Assembly: GCA_032821775.1 (NCBI GenBank) | Contig: JAVLRN010000001.1 | Location: 4,464,001 to 4,528,000, forward strand | Origin: Sanguinoderma infundibulare | Taxonomy: Eukaryota > Basidiomycota > Agaricomycetes > Polyporales > Polyporaceae | DNA length: 64,000 nt | Direction of reading: 5' to 3' | Shown here: positions 1 through 64,000 of the stretch, in pieces | How the letters are laid out: every line of letters starts with the position of its first letter | Numbering within the stretch: position 1 is the first letter of the stretch | Notes under the pieces: generated by a model | The model's database searches: none | What the model saw: the letters and a program-made list of their open reading frames with translations, nothing else | Told to the model about the DNA's origin: nothing | Made by a program: the position numbers and the translations under genes

Positions 1-1025
1 GACCGACTATCGTCTTCCTCAACGTTGCGTAATGCGATTCCGTGGCGCTGAGTCCTCTCAAGCTAGGGTACAGTACGGTGCGTTTTTGCATCTTCAATGA
101 ACGGATCATCTATCTCCCTGACAGCTCACATATGTGCATGGAGCATGACCACATGGGAGGGGTACGCCATAAGTACCACAAGAACATCCCTGGTTGCTCA
201 CTTACTTAATCACCCTGAGCCTCGGCAACTTTGAACGACCTCTGTCGCCAACACCACCCAACTCTCGCATCGTTAAACTTTACATGTGCCCGGCAAATGT
301 GCCTCGCTGGGAGGGGAAGTTTAACTCGGAGGAGCTGTTTCATAAGCGACCTTGGAACTCAAGGTGTGTATTTCTTGAGTGACATGTCGTCCCCTCGTCG
401 CGACGCCGACGGTTCCGTTTGTTAACGTCAAAGACAGGATAAGACAAGATGGTCATCTTGGAGTCAAATGGCGTGAACGCTTACTTGACTTTACTATTAG
501 ACAGCAGCTCCAGCATCATCCCGCAGGAGGTTGGGTCCTGGAGTCTCCATACCGTTGGATCCGGTAAATGACGACGAACGGTTTCAGTGCTCACGCGGCG
601 GAGTCCGGGGAGGAGAACAAGCTTAACCTACCCTCGATCCGCGGACCCAGGCATTGCCAGCGTCCAAAATCGTATGCGCACTCGTGCCGCCCAAAGCCTC
701 AGCCCTGACCCCCCGAGCTCCGACGATGTCGTTCCCTGCCCCAGAAGCGAAGGAATTGAGCACAAGACCCCGATCTCTAAGCGGCGCGAGCTCAGAGTGG
801 TGCTCAGTAGGTCCCGGTTGGGCGCGTCCCAGCCTCGGGCGGCGGGGCGAGAAGCCTGGGGCGATTGTTAGGCGAGCCTGATCGGGCCCGCTGGCGAAGT
901 CGAAGCGTCGCCTTTACGTGCAAATTGCTGCGTCTCTTCCATTCATCTGTTCCATAACGACGCGATGCCAGTACTGACATTGGTTAGATCAAGAGCGAAA
1001 ACGTACTTCGACGTCGAGAATAATT
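1..1025. other. No recognisable gene
   Basis: Only short overlapping open frames occur here and none resembles a family I know. The segment lies 3' of the dienelactone hydrolase gene, which is on the minus strand, so its last part should hold that gene's 3' UTR. Confidence 0.5.
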
Positions 1026-2106
1026 TTACGACGTCGAACTCGAGCTCGAGTACTCGGCGTGGTGGTCGAGCCAGCTCAGGGCCGTCCTCGCGGCCTGCTC
1101 CTTCGCCCATCCTAAGTCAAACGTTTGGGCATCAATGTCACGGGTAGCAGGCGGAACGGAAGCGCAAGGGCATACTCACGCTGTTTGGGAACGCTGGGGT
1201 CTGCGCGAGTCGCGAACCCGTGGGCCACGCCGCCGAAGAGGAGCATCGTGTACTCCTTCTTGTGCTCTATGAGCACGTCCACCGCTTTGCGGCGGCTCTC
1301 AAGGGTGAAGCTGAAGTCTTCCTCTGATGCACGAAGTCAGACCTAGACACGCCGACTCGGACAGAGACTCGTCGTACCTGCGCTAAGCATGAGCAGGGGC
1401 CCTGTGGATATGTTATAAGGTACGCAAATAGCGGCGTGATGAAAACAATTCACGTACGCTTGATGTTCTTGAAGTGGTCTTCGTTGAGGAACGAAGGGTG
1501 CGCGAACGCGCCCGCGGTCACCCAGTCCTCGGCCAACGCCTCCATGACATACGGCGCCCCAAAACAGTTGCCTGACCCGTCCCCGGCAACGTGAGGAACT
1601 CTGATCGCGAGTGGGTGCTGAAGGCGAAGAGAACCACTTACCGATGCAGAAGAACTTGGAGCCCTCGTAGCGCTTGCGCACATCCGTGATCCACGCCCTC
1701 AGCAGCTCAGGCACGCGCTCCTTGTGGGGCGCCATCCACACCCTCCAGTCGAATCCCGGCTCGTTCAGGTGGTGCAGAACCGAGTCGCCCTCGAAGTAGT
1801 CGATGCCGAGCACCGTGTATCCTATGACCCCGGCAACCGCCCAATCAGTCCCAGACAAATATCGCAGACGCGAGGACGAGACGAACCGTTCGACGCCCAG
1901 TAGTCCATCGTCAGCTGAGCATTGACGTACAGCGGGCCGAAGAGGTCGGCGAAGTAGAGGATGACCTTGGACGCGTCGCCCGACTTTGGGCGGGCGACGT
2001 ATGTGTTCACCCCGGCATACTCCTCGACAGTACCGCGCGCCTGGCCAGTGTGGTGGACGGTACGGAGGCAGCACTCGGTTGGGGGTCCAGCGAGTACGGT
2101 AGCCAT
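1026..2106 (-). CDS. Dienelactone hydrolase family protein
   Basis: Alpha/beta hydrolase of the dienelactone hydrolase (DLH) family, probably cytosolic; the substrate cannot be told from sequence. Spliced model, minus strand: 2106-1887, 1821-1642, 1571-1458, 1401-1378, 1323-1180, 1111-1026. It has six exons, all phases agree, and it gives 255 aa, normal for the family. The nucleophile motif GNCFGAPYV has Cys at about residue 136 and is split by the second intron; most relatives have Tyr where Asn stands. The catalytic His is in GGVAHGF (about 214), and an Asp in EEDFSF (about 182) is the candidate acid. The start MATVLAGPP is the first Met of the conserved frame. The 24-nt exon 4 is the least certain part. 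No operon-like partner is seen. Confidence 0.88.
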
Positions 2107-2975
2107 GTAGTCTTTGGAATACAGAAAACGATAGAACGTGAAGCGAAACGTGGCGTTGGGAGGTGTGAGCGAGGATGCGCCACCGCGGAATGTCGAGGTT
2201 ACGAAGGACGATTTTATATGAAACTCGCAGGTTAGGGCGTCCGCATTCGACCGACCTTGGAACGTCTCATGACCCCGTTCTGCCCTAACACAGACATCAA
2301 TGCTGACTCTCTGACAGTCGGATGAGCACCTACGGGACGCCTTAGCAAGTCGACCCACCCGAAATTCCGAACTGTGGACTCGATACCATGGCGGAACGCC
2401 GCAACTCTCCTCTCCTTCACCTTTACATCCGTCGAGAGTGGTGCGTCATAGCGACACTGCGCATACAATATAACGCAGTCAGGAGGACGGGGACCCGCTG
2501 TTGCGAATTCACGATAAAAGGTCAAATCTTGAGAAATACACGGTTGCGAGGACTCAAGAGACTGACGGTCTGCAGCCTCCGCCATTCGGAGGTGAGTGGG
2601 TCAGGACTGATGGGCACATTCGATGTCGTACGAAGCGCTTCGCTCACCAAACGGACGTGTGGAGTTTGAGCTGCATGCCTGGAATGAGTACATAATCGGG
2701 CGACGAATAACAAAGACTTGTAAAAACTCACGGGGAGCTTGAGAGCGAACGCGGAACTCGAACACACGCCAAACCACAGGGAGTAGTGAAGAAGAATAAG
2801 TCTCCGTTAAGGGACTCGCATACAGTACGAATCAAACTGTACACCATAAAGTTGAACGTACAAGAAGTCCGAAACTCGGAAACACAGAAGTCCAGTTGTC
2901 CCGTTCCATAATCGTAGCACGTCGACACGCACTTTGAAGGAAAGGAGAAAGAACACCTCACCTTCGCGAACTCCT
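2107..2975. other. Intergenic region
   Basis: This lies between the start of the dienelactone hydrolase gene and the end of the epsin gene, both on the minus strand. It must hold the hydrolase promoter and the epsin 3' UTR. Open frames on both strands are short or run into the epsin gene in the wrong frame. Confidence 0.5.
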
Positions 2976-4932
2976 TCACAACTCGATCAGGTTTCCGCTC
3001 GCAGACGTAGAGGCAGCCCGCCTCCGCTCCCTCTCGTTCAAGAACGGGTTCGGCTCGTCCGTCGTGCTCGTCGCCGCCGGACCCGTCTTCTGCGCCGCAA
3101 TCCTTCCATGCTGCGTCCCGCCATACCTGCGCACACGCAACCACATCAGTGCGATCTGCCACGGCTCTGACTAGTACCGAAACGCGACACGCACCGGAGC
3201 TGCCCGACGTTCCCAAACGTATCCACTCCGTCGTCCTCGCGGTTCGCGAACAGGCTCGCCAGCCTCTCGTTCTCCTCGTCCGTCCCACGCCGACGGGGCC
3301 GCGCGCCCGTCGAGTACGGCCTAATCGGCGCAGCTTCGCGCTCACGTTCCCTTTCCCGCTCGCGTTCGGCCGTCTCGAGCGACGACGATGACGGCCGCCT
3401 TCTGTCGTACGTCCCCGTAAGCTCGAACCGCATGGGCTCCGCATCTCGGGGAGCCGACGTGACGGGGCGCTCGCGCTCCGGGATCGAAGCCGACGACGAG
3501 ATGGGCGAAACAGGAGAGGCGACGAAGGGATTGTTAGATCCGAACGCCGTTGGCTGCGGAACCAGTGGCTGCTGCTGCTGCGCTTGCTGTGCGAGGAATA
3601 TTTGCTCGGCGGCGGCGGCGGATTGGGCTTCTGATTGCTGGCGGGCATACTCGGCTTGCTGACGCATGTACTCTTGCTGTGGGAGCGATTCAATTTAGAC
3701 GTCAGCCGGACAGGGAGGCGGAGGGGAGACGTACTTGCATGGCCTCCTGCTGGGCCTGCTGCAGATAGGGGTTGTACGACGTGTACTGTGGCTGGATGGA
3801 GGTGTACTGCGGCTGCACCGCGGTAAACTGGGGCTCTATCGCGTTCGTCTGCGCAGAACCGTCGAGGTCAATCAGCGGCGCAGTCGAGCCTCTACAGCAC
3901 GAAGGTCAGCGTCCGACGTCTCTCTCCTTGAACATATATATGAGCGTCCAGACTCACACGAAGTCGGTGTCGTCAAAGACCCCGCGCGCAGCCAACGCGA
4001 TGAGCCTCTTGCGGCGCTCCTCCTCTTCATTGCTCAGCTCTATCGCGCGCTGTATATCTTTGTCCTCGGCGGTCGCGAGGGCCTGCGCAGTCTTCTTGCT
4101 TTCCTCGATCGCCCTCTGCAAGTTCTCCTCTTCCTCCATCTGTCTCGCCTGTCGCCTGTCGTTCCCGTTCTGCGAGTGCCTTGCTGGGGGGCGACGGGGC
4201 GACGGGGGTTCGTCGCCATCGTCATCGTCCTCTGTATCCGTCGACGTGCGTCCGTTCATGCGGTCATGCATGCGCGCGCGGGTAGTACGCTCCTGGAAGA
4301 GGCGGCGCTTGTCGAGGAGCAGATTTGTGATGTCTTTGGCCTTCTGGCGGACGTTCGCGCCTTGGTCCCGGCCGTCTTCGTCTATGTACTGGAACTCGCG
4401 GAGGGTCTTGATGATATAGATGTTCTCATCGCAGTAGAGGATGACGTTCTCGGAACCCGAGTGGAGGAGGTAGTCGAGAACGGCGAGTGACTGTGGCGGC
4501 ACCACATGTGTTCCGAGTGGGGTCAGTGCATGCACTTTCACGCACATGAGCGGGAAGACGGCAAGCAAAAGGGTTCAACGATGTCGTCGGAAAAGCTAAC
4601 AGGGCTTCTGAACAAGAAGGGTGATTCTAAGGCTCACCTTGAAGACATGTCTCCAGTTCTTGCCCTTGTCGTTCAACCGCTTATCGATGACCTCCATGAT
4701 GTCAATGAAGTCCCCGCTACATCCATAATCAGTCCATGGGCCCACAGTGCAAATCAGGAACCATAACGTACTGCCTGTAGGTCATCTGCGCGAGCTCGAA
4801 CATCTCCTTGCCCGACGGCGGCCACGGATCGTTGCAGGTCGCATTGCGCGTCTTGATCTGCGTGTGCGAGTAGCCCTTGCTGTAGTTCTTGGTCACTCTG
4901 AGCGCGCTCTTGCCGAAGTTCGAGAGAGCCAT
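2976..4932 (-). CDS. ENT1: Epsin, Ent1/Ent2-type endocytic adaptor
   Basis: Clathrin adaptor that binds PIP2 membranes, ubiquitinated cargo and EH-domain proteins during endocytosis (family knowledge). Spliced model: 4932-4772, 4716-4638, 4490-3960, 3848-3735, 3676-3195, 3126-2976. Phases agree and give 505 aa. Residues 1 to about 135 are the ENTH domain, with KNYSKGYSHTQIKTRNATC, KRLNDKGKNWRHVFK and VLDYLLHSGSENV. Two ubiquitin-interacting motifs follow (EENLQRAIEES at about 201-211 and DKDIQRAIELS at about 223-233), then a Gln-rich region, NPF motifs near 344 (SNNPF) and in the last exon (PNPFLNE), and a C-terminal clathrin-box-like LIEL directly before the stop. The UIM, NPF and terminal clathrin-box order points to Ent1/Ent2 rather than Ent3/Ent5. 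The exon 3 donor (gtgtgagt) is the least certain junction. Confidence 0.93.
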
Positions 4933-5678
4933 GGTGTCCTAGCCGTCGTTTGGTTGACGAGGGTCGGTTTCGAGTGGAGTGAAGAAGGCCAAGAGAGTAG
5001 GACGGCGCAGTTGCGGAGAGATTACGAGTGCAGCCATGCCTAACCCGGGGCGGCCCATGGAGCGACAAGACGGTTGGGATTGGGATTGGTATGCTGCGCA
5101 GCCTCGGAGCACACACCGAGTCTGACGTCAGTTTCCACACAGCCATCTCCCGTCGGACTCAGCGGCATTATTCCTTCTGGCGCTTCCTTCTCGAGGCGCT
5201 CGCGGTCGGGCCCGCCTCTACCAAGGAAAGACCTCCAGAGCCCGTAGGGACGAAAACGCACACCCAGTCGTAATCCGTGTTCTCGCCCTCGGCGTCGCAG
5301 TCGAACGCTGTGTGAGTGCTGCAATGAGCCTGGTCGTTCGGTAGAGAGCGACTCGAAAACCGGTTGGGATGCTCGTGCTCACCGTGGGGGACTACCAGAC
5401 GCAATCTGACTTCGGGGGTAGTTTGGCGAGGTCCTACGGAGGTGCATAAACTTGGACTGGACGTGCTGCGACACTCTTTCCCGGCGAGTAGCGTATACTT
5501 CTGAGAGCTGCAAGGTCTTTTCAACTTCAGCGCGACCTGTAATTAATGTTCGTTACGCTCTTGAAAGGCGTACATACGTAGACCGCATTCTTCCTATACC
5601 TAGAACGAAGCGTCAGACATGCCGCACGGACGGAACGATGGTCCACTGAAGCACAAACAAGACCGAGTGGTTGTCGAT
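4933..5678. other. Intergenic region, epsin promoter side
   Basis: No ORF here resembles a known protein. The part next to 4932 must contain the epsin promoter and 5' UTR. Minus-strand open frames up to 118 aa have no recognisable motif. Confidence 0.45.
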
Positions 5679-6132
5679 GAGTCGATGTCGGTCACGCGCA
5701 ACGTGTTATTCGACCCGACGCCGGCCCCCGGAGGAGGAGGGACAGAGATGGCATCAGCGTTTGGCTGTACGCGAAGGCGCGGACGGTGACGGGCGTCGAG
5801 GGATTGTTGTTTCGGGCTGTCGCGGACGCGATGGAGGTCATCCCGAGGACACTCGTCAGATGCGTGTCACGACGGAGTTCCGGGTACGCTCGCCAGCACC
5901 GATTATGTTGCGTGTTGACGTGTTTCTGATTGTTTCGTCTTCGCAGGCAAAGCACGCTGCAGTACGGTTTGTACGAGTCGGCCAGCGTCAAGGTTGTTCT
6001 CCCCGCTGTCTGTCGCGCTCTTTCGCGCGGCGCGTGGCGCGTTCGCTGACGGGTGGCATGGGGCTCAGGTACAAACATGGACTGCTCTGCGTCGATGACG
6101 TCGTGAAGGCGACGCGCAAGGACAAGGAGTGA
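5679..6132 (+). pseudogene. CCT-gamma (CCT3) chaperonin 3' fragment, frameshifted
   Basis: C-terminal remnant of the cytosolic chaperonin TCP-1 gamma subunit. One frame reads ESMSVTRNVLFDP then APGGGGTEMASAFG, matching the conserved MSVARNV..DP..PGGGA.EM region. After a one-base frameshift near 5770 the next frame reads YAKARTVTGVEG and RAVADAMEVIPRTLVR. An apparent intron (gtgcgt..cgcag, about 5854-5947) precedes AKHAA, and the last frame ends in VDDVVKATRKDKE and a stop. The intermediate, apical and ATP-binding N-terminal parts are absent. The retained intron suggests a duplicated genomic piece rather than a retrocopy. A functional CCT3 must exist elsewhere. Confidence 0.75.
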
Positions 6133-7751
6133 AGCGGCGGTCGCGGCGGAGCGCCGCGTGAGAAGATGACGGATTGTTATAGCTCCTTCATAGAACCCAA
6201 ATAGAACCTTTGCTGCAAGCCTGTCGGTGGGTCTGCTTCAGCAAGTAAAGTATCGAGTTCACCGAGTTCTTGTTTTCGGGCCTCGGATCCGACAGGAAAC
6301 TCATGTTCGGCCATCAAAACACTCACAATGCAAATGCATCCGATCCTCTTCCGTTTCGCGGCAAAGCTACTATTCGGATCTCCTCGGTGAGCACGCCTTC
6401 CCCCTTGCATGTCGTCTTCCCGGCCCGCAATAGGGTGCCAGGGCAGTTCGGCTCCGGGCCACAAATGGGAGACGTTCCCTGTGAAATCGAGTTCCACTAC
6501 GTCTAAGGCAAATGAAATTACATAATAGGTCACCCACCCGCCTTCCCCGTGCGTACAAACTCCCACTGCTTCCCGTGCTTGCTCTCCTAATGCATGTGCT
6601 TGGCATCTAGCCGGCCAACTATTGCAAGCGCACCACAGCCGCAGGGACGAAGATGAGTGAGGGTCCGCACGAGGCATGGGCACGTACTTTGCGAGTCATT
6701 TCCGCGCTGGCGGCTGCCGTCTACTAGAGAGGACGCCCGGTAAAGACATGCTTCTTCAGGCTATACTTCACTGCGCGCGCTGTTGAGCCGTCATGTAACC
6801 ATATTGCAGTTCTCTCGGGTAGGATGGCAAAAGTCGCTTCTGGTCTCTGCCGTGTTTGTGTCCGGCTGCCTGCGCTTTTTCCGTCGTCGTGTCGTGAAAG
6901 CGGTCGCCTCGTGTGCCTGGCGTGAGGCGGGCACTCCGAGCAAACCGAGCCTGTCGATTGCCGTTGTCCGCGGGGCACACCAATGTCACGATTGACATAC
7001 ATACGTAGCACTGGTCCCTGTCCCTGCGCGGTCGTCCGCTCGAGTCTATTCCTTGAAAACCCTCTTTCGCCACTGGCAGCTGTTGCGGACACGCGGTCTG
7101 GGGTGTGTGACGTACGTGGGTTCCAAGCCTTAGTCTAGGCAGGCCGGGGCTGGAAGTACGGCAACGTGGGGTGTGTGGAAGTCGTCGGATGGGAGCAGCG
7201 AGGATCGGTTTGTGCTGACTAGTGCGTAGAATCAGTTTCAGGTGCCGGCAATGGAAGAAGGTCGGAGGCATTTGGGAGATACGAGGCCGCCATCACCATG
7301 TGTGTTGCAGACGCAGCAAGCCCAACAAAACAACGTCGGGAGCTCGTCGGGAAGGATATCTGGGCGGGATACGATCGATAGACGCAGGGGGGAGTGGCGC
7401 AGGGAAGAGAAAGCCATTCGTGGATGGAGGCCGGACAGCTCGCATTATGGGCGTTTTCCATGTCGCGGCGTCAAAGCGACTTGGGGATCGGGGCGGAGAT
7501 CTTGCGGATCGGGTGGCTGGAAAAGGCTATATGATTGCCCGTTATGGGGAGAGGACAGGCTGCGTGGCTGATTCACACAGACGTCAGGGAGGCCAATCTA
7601 TCTCTACAGCCGTCCCTTGCTCGCCCTCCAGCTCAATGTCCTCGCCGACACCGCGGCTGTCCATGCTCTCCCTTCTCTCTCCACCTCCTCCATCTCCCTC
7701 CCCCACATCCATCCCTCCTCGACTCGCCCCCGCGCGCAGTCGCGATGAACC
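6133..7751. other. Gene-poor intergenic region
   Basis: About 1.6 kb without a recognisable gene. Minus-strand frames near 6177-6683 and 6768-7271 are the longest but show no family signature. A CT-rich tract at about 7600-7740 (for example ctccacctcctcc) lies just upstream of the DUF6534 start and is typical of a fungal core promoter. Confidence 0.45.
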
Positions 7752-10253
7752 ATGGCCGATGTTGAAAACACCATCGGTGCCCTTCTTGTTGGCGCCATCG
7801 TCTCGGCCCTGTACGTCCTTCTGTTCCTCGCCTTGAACTCAACTTTAACTGCGCGCGACCGCCAGGTTGTCCGGTACGGTGACAACTCAGGCCCTCTTGT
7901 ACCTCAAGCTGTACGGTGGAGATGATTACAAGCGGAACACTTGCATGGTGAGTTCACCTTCAGCTTGCGTCCGCTAGCGAGACCTACTTGTATGCGCCTT
8001 AACCTAATTATATACACGTAGGTCTGCGTGCTTTGGTTTGTCCAACCGCTCGTCAAGTCTGACGTATCGAGATTGACGTTTGGGACAGGATATTGGACTG
8101 TCTTCACCTTGCAATGGCTTTCGCATCCTGCTGGATCTACCTCATCAGCCACTACGGTGACACTGAAATCTACGACTATATTCCATGGTCAGTCCAAATT
8201 CCTCTCCGCACGTTTGCCAATGCAGATTATCCCTTCTCAGGACTATTGCTGTATGCGCCCCCGCCGCCACCATCACTCGTACCCGAACGCTAACCTTACT
8301 CTCCCTCAAGCTTACCGTAGCTCTCACCGTAAGTACGCTTGGGCGAATGGCTTGGTTCTGGCTCTAACGTCCCGTTCCAGGCTATCGTCACTCTGATCTC
8401 GCATTGGTACGCCTCTACTTCCGTACCTATCGCACCCCCTTCTCACTCTGAGCAGTTTCTTTGCCCACCGCATCTACATACGTAAGCCCAAAGTTCACGC
8501 TGTGAAGGTTCCTGTTCCTGATACTCTACTCGGGCAGTGAGCGGATATTCATGGTGCCTTACCGCTCCCATCGTGAGTGTTTGCCCTAGCAACGCTCACA
8601 CTCATACTGACATGCGGAGCTGCCCTTTTAGATTTTGCTTGCCGTTGGCAGATTGGGTGCGTTGCATGCTCCACACGGCCCCCAGGAGTTTCCGCTGACT
8701 AGCATTTGGTTCACAGCCGCTGCGCTCGGTAAGTCGTGAGATGCTACTGCGCATCCACATATGAAGCTGACCGATATCACGACCATCCAGTGTCAACATC
8801 CGAGATGTATGACTTTCAGCGCCTGAGATCTATCCAAGGCTGATCGTTTTCTTAGGATTACCCTGAGCAGCTACAACTTATTCGTCAACCAAGTGGGAGT
8901 ACGTCTATGTGTATTTCACGGGATAGCTGCCTTTCTCATCCACGACTTTTACAGTGGGTTTTTACCACTGGTCTTTCATTGTCAACGGGCGTGGACGTAT
9001 TGATCACGATCACATTAATCATCCTCCTGCAACGCTCTCGCACGGGCTTCTCTACACTGTACGTAACCCAAATTCTGTTTACGCATCTGTCATTCTCACC
9101 GTGACATTCCGCTGTCAGAACGGACAAACTAATTGACGTTGTCACGGTGTACACGGTCGAAACCGGACTGCTCACCAGGTGTGTGCATTCGATTGCCCAC
9201 CGGCCCGACCCCGGATTGATCGGATTTCGATTTTGCAGCATTACCACAGCCGTGTCTTTGATTTGTGTAAGTCAACTCGATTTTTGCCTCTGATGTCGGC
9301 CCGCCAAGCTGACAGCGACATACGTGTAGTGGCTTACAATGCCCCGGAACCTCATCTTTCTCGCCCTGCACTTCTCCATCTCCAAATGTGAGTGACGTCT
9401 CCACCCCCACCTCGTGTCCCGTCCCGTCGCCCCGGATATTGCGCCACAAAGTCTAACTGAAGTGATCGATTGCTAACGTTTTACCCCAATTTGGAAATCA
9501 AGTATATGCTACATCCACGCTAGCGACGTGAGTACCTTCCCGGTCTCTCCGGTACCTCATGCGTGCACATGGTCGGCGGACGCCACACCTGAGCTGACAC
9601 CTCGCATCTGTTCGTTCGTGCGCTCTTTCTTGGCAGGCTAAATGCGCGAAAGTCGTTGAGGCGGCGGACACGCCAGCCGGATCAACACCTCCTCCCCGTC
9701 ATCTCGTCCTACCACGAGGCCCTGAGCCAGACGACGCAGCCAGAGGGTTCGGTGCGTTCACGGTTTCTTTTGGCTTTGCTGTCGTCTTGGGTGGGTGCGG
9801 TGGAACCTAACCCCCCGTATGTAGGACTCGCAACTGAAGCATCCCGACCCAAAGTCGAATCCAAGTCCGAACGTGAACAGGACAAGGGCACGGGTACGTC
9901 GTCGTTATGGCGCTTGTGTCAGGTCTTGGACTGAATTTGAGGGTTTTGCATGTGCACATGCTCACGTCACTCTGCCCGCCATCCGCTCTCCATGAAACCG
10001 TGACTGCGCTGTCGCTGTCGCTGTCACCACGGTCCGACGTTCGCCGCCTTTCATCCGCTCACAGGCGGCGACGATAACGCGGTTCGACACGAAAGAAGAG
10101 GCGGATGCGGACGCGGACGCGGAGCCCGGAGACGTGAGAATGAGGACGACGACGACGGACTGGACGGATGGGTTGCGCTTGGCAGAGATGGGACTGCAGC
10201 GGCACGCGACAGGACCTGGTGCGGAGCGGACTACAGGCAAGACTCGGACATGA
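7752..10253 (+). CDS. DUF6534-type seven-helix membrane protein
   Basis: Integral membrane protein of the large Agaricomycete DUF6534 family; its function is unknown. The model has 20 exons: 7752-7810, 7866-7947, 8022-8035, 8089-8191, 8311-8328, 8381-8406, 8456-8481, 8538-8572, 8632-8656, 8717-8728, 8791-8806, 8856-8898, 8955-9058, 9119-9178, 9239-9266, 9330-9387, 9503-9527, 9637-9751, 9825-9893, 10065-10253. All phases agree and it encodes 368 aa. Hallmarks are N-terminal ENTIGALLVGAIVSALL, WILDCLHLAMAF, CFFAHRIYILSGY, LLQRSRTGFSTL.DKLIDV, GLLTSITTAVSLI and LYATSTLATLNAR. A charged tail of about 120 residues follows, probably cytosolic and rich in Asp-Ala and Thr. Several exons are 12-28 nt. 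The last exon is supported only by its open frame and splice sites. Confidence 0.88.
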
Positions 10254-10474
10254 TCGCTATCGCTCCTTCGTATGCATAGTCAGTCGTCGTTCGTTTGGAA
10301 GATGTACATATAGTTGTAGTTTTAGGCAGAGCACACACTCGTTTTCGCGTGGAGAGGCAGACCGGGGGTGGTGTACGAGTAATAGGGTTAAAACGTTAAC
10401 ATTGGAGGCATGGACACCGTATGACGGGAGCCATTCAGTACTATTAAAGAAACATTGCAGACTGACTTGTAACA

Positions 10475-10544
10475 TCTCTGTTGGTATATCGGATAGTACA
10501 TGCGTCTGTAGCGCGAAAGCGGGGGTCGACTCCTCGACAGAGAG
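10475..10544 (+). pseudogene. tRNA-Asp pseudogene
   Basis: This matches the intact tRNA-Asp at 50035-50126 through the acceptor stem (TCTCTGT / ACAGAGA), the D-arm region (GGTATATCGGATAGTAC) and the T-arm. The anticodon loop and intron are largely deleted (CTGTA is followed at once by GCGCG), and the B-box is altered to GGGTCGACTCC. It is part of the block duplicated at 47.4-50.1 kb. Confidence 0.8.
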
Positions 10545-10779
10545 CCTGTTGACGAGAATGGTGCCTTTTCTGCATTTTGGGTGCGTCAACATGCTCATGA
10601 CGAGTCTGTGCATGGAGGAAAAATTGAGCTGACTGCTGCTGCTTCCGGAGAACTCCATGCGCACCTTCGGGTACGAGATCACTGAAAGATCAGGATTTAG
10701 CCACCATTCTGTACAGCACGCCCATCCTCCGCACGGTGACAACACTCACCGTCAGCGCGGTCTAATCCCTAGATGAACT

Positions 10780-11506
10780 CCCTGCCATCCTCGCCCTTCA
10801 GAGCCTCGTCCGCCTTACCCTCGAGTACACCACAAGCTTCGACGGCACGGTCGATCCTGCTATCACCTCCGCGTCTCCGGTGACGCACCTCACGCTCCTC
10901 TCCTCATGCCTGGAAACCTGGTGCCCCACCGTCTTCGCCATCTTCGTCGCCCTCACGCCGCGCCTCGAGTCCTTTGTCACCACCGGCCCCTTCTTCGATC
11001 ACTATTTTGGGGCGCCGCCGTGGCGGGGCGAGATGGAGGCCGCAATCGCAGAGCACGGAAAAGCTATCCGCACGCTGGTCCTCGAAACGCGCATGATGAG
11101 CGGCGCGCCGAGCAAGCCGTCCGTGGACGACCTCGTCGCGGACAATGGCTCGCTCATGCGCCTGCGGACGCCTGCGTGCGCGTTTACGCGGGAGGTGTTT
11201 CGCCACATGCCCCCGACTTTAGAGGTGCTCGAGCCTCGAGGTCGACATACGGGGTGGTTAGTCTGGTGGGATCGAGTTGGAGTGGGAGGAGCCGTTGAAG
11301 GAGTGGGTCGTCCGTGCAGGAAGCGGCCTCGGAGGGACGCCCGACGGCGCGCTGAGAGAGGTGGTCTTTTGGAGTCTGGCTTTCCTGCGCGAACACTTCG
11401 CGGACATCGCGGAGGTTTGTGGTGCAAATGGGGTCGAGTTCAGGTTTGGATTGACGGAGATGCGAGAGGTGCTGACCTGTGTCGCCCATTTGCGCCGTGG
11501 AGCATG
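10780..11506 (+). pseudogene. F-box/LRR-like gene A, copy 1, degenerate
   Basis: One frame reads DELPAILALQSLVRLTLEY, PVTHLTLLSSCLETW, AIFVALTPRLESFVTTGPF and FRHMPPTLEVLE. This is the LRR-like body typical of mushroom F-box proteins, and a stop follows. Further homologous sequence continues in another frame (FLREHFADIAEVCGANGV). Homologous sequence upstream to about 10600 also carries stops. It converges tail to tail on gene B. An intact gene with unusual introns cannot be excluded, but the in-frame stops and the paralogs make decay likelier. Confidence 0.6.
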
Positions 11507-11626
11507 TGATGTGGTTCGCCCATCATTTTCGCTGGCTAGTACGACATGTTTGCGTTCGTACAAAGTCTCCGGCCAGAGCTACGACTGCAATTCATATCAA
11601 TCCAGTTCTAGTCGACACTGTAAATA

Positions 11627-11932
11627 TCACAGTACATCGATAATGACATCACTATCGGAATCGTCGTGGTATGAGTCGCCCTGTTCTTGACCCCTCTGGA
11701 ACTCGTCTAGGATCTCCTCCCGACTCAGCTGCTGCCCGTCTACGGCGGCGGTCCATCCAAATGGCACCAGCCCTTCGTGCATACGCTCCCATTCACCGTC
11801 CTCAGAGTCCACACGGCCTTCGGAATCCGACTCCAAGTCTTCTGACACCCACGACGTCCTGTCGTCGTCGTCGTCGTCGTCGTCGGGCTCGTAGTCTCCA
11901 GACTTGTCCTCCGAATACTCCTGGAGATCTTC
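11627..11932 (-). pseudogene. Detached acidic tail of protein B, copy 1
   Basis: This is the in-frame continuation past the premature TAG. It reads EDLQEYSE, an Asp-rich tract, GEWERMHEGLVPFGW and finally DSDVIIDVL plus stop. It aligns throughout with the C-terminus of the 47.4 kb copy and still shows low decay, so the nonsense change looks recent. Confidence 0.75.
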
Positions 11933-13258
11933 CTACCAATCCCGGAAAGGGACAACGACGCGGGCCGTCTGAACAAGCCAGTCATCGCGGATGCAGACAA
12001 ATCTCGTCTCATCCTCTCCCGCAACAAAGGGAGGGTGGCAGACGACTGGAAGGTCGCGCTGGGGGCTGCAGCAATGCAACGACCGCGAGCGCTCTAATGC
12101 GGGAGCATGGAGCGACCTAGCGCTTTCAACGTAATCGGCGTTCACATTCGGCCTTGAGATGTCCGCGTCCCAATGGTACCGAGCATACACGTCGACGTAA
12201 CGGAGTCTTTCGAAGGGACCCACGGAGTAGGGAAGGCGTTCCAATGCGTGTGGCCATGGCACGGAATGGAAGATGAGATGCTGTAAGGCAGGGCAGTGTC
12301 GTGAAAGTGCATCAAACTTGTCCGGGAATTCTTGGCCATTATAAGAGGGAATGTGCAGGTATGTCACATGATGCCCGTGCTTCTCCAAAATATCCACGGG
12401 GAGCCCGAAGAAGCCGATGGCTGTGAGCGATCTGAGTCTCGGAAGCTCCCAGGGCCAGGCCGCGGAAGCATCGTTGGAGTTGGAGAGGTCGAGGCACAGT
12501 TCTTCCAGAAAAGGTAAGCATACCGCCGGGAGGCTCGGCTGAAGGTGCCAGTGGTGGCCGATGTCACCCAGACTAAGGGCGAAGAGGGAAGGGGAGGCGG
12601 TGAGGAGACCATGGAGGGCAACAACCATCTCCTTGTCCTCTTCGTCATTGACGAGTAGATCCAGTTTGCAGAGCGTCGAAGGGATATGGCCTGACAGGGT
12701 ATGGAATAGAATATGTGGGAGGTGCGTATTCACTTTCAGGTAGGAGGGATGAAACGAGAGTTGCTCGAGGCGGGTGCATCGCTCCAGGATGGACCGGAGG
12801 TCCGCGGACACGACGTTGACACAGGGCTTGAAAACAACGCACTCGTATAGAACGATCCTCCGTACGAGAGCCCCGAAGTCGAACCCGGCGTCGTTGGAAG
12901 AGAGTGTGCGGGCGAGAGCGGGGATCTGGCCAAATCGACGGATGACGACGTGCTCGTAGAGGCCCCGAGTAGCGTACTCCCACCAGAGTCTGGAAACGAG
13001 CGCGAGGCCCTTTCGGAAGCGCAGTTCGTGGCACCATTTGCTGCGAGGAACGTGCGACAGGGACATGTCGTATCGGTGCAGAGGCGGACTGGCAAAGGCA
13101 TGCTTGCACACTTGTTCCACGACGTCACCGGGGAGAACGGGGACAGAACGGGGAGAGTCGACCTACATGTGAAACGTGCTCAGTTCGCCGATACCAAATT
13201 GGTGATCTACGAAACTCACAGTGCGTGTGTCCGATTGCCCAGTAGAAGTCGACATCAT
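11933..13258 (-). CDS. F-box/LRR-like protein B, copy 1, truncated by a nonsense codon
   Basis: Putative substrate adaptor of an SCF ubiquitin ligase (inferred from architecture only). Exon 1 is 13258-13220 (MMSTSTGQSDTRT) and exon 2 is 13162-11933. The model gives 422 aa. An F-box-like start (PVLPGDVVEQVCKHAF, LALVSRLWWEYATRGLY) is followed by LRR-like repeats such as RLRSLTAIGF and VTYLHIPS. Translation stops at TAG 11933-11935 directly after VVPFRDW, where the 47.4 kb copy has CAG. Beyond this stop the same frame stays open to 11627 and encodes the acidic tail ending in SDSDVIIDVL, so about 100 residues are lost relative to the ancestral protein. It may be a recent pseudogene or a working short form. 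Confidence 0.7.
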
Positions 13259-13479
13259 CGGCGGCGCCTCCGGGTCAGTGATAGGATCTGGTCCTACTAC
13301 ATTTTGAACTTACTCAAAGTCGTAAAATATTATCCAGATACCACTGGCAGCGAGGACGAGGGCCAGCGATGGGGGAGTCGTGCCACGAAACGGGACGGCC
13401 CACTCGACCCGCTGGCTTTTTACATAAGGAGGTTGATGGCATCCATTGGCGTCTAGATTACCTATCTGGGGAATATCAT

Positions 13480-14286
13480 CTCTCTCTCGTTCACCCGCTT
13501 TCGAACACCCTTCTTGCACCCTTCTGCGACTCCGAAAGTCCACCAGGATTTAGCCTTTCAAACTGCATGAATGTGACGTCTGCGATTCCTCTCCCCGCCG
13601 TGCGCACCGTGACGATGCTCGTCGTCAGCCCGCTATCGTCTCTGGGCGAGCTTTCTGCCATTCTCGCCCTCCCGAGCGTCGTCAACTTCACCCTCGAGTG
13701 CAACGCATCCTTTGAAGGCACGATCGATCCCGCGGTCACCGCCACGTCGTCGTGCAGCACCTGATGCTCACCTCGCAGCAAGGAATATGGTGTCTCACCG
13801 TCTTCGCCGTCTTCCTCGCCCTCGCGCCGTGCCTCGAGTCCTTCTACACAAACGGCCTCTTCCTCGACCACCACTTCCCGCCCTGGCGGGTCGGGATGGA
13901 GGTCGCGATCGCGGCGCACGGTCATCCTCGACACGGGCGAGACGGACAACCCGCTGAGCGAGCCTTTCTTGGACGCGCTCATCGCGGACAATACCTAGCT
14001 CGTGCGCTTTCGGAAATCCGTGGAGGCCATTTCTAGCAGGTCGTTTCAATGCATGCTCCCGATGTTGGAGGTGCTGGAGGTAGACATGGGATTCGATTTT
14101 GATTGCAGGGACGCATTGAAGCAGTGGATTGCTCGCGCCAGGAGTGACGGTGGACGGACGCCGCGCAGCGCGCTGAGGGAGATGGTATTTAGGAGCAGTA
14201 TGTCGCGGGGCGAGATATTCGCAGACATCGAGCAGGTGTGTATCACGAATGGGGTCGATTTCAGGTTCGAACAGGCGAGGGGGTAG
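13480..14286 (+). pseudogene. F-box/LRR-like gene A, copy 2, degenerate
   Basis: A diverged paralog of gene A. One frame reads PLPAVRTVTMLVVSPLSSL, GELSAILALPSVVNFTLE and FEGTIDPAVTAT. Frames then shift to LTVFAVFLALAPCLESFY and PPWRVGMEVAIAAHG, then to ILDTGETDNPLSEPFLD, and later to MLPMLEVLEVDMGF. At least two frameshifts and one stop break it. It is convergent with gene B copy 2, repeating the arrangement of copies 1 and 3. Confidence 0.65.
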
Positions 14287-14683
14287 TGACCTCGATCACG
14301 ACCGTCAGTCCAAAGTCTTGCCATTGTTGCCGGGCGACAGTGAGTACTCTTGCAATGATTTGAATCATTGAACATTGCGCTCATTACAGTTCAGAAAATG
14401 TGTTATGGGATCGGTGCAACCGTCCCGTTGTAGCGAGATGGTGCAGAATTCAGAAGCATCCGCAAGATCATCGTTGGATCTCATAGAGCTCTCCTCGACC
14501 CTGTTCGTAGACAGTTTCGAGAAGGAACTAATACTGCATTTCATTACAATTTAGTCCTGCTCAACATTCAGTCAAGTCGGTTAACATCGAATTACTCACG
14601 TGAAGAACGACGTCGCTACCGGAGGGAACCCTGTTCTTAGCCCCTATTCCTCTCCTCCCGACTAAGCTGCCGCTCATCTACAC

Positions 14684-15690
14684 AAGCGGCGCCAACGATT
14701 CATGTGCATCCACAGAGTCCACGGCGCCTTCGGAATCGGGCTCCTTGGAGTATTCTGAGACCAGCGACGTCTTGTATTTGACGTCCGAACCATCACTGGC
14801 AGTGAACTTGTCGTCTTCAGATCCGTCCTCCACGTCCTCCTGGAGTACTTCAGGGTCCCAGGGGTGTACGGCGCGGATCGTTGCACAAACCAGTTGCCGT
14901 GGATGCAGACGGATCGCCTCTCGTCCACTTCCGTCACCAAGGAGGGGTGGCAGATGGTTGGAAGGTCGTGTTGGACCCAGCAGCCGTGCAACGACCGCAC
15001 GCGCTCCAACCGCGGGGCGAAATGGGACCAAGCGGTTTCGACCAAGGATGCGCCCCCATCCAGGCTTGAATAGTCCGTGATCGTACGCTCGGAATACATG
15101 TCGAGGTAACGGAGTCGCTCCAAATGAGGAGTAGCCACGGACGTGGTCAGTCGGCCGCTCCGTTGTGGCACGGTGAGGCAGATTAGATGCTCGAGGGCCG
15201 GGCATAGTTTTGAAAGCCTCTCAAACTCGGCCGGGGAATCGTGATACCAGGGGATGTGCAGGTATGTCACATTACGCCCGTGCTTCTCCAAAATGTCGAC
15301 GGGGAGCCGGCCGGACCCGATAATGGTGAGGGATCGAAGTCTGGGAGCTGATGCATGCAGCGTAGGAGTAGAAGAAGCTGAGACAGAGCTCTTCCAGAAA
15401 ATCCAAGTGAACAGCTGGGGGGTAGCGTGTGTCACCCAGGGTGAGGGGGAGGCGAGAGGTAACCAAGGAGGGCAACGACCGCTTCCCTGTCCATCTTGAA
15501 ATTAAAGGATAGGTGCAGCTTGCGGAGTGTTGAGGGGTTATGGCGTAAAAAGATAGGGAATAGAACAAATGGGGTCCGATGCCAGGGACGAAACGAGAAC
15601 TGCTCGAGGCGGGTGCATCGCTCCAGGATGGTCCGGAAATCCGCGCACACGGCGTCGTCACACCTTGCTCCGACTGTCAGAACCTTTCGT
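14684..15690 (-). pseudogene. F-box/LRR-like gene B, copy 2, truncated and frameshifted
   Basis: This keeps FRTILERCTRLEQFSF, PSTLRKLHLSF and then, in another frame, APRLRSLTIIGSGRLPVDIL, RNVTYLHIPWY and VCIHGNWFVQ. The F-box end found in the other copies is missing, and the body is split over at least two frames. It is more diverged than copies 1 and 3 are from each other, so this is an older duplication. Confidence 0.7.
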
Positions 15691-15699
15691 ACCTTCCAC

Positions 15700-16370
15700 G
15701 ACCCCATCGCTGGCCTTCGTCCTAGCTGCAACTGACATTGGGATAAACACGAAAATTCAAGAATTACATTAAGTTCAGTGTCTAATTGTACCAGATCCAA
15801 TCATCCCCTCTTCTCGAAGTTGATATGTTGGGCGTCCAATTGCCTATTTCGGTGTTCGGCCATAGAGTGGCTCACAGTGACTCACCGCGCCGCGCCGCAC
15901 CTTTACCTTGTCCAATCACTACGCTGTCGCACCCAGTGGCGCTGGTCCCCGCTGCGGTCTGGATCCAAATTCATCGAATATCGCAGAATGGCCATGGGAC
16001 CGGCGGCGGCGGCGGCGGGAAGGCCGGATGGTATGACCGGTGTTCGTATGCCACCCTCCTCCCCCGACGTCAGCCACTTTTCCTTTTCGCCGTAATGGTC
16101 CATACCACGCCAGTCGCTGTTGTGTTACGTAGGCGATTTCTCGACCTCCGCTGTCACGGACTGACGGTGGCACGCGGGGTGTAGTATGAGCGCAAGGATG
16201 ACGCACACGGGGCCACCGCTGGTCTGACTGGCCTCGGATCGCGCTCGAATGCAAAGCGACCTGAAAGAGGTTTTCGTCGAGGGCGCGCTATTCTGCAAGC
16301 AGTTACAATCAAACCTCCTTCAGGCTTAAAAGGTGAAAGGTTTTCGAGTCTGAATCCGACGCTTTCCACA
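15700..16370. other. Intergenic region upstream of the UbiA gene
   Basis: No gene is recognised. A GGC-type triplet run lies at about 16002-16018. A TTAAAA motif at about 16326 lies 45 bp before the start codon of the prenyltransferase. Confidence 0.4.
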
Positions 16371-17428
16371 ATGTCGCTCACCAGGTCCGCTTTCAATGCC
16401 TTCCGTGGCTGCGCGGAGCAGTCGCGGACTTTTCTATACGCTCTCTACCTTTTCACTAGGTCTGACCTCGAGACGATACTCCTTCCAATTGTACGACATT
16501 CCAGTTTCGAATCAACGGTCTGCAACTGACACTACTATCCATTTAGACACTCTTCGGCACCGTGGCAGCCCCCGCACAGACCAGAAACCAGATTGCTCTC
16601 AGAGCCATCTGGGTATGGTTCAATCTCCTTCAAATCGATGTCGCCAACCAAAGTCTTTCCCCAGAAGAAGACGATGCCAACAAGCCCTGGCGGCCCATCC
16701 CATCAGGCTTGATGTCAAGGAGCCATGCGCGTGTCCTTCGGTGGGCTCTAGTCCCCGCGACACTCACTTTGTCGTTCGTCCTCGAGGTGCTAGAAGAAAG
16801 CGCCGCCATCAGCATCTTCATCCTCTGCTACTGCGAGCTCAAGTTCGACTTCCACTGGTTCACGAAAAATCTGTGCAACGCCATCGCGATCATTTCTTTC
16901 AACATGGGCGCTGCTCGAGTCCTGTGCGGTGAGTGGAAATTGCCGGCTACTATCAGTGTCTCCGGAAGAGATCAAACTAACGAACTGCGTCTTAACTAGG
17001 CCCGACGCTCCCCCTACCTCAGACGACTCTGCACGCCCAATTCATCAACGCTGCACTCATCCTCACAACGATACACGCCCAAGATTTCCGAGACGTCGAA
17101 GGCGACAGGGTCTACGGCCGGCTTACTCTCCCGCTCGCCTACCCCTTCTGGAGTCGGCTGTCGATGGCCGTGCTGCTTCCGGCATGGTCGCTCTTCGTCT
17201 CCCATTTCTGGGGATTGAGAACCTTGATATCGCTGCCGTTGCTCGTGTTCGGAACCTGGACCGGCTTTGTTTTGTACTTCAACCGTTCCCAATCGTCCTC
17301 TCGGGACAAAGTCGGGTATACAATGTATAACGTAAGGGGACCGATCATTGACTTTCCGAGGCGGTTCATGCTGATACGAACACTAGATTTGGCTGTGCTG
17401 CGTGTATATTATACCATTCGTTGTATAG
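16371..17428 (+). CDS. UbiA-family prenyltransferase-like membrane protein
   Basis: Polytopic membrane protein of the UbiA superfamily, which transfers prenyl groups to acceptors using Mg2+-diphosphate chemistry; the acceptor is unknown. Exons are 16371-16490, 16547-16928, 17000-17331 and 17387-17428. Phases agree and give 291 aa. The N-terminus FLYALYLFTRSDLETILLPI is typical of the fungal branch. The first Asp-rich region is NLLQIDVANQSLSPEEDD (about 66-83) with KPWRPIPSG. The second is DFRDVEGDR (196-204). The protein ends in GYTMYN-IWLCCVYIIPFVV, as relatives do. Fungal members often sit in terpenoid or meroterpenoid clusters, but no such neighbours are seen here. Confidence 0.88.
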
Positions 17429-17779
17429 AACTCTACGATGGGAGGATTAGCGATGGGTGAGTCATTACAATCGTAACAGCGGGACGGACAGCACTGATAC
17501 GTTCACCTTCGAGCTAAAGCATGACGGTCCGCTTCTATGTGGTGATCAGCGCTGGCCCACGAATATGTATCACATACATCACCACGAATATGTTGCAATT
17601 CGTCCAGAATGGATGCCATTTACCCGCCGCTTGCCAATATCGGAGTAGTTAATGTTAGACGGGGTGTGTTCTCTCCAAGGTGCGTTTATCTCCGACGTTC
17701 CAAGCCACCACACGCATACGCACGGTTCTTTCGTTCGGTTTCATCGAGGATTCCCGCCGAAGTTCAAGGGAAACACTTC

Positions 17780-18100
17780 CGATGGCACTGGTATTGCACA
17801 GCATGCTGTCGGAAGCGTTTCTCAACCATGACGATCGGGACTGTCGGTCCACAGTGCAATCGTGTACTCTCTGTGCGCCAACCCCGCCGAAAGCGACCTT
17901 GCCAATTTCGCTGTATTGCACGGCGTGGTGCGGGTGCTTTATTTTCCATCGCCTGGCAGGCCCAGGGTTGCTCGAACGAGCTACTCAGGGTCGCGTCTTC
18001 AAAAGGGAGAGTAACGGCAGTCATGTTATGAAGCAGGCAGGCCCGATTTCAGTGGGCCGTCGCTAGCATCGCAATGCAGCCTAAGATATCGCGGCTGGCA
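17780..18100 (-). pseudogene. Remnant of a membrane-protein gene upstream of kinase 1
   Basis: Minus-strand frames contain MTAVTLPFEDATLSSSFEQ, aligning with PAVTLIFADGILRSLLEE upstream of kinase 2. The unit 2 version is better preserved and hydrophobic, resembling the C-terminal part of a fungal seven-helix protein. Here stops interrupt it. The family assignment is tentative. Confidence 0.35.
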
Positions 18101-18440
18101 CAGTCAGTTACGTCTGGTATGCACTGCTTTCCCTTGGTCCCGTTAACCGAGACCTTCGGAGGCAAGTTCTGCCGGCTCGGATTACTCGAACATGCCCTCT
18201 AACTCGCATGTGCCAGAGCAATATCGCAGGCCCGAGTACAATGTGCTGCCGATAATGTTGCATTACAGACCAGGAAAGCGCGGCTGCGCCGTCAGTCTGC
18301 ACCGGGTACTCTTGCTTGCCTTCGGTTTTAGACCAGGCTCTACCCGCGGGTGTTCCCCTTCGTACTGCGCGATTCCAAAAATTCGCAAAGTCCATGCGAA
18401 CACAGGGAACTCCTTGCGGAGGTTTGGAGGGCAGAAAAAG

Positions 18441-18448
18441 TATAAAAG
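18441..18448 (+). promoter_or_regulatory. TATA box of kinase 1
   Basis: TATAAAAG lies about 150 bp upstream of the ATG and is followed by a pyrimidine-rich leader. The same element in the same sequence context precedes kinase 2. Confidence 0.65.
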
Positions 18449-18592
18449 GAGGGCAGTTTTCGATCCAAGTCCCCCATCCCTCGTCGTCGTTCCCGGTGAA
18501 CGTACCCTCCCGCAGCATCATCCTTCTTATCATACATCCTCTTACTACCCTTACCTCCCTTTTGTTATCCTTCCACCCTTTCATACTCCATC

Positions 18593-19969
18593 ATGTCTGC
18601 GGCCACTTTCTTCCCCGACTTGGCTGGTCTCCTCCTCGACGACCGCTACGAGCTTGTCAAGATGCTCGGGGCTGGCGCGTTCGGAGTCGTGTACCAAGCG
18701 ATTGACTATGAGTCTGACGACCGCATCGTCGCCGTGAAGATTCTCGGCAAGGTCGGTCGGAGCCGCGACGAACTCGCGGCCATCAAGCACGAGGTCGCCT
18801 TCCACGCACTCGTCGCGGCAAACGAGGGCGTCGTCACGCTCATCGACGCCTTTGACGACACGAACTGCTGCTACATCATCCTCGATTATTGTCCTGGAGG
18901 CAACTTGTTCCAGCAGATCACTTCCAAGAAGTCTTATGCCTGTAACGACGAGCTTCTCCGGAAGGCATTCCTCTCGCTCGTGGATGCGGTGCAGGCGTGC
19001 CACAACGAGGAGGTCGCCCACCGCGATCTCAAGCCGGAGAATGTCCTGACCAGTGAAGACGGCTCTAAGTGTTACGTGGCAGACTTTGGTCTTGCTACGG
19101 ACGAACCGATGGTGTGGGAGTTCGGCATTGGAACGTCTCTCTACAAGAGCCCTGGTGCGTATATTCCTCCTACGATTTCACGATGCACACTAACACTGCT
19201 CCGAACAGAGTGTATCGGTGAACTGACGGGTTTCCAGCCATACGACCCGTACCTCACCGACATATGGGCCCTGGGTGTCATCCTCATTAACATGATCACC
19301 GGCTCAAACATGTGGTCAAAAGCGACATCCAAGGATTCCAACTTCCGTCGGTTCCTCTCCGACCCGAACTTCCTCTACAACGCGTACCCCATGTCCTCCG
19401 GCGCGCAGTCCATCATCCAGGGGCTCCTCCAGCTCCACCCCTGTCACCGGGTTAGCCTCGACACCCTCCGGGAAGCGATCCTGTCGCTCGACACGTTCTT
19501 CCGTCCGTTGTCCCAGTTCGGGGACGCCGCTCTTGAGCATGGGCAAACCACCCCCACACCCGCCCGAATGAGGTTCGCCACGAAGACTTCGTCGGCCTAT
19601 GAGACAGGGTCAGAGTCCGAGTCGACGATTAATAGGGCATCCGCGATTGATATCCCGTGCGCTGCCCCGGAGCCTGCTGTCCGGGTGCCAGCGCGGGATT
19701 GCTCAGCCGGCTCTGCCGTCGACTCGTACTTTCCCCCTTGCTCCTACTCGTCTTCCAGCTCATGCTCGAGTTCGCGCGCTTCGTCTGGCGCTTCAGACGA
19801 GTACGTGCCTACGCCAGAGGGCAGCTCTACCCCCAAGGCTAGGCCCATGTGGGAGGAATGTCACCACAAGGAGGTCCGGGGCCACCAGGGCTGGCGGAAG
19901 GGCACGACGGCCGAGCGTGTCATTCCCCAGGACCGCCACCGTCAGGTGCCGTACTACGACGTCTCCTAA
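18593..19969 (+). CDS. Ran1/Sks1-like serine/threonine protein kinase 1
   Basis: Protein kinase phosphorylating Ser/Thr. The motif set resembles the fungal Ran1/Pat1-Sks1-Vhs1 group, which links nutrient state to meiosis or growth (family knowledge). Exons 18593-19154 and 19209-19969 give 440 aa. The 54-bp intron has no stop in frame, so retention would add 18 residues after SP. Key residues are the glycine loop GAGAFGVV (26-33), AVK with Lys49, HRDLKPEN (143-150), DFG (164-166) and SPECIGE, which forms only after splicing (186-192). DIWALG follows. All catalytic residues are present. A Ser/Asp/Glu-rich tail of about 140 residues with TPEGSSTP may be regulatory. It is a tandem paralog of the kinase at 21624. 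Confidence 0.9.
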   Translation: MSAATFFPDLAGLLLDDRYELVKMLGAGAFGVVYQAIDYESDDRIVAVKILGKVGRSRDELAAIKHEVAFHALVAANEGVVTLIDAFDDTNCCYIILDYCPGGNLFQQITSKKSYACNDELLRKAFLSLVDAVQACHNEEVAHRDLKPENVLTSEDGSKCYVADFGLATDEPMVWEFGIGTSLYKSPGAYIPPTISRCTLTLLRTECIGELTGFQPYDPYLTDIWALGVILINMITGSNMWSKATSKDSNFRRFLSDPNFLYNAYPMSSGAQSIIQGLLQLHPCHRVSLDTLREAILSLDTFFRPLSQFGDAALEHGQTTPTPARMRFATKTSSAYETGSESESTINRASAIDIPCAAPEPAVRVPARDCSAGSAVDSYFPPCSYSSSSSCSSSRASSGASDEYVPTPEGSSTPKARPMWEECHHKEVRGHQGWRKGTTAERVIPQDRHRQVPYYDVS

Positions 19970-20123
19970 ACCGTTTGAGGGTGAGTACCGCAGATCGCAC
20001 GGTACTCGTCCTGTGCATCGCTCTAACCTACCTCTGCCAGTGCAGTGCTTTACACGTACCCCTGCCTCGCACGGTTTCAGTTTCTTAGACTCGGAAGACT
20101 TCGCGTTCCTCGCGTACCAATAA

Positions 20124-20900
20124 CCATATAAGCGATGCGGGCACCTCTTATATGGCACACTAGAGTAGAGTTTCAGTTTCGGATATGGACATGGACTTCG
20201 CTGTACTATATTCATCACAAGATAGATATCTTGTATCTGTACCATATCGCAATACAATTTCTCTTCACGATGTAAAGACCTGTATTGCGGAGGTCGAGGC
20301 CGGGTTTGGACGTGCCACATATCCACCAATAAGTGAGCCGCCTGCGGTTCATGAGATCGTCGATGGCACGTACAGGTGCAAAGGACCGATGGTACACGTT
20401 TATTGGCCTCGTCCTCGTCGAAGTGGGCCAACTAGATGATTCAGAAGGCGCGGTGTCAGAGTGGTAGCGTCTTTATTGAAAAGTTCGAGTGAACGCTGAG
20501 CGACAGACTCAGGTCAGGCTCGACGACAGCGTCGAGAAAGAGCTGCTGCACTGTACTTGCTCGTTTGCGGTCCGGCCGGAGAAATCCGGACGCCACAGGC
20601 GCGCGAGTCCATGGCGGGCCTGTCCCGGCCACACCCTCTACTAGTTCACCACGCCCGTTGTGACTTATGACCGCCCTTCTCCCCCCTCAGCAAGGTCATT
20701 TAAGGTCTGCCTAGGGGAGTGAAGTTGCGACTCACATGTCCTCTGTGCTCTTTGCAGGTCGAGGACAAGAAGGAGGGCAAAACGAAGTCGATATTTGGAA
20801 CAATGTGAGGAAGAAGCCGAGTCGACACTCGACTGGAGGTGTCCTGCCAATGGTCCACGCCTTACGAATTCCGGCGACACCATGACACCCGTTCGTAACT
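20124..20900. other. Spacer between the kinase units
   Basis: The first part is the 3' flank shared with unit 2. The rest (about 20440-20900) shows no gene that I can support. Confidence 0.45.
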
Positions 20901-21059
20901 TACGTTCTTTCCCTCGTGTTCATTGAACATCTCCACCGCAGTTCCAGGGAGACGCTTCCGACGGCACTGGCTTTGCACAGCGTGCCGTCGGGACGGAAGT
21001 GGTTCTCGGACGTGACGATCGGGACTGAGTCTGTTGGCCTACATTGCGAACTGCACACT

Positions 21060-21310
21060 TACTCTGCTGCTGAACACCCTCAGACCTCCCGGATCCATAT
21101 TTCCCAATGGTGGTGGATTGTATGGTATGCGCGATTCGATCCCTCTAGCTTCATCCTCTTTGAATATTGGAGTTCCTCTAATAAGCTCCTCAGGATCCCG
21201 TCTGCGAAGATAAGTGTTACAGCAGGCATCGCGATAAAACAGGCCCAATTGCCATATGCCGTCGCTAGCATTCCAATCCAATCTGAGAAATCGCGGCTGT
21301 ATGCACCTGG
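21060..21310 (-). pseudogene. Remnant of a membrane-protein gene upstream of kinase 2
   Basis: A minus-strand frame reads MLATAYGNWACFIAMPAVTL then IFADGILRSLLEELQ, hydrophobic and suggestive of a transmembrane helix near a C-terminus. No complete gene can be built. A degraded equivalent lies upstream of kinase 1, so it was part of the duplicated unit. Confidence 0.35.
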
Positions 21311-21465
21311 TATGCACTGCTTTCCTTCGGTTGTGTTGACCTAGGCCTTCGGAAGGGAGCTCTGCCAGCGGGTGTCGTCCTTCGAACCGCGAGTTTTCGG
21401 GAAATCTTCTCAAGTCCACAATCATATAGTGGGCCTCTTTGAGAGGATTTGGGGGTCGAAAATTG

Positions 21466-21473
21466 TATAAAAG
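21466..21473 (+). promoter_or_regulatory. TATA box of kinase 2
   Basis: TATAAAAG lies about 158 bp before the ATG, in a context conserved with kinase 1. Confidence 0.65.
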
Positions 21474-21623
21474 GAGCCCTTTTTTCGAGCTAAGTCCCCC
21501 ATCCTTTGTCCTCGTTCCTGGTGAACGTACCCCTTTCGCATCATCAGCCTTCTTCCATTTGCTTAGAACCTTTACGTCCTCTTCTTACTCTTTATCATCT
21601 TTACCACCCTTCGATACTCTACC

Positions 21624-23063
21624 ATGGCCGCTTCCAACTTCATGCCCAACTTGACCGGCTGCTTCATCGAAGACCGCTATGAGCTCGTCGGGATGCTCGG
21701 CTCTGGCTTGTCCGGAGTCGTCTACAAGGCCATCGACCTCGACGACTCTGACCGCCGCATCGTCGCAGTGAAGGTCATCAGCAAGGCCGACTGGGACGAC
21801 GACGAACTCTCCCAAATCCAGCATGAAGTCGCTCTCCACAGCATCGTCGCGGACAGCGAGGGCGTCGTCACTCTCATCGACGCTTTCGATGACGCAAAAT
21901 ATTGCTACATCATCCTCGAGCTCTGTCGAGGCGGCGACCTGTTCGAGCAGGTCATGTACAAGAAGTCGTATGTCGGTAACGATGAGCGTCTCCGTGCGGC
22001 GTTCCTCTCGCTCGTGGACGCGGTGCAGGCGTGCCACGACGCTGGGATCGCTCACCGGGATCTCAAGCCGGAGAACGTCCTGACCAATGAGGACGGCTCC
22101 CAGTGTTACCTGGCAGACTTTGGTTTTGCTACGAACGAGCCCCTGGTGTGGGAGTTCGGCATTGGGACGCCTCTTTACATCAGCCCTGGTGCGTGTATTA
22201 TCCTTCCGGTTTCACGCTGAAGCACGTTAACACTTTCCTCGACAGAGTGTATCGGTGACATAACTGGCGGCGAGGCATACGACCCGCGCCCCAGCGACAT
22301 CTGGGCTCTGGGCATCATCCTCCTCAACATGGTCACCGGCGACAACAGTTGCGAGGACATTTGGTCGAAGGCGACGTCCGAGGACGCCGACTTCCGTCGA
22401 TTCCTCAGGGACACAGACTTCCTCTTCGACATGTACCCCACTGTGTCCTCGGGGGCGCAATCCATCATCCAGGGCCTGCTCCGGCTCGACCCCGCACGCC
22501 GGATGAGCCTGGATACCCTCCGGCAAGAGATTCTGGAGCTCGACACATTCTTCCATCCGTCGTCCCAGCTCGCCCAGGACGACGTTCTCGAGCATGAGGA
22601 TACCGCCGCCCCCACCACCACCGAGCTCGCGACAGAGGCTTCGTCGACCTCTGCGACGGAGTCCGATTCCGGATACGAGTCTGGGTCCGAGTACGAGTAC
22701 GAGTCGGCGACTGCGAGGGCATCCGCGACTGATACTCCGTGTGCTGTCCCGGAGCCTGATCTCCGGGTGCCAGCCCGGGATTGCCACTCAGCCGGCTCTG
22801 CCATCGACTCGTACTCTTCCCCTTCCTCTACCACTTCCTCTCCTTCCGCCTCATGCTCGGCTTCTCGCGCTTCGTCTGGGGATTCAGACGAGCACGTGCC
22901 TACGCCGGAGGCCGCCTCCACCCCCAAGGCTAATGCCATGTCACGTTGGGAGGAAGGTCATCACACGGACTGCTGCTACCAGCCCTGGCAGCCCGTCGTG
23001 ATCGCCCAGATGATCATGGCTCAGTACTGCTACCGTCAGGTGCAGTACTACGACGTGTACTGA
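21624..23063 (+). CDS. Ran1/Sks1-like serine/threonine protein kinase 2
   Basis: Paralog of the kinase at 18593. Exons 21624-22188 and 22246-23063 give 460 aa. The intron sits at the same place, inside the SPECIGE motif. Motifs are GSGLSGVVYKAID (glycine loop with a variant Leu-Ser), VAVKVI, HRDLKPEN, DFGFATNEP, SPECIGD and DIWALGIIL. Catalytic residues are intact. Relative to kinase 1 it carries extra residues in the activation-to-APE region (DITGGEAYDPRPSDIW) and around DNSCEDIW. The tail is Ser/Glu/Tyr-rich (SGYESGSEYEYES) and ends QVQYYDVY. It uses a very similar promoter, so the pair may be co-expressed unless the tails direct different regulation. Confidence 0.9.
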
Positions 23064-23320
23064 ACCGAGTGAGGGTGAGTGCCGCGGCTCGTTTCGAACC
23101 ATCCTGTACATTGCTGACATAGCCCTTCAGGTCCGGACGTTACTACCTACCGCTCCTCCCTCCCCTCTACCCGACTGCATCATGGTTTCGGATTGCTTTC
23201 GGACTCGGACGGACACTTCGTGTCCCTAGTGTAATAATAAATCATATAGACGATGCAGGCACCTCTTATATGGCATACTAGAGTAGAATTTCGGTTTCGG
23301 TTTTGGGAACGGACTTGGAC

Positions 23321-23909
23321 ATTCGGATGCTTGTATGGACGCTTTCTTTGTATATGATCCTCATTGTATCAACTAATACCATTACAATGCAAATGTTTCG
23401 TTCTCTCTTCATAACCGTGAATTGTGTGCTATGTAAATGTGTTTGAACTGAGACACGGTGACATCCCCGGACTACAAACAAAACGGACATGGGCGTCACA
23501 CGGCCCCCTTACTTCGAGATAAACGGTAAGTAGCTCCCGGAAACACGAGTCAACGTCGATGGATCGCCATCAAAGTTCGATCGTCGGAACATATCGCCTG
23601 TCCCTGGCCAACTGCACCAACTGCCGACGGACATGAGGGAGGAAGGGGGAATGCGGGGGCCAAGACGAGGGCGAAAGGCGGCTGACTGGAAGACAGTGAG
23701 ATGTCGAGAGGATGGCAGGGCACGGGCAAGAGAGGCGGGTGGCGATAACGATGATTAATGGCGAGCGCGACGATGGCGATGGCGATGGCGATAGCGATGG
23801 ATGGAATGATGGGATGGACACTGCAGCACCATGCGATGCGCGTAGTGGGAGGCGAGCGTGGAGCTTATCAACGAAGAGCGCCATCGGGCCACACGAGGTC
23901 CGCAAGACG
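23321..23909. other. Intergenic region
   Basis: No gene is supported. A short GATGGC-type repeat lies at about 23771-23800 (cgatggcgatggcgatggcg). Confidence 0.45.
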
Positions 23910-25244
23910 CTACACGGGGTCGACCAGACGACGATGAAGAGCGTATGCAAGGACGTCACCAGACCCTCCATCCTCGGCCAAAACTTTCAGCTCTTCCATG
24001 TCCCGCAAAACCTCATCGATATACTCCGCCGCACCAGACATATGGGCGACACGACAGCAGGCAGCATGGATTTCAAGGTACTTCGGGCTGGGCAGGGCCA
24101 GGTCGCCATGCGCAGTAAACTGTACCGTCTCCGGAATGCGGATGAGCATGGTCTTGCGCGTCAAGTGAGGTGCGAGGACGACATTATAACAATTCAGCTG
24201 TTGAGGACAGGATAAGTTGGAGCTTCAAGTGTGTTGAAGGAAACCTCACCTTATCAGGCACTGCTTCAAACCAAAGTTCCAGCGTGTCGAAGCGGTCATG
24301 AACCGTTGTCTCGAGTGTCATGATGTTTTCCAGGCGATGCAGATTCGTCTCCTTGGTTGCTGCGTTGAGCTCTTTACATACTTGCCCATGCCCGAATCGG
24401 TCCAGTACAGTCCACACCGTTGCGGCCTCATGTTCCTGAGGACGTGTCAGCACATGTGCACAGGCAGACGTCCCTCCCGCCACAAGTACCTCATGCAGCA
24501 CACATAGAAATGAGAATCGTGACACACACCTTTGGCCCTGTCCCGCCAGTTTTGATCTTGCCAAGCGAGTCGGGGAAGATGTGGCAACACTGCGTTTTCG
24601 CCGTGTACTCGCCGTCTCCGAGCTGGGTGAGCTGTTTCGTCATAGAATGTTCGTCCACGGCCCTGGTGATCATGCATCGATGATTGTCCCGGACGAGAGC
24701 CTGCTCAATGGCGGTTGGAACGGTTCAACAAACATACCGTGATAGAGGCAAACGTACGTCGGCCTTGGCACTCGAATGGTCTCGTGGGGTGGGTCGCAGT
24801 TCCGCCAACTGTTCCCCCTTCGCCCGATCAAACGAGCCTCGCGAAGGATGCTCCGACGGCATAGGCGTTCTACCTCTTGTTTTCTTGACTGAAATCGTAT
24901 GACCTCCATATCAACATCTGGTGGATGTACTATCGGGATTGGGACTCACAGATTGCAATCAAATGCCGGGTATATATCTCACCCATGTCATATACGGCCT
25001 GAAAGCAGTCGCTCTTGTTGTTGCAGGATGCGAGCTCGACCGTGAGAACCCCGCGAGCCAGCTCAGTTAGGGGGTAGAGAAGGAGGTAACCGACGACGCG
25101 GGAGTGGATGGTATGGGCTTCGTTCTTCGCTTCGACCGCCGCCTTCTCCGCCGGGAGCACCAGAGCAGTATACAAGCTCAGAAAAGTCGGGTTGCCTTGT
25201 GGCAGTTTTGCTGCGGCTACATCTCTCGGGGGTAATGCAGGCAT
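23910..25244 (-). CDS. HNH nuclease domain-containing protein (Agaricomycete family)
   Basis: Member of a large mushroom-specific family with an HNH fold; its biological role is unknown. Exons are 25244-24950, 24888-24758, 24703-24530, 24435-24250 and 24152-23910. Phases agree and give 342 aa. An N-terminal helical part (VVGYLLLYPLTELARGVL) and a linker (FKKTRGRTPMPSEHPSRGSF) precede NHRCMITR. Then come CCHIFPDSLG (His 183), NLHRLENIMTLE (Asn 237) and HDRF (His 246), the likely HNH set, and the family tail YLEIHAACCRVAHMSGAAEY. The start is set at MPALPPRD; an upstream in-frame Met at 25343 would add 33 residues. The last base count in the GGGGG run near 24813-24817 matters: with five G the frame is intact. 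Confidence 0.85.
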
Positions 25245-25912
25245 CGGGGGAAGGAGCGGGATGTAGTTGAACGTTGCCTCGCCACACTTTGCCAGGTTGC
25301 TAATTGTGAGACGCCCACCGGGTCCGTCGGGCCGAATCGCCACTTTTTTTTAGTGGTGCAGCCCGTCCGGTCGGGCACAGTCGTGCCCCTCGGTGGGGTT
25401 ATAGCTCGGTTGTGGGCAGAAGCCCGATACCATGTCGAGGGAAATGCGTTACGCACATCGAGGCCGTGGTCGATAGTGTGGGACTCTCCGGGTCGATGAC
25501 TCGGAGCCGGCGTGATCAGCCAACGCCTGATCTCGCTGCCGGCCCCGGCATACCCACTAAAACTGGGGACGGGCAATGCCTGCAAAGCTGTTGGGACACT
25601 TAGTCAGCAAGCGCTGGAATCGGAATGTGGTACCCCGGGTCGAATGTGGCGCAGCTCGCTAGCTCGCGCGCGCGGGGTCGCGCACGCCGCCTGGACCTCC
25701 TTTGCAATCTCACCTGCCATACGCGTCACAGTGATTATAAGTAGATAGTATCGTAATAATTAGTCCATGGTTTTGGTATCTCCACTGCAGCGAGGAGGGC
25801 TGCAAGCTTCTCAGGCCTGTGTCTTGATTACGTGTGGATATGATAGCGAAGCCCAGGAAATGTATGACGAGTCGAGTATCATAGAGTAAAGGGTCTCGCA
25901 GCGAGAAGACGA
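25245..25912. other. Intergenic region up to the TIR element
   Basis: This holds the HNH promoter side. A minus-strand frame to 25585 has no known motif. A run of T residues lies at about 25344-25351. Confidence 0.4.
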
Positions 25913-25948
25913 CTACATCAGAAATTCCCAGGAGTTCTGAGACGTCTG
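25913..25948 (+). repeat. Left terminal inverted repeat
   Basis: It starts CTACATCAGAAATTCCC and continues GGAGTTCTGAGACGTCTG. About 33 of 36 positions match the reverse complement of 32622-32656. Confidence 0.85.
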
Positions 25949-26194
25949 TCACAGACATTTCAGACGTTTTCAGACAAATTCAGACAAATTCAGACGCATT
26001 TCAGATACGGCAGAGGTCAGAACTCTGGAAAAACCTTCCCAAGCTACTTTGGTGAAAGTACCACTAAAAAGTAGAAATTAGTGCCATTAGAAAAGCATTA
26101 GTGAGTTAGGGAAAATTAGCCTAAGATTCTATAGGTCCCCCTTTTCCTTCGTTCTATTTTAGAAGGATTAGGGATAAAGTAGCACTACTGGCCC

Positions 26195-26235
26195 TAATCC
26201 TTCCCTAACCCTTCCCTAACCCTTCCCTACAGTAG
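26195..26235. repeat. CCCTAACCCTT tandem repeat
   Basis: A short tandem array of an 11-bp unit (ccttccctaac) inside the left subterminal region of the TIR element. It is telomere-like only in containing CCCTAA. Confidence 0.6.
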
Positions 26236-26539
26236 TGCTAATTTTTTCCTAATCCTTCCTAATGGTTGCTAATCCAGGACTACAGGTTCAGTATCTCAGA
26301 GATTTGCTGGGCTGTCCAAAACTTGCGCACACCATAGAAGATAGACATGAAAGTGTATATTGAGCATAACTAATACACACACACTGTAGCTACAGACAAG
26401 CTGACCATCCACTTCCCAGATCTACAATTTTGAATTCACTAAGGTGAAGAGACGCCACTGGCGATGAAGTACATAACAGCCACATTGAGGATCACCTGTA
26501 GAAGTATCAGAATATGTACAGGCTGGCGGACACAGCGAA

Positions 26540-27730
26540 CTCACATCAGAACCACATGAGGCAAGGCAGAGCCACCCCCCCCCCCCCCCCCATGGTGAGG
26601 TAAATCACGTTGATGGACAACCTGACCAGCACAACAGCAGATGCACTGTGAGCGCATTTGCACAGAGTCAGCATGCACAGAAAGAGGTGCCACACAAAGA
26701 GCAGGGTGAGAAGCACGTTGACAAACCTGTGACAAAAACCTTGAGAACCAACCCCAGAAGGCACGAGAGCCAAGGCAAGGAGACATGGGGAGATCCTTGT
26801 GAGTGTTGGGGGCAAGAAGCGGGCTGCATGGAGGCTGAGGAGACGGCGAGGAAGCAGAAGCACAGGTGGCGGCAGAGACGGCAGGCAGCGGAGAAGGTGG
26901 TGGGAGGACGGGGGGTGTCAGGACGGCCATGACCGTCGAGAAGCGCCTTCTTGAGGGCGTCGATCTCCTGGTGCAGGGCCACATTTTCACTCTTCATGCT
27001 GCCGAGTTCGGTGCGGATCGCATCGATGAGCCGGTCACATTCTGCAATATCGCCCTCGAGCGTGGAGATGTACTCTAGAACACGATGTCAGCCACTGAAC
27101 TCTAAATTCGCAGCGTACCAGGACAAAGATGGGGACGAGAGCATTTTTGCGGACAGCGCCTCTGGACAGAAACCATTCGTGGCGCATATCATCAAACCCT
27201 GATCACGGTTTCAACATACGCATACATCGTGCAGCACCAGCTCGAGAGCACGTGAGTGAGACAGGGCAACGGAGAGAGAAACGCACCCTTGCGACGGATG
27301 CACAAGTTGCGCGTGCTAATCTTGTTATGGAGCTGCCGTTTCTCCCTGGAGGACACCTTCTTGTACTCCTTGGGCAACGGCCACCAGTCGTCGGGGTCGC
27401 TCGAGGTCGTGGCGAGTATGTTGGCGGGCGACTCCTTTTCGACGCCGGCAATGCGCTTGATGATGCCGCTGTCGCAACAGTGCCCTTGCGGCTGCCCTTG
27501 CCCTTGCCGCCGACTTTGATGGAACGTGGTCCTCGGGGATCGTTTGCAGGTCGTTGTCGTCGCCTTCTTCCTCCTCGTCAAAGTTGCTCGCCACCTTGGA
27601 GGCTGCGGGGGTGTGCATGAGGTGGGGATCGATGCTGGGAGAGTCCGCCGGGGCAGAGCCGGAGCCGGAGCCGGAAACTGAGGACTTGGGGCTGGACTTG
27701 GGGCGTAGGATGTGAGGAAGCCATAGCGAG
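26540..27730 (-). pseudogene. bZIP transcription factor fragment
   Basis: Minus-strand frames read SDPDDWWPLPKEYKK, SSREKRQLHNKISTRN, IRRK and, after an intron, EYISTLEGDIAECDRLID, SENVALHQEIDALKK and later LPPPSPLPAVSAAT. This is the basic region and zipper of a common Agaricomycete bZIP protein, but basic-region Arg residues are replaced (His in QLHNKIS) and the upstream part changes frame near KSAARARA. It is part of the TIR element. Compared with an intact relative it looks inactive. Confidence 0.75.
26575..26591. repeat. Poly-C run (17 C)
   Basis: Homopolymer of 17 cytosines inside the TIR element. Its length may be misassembled. Confidence 0.9.
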
Positions 27731-27749
27731 AGGGGACAAGCGAGCTACA

Positions 27750-28200
27750 GTCAGTGGGGGTGCCAACTGGCACGGAGGAGGGGAGCTGGCCATGGAAGGC
27801 ATTGAGACAGGCCCGGATGAGGTTCTTGCCCCCTGGTTGGGCGACGAGGGGCTGGCGCTTTGTGGTGGTGAAGGTGTATACGAGACCGGTCTTGGACACG
27901 ACGAGGAGGAGGACTTGAGTGCCGGTGAGGAGGCGAGGGGGGAGAGCGAGGGATGAGGACGGGATGTGCAGGATGGGCATCGACGATCTTCATGTGGCCG
28001 GCCTTGTTGTCCGTCGTTGGGTTGTCCTCGTCGTCGTCATCGTCCTGGCCGCTCTCGCTGGGATCGGGGTCTTGGACGAAGCCATCGTCGTTGGAGATGA
28101 GGCCCTCGCGGATGGTCTTGAGACTCTCACCTCTGGTGTCCACCTCGATGCCAAGACTGATCTCGTCGAATGACTCGAGCAGCTCTCCTACGAAGGTAGC
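27750..28200 (-). pseudogene. MADS-box (Mcm1/SRF-type) factor fragment lacking the DNA-contact half
   Basis: The frames read an acidic leader (GQDDDDDEDNPTTDNKAGH) and, in a different frame, LLTGTQVLLLVVSKTGLVYT and QPGGKNLIRACLNA. The second part is the dimerisation half of an SRF-type MADS box. The basic helix that should come between (the KSRR..TFSKRK..GIMKKA region) is missing. The fragment runs directly into bZIP-derived sequence on the same strand, so the two were joined inside the element. Confidence 0.75.
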
Positions 28201-28533
28201 GGGAGCGACCACGTGAAGTTGAAGCTCGGGGCGCAGCAGGGATGGTGAAGATGGAGGTTGCTGAATGGGTAGGTGAGGAGCACGAGGAGAGATGCGACGT
28301 GGCAAGTGAAGGGGGAGGCCGAAGTCTTAGACACTCGATTCAGTGGCACGTCGCCGAATCAAGCGTCTAAGACTGATGCTAGTCCTTGCCCATCCACTCG
28401 TCCGTTATTCGTCCACTCGTTCTCGTCCATCTGCTTGCGCATCGTGGGGAGGACCCACGGGAGGGAATTCTCGACAAGCCTCGTGCCCTTCATATTCGTT
28501 TCCCTCCTCCGCCCTTTGACATCCCCGCCCGCC

Positions 28534-28870
28534 ATGTCGGCAGACCTCTATCCTCAGTCTGCCTACGCCTCCCGCCCATCCTATCCCGCCCGCGCAGTCC
28601 AGCCATACTCGCTCTCCACTCCCTCCTCCGTCGTCTACCTGCCCCAGCTCCTTCCCTCTCAGCAGTCCATCCCGGAGGGCCAGTCCGCCGACGCGTCCTC
28701 CTAGCCCTCCCCTCGCCCAAGCAGGACGACGCCTCTCCAACAAATTCAGATGACGTGCCACAGCAGCAACCCCCGAAGCCACAAGCTATGTTCCTCACAA
28801 AGCTCTATGTGTACGTCCGCCCGACGCGTCTCTTCCTTGCACCGTCGTGCTAATGACGTGTTCAGCCTCC
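28534..28870 (+). pseudogene. HSF-like transcription factor N-terminal fragment
   Basis: It starts MSADLYPQSAYASRPSYPAR and, after a frameshift, gives PPKPQAMFLTKLYV. The latter resembles the first strand of an HSF-type DNA-binding domain (KPQATFLTKLYALLE in relatives). The rest of the domain is missing. Confidence 0.5.
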
Positions 28871-29015
28871 TCGACGAGCTGCGGGGCAGCCGCTCCTCGG
28901 TGCTTGGCCTGGCGACGTTGTCTTCCCTGCCTTCGCCAACAGGCTCTGAGCCCTCGCTTGTGCACCACAGCTGTCTCGCTCGCAAGCTACCTTCGCTCCC
29001 TACTCCAAGTGCGGC

Positions 29016-29530
29016 ATGTCTCTTCGGTTCCAGTCGCTCTGCCTCCTCTCTCTCTTGGTCGGGGCTGCCCTCGCGGCCCCAATGGCGGTCGAGAAACGCT
29101 TGTCTCCGCAGGTGCAACTTGATGATGGAACTTTCATGGGCACTTCGGATGGCACGACGACCCAGTTCCTAGGCATTCCGTTCGCAAAGCCACCGTACGT
29201 CGTTTCCTACTCTTCTCGCATGCTTTCATCACGCCCTCATCCTTTCGCATAGGACCGGAAACCTTCGGTTCAGTCTGCCGGTGCTTGTCAATGCATACAA
29301 TGGGACCTATACCGCGACAAGTTTTGGTCCCGCATGTCCGCAGCAAGTGTTCGCCTTTCCAGGGATCCCTGGCCTGGCGGGGGACGTGCTCGACTTCCTC
29401 GTGAATGATATTTATGACCTGATCACTCCCTCATCTGAGGATTGTGAGTTCACCATGGTTCGGCTGTGCTGCCTCTCGCTCTGACATCTTTGGCTTTGGA
29501 AGGTCTCTCGCTGAACATCATCGTGCCGGC
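29016..29530 (+). pseudogene. Carboxylesterase type B N-terminal fragment
   Basis: MSLRFQSLCLLSLLVGAALA is a clear signal peptide. After it come TFMGTSDGTTTQFLGIPFAK, an apparent intron (about 29196-29250), then TSFGPACPQQ and, after a second intron, EDCLSLNIIVPAGM, the conserved EDCL motif of secreted esterases and lipases. The catalytic GESAG region and everything beyond are absent. Confidence 0.75.
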
Positions 29531-29619
29531 CGGCATGTTGTGTACCTCCTCGCCTTCCTAAGCCATGCAAGAACAACCCGGAGGTCCCCCAGATCCCCCC
29601 ACTGCGTTCAGCCATCGGT

Positions 29620-30108
29620 ATGGGTCCCGTCCCCTATTCTATACCTGCAGGTGATTTATCACCATACAAAGGTGGTCGTGCACACGGGTTTTCTGCCCCT
29701 GGATCCTTCACACCGCTCAACCAACCTGGTGCTGCTGGCTGGGGTGCTAGCTACCCCTGGTCTACTCTGCCATGGCTGTACTCTGAGCACCCATCTCAAC
29801 GTCTGTCAACATCTCTCCACCCTGCAGAGGACCACACAGGTGCGGGCGGGATCCCTCATGTGCGCACCCTGATCCAGCTCCCTTCCGTTGACAACTACAA
29901 CTTTAACCCCGCACAGGGCAACTTTGCTTACGCGGTCAGCGAACAGAGCCGAAACATTGGCATGTACGGTGTTCCTGTGCGTCCCTCAATGAGCATGTCG
30001 TTGTTGAGTGGGCCTCTGCCACACTGTGCTTGTTCTCCCTCTCCCCTTGCCTCGCAGCATGGGCATAGAAGTCTCAGCTCGCATTCTTGCTTACCTCAAT
30101 ATCTGTAG
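29620..30108 (+). pseudogene. Unidentified low-complexity fragment
   Basis: A frame of 162 codons rich in Pro, Ser and Gly (SFTPLNQPGAAGWGASYPW). It resembles the disordered tail of a fungal transcription factor but has no domain. As it lies within the TIR element, a captured fragment is the simplest reading. Confidence 0.35.
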
Positions 30109-31039
30109 TTTATGCATGTTGTAGTGCATGTTTGTCGCTGTCATTACATAGTGTGGCATATAATGACATTCCTTGCTGTTGTTTGTGCTGTGAATGATGC
30201 AGAATGTGATGTCAAAGCACCCAATCATACAAGAATGTCTTGATTATCCCAATACATGAAAATAGGTTTAAAGTAGTGCAAAAGTAGTACTAATTAGTAC
30301 AACTGCTGTTCCTGTCCATCTAATAGTGCATATCATTACTATTCTAAAGATCCCTCTGTATATTAGTCCAAATTAGATGCAATTAGTTCAAATTAGTTCA
30401 AATTAGATTGGCAATACCTCTATTAGGTCATAGTTGTAGTGAATACATCAAATTAGCTTGGGAGGGTTTTCCTGATGTCAAGTCAGAACTGTTTTTTTGC
30501 TATTCAGAGGTTTTCGCCATGGGACTGCCAGACCTTTCAGACTGTCAGACATTTCAGACGTATGGACGGGAGGCGCGGGCTGCCATATGCGCATGTGTCA
30601 CTTGCTGATGGAAGCCTGGTATATAGTGTGGCGATCTAGGTTATACCATACAGGTGTCATCAACTGGGGCAGGCGGGGAACTGCTGCGCTCATGCCAGGC
30701 CGGCTCATCGTAGCAATGTGCAAACGGGTGTGATATATGCAGCAAGAGATTATACACAAGTGAGAAACGAGATGACAACAATGACACCACCATGATCAAT
30801 GTCCATAGTATCCATCATTGCCTAATCCATGCTCACGAATCACACGAGCGCGGCGTTGTTGAAGATGAGCAGGTTTGGCGAACCTGATGGGAGCTCAGTG
30901 AACACACTCTTGGTCGCAAGTGCGAGGAGCACTTTTTAAGCTATGTGGGCATGAGTGTTGGGTAGGGAGCAGGACATGAAGGACTCCTGGATAAGCTTGG
31001 GCGGGGGAAGGAAAGTCGCGACCCATGACGGCATCGCCA

Positions 31040-31310
31040 ACTACGCGAACAACACGTAAGCATTCGAGAGCGATGACGGTGAGAAGTAGACCTTCTCTGA
31101 CACGAGGTCAAGTGCAAGAGCGGGGTTGAACGTCATAGATGGGTAGAGCAAAAGGAGGTACGTGAGCAGGCCGGCGGTGTGGGGCGAGGCCATTGAGGTA
31201 CTGGACATAGTCGTGATCGACATTGCTCCCCATGTATGTCAAGAGGATGTTCAGGCCGGGCGCAAAGACGTCCATGCACGAGCTGCGGTTCATATAATAC
31301 ATGTGTGAGA
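31040..31310 (-). pseudogene. Subtilase (S8) catalytic-Ser fragment
   Basis: The frames read SSCMDVFAPGLNILLTYMGS and SSTSMASPHTAGLLTYLLLL. The second is the GTSMASPH signature around the catalytic serine of proteinase K-like subtilases. The Asp and His parts of the triad and the prodomain are absent. The two pieces lie in different frames. Confidence 0.75.
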
Positions 31311-31459
31311 GAAGAGATAGTGCGGGGGAGGCGAGTCTTGCGGAGGAGAATGGGGTGCGCGGGGGGAGGATGCAGGGAGTTAGACTGAAAACTTACCAAA
31401 TAGAGCCCGAAAAACTATCCCATATCTGCCTCCTGCGGTCCTGGGGTTCCTAGAGCAGA

Positions 31460-32450
31460 AGAGAGATGTTAGTAGGCCACCGCGGATCCCAACCGCCTTG
31501 GCAACGCGTCGCTCTCCACGTTCAATTTCTTCCCACTGTCCTTCTCTGGAAGTGGCACCGCAGGCTTCTGCACGTCGAGCTGCACGACCATGCACTCACA
31601 ATAAAGCCCGCCAGGCTTCAATACCTCGATGTTCGCGATCCTCATCGGCCGGCGCGCTTCACCACCCTGCCCTTGCAAAGGGTCTAATCCTTCAACATCG
31701 GCATCAGCAGATGCTGCCTGGGCTTGGGCCTTCCGCGCCTCCTCATCCACCGCGGCGTCCATCTTGAGCTGTGTGTGCTTTAGCAGGGTGGGCAGGAACA
31801 GACAGTGCAGCACGCTCTGCAGCGCTGATTCGGATGGCTTCGTGAACAGCAGCAGCAGCAAGAACAAGACCATGTACGCGAGCGACCACCTGCGTTCGCT
31901 GGTTCCCAGGAAGGGTGCAACCGTGTCGCGGCGGCTGATGCCGGGGCAGGCAGAGACAGCGAGGATGTTCGAGGGGTGCGGGAGTGGAGGTTTGTCGGTC
32001 TTTTCAGCCTTGCAGTTCGGCAGGGAGTCGAGGATGCGCTGGAGGTGGCAAGTGATGATGGTCGTACGGAGCGAGCGGTGGCCCTAGGTGATGACAGGCG
32101 GCTGCGGGGAGGGCGGCAACGTCGGGGTAGACGCGAGGCAGACGGGGAACATCGAGCGCGCAGGTTGACGATGGAGATAACACGGATGTCCCGCTCAACT
32201 GGTGCGACGAGGAATGCTGGGAGGAGGAATGTTGTGATGAGGAACGACGCGAGCGACGCGGACTCGCGCTGCTCCGATTCATGCTGTTCCTTGTCTTTGC
32301 GTGCGGCACCGCCGAAGAACCAGATGCATCCCGGAGGTTATCGGGGATGTCGTCTTGGGGGTATTGAGAAGCGCTAGCGTCGACTAGGACACAAGGAAGA
32401 GGGAGGCGGAAAGTGTTAGGGCTGGAGGAGAAAGCAGGAGGCAAGAGCAA
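31460..32450 (-). pseudogene. Fragment of an unidentified membrane-associated protein
   Basis: A frame reads MVLFLLLLLFTKPSESALQS and FLPTLLKHTQLKMDAAVDEE, ending ECMVVQLDVQKPAVPLPEKD. It looks like the C-terminal part of a fungal short-chain dehydrogenase-like membrane protein (tentative). A Ser-rich stretch in a neighbouring frame (about 32110-32450) may be an N-terminal part. Confidence 0.35.
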
Positions 32451-32621
32451 AGTGGTGGGAGGCGGGTTGGCGCTACCGGCCTGGGACCGGTCTGGACCCC
32501 TGGCGCTGACTGCTGACGGTGCTCTGGCGCCTTTTCCGTCAGCACCGTCAAGAGAACACGTCTGAACATCTGATGTATCTGACAGTATCTGAACCTCTGA
32601 CTTAGCCGTGGTCAGATGATT

Positions 32622-32656
32622 CAGACGTTCAGAACTCCGGGGAATTACTGATGTAG
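32622..32656 (-). repeat. Right terminal inverted repeat
   Basis: Its reverse complement starts CTACATCAGTAATTCCCC and continues GGAGTTCTGAACGTCTG, matching the left end. Confidence 0.85.
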
Positions 32657-33302
32657 GACATGGACCAGCGGGGCACCGGCAGGACCAGAATAGAACAAGG
32701 TGAATACCAGCGGTATTGTAATGAAAGAATTCCTTGAGGCTTACCTGCTCAACAGACACTCGTTCCAACTATTCAGAGGGGCAACAGAGCAGGGGAAGCC
32801 GTTTCGATGGCGCGGCGGAGGGGACCAGATGGAGGGAGACGGCGTGCATGTGACTGGTGTCATCCCCCGCGCGCAGGCTCGCGTATCCTGCGCGAGCCTC
32901 ATTGTGTGCGCGAAAAACATGCCTTCTCCTCTCCCTCTATTCGTGGTGAAATGTTTCGCATTTGGTGTAATATTTCGAGTTCTAGTATTCCCTCACAAAG
33001 TCGAAGCGGTCTTGCAAGCCGCGCTGCTGGAAAGCCACGACCATTACTCAACCCTGCACTCAAAGTCTCGGATTTCCGAAATTTTTTCTGCGCGAATATT
33101 AGATCTACTCTGTGGTTTGCCAGAGCACTATTTATCATAACGTGAAGAGGACACATCAAGCTACAATTTTTCGTGCACAGAAACGACCACTTTATGTGAG
33201 CGCCTCCAGGGATTACAAACATCGACAAACACGATTTGCCTCGCGGGCGTTGCCCGTCCTCACTAAAACCCCCGGCAATCCAATCTGGCGGGACATCAGC
33301 AA
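32657..33302. other. No recognisable gene
   Basis: Open frames on both strands lack motifs. A 247-codon minus-strand frame (32899-33642) runs straight through the palindrome at 33.3 kb and is probably spurious. Confidence 0.45.
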
Positions 33303-33444
33303 CGCGAGCCATGGATAGACCAGCCATCAATCCATAGAATTCCCGGGCCAGGCTGGGGTATCCATACCCTTTGCCTCGGGTATGGATACCCCAGCCTGGC
33401 CCGGGAATTCTATGGATTGATGGCCGGTCTATCCATGGCTCGCG
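33303..33444. repeat. Near-perfect palindrome, ~66 bp arms
   Basis: The left arm 33303-33369 and right arm 33378-33444 are inverted copies with about one mismatch (ccagcc versus ccggcc in the reverse complement) and a loop of about 8-10 bases. Each arm contains CCATGGATAGACC, GAATTCCCGGG and CAGGCTGGGGTATCC. It would fold into a very stable hairpin. Confidence 0.95.
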
Positions 33445-33632
33445 CCTTTCTGCTGATGCGAGTGCGTGTTCCTCGCTGAGTACACCACTCCATGTAGCTC
33501 GGATGTAGACTCGAACCAGTCGTACGGAGTGCATCAGCGGAGATCGAAAGGGGGACAGCACTCCGTAACGACTGGTACAATCGGTCAGCCTTTTGGCAGG
33601 GTGCCCCAATTTGGTACCGCGAATCCCGCGTC

Positions 33633-34373
33633 GTGAAGGCATCTTCTCGCATCGAAGACTCTACCCCAGAGCTTCTGAACAATAGTCACTGGACCTCGCA
33701 AGAAACAGCGGTTCCACTGGACATCAACGACCCTCAGCTCGACCGTAGAACACACGTTTCGGGGTCGGAATCTCAGAAAACAGTAGGCAGTACTCACATC
33801 GAGACCCCACCTGTGGATTGCGCCATCGCCGACTCATCATTCGCCGTGCATTCTGAAGTCGAACTTAGTGCAGAAGGCCAGTCGCTCACGGAAAGCCAGG
33901 AGGTGTCGTACGGTGCTACTGCGGAGCATATGTCCGACGATCTAGAGGGTTCGGAACTCGGCCAGGATTGCAAGTCTGTCTCCGGCTTCATCCTGGACGA
34001 CATACCTCCACAAGTCTTATCTTCTGCGGACGTGGGTGCCTCGATCTCTCTGGAACCGCCCTTTCTTCTTTCTGCTTCTGGGAGTACTAGCTCCACCCGC
34101 GACAAAGAAACCGGTGCTGGCGAGCCATTGATCGTAGAGGCTAGCAACGCTCTCCACGACTCTGTGTTACACCCATCGTCCAGCTCCAAGCCACAGTCCC
34201 TCCAGAACGTCGATGCATCGTATATCATGGAATCGGCGCTCCTCGTGCCTGCAGAAGATGGAGCAGATAGATGCCAATCCTCGTCCGGCACTGAGCCCGG
34301 ACCCGAGGCAGAGGACGACTGGACGTCAGTCGACCGCGACGAGTCTCACACCCCGCGTGCATCTTCACCTTGA
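33633..34373 (+). CDS. Hypothetical acidic, Ser-rich protein
   Basis: I do not recognise this 246-aa frame. It is Ser/Glu/Asp-rich, has no membrane segment and looks disordered (EAEDDWTSVDRDESHTPRAS near the end). Its start lies 190 bp after the palindrome. It may be an exon of a larger gene together with 34399-34842: the frames differ, and the only splice I could propose would need a 34-bp intron, which is too short to trust. Confidence 0.45.
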   Translation: MKASSRIEDSTPELLNNSHWTSQETAVPLDINDPQLDRRTHVSGSESQKTVGSTHIETPPVDCAIADSSFAVHSEVELSAEGQSLTESQEVSYGATAEHMSDDLEGSELGQDCKSVSGFILDDIPPQVLSSADVGASISLEPPFLLSASGSTSSTRDKETGAGEPLIVEASNALHDSVLHPSSSSKPQSLQNVDASYIMESALLVPAEDGADRCQSSSGTEPGPEAEDDWTSVDRDESHTPRASSP

Positions 34374-34398
34374 CACGCACGCGCCTACAGACGCCAAG

Positions 34399-34842
34399 AT
34401 GACTGAGAGGACCAGCAAGCGCGACCTCGCACACTCTTTATCGCAGCTCGCGGATATTCCGGAAGCGACGGAGGGCACTTGGGAGAACGATCTCATCGTC
34501 TCCGCCGTACTCCTCAGCCAAAGCCAGTACGCGTCCGCCATTCTCTCTGCAGTCGAAGCAAACGGCTCAGCTGGCGGCCTCCCATCGCCGACGTCCTCTA
34601 CGTCTTCGGGAAGCGCGCGTCCGCGCATGCACACACCGGATCATCCTGACTGGGCCATCGCACCGCAGGAAGGTCGGGAAGATGGGATCCCGAGGCGTCA
34701 TAGTCTCGACAGCCCCGACTGGGCTGTCGCCCCCGAGGGCGTCGACTCCAGCGGCGGGACGATCAAGAAATGGAGGAGCGAGTTGGCGTCACCTGGAGCT
34801 GGTGCTCGGAAGAAGCCACGGCGGGGCCGGGCTTCTCGCTGA
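34399..34842 (+). CDS. Hypothetical protein with repeated DxPDWAxAP motif
   Basis: A 147-aa frame beginning MTERTSKRDLAHSLSQLADI. It contains two copies of a short motif (DHPDWAIAPQEG and DSPDWAVAPEG, about 20 residues apart) and ends in a basic stretch (RKKPRRGRASR) that could be a nuclear localisation signal. It has no family match. It may be the last exon of the preceding frame's gene. Confidence 0.45.
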   Translation: MTERTSKRDLAHSLSQLADIPEATEGTWENDLIVSAVLLSQSQYASAILSAVEANGSAGGLPSPTSSTSSGSARPRMHTPDHPDWAIAPQEGREDGIPRRHSLDSPDWAVAPEGVDSSGGTIKKWRSELASPGAGARKKPRRGRASR

Positions 34843-35338
34843 ACGTATTTGATTGTCACGGACTGTTAACTTGCTCACCGCTATCCATATTGCTGTCCAT
34901 CCTATGTATATTGCTGTTTTTTGCCGAGTATAATTTCTTGTTTCGTCGTAGTGCTGTATTTACTACGTTCAGCGTTGTATCGTTATCCGTGGCTGACAGG
35001 ATCTCAGGTCTCTTTCCAGCACAAGGACACGCCGACACATCCGGTTGGGTCGGCTTTAAAATGCTATTTCTTAATGGCGCCGGCTGAAAATTTTGGCTTT
35101 TGCGAATATGTTCGTCGAGGCTGGCTGGTAAGATCCTGCTTGGAAGGTGAGTTGCCCTTGAGTAGCCGGGAGCCCAGACCCGGGCCGACGTCGTGGATGT
35201 TCGGTAAAGTGTGACCAGAGTCACATGACTGTGACGTAACTGTAGAGACGCCGGAGCACAGTGGCGCGTCTCGGTTATGAACTCCGTCGACTTCTCTCCT
35301 CGCCTCCACCACCACCTCCCCTCCCCCATCCCCAAGCC
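34843..35338. other. Intergenic region upstream of ISWI
   Basis: No gene is recognised. A pyrimidine/CCACC-rich leader (about 35300-35335) precedes the proposed ISWI start. Confidence 0.5.
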
Positions 35339-38300
35339 ATGAGTGTGCGTCTTCTCAGAACCTCTGCTTACCGCGATGCTCATGCCAGATGATATAGCAC
35401 TTAGATGTCCCCATGGAGGAAGACGTCCTCAGTGACGTCGTGCCTAGCAACATCGTTTCGCGTCAGGTACGGTTTTCCTTCACCAATTTGAACTTCACAG
35501 GGACCTCATAACCGTCATGAAGGAGAGCGAAGGTGGAGAGAGCGAGTATGATGAGCCTGTGGACGAGATGGAGGTTGACGAGCTGCAGAGCGAAGGGGAG
35601 AAGGTGCGTATTTACACCTCCGGTTCCTTTTCTACCCCTGTCGCCGTCCTTTGCCGTTGTTTTTTCGCGTCTTTCGGCGTCGTCTTCAACATGTTTGAAG
35701 TTCTGCTGGTGGAACTGCGGACGGACGCGTAAAATTTGGCACAGGGCGACGGCGGTTGGTGCTGCTTCTGGCTAACCACGACTTCTACTCGGCAGGACGG
35801 CCCCCCGTCGCCGTCAAAATTGGCCAAGATGCAGGCGACCGAAGAGAGGCAACGGAAAAAGCAGAAGCGGAAGGCGGACGAGGGGCAGCTGGTGGCGAAG
35901 CGGCAGGAGATGGATAAGGCGAAGGTGAGTGACCTGTGACTACAACTATTTTCCACCCCCTTGCGCCAACGCGCGGCTTCCACATGGACTGCACGACGAT
36001 ATATCTATGATCCTCTGGATTGTGGTGGGGACTGACTTTGATCTATGGTCGCGCACTCGGGGGCCTTGTGATCGTGGTGTAGGCGCGTGTGGGGCACGCG
36101 CGTACACCTCATATTGCCTTTTATTAAACCTCACTGGTCGCTGCCTTCCCCATTTTCCTTTCTGGAATGTGTCCCACAATACCTGGTTACCGGGAAGAGG
36201 GTGAGGACGAGGACACAGACAGCGTGTCGCCTCCGCGCGGCTATGGCACGACCTCGCGGCGCTCAGGGAGAGCTGGCATATGAGGCCGCGGACCGAGATC
36301 GGGTTGTAAGTCTTGAAGCCCGTGGGCTGTCGGGGTCGGCAGGGAGGGTTGAGCCCGGGAGGTAGACGGGCGAGGATGCGGTCCAGACGTTCTGCATTGC
36401 TTGCATTGGGCACGAAGAAGGAAAAGACGTACCTTGAGGATTTTGAGGTCCTGACTCCTGTGCATCCTCCATTTCCATGTCCTCCAGCGCTGCATCTTCC
36501 CCGTCTTCCTCGTCATCCTCGATGACGATCACCTTCCCCTTCGTCTGCCTGGCCATTTTCTGTATTCGCCGCTCTCGTCTTCTCTGGTCTCGGAACCAAT
36601 TAATAGGCGCGAGCTCGGCTCCCTTCTTCAAGAAGAATGGACGGAATGTCCGTTGGAAGTCTGACTGCACGGAAGCTGGTCCTGGAGAGTCGGTCTCGCC
36701 CTCCTTGGGAACCAAGGACTTGGAAGGTGAGGCGGTCGCGGTGGGCTTAGCCTTGCCAAAGAAGTTTGTCATGATCGACCGGGACTTAGCCTGGGCTTCC
36801 AGGGCCTTCTTGTCCTTCTCTGCTTTCGCTGCTTTCTTCTCTAGGCGCACCTTCTCCTAGAGACGCAATCGATGCGTGAACGGTAGTTGCGCGGGCGTAC
36901 TCAAAGTTGTCAGGGACCTCGTGAGTTCATGTTCCAGATAACTTTGAACACGCACACGGTACGCGACCGACTTCGCTGGCGAGGCTGTCCTGCGGAGACG
37001 CTTCTCGGCACGCCTTGAAGTCGCGTCAGACTCTGACGATATCGTGACTAGACTCCGTGTCGCTGTGGCGTGAGTGACGCACGTCACACAAGTGGCGCGA
37101 CTGACCTAGCCCTTCCCGCTGGAGTAGTTAGACTCGTTCTTCCGCCCTCCGCCCTCTGCAGTGAAAGTAGTAAGAGATTGCAAATCTGCCGAGTCTTACA
37201 CTTATCATTTTCTCCGCCCCTCCTCCTCTGTGACGCTTCCCGCGGCGTCGTGACCATATAAGTCGTGCGTGTATGCCTTCACCGTGCCGCACCATGGAGC
37301 AGTCTTTGGGCAGAGTATTGTTGTATTCATAACGTCGTGCTGACCATCGATGAAAAGATATCCGATGCTGTCAAGCGCTACTCCTACCTGCTCGGTCAAA
37401 CTGAGCTTTTTAAACACTTCGTAGACATCAAGGTGTGTTCCTATCGTTCCCCTAAAGCCATCTCACCCTCGTTCGCATTGACGCACCGTCCACAGAAAGC
37501 GCGCGACCCTGAATATGCCGCCCTGCTGGACGCGCAACCGAAGCCCAAGGGTCGTGGAAGGAAGAAAGCTGCGTAAGTTGCCTTTTCAGGCGTCGTAATG
37601 AATATCTTGTCTCATGGGGCTGCAGGGATAAAGTTGCTCGTCACCGGAAGTCGGAGAAAGAGGAGGACGAGGAGCTTCTCAAGGATGGTGAATTGGCGGC
37701 GGACGGGAACGACCAGCCGTTCGTGTTCGAGGAGTCGCCAAGCTGTGCGTCCATCGTCTAGCTTTGGGTTGCTTCTGAGGCCTGTTGCTTACCCCTCGCG
37801 CCTGCAGATATCCACGGAACAATGCGCCCATATCAATTGCAGGGCTTGAACTGGATGGTTTCATTACACCACAACGGCCTGAACGGAATTCTCGCCGACG
37901 AGATGGTATGCTTAGCCTCCTGCGCGATACGCGCTCTCTAACGCGAGTGCTACCCAGGGTCTTGGCAAGACGCTCCAAACCATCTCATTCCTTTCGTACC
38001 TCCGCCATTACCGCGACACCAAGGGTCTGCACCTCATCGTCGTCCCAAAATCTACCCTCCAGAACTGGGCTCGCGAGTTTGCGAGGTGGACGCCCGACGT
38101 GAGCACTGTTCTGCTGACAGGAACCAAGGAGGACCGTGCGGAGATCATCTCGACACGGCTCCTCCCGCAGGACTTTGACGTGCTCATCACGTCGTACGAG
38201 ATCTGCCTGATCGAGAAGAGCGCGCTGAAGAAGTTCTCGTTCGAGTACATTGTCATCGACGAGGCGCACCGCATCAAGAATGTCGACTCGATCCTCTCCC

Positions 38301-40994
38301 AGATCGTGCGCGCGTTTACGTCCCGCGGGCGGTTGCTGATCACGGGCACACCGTTGCAGAACAACATGAAGGAGCTTTTCGCGCTGCTCAACTTCATCTG
38401 CCCCGAGATCTTCTCAGACTACGCGGACCTGGAGAGCTTCCTGCACAAGGATGAGGAAGAGGCAGAGGGCGATGAGGAGAAGAGCAAGAAGGTCGTGGAG
38501 GCGCTGCACAAGATCCTCCGGCCGTTCCTGCTGCGTCGTGTCAAGAGCGACGTTGAGAAGAACCTACTGCCAAGTACGTCTCACCGGCCTCTGCACCTGC
38601 TATTGACGCTAACGATATTATGCCTATCACAGAGAAGGAGATCAACATCTACGTCGGTCTGACGGAGATGCAACGCAAGTGGTACCGGTCTGTGCTCGAG
38701 AAAGACATCGACGCCGTCAACGGCTTGACAGGCAAGAAGGAGGGCAAGACGCGGTTGATGAACATCGTCATGCAACTCCGAAAAGTCACTTGTCACCCGT
38801 ACCTGTTCGATGGCGCGGAACCAGGTCCGCCGTACACGACTGACGAGCACCTAATCGAGAACTCGGGCAAGATGGTCATCCTGGACAAGCTGCTGAAGAA
38901 CATGAAGGCCAAGGGCTCCCGCGTGCTGATTTTCAGCCAGATGAGCCGGGTGTTGGATATTTTGGAGGATTACTGTTTGTTCCGGCAATACAGTGCGTCG
39001 GCCTTCTCCATTCTATCTCGGTGTGGCTTTGGGTGAGCTGACCCGAATTGCAGAATATTGCCGCATCGACGGCGGGACCGCGCACGAGGACCGTATCGTT
39101 GCCATCGACGAGTACAACAAGCCTGACTCGGAGAAGTTCATCTTCCTGCTGACAACGCGCGCAGGCGGTCTTGGCATCAACCTCACGAGTGCTGACATTG
39201 TCGTCCTTTACGACTCCGACTGGAACCCGCAAGCGGACTTGCAGGCGATGGACCGCGCGCACCGTATCGGACAGACGAAGCAGGTATACGTGTTCAGATT
39301 CATCACAGAAGGCAGCGTGGAGGAGCGGATGCTAGAGCGCGCGGCGCAGAAGCTGAGGCTTGACCAGCTCGTCATCCAGCAGGGTCGGACGCAGGCCACG
39401 AAGGGTGGGCGCATTCCTGCATTATTAACACGGACGGAGGGCTGACATGAGCAATTTGCAGCCGCAAACAAGGAGGAGCTGCTCGAGATGATCGCGCATG
39501 GCGCCGAGAACATTGTCAACTCGACCGAGGAGTAAGCTCTATCCACTTTGCACTCGGAAGTATGCTGACAGCCTCTGTGTAGCCTGATGATCAACGACGA
39601 CATCGATGCGATCATCCAGCGCGGCGAGGAGCGCACGCATGAGCTGAACAGCAAGTACGAAGGGCTATCGTTTGAGGACCTCTCGAACTTCAAGTCCGAG
39701 GCGTCCGTGCAGCAGTGGGAGGGCGAGGACTTCCGCGGGAACCGCAAGGTCCTCCAGTTCAATCCGCTCTCCCTCTCCAAGCGCGAGCGCAAGCTCAACT
39801 ACTCCGTGGACTCGTACTTCAAGGAGACGATGCGCGCGGGACCGTCTAAGACGGAGAAACCAGCGAAGATCCCGCGGGCGCCGAAGCAGCTGCAGATGCA
39901 GGACTTCCAGTTCTTCCCGCCGAGGCTGGCGGTGCTCCAAGAGCAGGAGATGGCGGCGCATAAGAGGATAAACGACATTCCTGCGGTTACGAGGGAGCCC
40001 GCGACCGAGGACGATACCCCAGACCAGCTGGAGGAGGAACGGAAGGCGGCGCAAGAGATCATCGATAATGGTGAGTGCAATTATGCTTGGAATCAAACGG
40101 AGTCGATTTGACCTGACGGTACGTGCTCTTGTTTAGCCGAGCCGCTCACGGAGGAGCAGCTGCAAGAAAAGGAGGAGCTCATTGCTCAAGGCTTCGAGGA
40201 CTGGAGCAGACGCGACTTCCAGCAGTTCGTGAGGGCATTGGAGACGTATGGCTGGTTAGTGATCTTCGGTTCCGTACCCTGATCAGGTAGGCTGACGTTG
40301 CGCTACAGGACTGATGACTACGAGCTGCTCGCGTCCGAGATCCAGGACAAGACCGCGGATGACGTCTCGCGGTACTACCCCGTATTCAAGAAGAAGTGGA
40401 AGGAGCTCTCAGAGCACGCGCGCATCAAGGCCCGTATCGAGGAGGGCGAGGCGAAGCGGAACAAGCGTTCGAACCTTGAGGCGCTGCTGACGAAGAAGAT
40501 CGCGTCGGTCAAGTACCCGATGCAGGAGCTCGAGCTGAACTACCCGACGACCAAGGGCAAGGTGTACTCGGAGGAGGAGGATCGGTATCTGCTCTGCCGG
40601 TTGAACCACTACGGGATGCAGGCCGAGGACGTGTACGAGCGCATCAAGAAGGACATCACGGAGTTCCCGGTGTTCAGGTTCGACTGGTTCTTCAAGAGCC
40701 GGAGCCCGCAGGAGCTCCAGCGGAGGTGCAACACGTTGCTCGGGATGATCGAGAAGGAGACGGAGGGGAAGCAGGCGGAGGAGGTGAAGACGAAGGGGAC
40801 GAAGGGGAAGGTGCGTTTGTCGTGTACATTGTGTGTCGAACGTTGGTACAGGCGATGCTAACTCACGTGTTGTGCAGAAACGCGGCATCGAGCAGGTCAA
40901 GGAGGAGGACAAGGCGGAGGCGTCGCGGTCGTCGACGCCCAGCACGGCCACGGCGACGTCCGGGAAGCGTCAGCCCAAGAAGCGGAAGACGTAG
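35339..40994 (+). CDS. ISW1: ISWI-type chromatin-remodelling ATPase
   Basis: SNF2-family nucleosome-sliding motor of the ISWI class, nuclear. The 5' exons read [15 protein letters not shown], then [33 protein letters not shown] and [20 protein letters not shown]. After a gap with the CAF-1 fragment come [18 protein letters not shown] (37373-37432) and the acidic linker. ATPase motifs are [92 protein letters not shown] and [13 protein letters not shown]. The HAND, SANT and SLIDE regions follow ([59 protein letters not shown]), then a basic tail ending KKRKT. About 15 small introns were placed. The extreme N-terminus is uncertain; an in-frame Met at 35517 is an alternative start. Confidence 0.92.
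36240..36860 (-). pseudogene. CAF-1 large subunit (Cac1/p150) fragment inside ISWI
   Basis: A minus-strand frame reads [54 protein letters not shown] and [10 protein letters not shown]. After an intron it reads [14 protein letters not shown] and [18 protein letters not shown]. This is the KER-like and middle region of the histone chaperone CAF-1 subunit A. The full protein would be several hundred residues longer on both sides, and neither end can be found. It lies antisense in what should be an ISWI intron. Confidence 0.75.
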
Positions 40995-41181
40995 TCGTCG
41001 TCGGCTTTGGCATCGCCTGGTTTGTGGTCAGCTTCTCTTGTGTCTGCTTGTTTAAACTTGTTTGTTGCACTGTCCCATGTTCTGTATACCTAGAGTTGTT
41101 TTAGCTTAGAGCGGTCGTTCGTCATCGCAATAATCTTGTTCCCATTTTGCATACTTACTGCTACGGGTCCCATCATCCATT

Positions 41182-41189
41182 GAGATGAC
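41182..41189. repeat. Target-site duplication of the hAT element, left
   Basis: GAGATGAC directly before the left end, identical to 47218-47225. Eight bp is the standard hAT length. Confidence 0.95.
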
Positions 41190-41476
41190 TAAGGCTGAAC
41201 ACGGGTCGACCCGCGGGTTACCCACACCCGGACCCGCGGGTAATTCAACTTTCGAAGTTGCTACCCGGATCCGCAGGGATCCGGACCCGCAAGGGGATCC
41301 GGACCCGCGGGTGCGGGTGCGGGTAACCACGGGTTACCTGCACAATAACCCGGATCCGCCAAATAACCTGCGGGTTTCGCGGGTCAGTGGGTAACTGACG
41401 CGAAATATCACACAGCACAACAAATTTCGGGTCAACGAGATTCATTTCAGTATACAGGCAACATCACAATGTAATT

Positions 41477-44087
41477 CTAGTCCGAAAGTGTAATAGCATC
41501 ATTAGAGTTAGCCCCACCAGCCGCTGTTGCAGTCACAGTGACACCCTTCCCCTTCCCCTTTTGTTTCTTCCTCAACAACTCCACAGCTTGGGCTTCCGGA
41601 ACAAGATAAGGATATCGAGCCCACGAACCGAGCACAGTACTTGCATGTACGGTCTGGTCAGACAGAGAGTGCCGGAGACGAGAAACTGTCAGCCGCCCAC
41701 GAGAAAAAGCACGCTCAGCATCCATGGACGTAGCTGTAGCAATCAGAGGATGTTCGGTGGTGTCAAGTGTGCGCGATTAGCAACATAACTCGTGTAGTGC
41801 TCGGAAAATGTGAGGCATACCTGGAATAGACAAGATATCCAGTGCCATACGGGCTAGGGCTGCATTTGCGGACTGATTCTTGAGTGCATTGTTCCAGTAC
41901 TGGAGCAGGTTTGTTGAGGTTGTTCGCGGAGGAGCCTCTAGGTATTCTTCGAGCGCGTCTGCCTCTTCGAGCTCGTTCGCACCCGTGATCGATGCAAGCA
42001 TATCACGGGCGGCCTGAGTTTGTTAGGCATTAGTTCAGAAGGTGAGCCAAGACACGTCTGGCATGTAATGAAGCACTTACAGCTGCAGTTCAATTGGCTC
42101 CTTGTGGGCGAGCATGTTCACCTTGTGTGCGGCCAGATGCAGTCGCATTGGCATTGCCTTCTTCGCCCAGATCTGGGGTGTTGCGGTAGTTATCATTCCA
42201 CTCAGTGCGCACAAGGTGGAGGGACTTGTCGACCCAAGACCGAGGCCATTGCATGCTCACGAAGTACTTCTTCTTGTAGCACGGATGGAGCACTAATAAA
42301 GACGTCAATGTGATACTGATGCTTTCCATGCATAATAGAGAAGTGAAAGTAGATGTACACATGGCAATACGGTATATTGGAGTCTCGTCCATGTGATGGT
42401 AGTACTTTTGCAGCATCTTGACACCACGATGGGCCGCCGTGCACACAATCGGAAGCTTCTTGACATTGTCACAGGTGTCCTCCAGGTGCTTCATCATCAC
42501 ATTGATCCATAGGATGACGTTTTGGACGAGGGGTGTGGAGCTGCGTGAAATCTCTACTGTTGCCTCGAGGAACATCTGTAAGGTTCGGAATAAGTCAGTA
42601 TCACTACACACAACACCCTTGCTGAAGAATATGAGCCAAGCATCATGGTGCACCTTCGCGATCGAGTCCAACTTGTTGAAGAACATTACGCCAATGTCTG
42701 TGCATGGACTGGAGATAAATTCAGGAGAAACGCACTGCAAGCAGAGCATACAGCTCCTGTAAGATGTGCCATTCAGGTTCCTCGAGGATGAACCGACACA
42801 ATCGGATGCCCTGGCTTTTGTTAAACTCTGCCATGTCACAAACACTGTACAGGGCCTTTTTGAGCTGGATAGCATGCTCGAGCACCATCGTGACCGTGTT
42901 CCATCGGGTGCGAACTGCTCGGATGAGCACCTCACTTTGCTGGTCATCGTGTTTGGCTTGGCGTGCAAGCTCCACGTGGACGGTTGGGCTGTTCCACACT
43001 TTGTTGGACAAGTTGATTATCTGTAATACACCTACACTGAAACCGCAACACAAACAGTAGTTAGTCCAAAGGCAGCATGCACACCTTCTTGAGCGCAACA
43101 TGCCCCACTTTGATGTCCTCATCTGTGAGTTTCAGCTCAGGGCGCACCTCAGCTTCTCATGCAATGTCCTGCTCGTCTGCAGCCTCACGTGCATCATCAA
43201 TGTCTTCTTCGGCAATCCACATGGTGAGGAGGAAGTGCAGCCATGGGGGTGTGTAGGTCATGCCTTGGGCATATTCTGTGATTACCTGGCTTTTGTCAGT
43301 TGCTGTGAGGTCGCACTTTTGTACATGTCAGTGGAGATTGCCGGTGGACTCGTCCATGGGGGTGCGCTCGATGGACTTCGATGGGTGCCTGTCGGACAAA
43401 GAATTAGGACTTGTAGCTCATGAGACGACAAGGACGATGAGAAACTTGACGAGATGCTGAACGCGAGCCTCTCGAAGTAGAGGGTCACATTCAGCAACTC
43501 ATGCGCGACTCGTGAGGATGTACTAGTCCCAACTGGACCAAATGTGAAGCCTATGAGCGAGTATACACAAGAGCAACTGGCATGGATAACTTACGTGTTG
43601 CAGATGAACTTTATCTTCACCTCACCATCAGGTTTGGTGATGAGTATTGGCTTGCAGAAGTGCTTGTAGATGTGAGATGTCCAGTTGGCGGAATGTGCAT
43701 CTAAAGGGGGTTGGGCAGTTCGGGGTAAGGTGTCAGTAGAATACTCAGGTGTGCACGCAAGCCGTGGGATGTACCGAGTGACTCCTGCATCGTGAGGTTG
43801 CCATATTTCTCCTCCAGGTGGCCAGTGCACCCGGACCAGGAGGTCTTTGTTGTCAAGGCTACAACGGCAGAATCCTCGGCACTGGAGGAGACTGCATTGA
43901 CTGGCTTGGTGGTGTCGACCGAGGTCTTAGCAGCTTTGGTGTGCTTCTTGTGTGCAACCTTGCAAGTGGCGTGAGAAGACCGTGGAGGTGTGGCCATGTC
44001 GGACTCAAGGGGGTCATCGACATCAGTATCGCCCTTGGGGTGAGGACACTTAGCACCAGTGTCATCGAGGGGGTCAGGGAGGGCCAT
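41477..44087 (-). CDS. hAT transposase, multi-exon, possibly degraded
   Basis: Cuts and pastes hAT elements by binding the terminal repeats. From the N-terminus: MALPDPLDDTGAKC at 44087, a splice into DAHSANWTSHIYKHF (BED-finger-like start), SEVLIRAVRTRWNTVTMVLE, MAEFNKSQGIRLCRFILEEP, a segment at about 42560-42420 with MFLEATVEISRSSTPLVQNV, TPIYRIAMCTSTF (about 42380), WVDKSLHLVRTEWNDNYR, LLQYWNNALKNQS, and the C-terminal dimerisation motif MDAERAFSRGRLTVSRLRHS. I could not join all pieces without breaks around the BED region (43400-43600) and near 42700, so activity is doubtful. Confidence 0.8.
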
Positions 44088-44164
44088 GTTTGGAAAGAAT
44101 AAGGACTGGAAAAGCAAACAAGAGTCAGCAGATGGTAGACGATGCGCATCCAGGCGGAAGACTC

Positions 44165-44505
44165 ACCGGGGATGCACCTGAGGGTGAGCAGCTGTGAGAC
44201 GACATGACGTTTGACCTCGTCGTTCATCTGGCCTTTGTACTCGGGACGTTGAAGGGCTAGAAAAGCTAAACAAAAGTCAGCAGCTCTCAGGCGATGCGAG
44301 AATCGACAAAACACTCACCCCAGATGCAGCCGAGGGTGAGCAGCTGTGAGACGATGCAATGTTCGACCTAAACAAGAGTGAGCACATGGTAGATGGCACG
44401 AGACTTGACCGAGCAGAAGACTCACTGTGGGATGAGGGTAAGCAGCTGCGAGATGATGCAACGTTCGACCTCATCGTTTGTCTGGCTTTTGTACTTACGG
44501 GCTCA
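44165..44505. repeat. Three imperfect ~130-bp tandem repeats
   Basis: The phrase gagggtgagcagctgtgaga, then a 'gttcgacct' segment, recurs at about 44180, 44330 and 44430 (the last with taagcagctgcgagatgatg). The repeats lie inside the hAT element upstream of the transposase start. Confidence 0.75.
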
Positions 44506-45547
44506 TCGTTGTCGCTCTACAAGGGGCCCACATCTTTGTGCGACTGACGCTGCACATGATGTATGGACCTCCACCTTCGAAACCGTGTGCAGGCCAGCAC
44601 TGATCGACCTGAAACCGAATTCATCAGATAACAGACCCTATCATGGTTTAGCAAAGGTAAATGTACACATTTAAAACCACAAGGATCTTCTGAAAACAAA
44701 TCTTCTGCCTCATGGAAGGCACCGCTGACAGACCTGAAACCAAATTTATCAGATATCTATGCTAATTACGGTTTAACAAGGTCCCACTCACATCACGACC
44801 GGGATGAATGCCGGGGGAAACCAGAGAGGAGCATCCAGTTGTTGAACTCATCGCTGAACATGAGGCTGTACGACTTGCCGTTGAGGCCTGTCCGAGTGCA
44901 CACCGATGAGGGCATGTCAGTGTCGATCATCTGGGGAATGTTGGTGAGCTGCGGCACTTGTCCCGACCCTTTGACCCTGCTGAGGTTGAAGCCCGCGATC
45001 TTTGGTGGCTGGTGGACGTAGTGGTCGATGATCGGGTAGCCGGTGAAGAGACAATAATGGCAGTGCAGATGAGGAAGAGCACGGAGGTGTTGATCCACCC
45101 TGTGGAGAAGGGGGCACAGCTGCGGTCGAGGGCCGCATCATGAACGGGGTCGAGAATGTTGAGGTTATCATTGTTGGGTGCTGACCGAGAGTTCGGACGG
45201 GACATTGCTGAATCACGAGGATGTGTATCCACACGAACGGTTGGGGGAGAGAGAGAGAGAGACATGGCGAGGGGGTGGGCCTACCCATCCTTCCGTGCCA
45301 AATCGGACAGATTGCACCCATGGCGAAGCTGTCCCTTTTTGGCTCCCCTTGCGCTGGGATAGACACGTTAGCAACACTTTTGTTTCCTCATCTAACTCAC
45401 AATCCCCACCATTTCTGCAGGTCCTGAATCCTGATTCTACGTCCGTGTCCTCAGCACCCACTCTGAGTCTCCGGCCTACACCATTGGTACCAGCACAGCC
45501 TTCACCACCACCCCACGAAGATCGTTATCTACACCGGTGGCTGACTG

Positions 45548-46981
45548 ATGCCACCTCTGTCGTCCCTCACCAAGTGGCCTCATACCATGAACATGCACCT
45601 CCCATCTGACCAACCACTTCTGATGGCCCAATCACAGTGGCGTGAATGGGAGATGCCAAGACATTTAGCTTGGCATGAGGCTGAGCACCAGGTGAGTTTT
45701 TGTATTTCGATCCCACACCACGATCCTGAGTCGTCACCATCAGGATCCCGCCCTCCAGCCCCCATCCTGGATGAGGGGCGAGGTCAAGCTCTCGAACTGA
45801 GGCCGCATGACCCTCAGGTTGATGTGCTTGGTGCCCGCACATCCGGCCCACTCCTCGCCAGTCACCATCCCTTTGTTTGCTCGTGCATCAGCTTCATAGG
45901 TGTCCCCTTCTGGCCAACTGAATATAAACCTGCCTCATCTGCAACCACCCTCAATGCCCACCAATTCTCAGCTCCCGCTCTCTTTTCTGCCCCTCCCATC
46001 GTGATGTCCCATAGCATCAATTCTCCAATCTCAATCCTGTTCTTCCTCCAACCCTGGGCGAACCATCTTTTCAGCCCCATTGATGAAATCATGATTCTGG
46101 TCGACAGTGTCGCCAAAACTGTACTGGTAGGTTATTTGATATCATATGATTCACGCACCCATACTCATTACTTGCACAATACAGTTCACTGTCCCCACGG
46201 GTGACTTCGACGCCGCCTGCGGTCTGCCATCCATGTTCAATGACTGGATCCAGATGATCCAGGGTCTGACCATCAGCGTGACTGGCATCACTGAGGAAGA
46301 GTGTGAGCTCCTCCTCCATTTCATCCTGAGGTACCACGCCTTTTATGCCAGCCGCGATGACATCCCCGCTAGCATGTACTACGAGTTTGTAGGTGAGCTT
46401 GTCGCCGAGACACTCACACTCCAACAGCCTGAGTCAGCTGCATACATTCTCAAGACTGTGGTCGAGTGGCTCCTTGGCAGCCTTCCCGGCATATGTCATT
46501 TTTTTTTCATATTGCCGTTTGCACCCCATTAACGCCATCCCCGCCATAGGACATGTTCGACAACCCTAACATTCCCCCCATCACATACGTTGATCCTGAA
46601 CCAAATCCCCCCATGCTCGAGCCTGTTGTTGCATCTGTGGATGCCCATCCCCAATGTTTGTCCAGCATTTTTTCTGCACCTATCTACAGTATACTGACCA
46701 CCTTGTCTCTACCTACAGTGTCTCCCACCTGGGCCCTCATTGAGATGTGCGCCAGGTTGGTCCCGGCGCGGGCCGCTTACATTCCTCATCCTACTACAAA
46801 CACTATGCCCCTCCCGACGACCCGCTGGATTGCTCAACTGGTGCAGCCGACATCCGTTTCAGTTGAGCGATCAGGTCTTCTCATTCTCCCAACTGGTAGT
46901 GAGTGTGAATGTACAGATGGGTATGGAACAGATGAGAGTATGCCTAGCTTACAATCACACATGTCGGATGATGAGTTGTAG
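45548..46981 (+). CDS. Putative accessory protein of the hAT element
   Basis: I do not recognise this protein. Frame one (45548-46126, ending DSVAKTVL) can be spliced by gtaggt..acag to 46185, continuing FTVPTGDFDAACGLPSMFND, ITEEECELLLHFILRYHAFY and AAYILKTVVEWLLGSLPG. A further frame (46553-46981) starts MFDNPNIPPITYVDPE and ends SLQSHMSDDEL. The middle segment looks like a folded helical domain; the outer ones are Pro/Ser-rich. It is encoded opposite the transposase inside the element. The exon structure after 46494 is unresolved. Confidence 0.4.
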
Positions 46982-47217
46982 ACCCGTGTTGTAATCTGAG
47001 TGGGTATTTTGTGTGAATTATATACAAAAAAGCCGCCTATGGCTTGCGGGTCTTGCGGGTATCCACGGGTTTCTACAAAAATGAAGAAAGCTCTACCCGG
47101 ATCCGCAGGATACCCATTATGCGGGTAACCCGCACCCAGAAGACCCGCACCCGCAGGTTTTTTTACGGGTCCGGGTCGGGTTACCTGCCAAATAACCCGG
47201 ACCCGTGTTCAGCCTTA

Positions 47218-47225
47218 GAGATGAC
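47218..47225. repeat. Target-site duplication of the hAT element, right
   Basis: GAGATGAC directly after the right end, identical to 41182-41189. Confidence 0.95.
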
Positions 47226-47409
47226 GGAAAATGCGAGATGTAGGCAACATGTGTGATTGCGCCCAAAATAGCAATGGAGACGCCCATCGTATCATAAACC
47301 ACAATCGATTTGAATTTGTCGACCACAAGTTGCAACTACTCCTTTCCACAACGCTTTACCACCTCAAAATCAGCTAGGAATAGCGTTGAAGGTTCCCATC
47401 TACCCAGCC

Positions 47410-49044
47410 ATGGCGGGAAATACGCCAATGATGCAGACTTCCGCAGCGCAGGCGGATGAACGGAGGGTGAGTCCATCGTGGGTTTGAATACAAAGTGTTG
47501 CCGGACTGCTTATGGATATGCAGTCGCCGTCTGTCCCAGTTCTCCCCGGTGACATCGTAGAACAAGTGTGCAAGCATGCCTTTGCCAGGCCCCCACTGCA
47601 CCGATACGACATGTCCCTGTCCCGCGTTCCTCGCAGCTAATGGTGCTACGAACTGCGCTTCCGAAAGGGCCTCGCGCTCGTTTCCAGGCTCTGGTGGGAA
47701 TACGCTACTCGGGGCCTCTACAAGCACGTTGTCATCCGTCGATTTGGCCAGATCCCCGCTCTCGCCCGCACCCTCTCTTCCAACGACGCCGGATTCGACT
47801 TCGGCGCTCTCATACGGAGGATCGTTCTCTACGAGTGCGTTGTCTTCAAGCCCTGTGTCGACGTCGTGTCTGCGGATCTCCGGTCCATCCTCGAGCGATG
47901 CACCCGCCTCGAGCAGTTCTCGTTTCATCCCTCCTACCTGAAAGGGGATACGCACGACCCACATATTCTATTCCATACCCTTTCAGGCAATACCCCTTCG
48001 ACGCTCCGCAAACTGGATCTACTCGTCAATGCCGAAGACTACAGAGAGATGGTTGTTACCCTCCATGGTCTCCTCACCGCCTCCCCTTCCCTCTTCGCCC
48101 TTAGTCTGGGTGACATCGGCCACCACCGTGGTCATCCGAGCCTCCCAGCGGTATGCTTACCTTTTCTGGAAGAACTGTACCTCAATTTCTCCGAGTCCAA
48201 CGCTCCATACGCCGCCCAGTGGCTCTGGGAGCTTCCGAGACTCAGATCGCTCACCGTCATCGGCTCCAGGGGGCTCCCTGTGGATATTCTGGAGAAGCAC
48301 GGGCGTCATGTGATATACCTGCATGTTCCCTTTTATCCAGAATCCCCCGCCGAGCTTGATGCACTTTCACGAGTACTATGCCCCGCCTTGCAGCATCTCA
48401 TCTGCCATTCCGTGCCATGGCCAGGATGCTTTCCCTGCTCCGTGGGTCCCTTCGAAAGACTCCGTTATGTCGACTTGTATTCTCGGTACACTCGGGGCTC
48501 GGGTATCGCCTTGGACATCTCAAGGCCGGATGTGAACGCCGATTTTGTTCAAACCTTTCGGTCGCACTACGCTCCGGCATTAGAGCGCTTGCGGACGTTG
48601 TACTGCAGCCGCCAGTGCGACCTTCCAGTGGTCTGCCACCCTTCCTTTGTTGCGGGAGAGGATGAGACGAGATTTGTCTGCATCCGCGATGAATGGTTTG
48701 TTCAGACGGCCCGTCGCGTTGTCCCTTTCCGGGATTGGCAGGAAGATCTCCAGGAGTATTCGGAGGGCCAGTCTGGCGACTACGAGCCAGACGACGACGA
48801 TGAAGACAGGACGTCGTGGGTGTCAGAAGACTCGGAGTCGGATTCCGAGCGCGGTGTGGACTCTGAGGATGGTGAATGGGAGCATATGCACGAAGGGCTG
48901 GTGCCATTTGGATGGACCGCCATCGTCGACGGGCAGCAGCGGAGTCGGGAGGAGATCCTAGACGGGTTCCAGAGGGGTCAAGAACAGGGCGACTTGGACG
49001 ATCAAGAAGATTCCGATAGCGATGTCATTATCGATGTACTGTGA
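47410..49044 (+). pseudogene. F-box/LRR-like gene B, copy 3, early nonsense codon
   Basis: Exon 1 is 47410-47466 (MAGNTPMMQTSAAQ..) and exon 2 is 47524-49044, for 526 codons in one frame including the terminal stop. In-frame TAA at 47638-47640 (codon 58) lies where copy 1 has AAA in SKWCHEL. After that stop the frame is open to the end: LALVSRLWWEYATRGLYKHV, LRSLTVIGSRGLPVDIL, VCIRDEWFVQTARRVVPF, then the acidic tail to SDSDVIIDVL. A downstream Met at 47866 could give 392 aa without the F-box. Apart from the one stop it looks well preserved. Confidence 0.8.
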
Positions 49045-49189
49045 TATTTACAGTGTCGACCAGAACTGGATTAATATGAATTGCAGTCGTACCTCTGGCC
49101 GGAGACTTTGTACGAACGCAAACATGTTGTACTACCCTAGGGCGAAAATGACGCGCGAACCACATTATATACTCCACGGCCCAAATGGG

Positions 49190-49690
49190 CGACACAGGTC
49201 AGCAATTCAAACCTGAACTCGGCCTCACTTGCACTACAAACCTCCGCGATGTCCGCGAACCGCTCGCGTCGGAAAGCCAGACTCACATGCCGTCGAAGCC
49301 TGGGATGTAGAGAGACGACGCAAGGGAGAGCGAGAATGGCGGAGAGTTCGTCTAGGGACTGGACCAAGCTGACGTAGAGCGGCGTTGCGGAGGACGGGTG
49401 CGCTAAGCACCGAAAGCTGGTGAAGACGTACGAGAAGGTGCGTATGGAGTCCTCCGGAACTTGAAGCAGTGGCAGTCAGCTTGACAGCGTTTCCTCCGTG
49501 CACGGAGGTATCATGAACAGGGTGATGTTGCGGAGCAGAGCGCGGAGGGGCGGGCATGTCTCCATCAAGCACACGAAGAGTGTAGTCCAGCTAGTGCGGC
49601 CGCCGAGCTGCGCTACGCTGTGAAGGACCAGACAGATAGATCTCTTGTAGAGAGCCACTTGAGCTGGTTTCGTGCAACCACGGCACACGA
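49190..49690 (-). pseudogene. F-box/LRR-like gene A, copy 3, internally deleted
   Basis: Frames read ALYKRSICLVLHSVAQLGG, ALLRNITLFMIPPCTEET, then SLDELSAILALPCVV in another frame. The next preserved piece is ERFADIAEVCSASEAEFRFE, so the middle (about 120 codons present in copy 1, from TLEYTT to beyond PPTLEVLE) is deleted. It is convergent with gene B. Confidence 0.65.
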
Positions 49691-50034
49691 GGGGTCTTCA
49701 AATTCCAGGCTGTCGTGTTCAAATACGTGGAGCAGGACCGCGCATGGCCCACGTCTGCCCGAGACCCGGCGTGCCACTTTCCAAGCAGCGCGTTGGACAG
49801 TGCGTTTCCTGCGGGACTTTAGTCCTGGCGCAAGGGCGGAGGAATGGAAGAACTCACATTCAAGCTGTTATACGACGACAACTGTGGGATGAATACGGTT
49901 GGGAACAAGGTTACAGGGATCGATGTCTAGAATGCATTCCAGGAAATAAACCACAATGCGCGCAGGGAACCCGAGCGTCCAGGAAGAGGTAACACAATCA
50001 AAGGTTCAAAATGCAAATACAACCCTCGCGAATA

Positions 50035-50126
50035 CTCTCTGTCGGGGAGTCGAACCCCGCTTTCGCGCGTCCTTCGGGAGAAAGCCCCATGACAGGCGCG
50101 TGTACTATCCGATATACTAACAGAGA
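50035..50126 (-). tRNA. tRNA-Asp (GTC) with a 20-nt intron
   Basis: Read on the minus strand from 50126: acceptor TCTCTGT pairs perfectly with ACAGAGA, discriminator G. The D arm is GTAT/GTAC with loop ATCGGATA, the anticodon stem is CGCGC/GCGCG, and the loop is C-T-GTC-A-C after removing the intron (tggggctttctcccgaagga) placed after position 37. The variable loop is AAAG and the T stem is CGGGG/CCCCG with loop TTCGACT. U1-A72 and G73 fit tRNA-Asp identity. A degenerate copy lies at 10475. Confidence 0.92.
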
Positions 50127-50223
50127 GTTGCTTTACCTCTATCGACAGCCTTCCTTACACAATTCACTGACCTTCATTCCCGCATTGCTTCTGGCGTCGA
50201 TCTTTCTGGAGTTCATTGGACTC

Positions 50224-51033
50224 ATGCTGCAGGCTGTCACCTCGCGCCCCCTTCTGTCAGTATCTCGCCCAATCGCAGCCCGGTCTTTCCGTGCGTGCTT
50301 GGCCAGGAAACCCTTGCTGTTTCTGCAAATCCCAAACCATCTCCAGCGACGTCGAACGATGAGCACCAACACCCACCCGTCGCTCACCCCCGTATCCACC
50401 TCCAGTGAGCCCAACCTTTTGTGGTCGCGTTCGGGGACAAATCTGAGCTCACACTGGGATACGTTTTACGCTCTGTGCAGACGCGCCTGCCGCGGTGGGC
50501 CCGTACAATCAGGCGATCAAGGTCGGCAGCCTGCTCTTCTGCTCGGGCTCTCTTGGCTTGAACCCATCCACCGGCAAGCTGGTCAGTGATCGCGAAGCAT
50601 CCAACGAATCAATTTCAGCTGACGAGCGATCGCGACCAAGGTTGACGGCGGCGTGGAGGCTCAAGCGAGGAAGGCTCTGGAGAACCTCAAGGCGATCGTG
50701 GAGGCGGGCGGAGGGGAACTGGGCAAGGTTGTGAAGACCACCGTGCGTGCTTTTATCTTCCGTCATGTTGCCCCCTGTATGCTGGTCGGATGGACGGATG
50801 TTGAATGCGGATGCGTTGCTGGCAGGTGTTCTTGCACAACATGGACGACTTCAAACCCGTGAACGCGATCTACGCCGAGTTCTTTGGGAACCACAAGCCC
50901 GCGCGTTCTGCGGTCCAGGTCGCGCGGCTGCCTCTCGATGCGCTGTTCGAAATCGAGGCTATCGTCAGGTCGGTGTCAAATGCTGGGATGCGGATGTGCG
51001 CGGCGTGCTAATTGAAACTATAGTCTCGCGTAA
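50224..51033 (+). CDS. MMF1: RidA/YjgF/UK114 family protein (Mmf1/Hmf1-like)
   Basis: Enamine/imine deaminase that removes reactive 2-aminoacrylate-type intermediates; the yeast mitochondrial form is Mmf1. Exons are 50224-50404, 50481-50581, 50641-50742, 50826-50968 and 51024-51033. Phases agree and give 178 aa. The first 45 residues ([20 protein letters not shown] onward) are Arg/Ser-rich without acidic residues, a typical mitochondrial presequence. A second Met at 50359 ([11 protein letters not shown]) would give a cytosolic form. The domain is complete: [58 protein letters not shown], and [20 protein letters not shown] with the conserved Arg. The last exon is 10 nt. Confidence 0.93.
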
Positions 51034-52164
51034 ATGAGCACGGGTGAAGAAAAGGTGCTACAGAAGTATAAAACGTCGCTTGTCGTCGTGCTGGATATTA
51101 TGTACCGTTACGAGCTTGAGGCGCATCTGCCATCCTCGATCCGTTCCTCGATCCTCCCCTCTGCAAACCCAGCTACTGATTCCGAGCTGGCAAGACGGCC
51201 AGGGGGGAACCGTTCGCGGATCCGCAGCTGGAAGGCGAGCTGAGGCAGGATGACGAGCGTGGATGTCGAGGTGAGTTCCTAGCGATGTGATTCGGGTTAT
51301 TGGGCGCTGCGTTTGCGTATCTTGCAACCTGGTGAGGCTATGTGACTTAAGCGGTCTGTTGTGTTGTGGCGCGATGCTGCTGTGGTTGTCGATGGCTATA
51401 TGGACGTTTGTTTCTTGGGCTTTGGTTATGAGGGTTGGTGAAAATCTCGTTTACTAGCCGTGAGTTTCCAGATGTCCAGCCTCGACTCGAATCGCTGGCG
51501 GCAGCGTCGAATGCAGTGTGCCGATTCTTCTGGAGTGTATGCAGAGTCATTTGTGCCGTTGCGGCCGTGGGAAGGCCGACGACTCGCTTGGAACCGGGCT
51601 AATCGTGACGCAGCTGCTGGCCATGGTTCCAGACGATGCTTTGGAAGAGCTTGCTCCGGTTCAGACCTTGGGCGTATCCCATGTTGGGCGTGGGGGTCTT
51701 GGGGAGGCTGGACGGACCCGAGGGAAAGCGTCCCGACGTGGTCGTTGCAAAGTCTACTTGCACAGTGTTGGAATGTTCAATTCCAGCTTGATCTGGCGCA
51801 AGGCTTGGTATGGCAAAGACTAAACCGGTCGGACAATCGAGGAGTAATGTGAGCATAAGGAACTGTATAGCACAATTCATACGTACCTAGACACGTACAG
51901 TACTTCGAAAAGTATGCATTCAGAGTGGCCCAGTGCTAACCTGGCGCTGTCGAGTGCAATCCTTATGATTATGTACGGGAGTAGGACATGGTTCATAGAA
52001 AACATTAGTATCCAAGGGCGAGAGAAGCTCGAAACCGCGGTTGAAGCTTCAGAAGTTTGAAGTTTGAACATGTCGTGAACTCGGAGGAAGATGCGGTTCA
52101 AATGATGACGTCATCATATATGTGCCATCGTCAGACGCCCAGTCGGAGAGCAACAGCGACGACG
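51034..52164. other. No recognisable gene
   Basis: Short frames on both strands without motifs. The first part should be the RidA 3' UTR. Confidence 0.45.
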
Positions 52165-52890
52165 ACGTCCCAGAACATCCCCTACCCTCTCCTTCGACCA
52201 CGACGAGGCCGACCTCCATCGACTTGATTCTTCCAGCCCTAGGCAACAATGCACTGCTTACCTGAATCTATGTATGCTGGAGCAAATTTTCAAACACTTG
52301 ATCCGGGCGACCCCACGCATCTGCCAGGTTGAAAACTACAGGTGCGCCGTTCTGCTAGTAGCCCGTGATGGCAATCATCGTTCCAATGAGGCATGCTGCG
52401 CCAGACGACAACGACGCGCCAGCAGTCAGTGATTCTCACACGCAGCTCTAAGATGCACAAGGGCGCGCGCCGGAGAGGTGAGTATATGCATATTGCTGTG
52501 TGCTCGACAGCGATATCGTCTCACCTCGCGAAAGTTGCCCTATTCAGAAACGTCTAACCTTCCGTAAAGCACGACAACCGGGCCAGGCGGTGCTGCGCCC
52601 TTCTGCTTCCCTATCCGACCACGGCCCATCCATTCGTCCCGAAGCCCAACGGTTCCTGAGTATGTTCCCAATCAGGTTTGACGTGGACACTTCCAGGTAT
52701 ATGCCTCGCAGCAGTGGGCCGAGTCGGATGCTAGTGGCGCGCATAGACGGTGATGATGGGTTTGAAAATTCGCTCGAGCATATAGATTCTGGTAAGCAGT
52801 GCATTGTTGCCTAGGGCGAAAAGAATAAAGCTGATGGAGGTCGGCCTGGTCATGGTCGATCAAGAGGGTAGGGGATGTCCTTGTCGACAA
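52165..52890. repeat. Inverted duplication with ~145-bp arms
   Basis: The left arm (about 52165-52310) holds ccctaggcaacaatgcac and tgcttacctgaatctatg. The right arm (about 52735-52890) is its reverse complement with some mismatches. The spacer is about 425 bp. The arms also share catcccctaccctct and ggccgacctccatc. Confidence 0.8.
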
Positions 52891-52945
52891 GCCAGGCGGT
52901 CTGCGTGTACTTTGTAGGGCCTTTTCATTTCGTCATATCATGCAT

Positions 52946-53152
52946 TTAGCGCGTCTTCCTTCCTACAGCGATGGATACGGCCATGGTCATCAATTGCGAT
53001 CCAACGAGGTTAGCGGCGCCAGACCATTGCATTCCTGCGAGGAACGTGGTGAGTACACCGTGGAGTGTGTTATCAGAAACTAGACCGCCACCTTGACTAG
53101 ACCGCCGTTTCTCGAAGGTATCAGCTGCGGCTGAAAGGCTCCGACTCGACAT
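52946..53152 (-). other. Possible exon remnant
   Basis: A minus-strand frame ends TTFLAGMQWSGAANLVGSQL..VGRKTR. It looks like real protein sequence but I cannot name a family, and no further exons can be attached. Confidence 0.2.
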
Positions 53153-53159
53153 ACTTAGT

Positions 53160-56100
53160 TCCTATGTAAGTTGGCAGTAGCTTCCATCCATGCTATCTCC
53201 GGCGAACTAAAGTTGAATCCGCGTCATTCCAGGTTCGTATAGCCGTTTCAGTCAATACTGTTCCTCATACGCCGCCGCCTGGGGTCCTGATCATCGCTCA
53301 CTATTTAGGAGCTCCGTGTGCAACCCGCGGCGCACCGATCTTGCGGCACTAGGTGAAGGCGAAGAAAACAGAGTCGTCCTCTGCGATGGAGTCGGCCTCC
53401 CGAGGATGTGCCCTCAGCCCACCTTTTCCCCGGTGCCTCCGGCGCGCGGCGCGCTCATCTGCCAACCTCAGTTTTTGACAAATGAAAACCGGCTTCTCCA
53501 TCCAGTGTGCCTGGCCGTCACTGACGCAACCGTTTGTCGGTGAGTTCTGCGAACAACTGAAGATTGTTTGGCAGACGACACTGATCTCGCTGGCTCACGA
53601 TACCGCCGCTCGCTCAGGGGCTTGCCGCTCCACCTGCCCAATCCAACGTCCACTGTGGCCGCCGTATTCGCTGCGCATCAGCAACGAGTCCCTTCATGTC
53701 GTGCGGACGAGCAACAGACCCGCATTTCCATCGCTTTCCCCACACACAAGTCCCACTTCTATCCTCTCATCTGCGATGGCTCGCCGAAGCAGCGTTCCGC
53801 GCAGGCGGGGTGGAGGCTGACTGGAGGAAGCAGACGGTGCGCCGGACGGTGCTTCTCACCACGTCACCCTCTGGTTTGCTCACAATGCCATACTGGGCGC
53901 GAAGCTCCACCCCCGGACCACGATTAGTCTTGCCCGTCAGCACCGCACGGGCTCGGCCGGGCGCGCGCCCGGGTGTGGTCCGTGTCCACCTTCTCCACCC
54001 TGCTGACGGGCGGCCGTCCGTTCTTCCTCTTCCTCTTCCCCTTCTCATCATCGCATCGCACCCATCCATCTTCTCCGTCATCGATTCCTGTCCTTCGCCT
54101 TTCAATCCCAATAATAAGCTCGTGCACATCCCTCCCCACGCTTTGACATGGACGGTGCCAATTGGCAATTCGCTGGCAGAATCCCTGCGTCGGCGGGCGT
54201 TGCTGTGGCTCCGCCCCAAGGATCTATCGCGCAGGCGGCACGGGGCTCCCCACGACCATGTGGGGCTTGGACCGGAGTTTCCTCTTCCGAACCACAAGGT
54301 TAATAGGATCCTTGGAACGGTGACGTGCAGGGTGCCTATGCGTAAGGCCTCGTACGTACCCATGGCGTTAAATACTGCGCGCGCGCGCGCGTCCGAGTCG
54401 ACGGGCTGGGAAGGAGCTACTTACTCGAGACAAGAGCACACGGCGGAGCGCATCCAGGGTCCCGGAACTATATGCGGCCGTCTCTGGCCGCCTGCTTGTG
54501 GTCGTTTCAGCCTTCATTTGCCGGGCGACTGGCTGGCAAGCCGTGGCTAAGTTAGCAGACTTCTGTGGCGGGAGCGGCGGCCTACCACGGATCGCGCGGT
54601 CAGAGTCGCGCCGTGCATCAGACGTTCCAGCACTGAATTTCGCGCGTCGTCGTCGTCGTGTGGGGAATGCATGTGCTCGGCATGCGCGGCGTACGCAGGT
54701 TGGCCACCGCTCAAGTAATTGCGCTGGCACTGCGTGCATGTGGTTCGCTCAGGGTTCGCCAGGCGCGCACACCCTTCGATACCTGTGCGGGTAAGCGTAC
54801 ATCCTATCTTACACAGAACGAACGGATGGGATGAACTGAATCTCAATCTCTTGCGATTCTGCCAGGTTCCCGACTTCCAAGACCTCGTCTACTTATCTGC
54901 TGTCGACCTTCTTCATGCACGCTCTCGCTCGGCGTCGTATGTGCGGGGTGGGAGGGCCGCTTCTGATTCCGATTCAGATGGTGCGAGCCTCAGCGAGTCT
55001 CGAGCGTCCCATGCTCCTTCCGCTTTGGTGTCTACGTTTCCCTCGCGCGGTGGAGGCGAAGGTTCGCGAGGAATCTCCTATTGGCGAATGGGAGGCGTCT
55101 GGGGCCTGGGCATTATGGCATCCCGAGGGCATGTGAATGCCGTGCGTTTTGAGTTGGAGATTGGACGTCCTTCCTGAGATCGCACTCGTGGGCAATGCTG
55201 CCTGTACGTACAAAGAAGGCTCTGGAGAACGGGAACGGAAGAACCACAGAACCAAGAACCAAGGACAGCGGTGCGTAGTCGAGGACCAGGACCGCAGCGA
55301 GCGAGCTGAGCTGACTGGCCGGCTAACTCTCAGGATATGGAAGCAATGTGCAGCTCGGCTCACCTTGGAGAGTGGACTGCGTCCTTCGACCTGCCCGCGA
55401 GCTCTGTAGCAGCAGCGCGTCGTTCCCGCTCATGTAGGAATAGGAGGGACAACACTGGCATTCGTGGGAAGGCGAACATGAACATTCTCGCCGCATCCTG
55501 TCAAAAGGGGAGATGGCCGCACTCGCGACGTCGACGTCAAGACAGGGAGAACTTCAAACTGTCTCTGTTTCATTGGCTTCTCGCTCGGGCAGAGTTGAGT
55601 TACGCCAAGCCGGCCTCCGTTCCCCGCGCGCGACGATTCACGAACCTGCCCCGTGCGAGAGGGAGTCTCATGCCGGGAATGGCTACGCCGGCGGGCTCCC
55701 AGGCGCACTGTTAATGTCAATGAAGCTGCCAGGGCGCACCCTGCGCGTAATGTACCTCCTGGACAGCCACATAACACCCCGTGCGTATAGCTCAATAGAC
55801 ACTGCTCTCAGTGCATCAGGGGATGACATCAGGAATCACAGAAGCCTCTCGTCCCATCGTCCGTCTCTGTGATGCGGACCATCAGCCTCAAGATAAGTGC
55901 TCAGGGTATGGCCTATAGGTGCGCGCGCCGTGATGCTGGGCTCTGTTTCTTAGCTTTTGCTCCACGACTCTCCGCGGGAGGCAGGGCTGGCCGCGGGCGC
56001 GTTGTGACGCGCACCGCGTATGATGACGTCGATTATGCTCAGATGCGCACCACCAAGAGATCCCTCGTGTCTGTGATGGTGGCAATGAGCTCAAGCTCAC

Positions 56101-58198
56101 CTCGTCGTCAATGGGCGTGGCTGCGGCTGGGCATCAGGAAGCAGGATTCGAATTCGAGCCGGGGGAGTACTCTGCCGCGGCTTTGGGTCGAGTCTGCCTT
56201 TCCACGCTCGCCCGTCCTTGAGCGACGGAGCGTTACGAGGCGTCCGCGGTCCTTGGTATCATCGCCCGCGCTGAATGGAGGCCGTTAAGGTTGGGGGGAG
56301 CATCGCTCGCTCGTGCGCCGTTCATTCCGGAGGATCGCATCAGCGAGCCCGGGGCCAAGGCATCCACCTCTGAATAGCAATCCCGCCAGCACGGGAACCC
56401 GCAGGAATGCCACCTGAATCCAGGACCCGAGCGCGACTGTAACTGTACCCGTGCCTTCCGAACGGGACGCCAGCTTCTGGGTCCGCGTACGTGCGGTGAG
56501 GTCGGACGCGGTTCTGGTCCTGGTCCTGGTCCTTGGCGGCAGGTACGGACATGCGTACGCTACTGTACGGACTGCTGTACAAACGTAGGGTCGACCCGAT
56601 GACGGTGATGACGCGCCTCGGGTCCAGGATCGAGCACTAGTTCGTAGTCGAACGTAACGTCCGAGTCCGATGGCGGATCGGACAAAGGCTGGCTTCGCCC
56701 GCCCGCGCACGATTGGCTACGGTGCATCGATTGTTTGCCGGGGTCCGATAGTGCGGGGGAGGGATCGCCGGCTATAGCGTCGCGCGTATGTCAGTGCCTC
56801 CCGAGCGGCCGCTGGAGAGTGCACTAGTGCACTAGCGCGAATGCGAAGCCTAAGGATCCGACGCGTCTCTGGTCGGACGGTCGCCCCAAGCGGTATCATG
56901 CACTATGCAGCTGCCCAGCCGCGCAAGCTGAGAAGGGCAGGGTGCAGGGCTCGCTGCTCGTGCATTAGACGCGGTGTTCTGCGCAGAACGACGGAGTACG
57001 TACTTGGGGTACCTATCGCTCGCCTCGCGCGACGGACGCCGGTCCCTTTCAACTGTGTCCCTGGGCCTGGCGTACGACATACAGTGCCGCTTGAGCTTGA
57101 CTTACCAAGCATGTAGCGTCGCGAGCAAACCGGGCCGCTTCCCTGCTCGCGTGAGGTCCCGAGTCTGAATGCAACTGGGGGTTTCAGGAAGCAAACGCAC
57201 CGGGCGTAGTAGCTCAAGCTCAAGCTCACGGGCCCGGGAGCTGGGCGCGAGAACGGGGAGGGACGGATATCGATGCGTCGCGAGTACTTACTTGCTGGAT
57301 GCGGACGACGGCGTGCATGCTGGCGAGTCGCTGCTGCCCCTTAGCCTTGTTCGGGACGTACCATGCCACCGGCATCTTGATAGGTCAGCGCGCCGGCTCC
57401 CGATAGGGCATCGTGCACATGCACCGTGGGTGGGCGGGCGGGCGAGCTTGCGTGCGTGAGTGCGGCTCGAGAAGAGTTCGGATTCACAGAGTGGTGCGGC
57501 GCCGACGGACGTGTGCCGATCGAAGCGTAGGAGGGGGAGCGATTTCGTCGGGCGGTGGCCGACGCGGACGGGTGGGCGAAGACTCGGACTGTCAATGTTA
57601 ATATCGCGGTCAGTGCGGTTGTGGGGGGTTACGTACGTGCACGCCGTGCGTGTCCGTGAATTTGACCAGGTGAGCGCGATAGATTGTCGTTCCGCGGCCG
57701 CTGGGCACAAGCTGACTGCGCATAAGTATCATAGAACGATTCCAGCGTGCGGCAACCAATAATCTCATGACAAGGCAGGGTCGAATGGGACGACAGCGGA
57801 ATTGAGAAGCGTTCGGCGTGGGAGGGGGCACTCACATCGTCTGAATCGCGTTCCATGTCGAATTCGGTGCTCGCTCTGTTTGGGCATAGCACGCGCGCCG
57901 GTGGCTTTTGTACATATGTCGACTCCAGCCGGGCGGGTTCGCAGGCTCAGGCTGACATGTCGTTTGAAACCGAGGGTTGGGAGAAAGGTGGGGCGGGTCG
58001 ACTCTCATCCCAGGGATGTTGCCATGGAAATTCGTCAATGCGGCGGGTGTACGTACGTATGGTATGTACATACGTGTTGAGGGGACAGTCGATTGTTCCA
58101 GTTCAATTGGCGCCCCAGGGCCGGGCAACCCACGTTTGGACGAAGCCCGGCCGCCTCTCCGGGCGGACAATCCAGAGCGCCATAGGACGCCAGGACTC
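53160..58198. other. Gene-poor GC-rich region
   Basis: About 5 kb in which I recognise no gene. The longest frame (53696-54550, plus strand) has no motif, although a possible intron (gtgagt..ggcag, about 53540-53575) and the stretch LRWLAEAAFRAGGVEADWRK look protein-like. A (GC)n run lies at 54377-54391. Between 56.0 and 57.9 kb Arg-rich frames occur on both strands, as expected of non-coding GC-rich DNA. Confidence 0.45.
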
Positions 58199-58201
58199 TA
58201 A

Positions 58202-59308
58202 CAGTGCTTTGCATAATTCCGTGAACACGCCATTTCTTTTTTCGCCAGGCGTCCAGCCTCCATATTTAGTAGGCATCAGTCACCAGCGGCTGATGTGACA
58301 GTATCCGCCGTCACAGGGCGCGGGCGAGGACACTCCAACATACTCGCGCTCCCCAGAAAAACTACCCGCGAGCCCCAGGAGGAAGCGCGAGGGACAAGAG
58401 AAAGTACAAATGTTCAATCCAGCCCATTCCCCTTCCCGCGCCGAACGACTATGATGCGCGCAGAACTCAGGCCTGTTGTCGAGGTTTCGACTGGTTGAGG
58501 GTGCGCCGTGGTGGACCACGCTCTGCGCGAACACGCGCATGACAAGGGACACTCGAGGACTAGTCGCGCATTGAAAGACGCGCTGTGGGGACCGAGCACG
58601 AAGTGGAGCTGCAGGAATAACTTGAAGAATTTGAAGCGCCCCGTGCAGACTTGTATCACCGGCACACATGAAGGCACCTGCTCATCGCGGGGCCCCGGAC
58701 TTGCATCAGTAAAGTCGGATTTTGCTTAACGGCTTAACGGCTTAACGGAAAATGGCCATCCTCCCCCCCGGATCTTAGTGGATATCCTAGGCAAACTTCT
58801 ACCTCCAACGTGTCGAGGAGACATCTCTTTATTCCCCGCCGTGTGCCAGTGAGAGTGCGGAGGAGCGGTGCTGGTAGAAGGGAGGTCGTCAGTGGCGGCA
58901 CTTACGGGCGCTTCGAGACCTGCTTACGGCTTATCGGCTTATCGTGCTTAATGGCTGCTTAACGTGCTTAACGGTGCTTAATGGCCCCGTTAAGCACGGT
59001 TAAGCAATTTCCGGAAGTACTGATGTGGTTTCCATGATATCGAAGTTTGCTGACATCGCCTCTGTAGGATGAGGACGCGCAGCCCAGGGGATAGATAGAG
59101 GATGCACATCAGAGCTTATGATGGAAACGACGTCGTGTTTCTTCGCATTTATTGGGCAATATCTGATTGAAAGAGACTACAGGAATTCGGGGGCGAGGGG
59201 TGCGCCGCTCTCGAGAGCGTGAGGCGTTCAGTAGAGCAGTGACCGTGACATCAGAGAATAGGCGCTGAAAGAATTTTCGGCGTGTTCACGGAATTATGCA
59301 AAGCACTG
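58202..59308. mobile_element. 1.1-kb TIR element with TAA target duplication
   Basis: Perfect 30-bp terminal inverted repeats (58202-58231 and 59279-59308, beginning CAGTGCTTTGCATAATTCCG) are flanked by the trinucleotide TAA on both sides (58199-58201 and 59309-59311). The 3-bp TWA-type duplication fits the PIF/Harbinger superfamily. No transposase is encoded, so it is a non-autonomous (MITE-like) element. It contains a smaller repeat-bounded element. Confidence 0.85.
58704..59025. mobile_element. Nested ~320-bp MITE-like element
   Basis: Ends begin CATCAGTA on both sides (inverted), each followed by an imperfect copy of a CGGA..TTGCTTAAC segment. The inside is rich in GCTTAACGG/GCTTAATGG repeats (58732-58750 and 58920-59005). 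No target-site duplication was identified. It interrupts the 1.1-kb element. Confidence 0.55.
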
Positions 59309-59311
59309 TAA

Positions 59312-61017
59312 GTGCTACGTTGGGCTCGCATGAGGAGATGTGCCACCCGGAGAAATAATAACACGGTGAGCGCCCTGGTAGGAGCGGACATGTTAGGTTG
59401 ATTACAGCGGCATAAGACGCGCAATTCTGAAGCCCACCCTCCGGCTTCAACAATTCCTCGCGAGATTCGCGTCGGACCTGGCCTATAAGTACCCAAACAG
59501 TGCGAGCTTGGTTGGGTGCTTATGTCGTAACTATATGTCCCGGACGGCCCTCCTTGTCGCGCGAGAACATGAGCAGGACTCTTCCTTCAGGTCAAGGGGA
59601 GGCGAGTTGAGTGCAGCCCAGCTTTCTCAGTTCGGGGTCTCCATTTGATAGGCGTCGCCGTGAGGTTCGCTCGTCAGACCGAACAGGGCATGAAAGTGCG
59701 CTTTTCTCCGCCCGGGTCCGCGAAGGCTTCTGATGTTTGTTTCTGGCGCGGTGCAAGAAGCATTGAAGAGAAGGAGAAGGCCGGTCCGGGGGCGGGCGTT
59801 GGAAATTCGGCAGGTTCAGATTGAACAGACGAATTCGGACTCAATGCGTGCCTGGGACTCGGACGAGGATGGGATGTTCCGCCTGTGGATGTAAAGATGT
59901 GAGATGGACTGAGCTGTCAGCGAGAGAGACAGAGGTGGTGAACGGGATCTGGGAAGAGACATTTTGGAAAGGCTGGTGAGAACGCGTTGGAGAGACAAGC
60001 ATGTGCATATGCGGATGCGGAATGGGGAAAGGCGTCCGGGGTGAGATGCGGCCGGGTCTGGTCGCTGTCGCAGCAGAAGAGGGCGCCGGAGGGAGAACGG
60101 AGGAGGTGGGCGAAGACAATATGACCGAATGGGAGGGCTGGGCTGGACCCTGACGTGGACGGGTACGTACTGCGAATAACATCATAGGGCGGCGCGAGAG
60201 AAGGCAAAGGACGCTCGCGGGGGAAATAAATGCGGGATGGGCACCTGGAATTCGAACGGACATTGGACGCGCTGGCGAAGCGAGCGGCGAGGGCCGCATG
60301 TCGGCCGGACGCATTTACTATTTCTTGGACTTGGCCGTGGCCGGTGATGGTGTTCTGCGTAGAAGGACGCTATCGTCCATGGAGTGTTCGATGGACACGC
60401 GTGGACGGAGGCTGTTCGGGCACAGCAGACTGGGAACAATGACCAAGGGACGGGGCGATCGAGGAGCAGAGCGAGGGCGATGAGATTCCGGCGGGGACGA
60501 CGGTGCTGGGGGCCGTTGGCGATGAGTGGATCGGCCGCGGGCGAGTACTGGGGGAAGAGATGGGAGAGCTGTGCAGAGGTTGGCAAAGGCAGCGGCAGAT
60601 TCGATTCTGATCTGGGGGCTGGCGAGGCTGGCAGGGACAGCCGGCAAGGGCAGCCACTCGCGCCGGATCAGAGCCCGCTCCGCCGCGTCCGGCTCGCTGG
60701 GTGGGGCGTTTGGCGTGGGCGACTGCACTTGATTCACTTTCCGTACTTGACATCCATCGCACCCAGTCCTTGGCCGCCCTCTGCTTGCGCGACCGCCACA
60801 CGCTCCCTCTCTTCCTACTCTCTCCCAGAACGCCCTCGCACCTTGCTCTTCTCCCTGGCGCCCGCCTGCCACACACCGCTCTCCTCCACCGCCATTCCTT
60901 CCTCTCACCCCTCCCTCATCTTGCCCCTCCTCGTCTCCGCCGCCCCGCCATACGATGCGCACCGCGTCCAACCGCTCCGCCGGCCGCTCCCAGCCCGATC
61001 CTCGCATTCCTCGCGCA
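59312..61017. other. Region upstream of the G-alpha gene
   Basis: No gene is recognised. Minus-strand frames at 59841-60314 and 60318-61007 are Pro/Ser/Arg-rich without motifs. The last 250 bp are pyrimidine-rich (ctctcttcctactctctccc), as in fungal promoters, and end at the G-alpha start. Confidence 0.5.
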
Positions 61018-64000
61018 ATGCCCGATCACGATCCCTTCGCAGACCTCCTCCGTCCGCCTCCCGACGAAACTCCAGAGCAGCGCCAAGCCCGCCTCGACAG
61101 GGAGGAGGAGGCCCGCAAGCGCAGCGAGAACATCGACCGCATGCTCCGGCACGACGACAAGAGCCGCCGCAGGAAAAAGACCGTCAAGGTCCTCCTCCTC
61201 GGCCAGAGCGAGAGCGGCAAGAGCACCACCCTCAAGCGTGAGTCCCTCCCCCTCCCGCGCTCCCGTCTTTCTTATGTCTCCGGCTTGGGGGTCTGTCGGT
61301 GCGTTTGCCCCGCGAGAGTCCCGTTTGTTATATTCCGGATCGTGCGGTACGTCCGCATACAAGGACACCGTGGGGCGCTGTACAAGGTTTACTCGGACGG
61401 CCGAATCTCCAGGCACTGAGCGCGGATACGACACGTCGACGGGTCCGTTACGAGACTTTGCAGTGTCGCCTTGGGACATGTCACAGACACAGCCAGAGAC
61501 TCTGATCGCGAGCTCCTCTTCTCTGACACGAGATCGCCCCCTCCCTCCAAGCGCCCAAAGACGATCGACCGCACTCCCTGCCACGCCCGTCTGCTGAATT
61601 TTATGGTCTCCGGCCGCTCCTGTGCTCGGCCTCGGCTGTCGAGTTTACCTCAAGTCCCAAGGATCGTCCATGCATTTGGGGTTGGGGTTGTCGACATTAC
61701 CTGTGCCACAGTTTCACCACGGTGGTCGTTGAGTATGGGCATGTCTCCACCTCCGGTTCCGCGACTTCGAGGTCTACCTCGAGTTCAACTTTCGAGTCCG
61801 GATCTGAATCGACCACCGATTCATCCGAGACCGATATCCCGCGTGCCGCCTCCGAGCCCGCTATGCGGACGTCCCGAGAGCGTTCAACGCCGCGCGCGTC
61901 GTCCCACAGTGGGGTGTCGAGCGAGGGGTTCCACGCGATCACGCCGGAGGGCTCTTCTCTCTTTCACTCTCCTCTTAGCGGATCCCAGATGGCTTTCATG
62001 CCCTCACCTCCGCCGTACCATTTCAAGCTGTGTTTGTGATAGACCGCATGTTGCTCACCGTTCTCTGTTCGGATAGAGTTCCAGCTGCTGCACACACCCG
62101 CTGCGTTCCACAAGGAACGAATAGCGTGGCGGCTCGTTATCTACCTTAACCTCGTCCGCTCCATCCGCCGGTGAGTCCCCTTCGTGGATGCTGACCCGTG
62201 CTGGTCCATGCTGATCGTCTTCCCGTAAAATGTTGCAGTATCCTCGAGGCTATCGCCCCGGAAGACAACAATGCCCTCGACGAGGACGACTACTTCGGGG
62301 ACAGCACCGAGACCGCATCGATTATCATCTCGGGCGCCGATCGCCCGTCCTCGTTCGCGAACCAGCAGCCCAACTACGAGTCGTACCGCCGCCGCCTCGC
62401 GCCGCTCATGGACCTCGAACAGCGCCTCATCGGCGTCCTCTCCGACCCGGAGGAGAGCGACAGGGAGGCGACCCACCTTCCGGGGAGCTACCCGCACGGG
62501 CACGGACACGCTCACGCGTCCTCGTCGCCATCGCTCATGACCCCCTCGACATCCACTTCGTCCGGGTCGACGACGACGTCCTTCTCGACCTTCGCCCACT
62601 CCCACTCCCACTCCCACTCCCATTCCCTGTCTCACGCCCACTCCTCCACTCACCTGTCCGAGCGCCCGCCTCCGATTGCCATCCCTACAGCATCTGCGGC
62701 CGGTCCCTCACGTCCGCACCCAGGACAAGGGCAGACGTCGCCCCGCTCCCCAACGTCCGCCGCGGCCTCACAGCCGACGCACGAGCTCGCGCTCCGGACG
62801 GGCTCCAAGTGGCGGGAGCGGTTCGCGTTGGGCAAGATCCAGGGCGGGAGCCCGAAGAGCGCGCACTCGGGCGAGCTCGAGGGCTGGTGGGAGGACCCGA
62901 CGGATCCGGTACACGTCCTGAACAGGTGCGCGCCGACGATGACGGAGCTGTGGCGGGACGGTAAGGTGCGGCAGCGACTAGCGGGAAAGGGGATTAGGTT
63001 GGAGGAGAGCAGCGGGTTGTGAGTCGGATCGTCTTTTTTCTGCGGGTGGGCACGGTGCTAACGGATGAACTTTTTTTGCGGGTGAAGCTACTTGGACGAG
63101 ATCGATCGGATAACGGCCAAGATGTACTTTCCGACCGACGGTGAGTTTTGGCTTTATTCGCGCATATAGCCATGGTCTTATACTGTCGGCGGGTTTGAAC
63201 AGACGACGTGCTGAAGGCGCGGCTGAAGACGACGGGGGTCGTGGAGCACAAGTTCACGCTGGCGAAGGACACCGAGTTCCGCGGCGTCCAGTGGGTGATA
63301 TACGACGTCGGCGGCGCGCGAAATCAACGGCAGGCCTGGGCGCCATACTTTGACGACGGTGAGTAGCGTGTCGAGGGCGGACTTGTGCTCAGGGAAGCTG
63401 ACGACAGACCCGACAGTCAACGCCATTATTTTTCTCGCACCCATCAGCGTGTTCGACCAGCAGCTGGCGGAGGTGCGTGCCTGTTCAGGTTCAGGTTCAC
63501 CCGCTAGGAACCGGAACCGCAACGCGGCGGCTGACTGTCGGTTTTTTTCGATCCAGGACCCGAAAGTGAACCGATTGGAGGACTCGTTCATGCTGTGGAA
63601 GTCGGTGATCGAGAGCAGGCTGCTGGCGCACGTGAACATTGTGCTGTTCCTGAACAAGTGCGACCTGTTGAGGAAGAAGCTCGGGAGCGGTGTGCGGCTG
63701 AGCCGCTACATGCCGGCGTACAACCGGCCGAACGACTACGACACTGTATCGCAGTGTACGTCCTTTGCTCGCTTTCGGGTGCCGGACGGACACGGGCACT
63801 GACGTGAGTTTCGCTATACAGACTTCCGGAGCCGATTTGGCGCGATGCACCAACAGCTGTCGCCGGATAAGTCTAGAGAATTGTTCAGTGAGTCGCTTTC
63901 TTCGTCTAAGAAAACGAGACGGAGGTTTTGACATCGTTAATTGCGACAGTCCACTTGACGTCTGTCACCGATACCCCCAAGACGCATACGATAATATCCA
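61018..64000 (+). CDS. Atypical heterotrimeric G-protein alpha subunit (3' end outside window)
   Basis: GTP-binding signal transducer at the plasma membrane. Exons are 61018-61237, 62077-62170, 62239-63018, 63088-63140, 63203-63358, 63408-63472, 63557-63755, 63822-63887 and 63950 onward; phases agree. The P-loop is GQSESGKST (62-70). LKQFQLLHTPAAF follows splicing. A long insert in the helical domain is rich in Ser, Pro and His (HSHSHSHSHS). Switch I is RLKTTG (Arg about 389). Switch II is YDVGGARNQRQAW, with Ala at about 421 where Gln normally drives GTP hydrolysis. NKCD is at about 489-492. An N-terminal MGxxxS myristoylation motif is absent (MPDHDPFAD). The start MPDHDP fits relatives; an upstream in-frame Met at 60955 is unlikely. 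Confidence 0.93.
61722..62039 (+). other. Ser/Thr-rich open frame inside G-alpha intron 1
   Basis: Intron 1 is 839 bp, against about 50-85 bp for the other introns of this gene. It contains a 105-codon frame (SSTFESGSESTTDSSETDIP, GSSLFHSPLSGSQ) whose composition and the pieces ETDIPRAASEPA and ITPEGSS resemble the tails of the two kinases at 18.6 and 21.6 kb. It is probably inserted sequence; the relation to the kinases is tentative. Confidence 0.35.

Follow-up and report, generated by a model that had tools for sequence, protein, structure and literature searches.

The segment at 25913–32656 of the window (the whole 64,000-nucleotide stretch of Sanguinoderma infundibulare DNA that was analysed) very likely consists of two non-autonomous Plavaka-type DNA transposons, one nested within the other, each with copied pieces of host genes. 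A sequence-only reading had described a single 6.7-kb gene-capturing transposon with terminal inverted repeats (TIRs). Gene capture and the non-autonomous TIR structure stand; the single element does not. Of the pieces it listed, only subtilase is cargo of the outer transposon; bZIP, MADS, HSF and esterase are cargo of the inner one.

Two nested transposons

The inverted termini noted earlier are present at 25913–25940 and 32629–32656 (28 nt, 93% complementary); a pattern fitted to them matches twice in the window and not once in 100 shuffles. Comparison of copies sets the true borders at CATCAG (25916) and CTGATG (32653), so that the TIRs proper occupy 25916–25940 (plus strand) and 32629–32653 (minus strand), with a TA target duplication on either side (25914–25915 and 32654–32655). 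Between these borders lies an outer element of about 2.28 kb, interrupted at 26023–30477 by an inner element of 4455 bp (plus strand). The outer left part, 25916–26022 (plus), contains TCAGAC-type subterminal repeats; the right part, 30480–32653 (plus), is 98.9% identical to sister copy L017 and 97.7% identical to sister copy L018. The insert has inverted ends of its own, CTCTGG and CCTGATG, and many copies in the genome.

A single 6.7-kb element, with L017 and L018 as its internal-deletion derivatives, would account for the outer TIRs and TA duplication that flank the whole segment. However, the stretch 26023–30479 is absent from both sister copies, and a third locus (L015) is likewise uninterrupted at this site; the insert, moreover, is bordered by inverted ends of its own. 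A copy of the insert with the same cargo and 99.06% identity (L041) is found on contig C14, where it is flanked by TG on either side and no outer sequence accompanies it. L041 alone refutes the single element, which L017, L018 and L041 together lead us to reject as highly improbable.

As the earlier reading remarked, no transposase is visible: the PF18759 (Plavaka transposase) profile has no match within the window element. Rfam has none in 25900–32700.

The outer element and its Plavaka relatives

The outer cargo comprises the 3' end of a subtilase gene (30698–31291, minus strand; 86.7% to donor L067) and a piece of a ketoreductase-domain gene (31529–32331, minus strand; 89.1% to donor L066). 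L017 and L018 carry this cargo too, each flanked by its own matching 2-bp repeats. Such flanks match in 19 of the 22 two-ended outer-family copies examined and differ in three.

Other copies with the same ends, which the earlier reading proposed to look for, were found, and for the outer element they include relatives with Plavaka transposase exons: a 9944-bp pair, L015/L016 and L013/L014. One frame of L015 matches PF18759 (E 6.8e-20), and PF18759 exons lie at C3:4202789–4204204 and C4:1177943–1179358. They are candidate autonomous relatives, with transposase frames interrupted by stops or introns.

PlavakaB elements, in the portion of the source available, have CATCA..TGATG ends and target duplications of 2 or 3 bp (PMC12730594). 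The CATCAG..CTGATG termini, the TA/TA duplication, and the PF18759-bearing relative with the same ends all fit this description; judged by its sequence, the outer element is a non-autonomous Plavaka element. The same portion gives target duplications of 8 bp for Zisupton, 7 bp for Kyakuja, and usually 8 bp for hAT (PMC12730594). KDZ and hAT were rejected on three grounds: duplications of 2 bp rather than 7–8 bp; the ends; and PF18759. Helitrons are not known to have TIRs or target duplications. They were rejected as well, given the TIRs, the 2-bp duplications, and PF18759 in the relatives.

The inner family

The inner end motif has 112 exact matches in the genome (reversed control, 0), and among the 100 places listed there are at least 34 neighbouring end pairs. 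Twenty-one copies from the top of the match lists, a non-random sample, were compared. Their ends are common (in the window, 26023–26394 on the left and 30013–30477 on the right, both plus strand, the latter with the CCTGATG terminus); their interiors are overlapping mosaics with largely different cargo. The right end is TGATG in 21/21, with an AGATG-type variant in L052. The left end is CTCTGG in 20/21 and CACTGG in L049, neither of which is the PlavakaB terminus CATCA. Matching 2-bp flanks are present in 16 copies and fail in five. The window's own inner copy shows no clean duplication, with AA on the left and TC then AA on the right.

Inside this copy, a bZIP gene piece (26751–27727; 88.4% to donor L069) is followed by MADS-box gene pieces from after (27755–27930; 89.2%) and before (27985–28097; 88.5%) the MADS core, both from donor L072, and by a piece of an unnamed conserved gene (28092–28284; 77% to donor L074), all on the minus strand. 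On the plus strand, HSF gene piece 1 (28468–28874; 91.4% to donor L065) abuts a carboxylesterase gene piece (28875–29535; 95.9% to donor L064 over 661 aligned bases, gapless). A 6-bp filler (29536–29541) joins the latter to HSF piece 2 (29542–29771; 93.5%), which overlaps HSF piece 3 (29770–30008; 83.7%), both likewise plus strand and from L065.

Other members carry further cargo: a Pfam scan of inner-family ORFs (27 scanned out of 184 representatives) revealed pieces of malate dehydrogenase, sugar transporter, and ribosomal L1 genes. Three of these ORFs scored above the cut-off and 24 had no match above it; L051:3210–3881 and L042:2734–3204, with weak sub-cut-off matches only, were set aside. 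L042 and L060 share a stretch that we take to be histone-H2A-like, for which Pfam gave no match.

Donor genes and the direction of copying

All seven donor loci (L064, L065, L066, L067, L069, L072, and L074) lie elsewhere in the same genome, on contigs C2, C3, C7, C9, and C11. They bear out the bZIP, MADS, HSF, carboxylesterase, and subtilase pieces of the sequence-only reading, which had also recognised that the pieces lie on both strands and include intron sequence; the ketoreductase-domain gene and the unnamed conserved gene extend its list. In the window, the four ORFs that correspond to bZIP, MADS, and HSF pieces have no Pfam match, and these names are taken from the donors. Donor L066 also lacks a Pfam match and is named by its homologues. 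Donor L074 is a conserved gene left unnamed here; it is perhaps COG5.

The earlier reading named two observations that would count against it: ends shared by no other copy, and an interior collinear with an ancestral gene cluster. Neither holds: the ends recur in other copies, and the donors of the pieces are unrelated loci scattered over other contigs.

Differences between element and donor are concentrated at CpG: C>T/G>A changes affect 168 of 942 CpG positions vs 47 of 1708 other C/G positions, and 215 C>T/G>A stand against 46 T>C/A>G. Between the window's inner copy and L041 there are 40 transitions, 36 of them CpG-type, and 0 transversions. Most of the divergence is thus CpG decay of the element's sequence, which makes the host genes the source and the elements the recipients. 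Nothing was found in favour of the converse, in which a local cluster of host genes left the pieces behind as remnants, or elements gave rise to the host genes. The scatter of donors over five contigs, the conservation among other mushrooms of the families of those donors checked, and the side on which the CpG decay falls all speak against it, and its probability is negligible.

The three HSF segments were examined through identity tables and small trees. Both look star-like; the host gene sits close to the middle, and several branches are weakly supported. They do not show repeated independent capture of HSF, and fit one old uptake followed by decay.

MADS-bZIP chimeras

MADS sequence adjoins bZIP sequence on one strand (minus), as the earlier reading observed. 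A working fused transcription factor is not supported in the window, in which the MADS core is missing and the bZIP frame is shifted. Might such chimeras nevertheless serve as working regulators under selection? In L045, a frame of 373 aa joins MADS C-terminal sequence to a bZIP part in the host frame, and the window frame 27192–27989 (minus) is also open. Against this, the bZIP frameshift recurs in L041, L043 and L044 have stops, three arginines of the L045 basic region are changed to cysteine, and the decay is CpG-type. Use of the chimeras, whether as joined MADS-bZIP or as another fused frame, is quite improbable.

Which transposase moves the inner family

At L075, and at L068 with L070, Plavaka exons, an HSF remnant, and the inner right end occur together; on C16, match positions place HSF-like DNA about 2 kb from a PF18759 match. 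The inner left end was not found in L068, L070, L071, or L075. No two-ended inner element with transposase is among those read, and PF18759 has no match listed in three inner candidates of about 15 kb, C14:367535–382991, C4:3182458–3197605, and C4:2673914–2689661.

Alternatively, a transposase from some other superfamily might move the inner family, the outer element being as described and the Plavaka/HSF neighbourhoods of L075 and L068 reflecting coincidence or nested insertions. The left end that differs from CATCA, the five copies without 2-bp duplications, and the missing complete Plavaka-bearing inner element fit this account. Against it stand the TGATG right end and the duplications in most copies, the right-end region that adjoins Plavaka exons at two separate loci, and the HSF-like DNA on C16. 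We regard it as unlikely, and favour Plavaka for both elements.

A possible history

A Plavaka transposase would move both elements in trans. The inner family may descend from a Plavaka lineage in which an HSF gene was taken up beside the transposase, and which then presumably lost the transposase. Additional pieces could have been gained by error-prone repair within the element, as the blunt joint, the 6-bp filler, and the 2-bp overlap suggest; the carboxylesterase piece was probably the last capture. The copies appear to be methylated and to decay by CpG deamination, which would mean that most cargo is being erased, not used.

A more speculative and rather doubtful proposal is that the Plavaka lineage profited from the HSF gene beside its transposase; that derivatives added more DNA-binding regulators (MADS, bZIP); and that methylated multi-copy pieces feed back on host regulators, for example via small RNAs, or yield fused regulators such as the L045 frame.

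Relation to known systems

Pack-CACTA and Pack-MULE of plants are Pack-TYPE transposons, which the available text of PMC8903248 describes as Class II elements, non-autonomous and bounded by TIRs and target site duplications (TSDs), containing host coding-gene pieces from several loci and multiplied at new places. The polypore elements resemble them. TIRs together with TSDs are found in the outer element and in 16/21 inner copies, the window's inner copy being without a clean TSD; multiplication with cargo is seen in L041 (inner) and in L017 and L018 (outer). Relative to that text (PMC8903248), the differences are the fungal host, Plavaka rather than a plant superfamily as the probable engine, the CpG-type decay, and HSF sequence that recurs across the inner family and beside transposase.

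PlavakaB of Agaricomycotina, as described in that portion of PMC12730594, is matched by the outer element in its ends, 2-bp TSD, and the sharing of those ends with PF18759-bearing elements, and by the inner family in its right end and, for most copies examined, its 2-bp TSD. Here, unlike there, host gene pieces replace the transposase, and the inner left end differs. The passenger mentioned in that portion, in some Plavaka families, is a TET/JBP gene, not mosaics of host gene fragments (PMC12730594).

Fungal precedents are of other kinds. In Pyrenophora tritici-repentis, a hAT element transduplicates a histone H3-like gene (PMC3538342, in part). There too a fungal DNA transposon multiplies a host-like gene between TIRs, although the host is an ascomycete, and the cargo is a single gene whose copies are nearly identical, not a family of fragment mosaics. 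Pleurotus ostreatus Helitrons, in the accessible part of PMC4289320, are likewise mushroom transposons with captured host genes. The TIRs and target duplications of the present elements set them apart from Helitrons in general. The literature searched yielded neither Plavaka as a Pack-TYPE engine nor such gene-capturing families in mushrooms.

These results indicate that Pack-type shuffling of host gene pieces, best documented in plants, also takes place in a mushroom, across a whole element family and with another lineage of transposase. CpG decay reveals the direction of copying and serves as an approximate clock for individual captures, whose order can then be read within one genome. Moreover, gene finders may annotate the chimeras as transcription-factor genes, and thereby inflate polypore gene families.

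Two elements, one inside the other

The sequence-only reading described a single 6.7-kb gene-capturing element with inverted ends at 25913..32656. This interval very probably holds two nested elements, both non-autonomous, gene-capturing and of the Plavaka type. The inverted ends were borne out: the arms (25913-25940 and 32629-32656) are 28 nt long and 93% complementary, and a pattern fitted to both matches twice in the window and never in 100 shuffles. Alignment to other copies sets the outer borders at CATCAG (25916) and CTGATG (32653), with TA on each side.

Positions 1-110 of the outer element align with positions 1-110 of a 2279-bp copy elsewhere in the genome (L017), and sequence from window position 30480 onward aligns with that copy from its position 106. 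Missing at this site in L017, its sister copy L018, and the longer relative L015 are the inner element (26023-30477; 4455 bp) and two further bases, TC. The inner element starts with CTCTGGAAAAACC and terminates with GGTTTTCCTGATG. It is flanked by AA on the left and by TC then AA on the right, with no clean duplication. (The extra TC, at 30478-30479, separates the right end from the AA expected as a duplication.)

The outer family

Copies were sought in 48.9 Mb of genome sequence (87 contigs). The outer left end matches 39 places and the right end eight; the terminal pattern, with up to three mismatches, gives 86 matches versus two for its reversed control. Among the copies are MITEs of roughly 0.49 kb; L017 and L018, of 2.27-2.28 kb; a 9944-bp pair, 99.7% alike (L013+L014 versus L015+L016); and, at 13.65 kb, a relative with a degenerate right end (L020+L021). 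Identical 2-bp flanks border 19 of the 22 two-ended copies examined, and three lack them. Exons encoding PF18759, the Plavaka transposase, lie inside the 9.94-kb pair. PlavakaB elements are described as having CATCA..TGATG termini and duplicating 2 or 3 bp (PMC12730594, 2025), and the outer element fits this description.

Of the outer-family loci, L022 (C4:413048-416602) has MITE ends enclosing a near-perfect palindrome whose 2118 nt are 94% self-inverted. In L019 (C7:3187995-3197381), 8.8 kb separates two MITE-like ends, each flanked by TA; some 8.3 kb of other sequence apparently interrupts the MITE-like element. Separately, the window contains a small foldback repeat at 33303-33444, whose near-perfect 67-nt arms are 99% complementary and separated by 8 nt; about ten relatives are scattered through the genome.

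Captured gene pieces

The inner element carries pieces of five genes: bZIP (26751-27727; 88.4% identical to its donor, whose homologues contain PF00170/PF07716); MADS (27755-27930 and 27985-28097; 89.2 and 88.5%; donor PF00319, 1.4e-7); an unnamed conserved gene (28092-28284; 77%); HSF (28468-28874, 29542-29771, and 29770-30008; 91.4, 93.5, and 83.7%; donor PF00447, 3.8e-11); and carboxylesterase (28875-29535; 95.9% over 661 gap-free bases; donor PF00135, 5.6e-9). Ends and cargo together explain 3825 of its 4455 bp. The outer element carries a subtilase piece (30698-31291; 86.7%; donor PF00082, 4.2e-41) and a piece of a ketoreductase-domain gene, named by homologues (31529-32331; 89.1%), with cargo making up 1397 of 2283 bp. 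For one donor gene, the closest named homologues, 81-83% identical, are in Ganoderma and Dichomitus, making a polypore related to these the most likely host. The window piece of bZIP keeps the basic region. The MADS core (at 27931-27984) and the HSF DNA-binding core (at 29536-29541) are absent, with flanking gene parts retained.

As the earlier reading had it, intron sequence persists inside the window pieces; hence DNA rather than mRNA was copied. Compared with six donors over 4192 sites, these pieces show 215 C>T/G>A changes, 46 T>C/A>G changes, and 85 transversions. Of 942 CpG positions, 168 carry C>T/G>A changes, as do 47 of the 1708 remaining C/G positions. Because the CpG decay falls on the element side, that side is the copy. 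Between element copies, the counts of transitions (CpG-type in brackets) and transversions are 40 (36) and none for the window versus L041, an inner copy on contig C14; 23 (20) and one for the outer part versus L017, and 45 (35) and five versus L018; and 26 (25) and two for the 9.94-kb pair over the compared stretch. The flanks have a CpG observed/expected ratio of 1.02-1.10, against 0.90 for the right part of the outer element and 0.75 for the inner one. This pattern is what decay of methylated CpG in the elements would be expected to leave; a CpG signature has been reported for basidiomycete transposable elements (PMC4352252). The carboxylesterase piece, changed at 19 of 144 CpG and one of 260 other positions, is by this CpG clock the youngest.

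A family with mosaic interiors

Queries with the inner ends returned at least 77 matches for the left (best 40 of 83 candidates scored), sometimes several per copy, and at least 40 for the right (best 40 of 68). The end motif occurs without mismatch at 112 places, versus none for the reversed control; at least 34 end pairs (neighbours no more than 20 kb apart) lie among the 100 of these places listed, 31 of the 34 spaced 2.6-5.1 kb.

The window copy was compared with 20 others, picked from the top of the match lists. End sequence (about 0.2-0.5 kb per side) is common to all, and 16 of the 21 have matching 2-bp flanks; five, including the window copy, do not. Interiors overlap only partially and in differing combinations, bar three pairs with largely the same interior: window/L041 (99.06%), L056/L057, and L046/L052. 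At a BLASTN cut-off of E 1e-6, 15 of the 21 elements contain HSF sequence, ten MADS (two by short matches only), five bZIP, and two carboxylesterase; in the search of the genome, the 661-bp carboxylesterase stretch matched only the window, L041, and the donor. A Pfam scan of other members, covering 27 of 184 representative ORFs, identified a malate dehydrogenase C-terminal domain (L046, 2.6e-23), a sugar transporter (L051, 2.1e-5), and ribosomal protein L1 (L057, 2.9e-8); the other 24 scanned gave nothing over the cut-off. Several elements match the malate dehydrogenase stretch; leaving aside matches near listed inner ends, the strongest is C3:885779-886269 (86%), likely the donor. Weaker or shorter matches, at C5:2466062-2466601 and C4:509354-509469, are other possible sources. 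Roughly 1 kb of L044, an inner-family element (3612-4605), is 94% identical to a locus some 90 kb off on that contig (L071, 1325-2317).

Within the available portions of open-licence literature on Plavaka, Pack-TYPE elements, and fungal gene capture or transduplication, no description of non-autonomous Plavaka elements that capture genes was found. In the portions available, a published case of captured genes in basidiomycete transposons concerns Helitrons; hAT transduplication in an ascomycete is called the first in fungi (PMC3538342); high-copy Rhizophagus genes adjoin Mutator-like elements (PMC8647823); and "Pack-TYPE" occurs in PMC10853768 in the reference list only.

MADS-bZIP chimeras and a possible route of capture

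The sequence-only reading also proposed fused transcription-factor parts. In one inner copy, L045, a frame of 373 aa links MADS C-terminal sequence with a bZIP part that is read as in the host gene; in the basic region, cysteine replaces three arginines. The window frame (27192-27989, minus strand) is open but shifted within the bZIP part; that of L041 is also shifted, and L043 and L044 contain stops. A functional fusion seems unlikely.

Joints between pieces are varied: blunt at 28874/28875, a 6-bp filler at 29536-29541, and a 2-bp overlap at 29770-29771. These suggest that capture may accompany repair within an element, through template switching or error-prone end joining. L075 has three parts in a row: frames of the Plavaka transposase, a remnant of HSF that is collinear with the host gene, and a right end of the inner family. 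All three recur in L068 with L070, where the HSF is the first part of the gene only. The simplest history would begin with a Plavaka ancestor carrying HSF; this lineage would then have lost its transposase, and further gene pieces would have been taken up afterwards. The HSF identities form a weakly supported star, with the host gene close to its centre. Genome searches also placed HSF-like DNA about 2 kb from a PF18759 match on contig C16.
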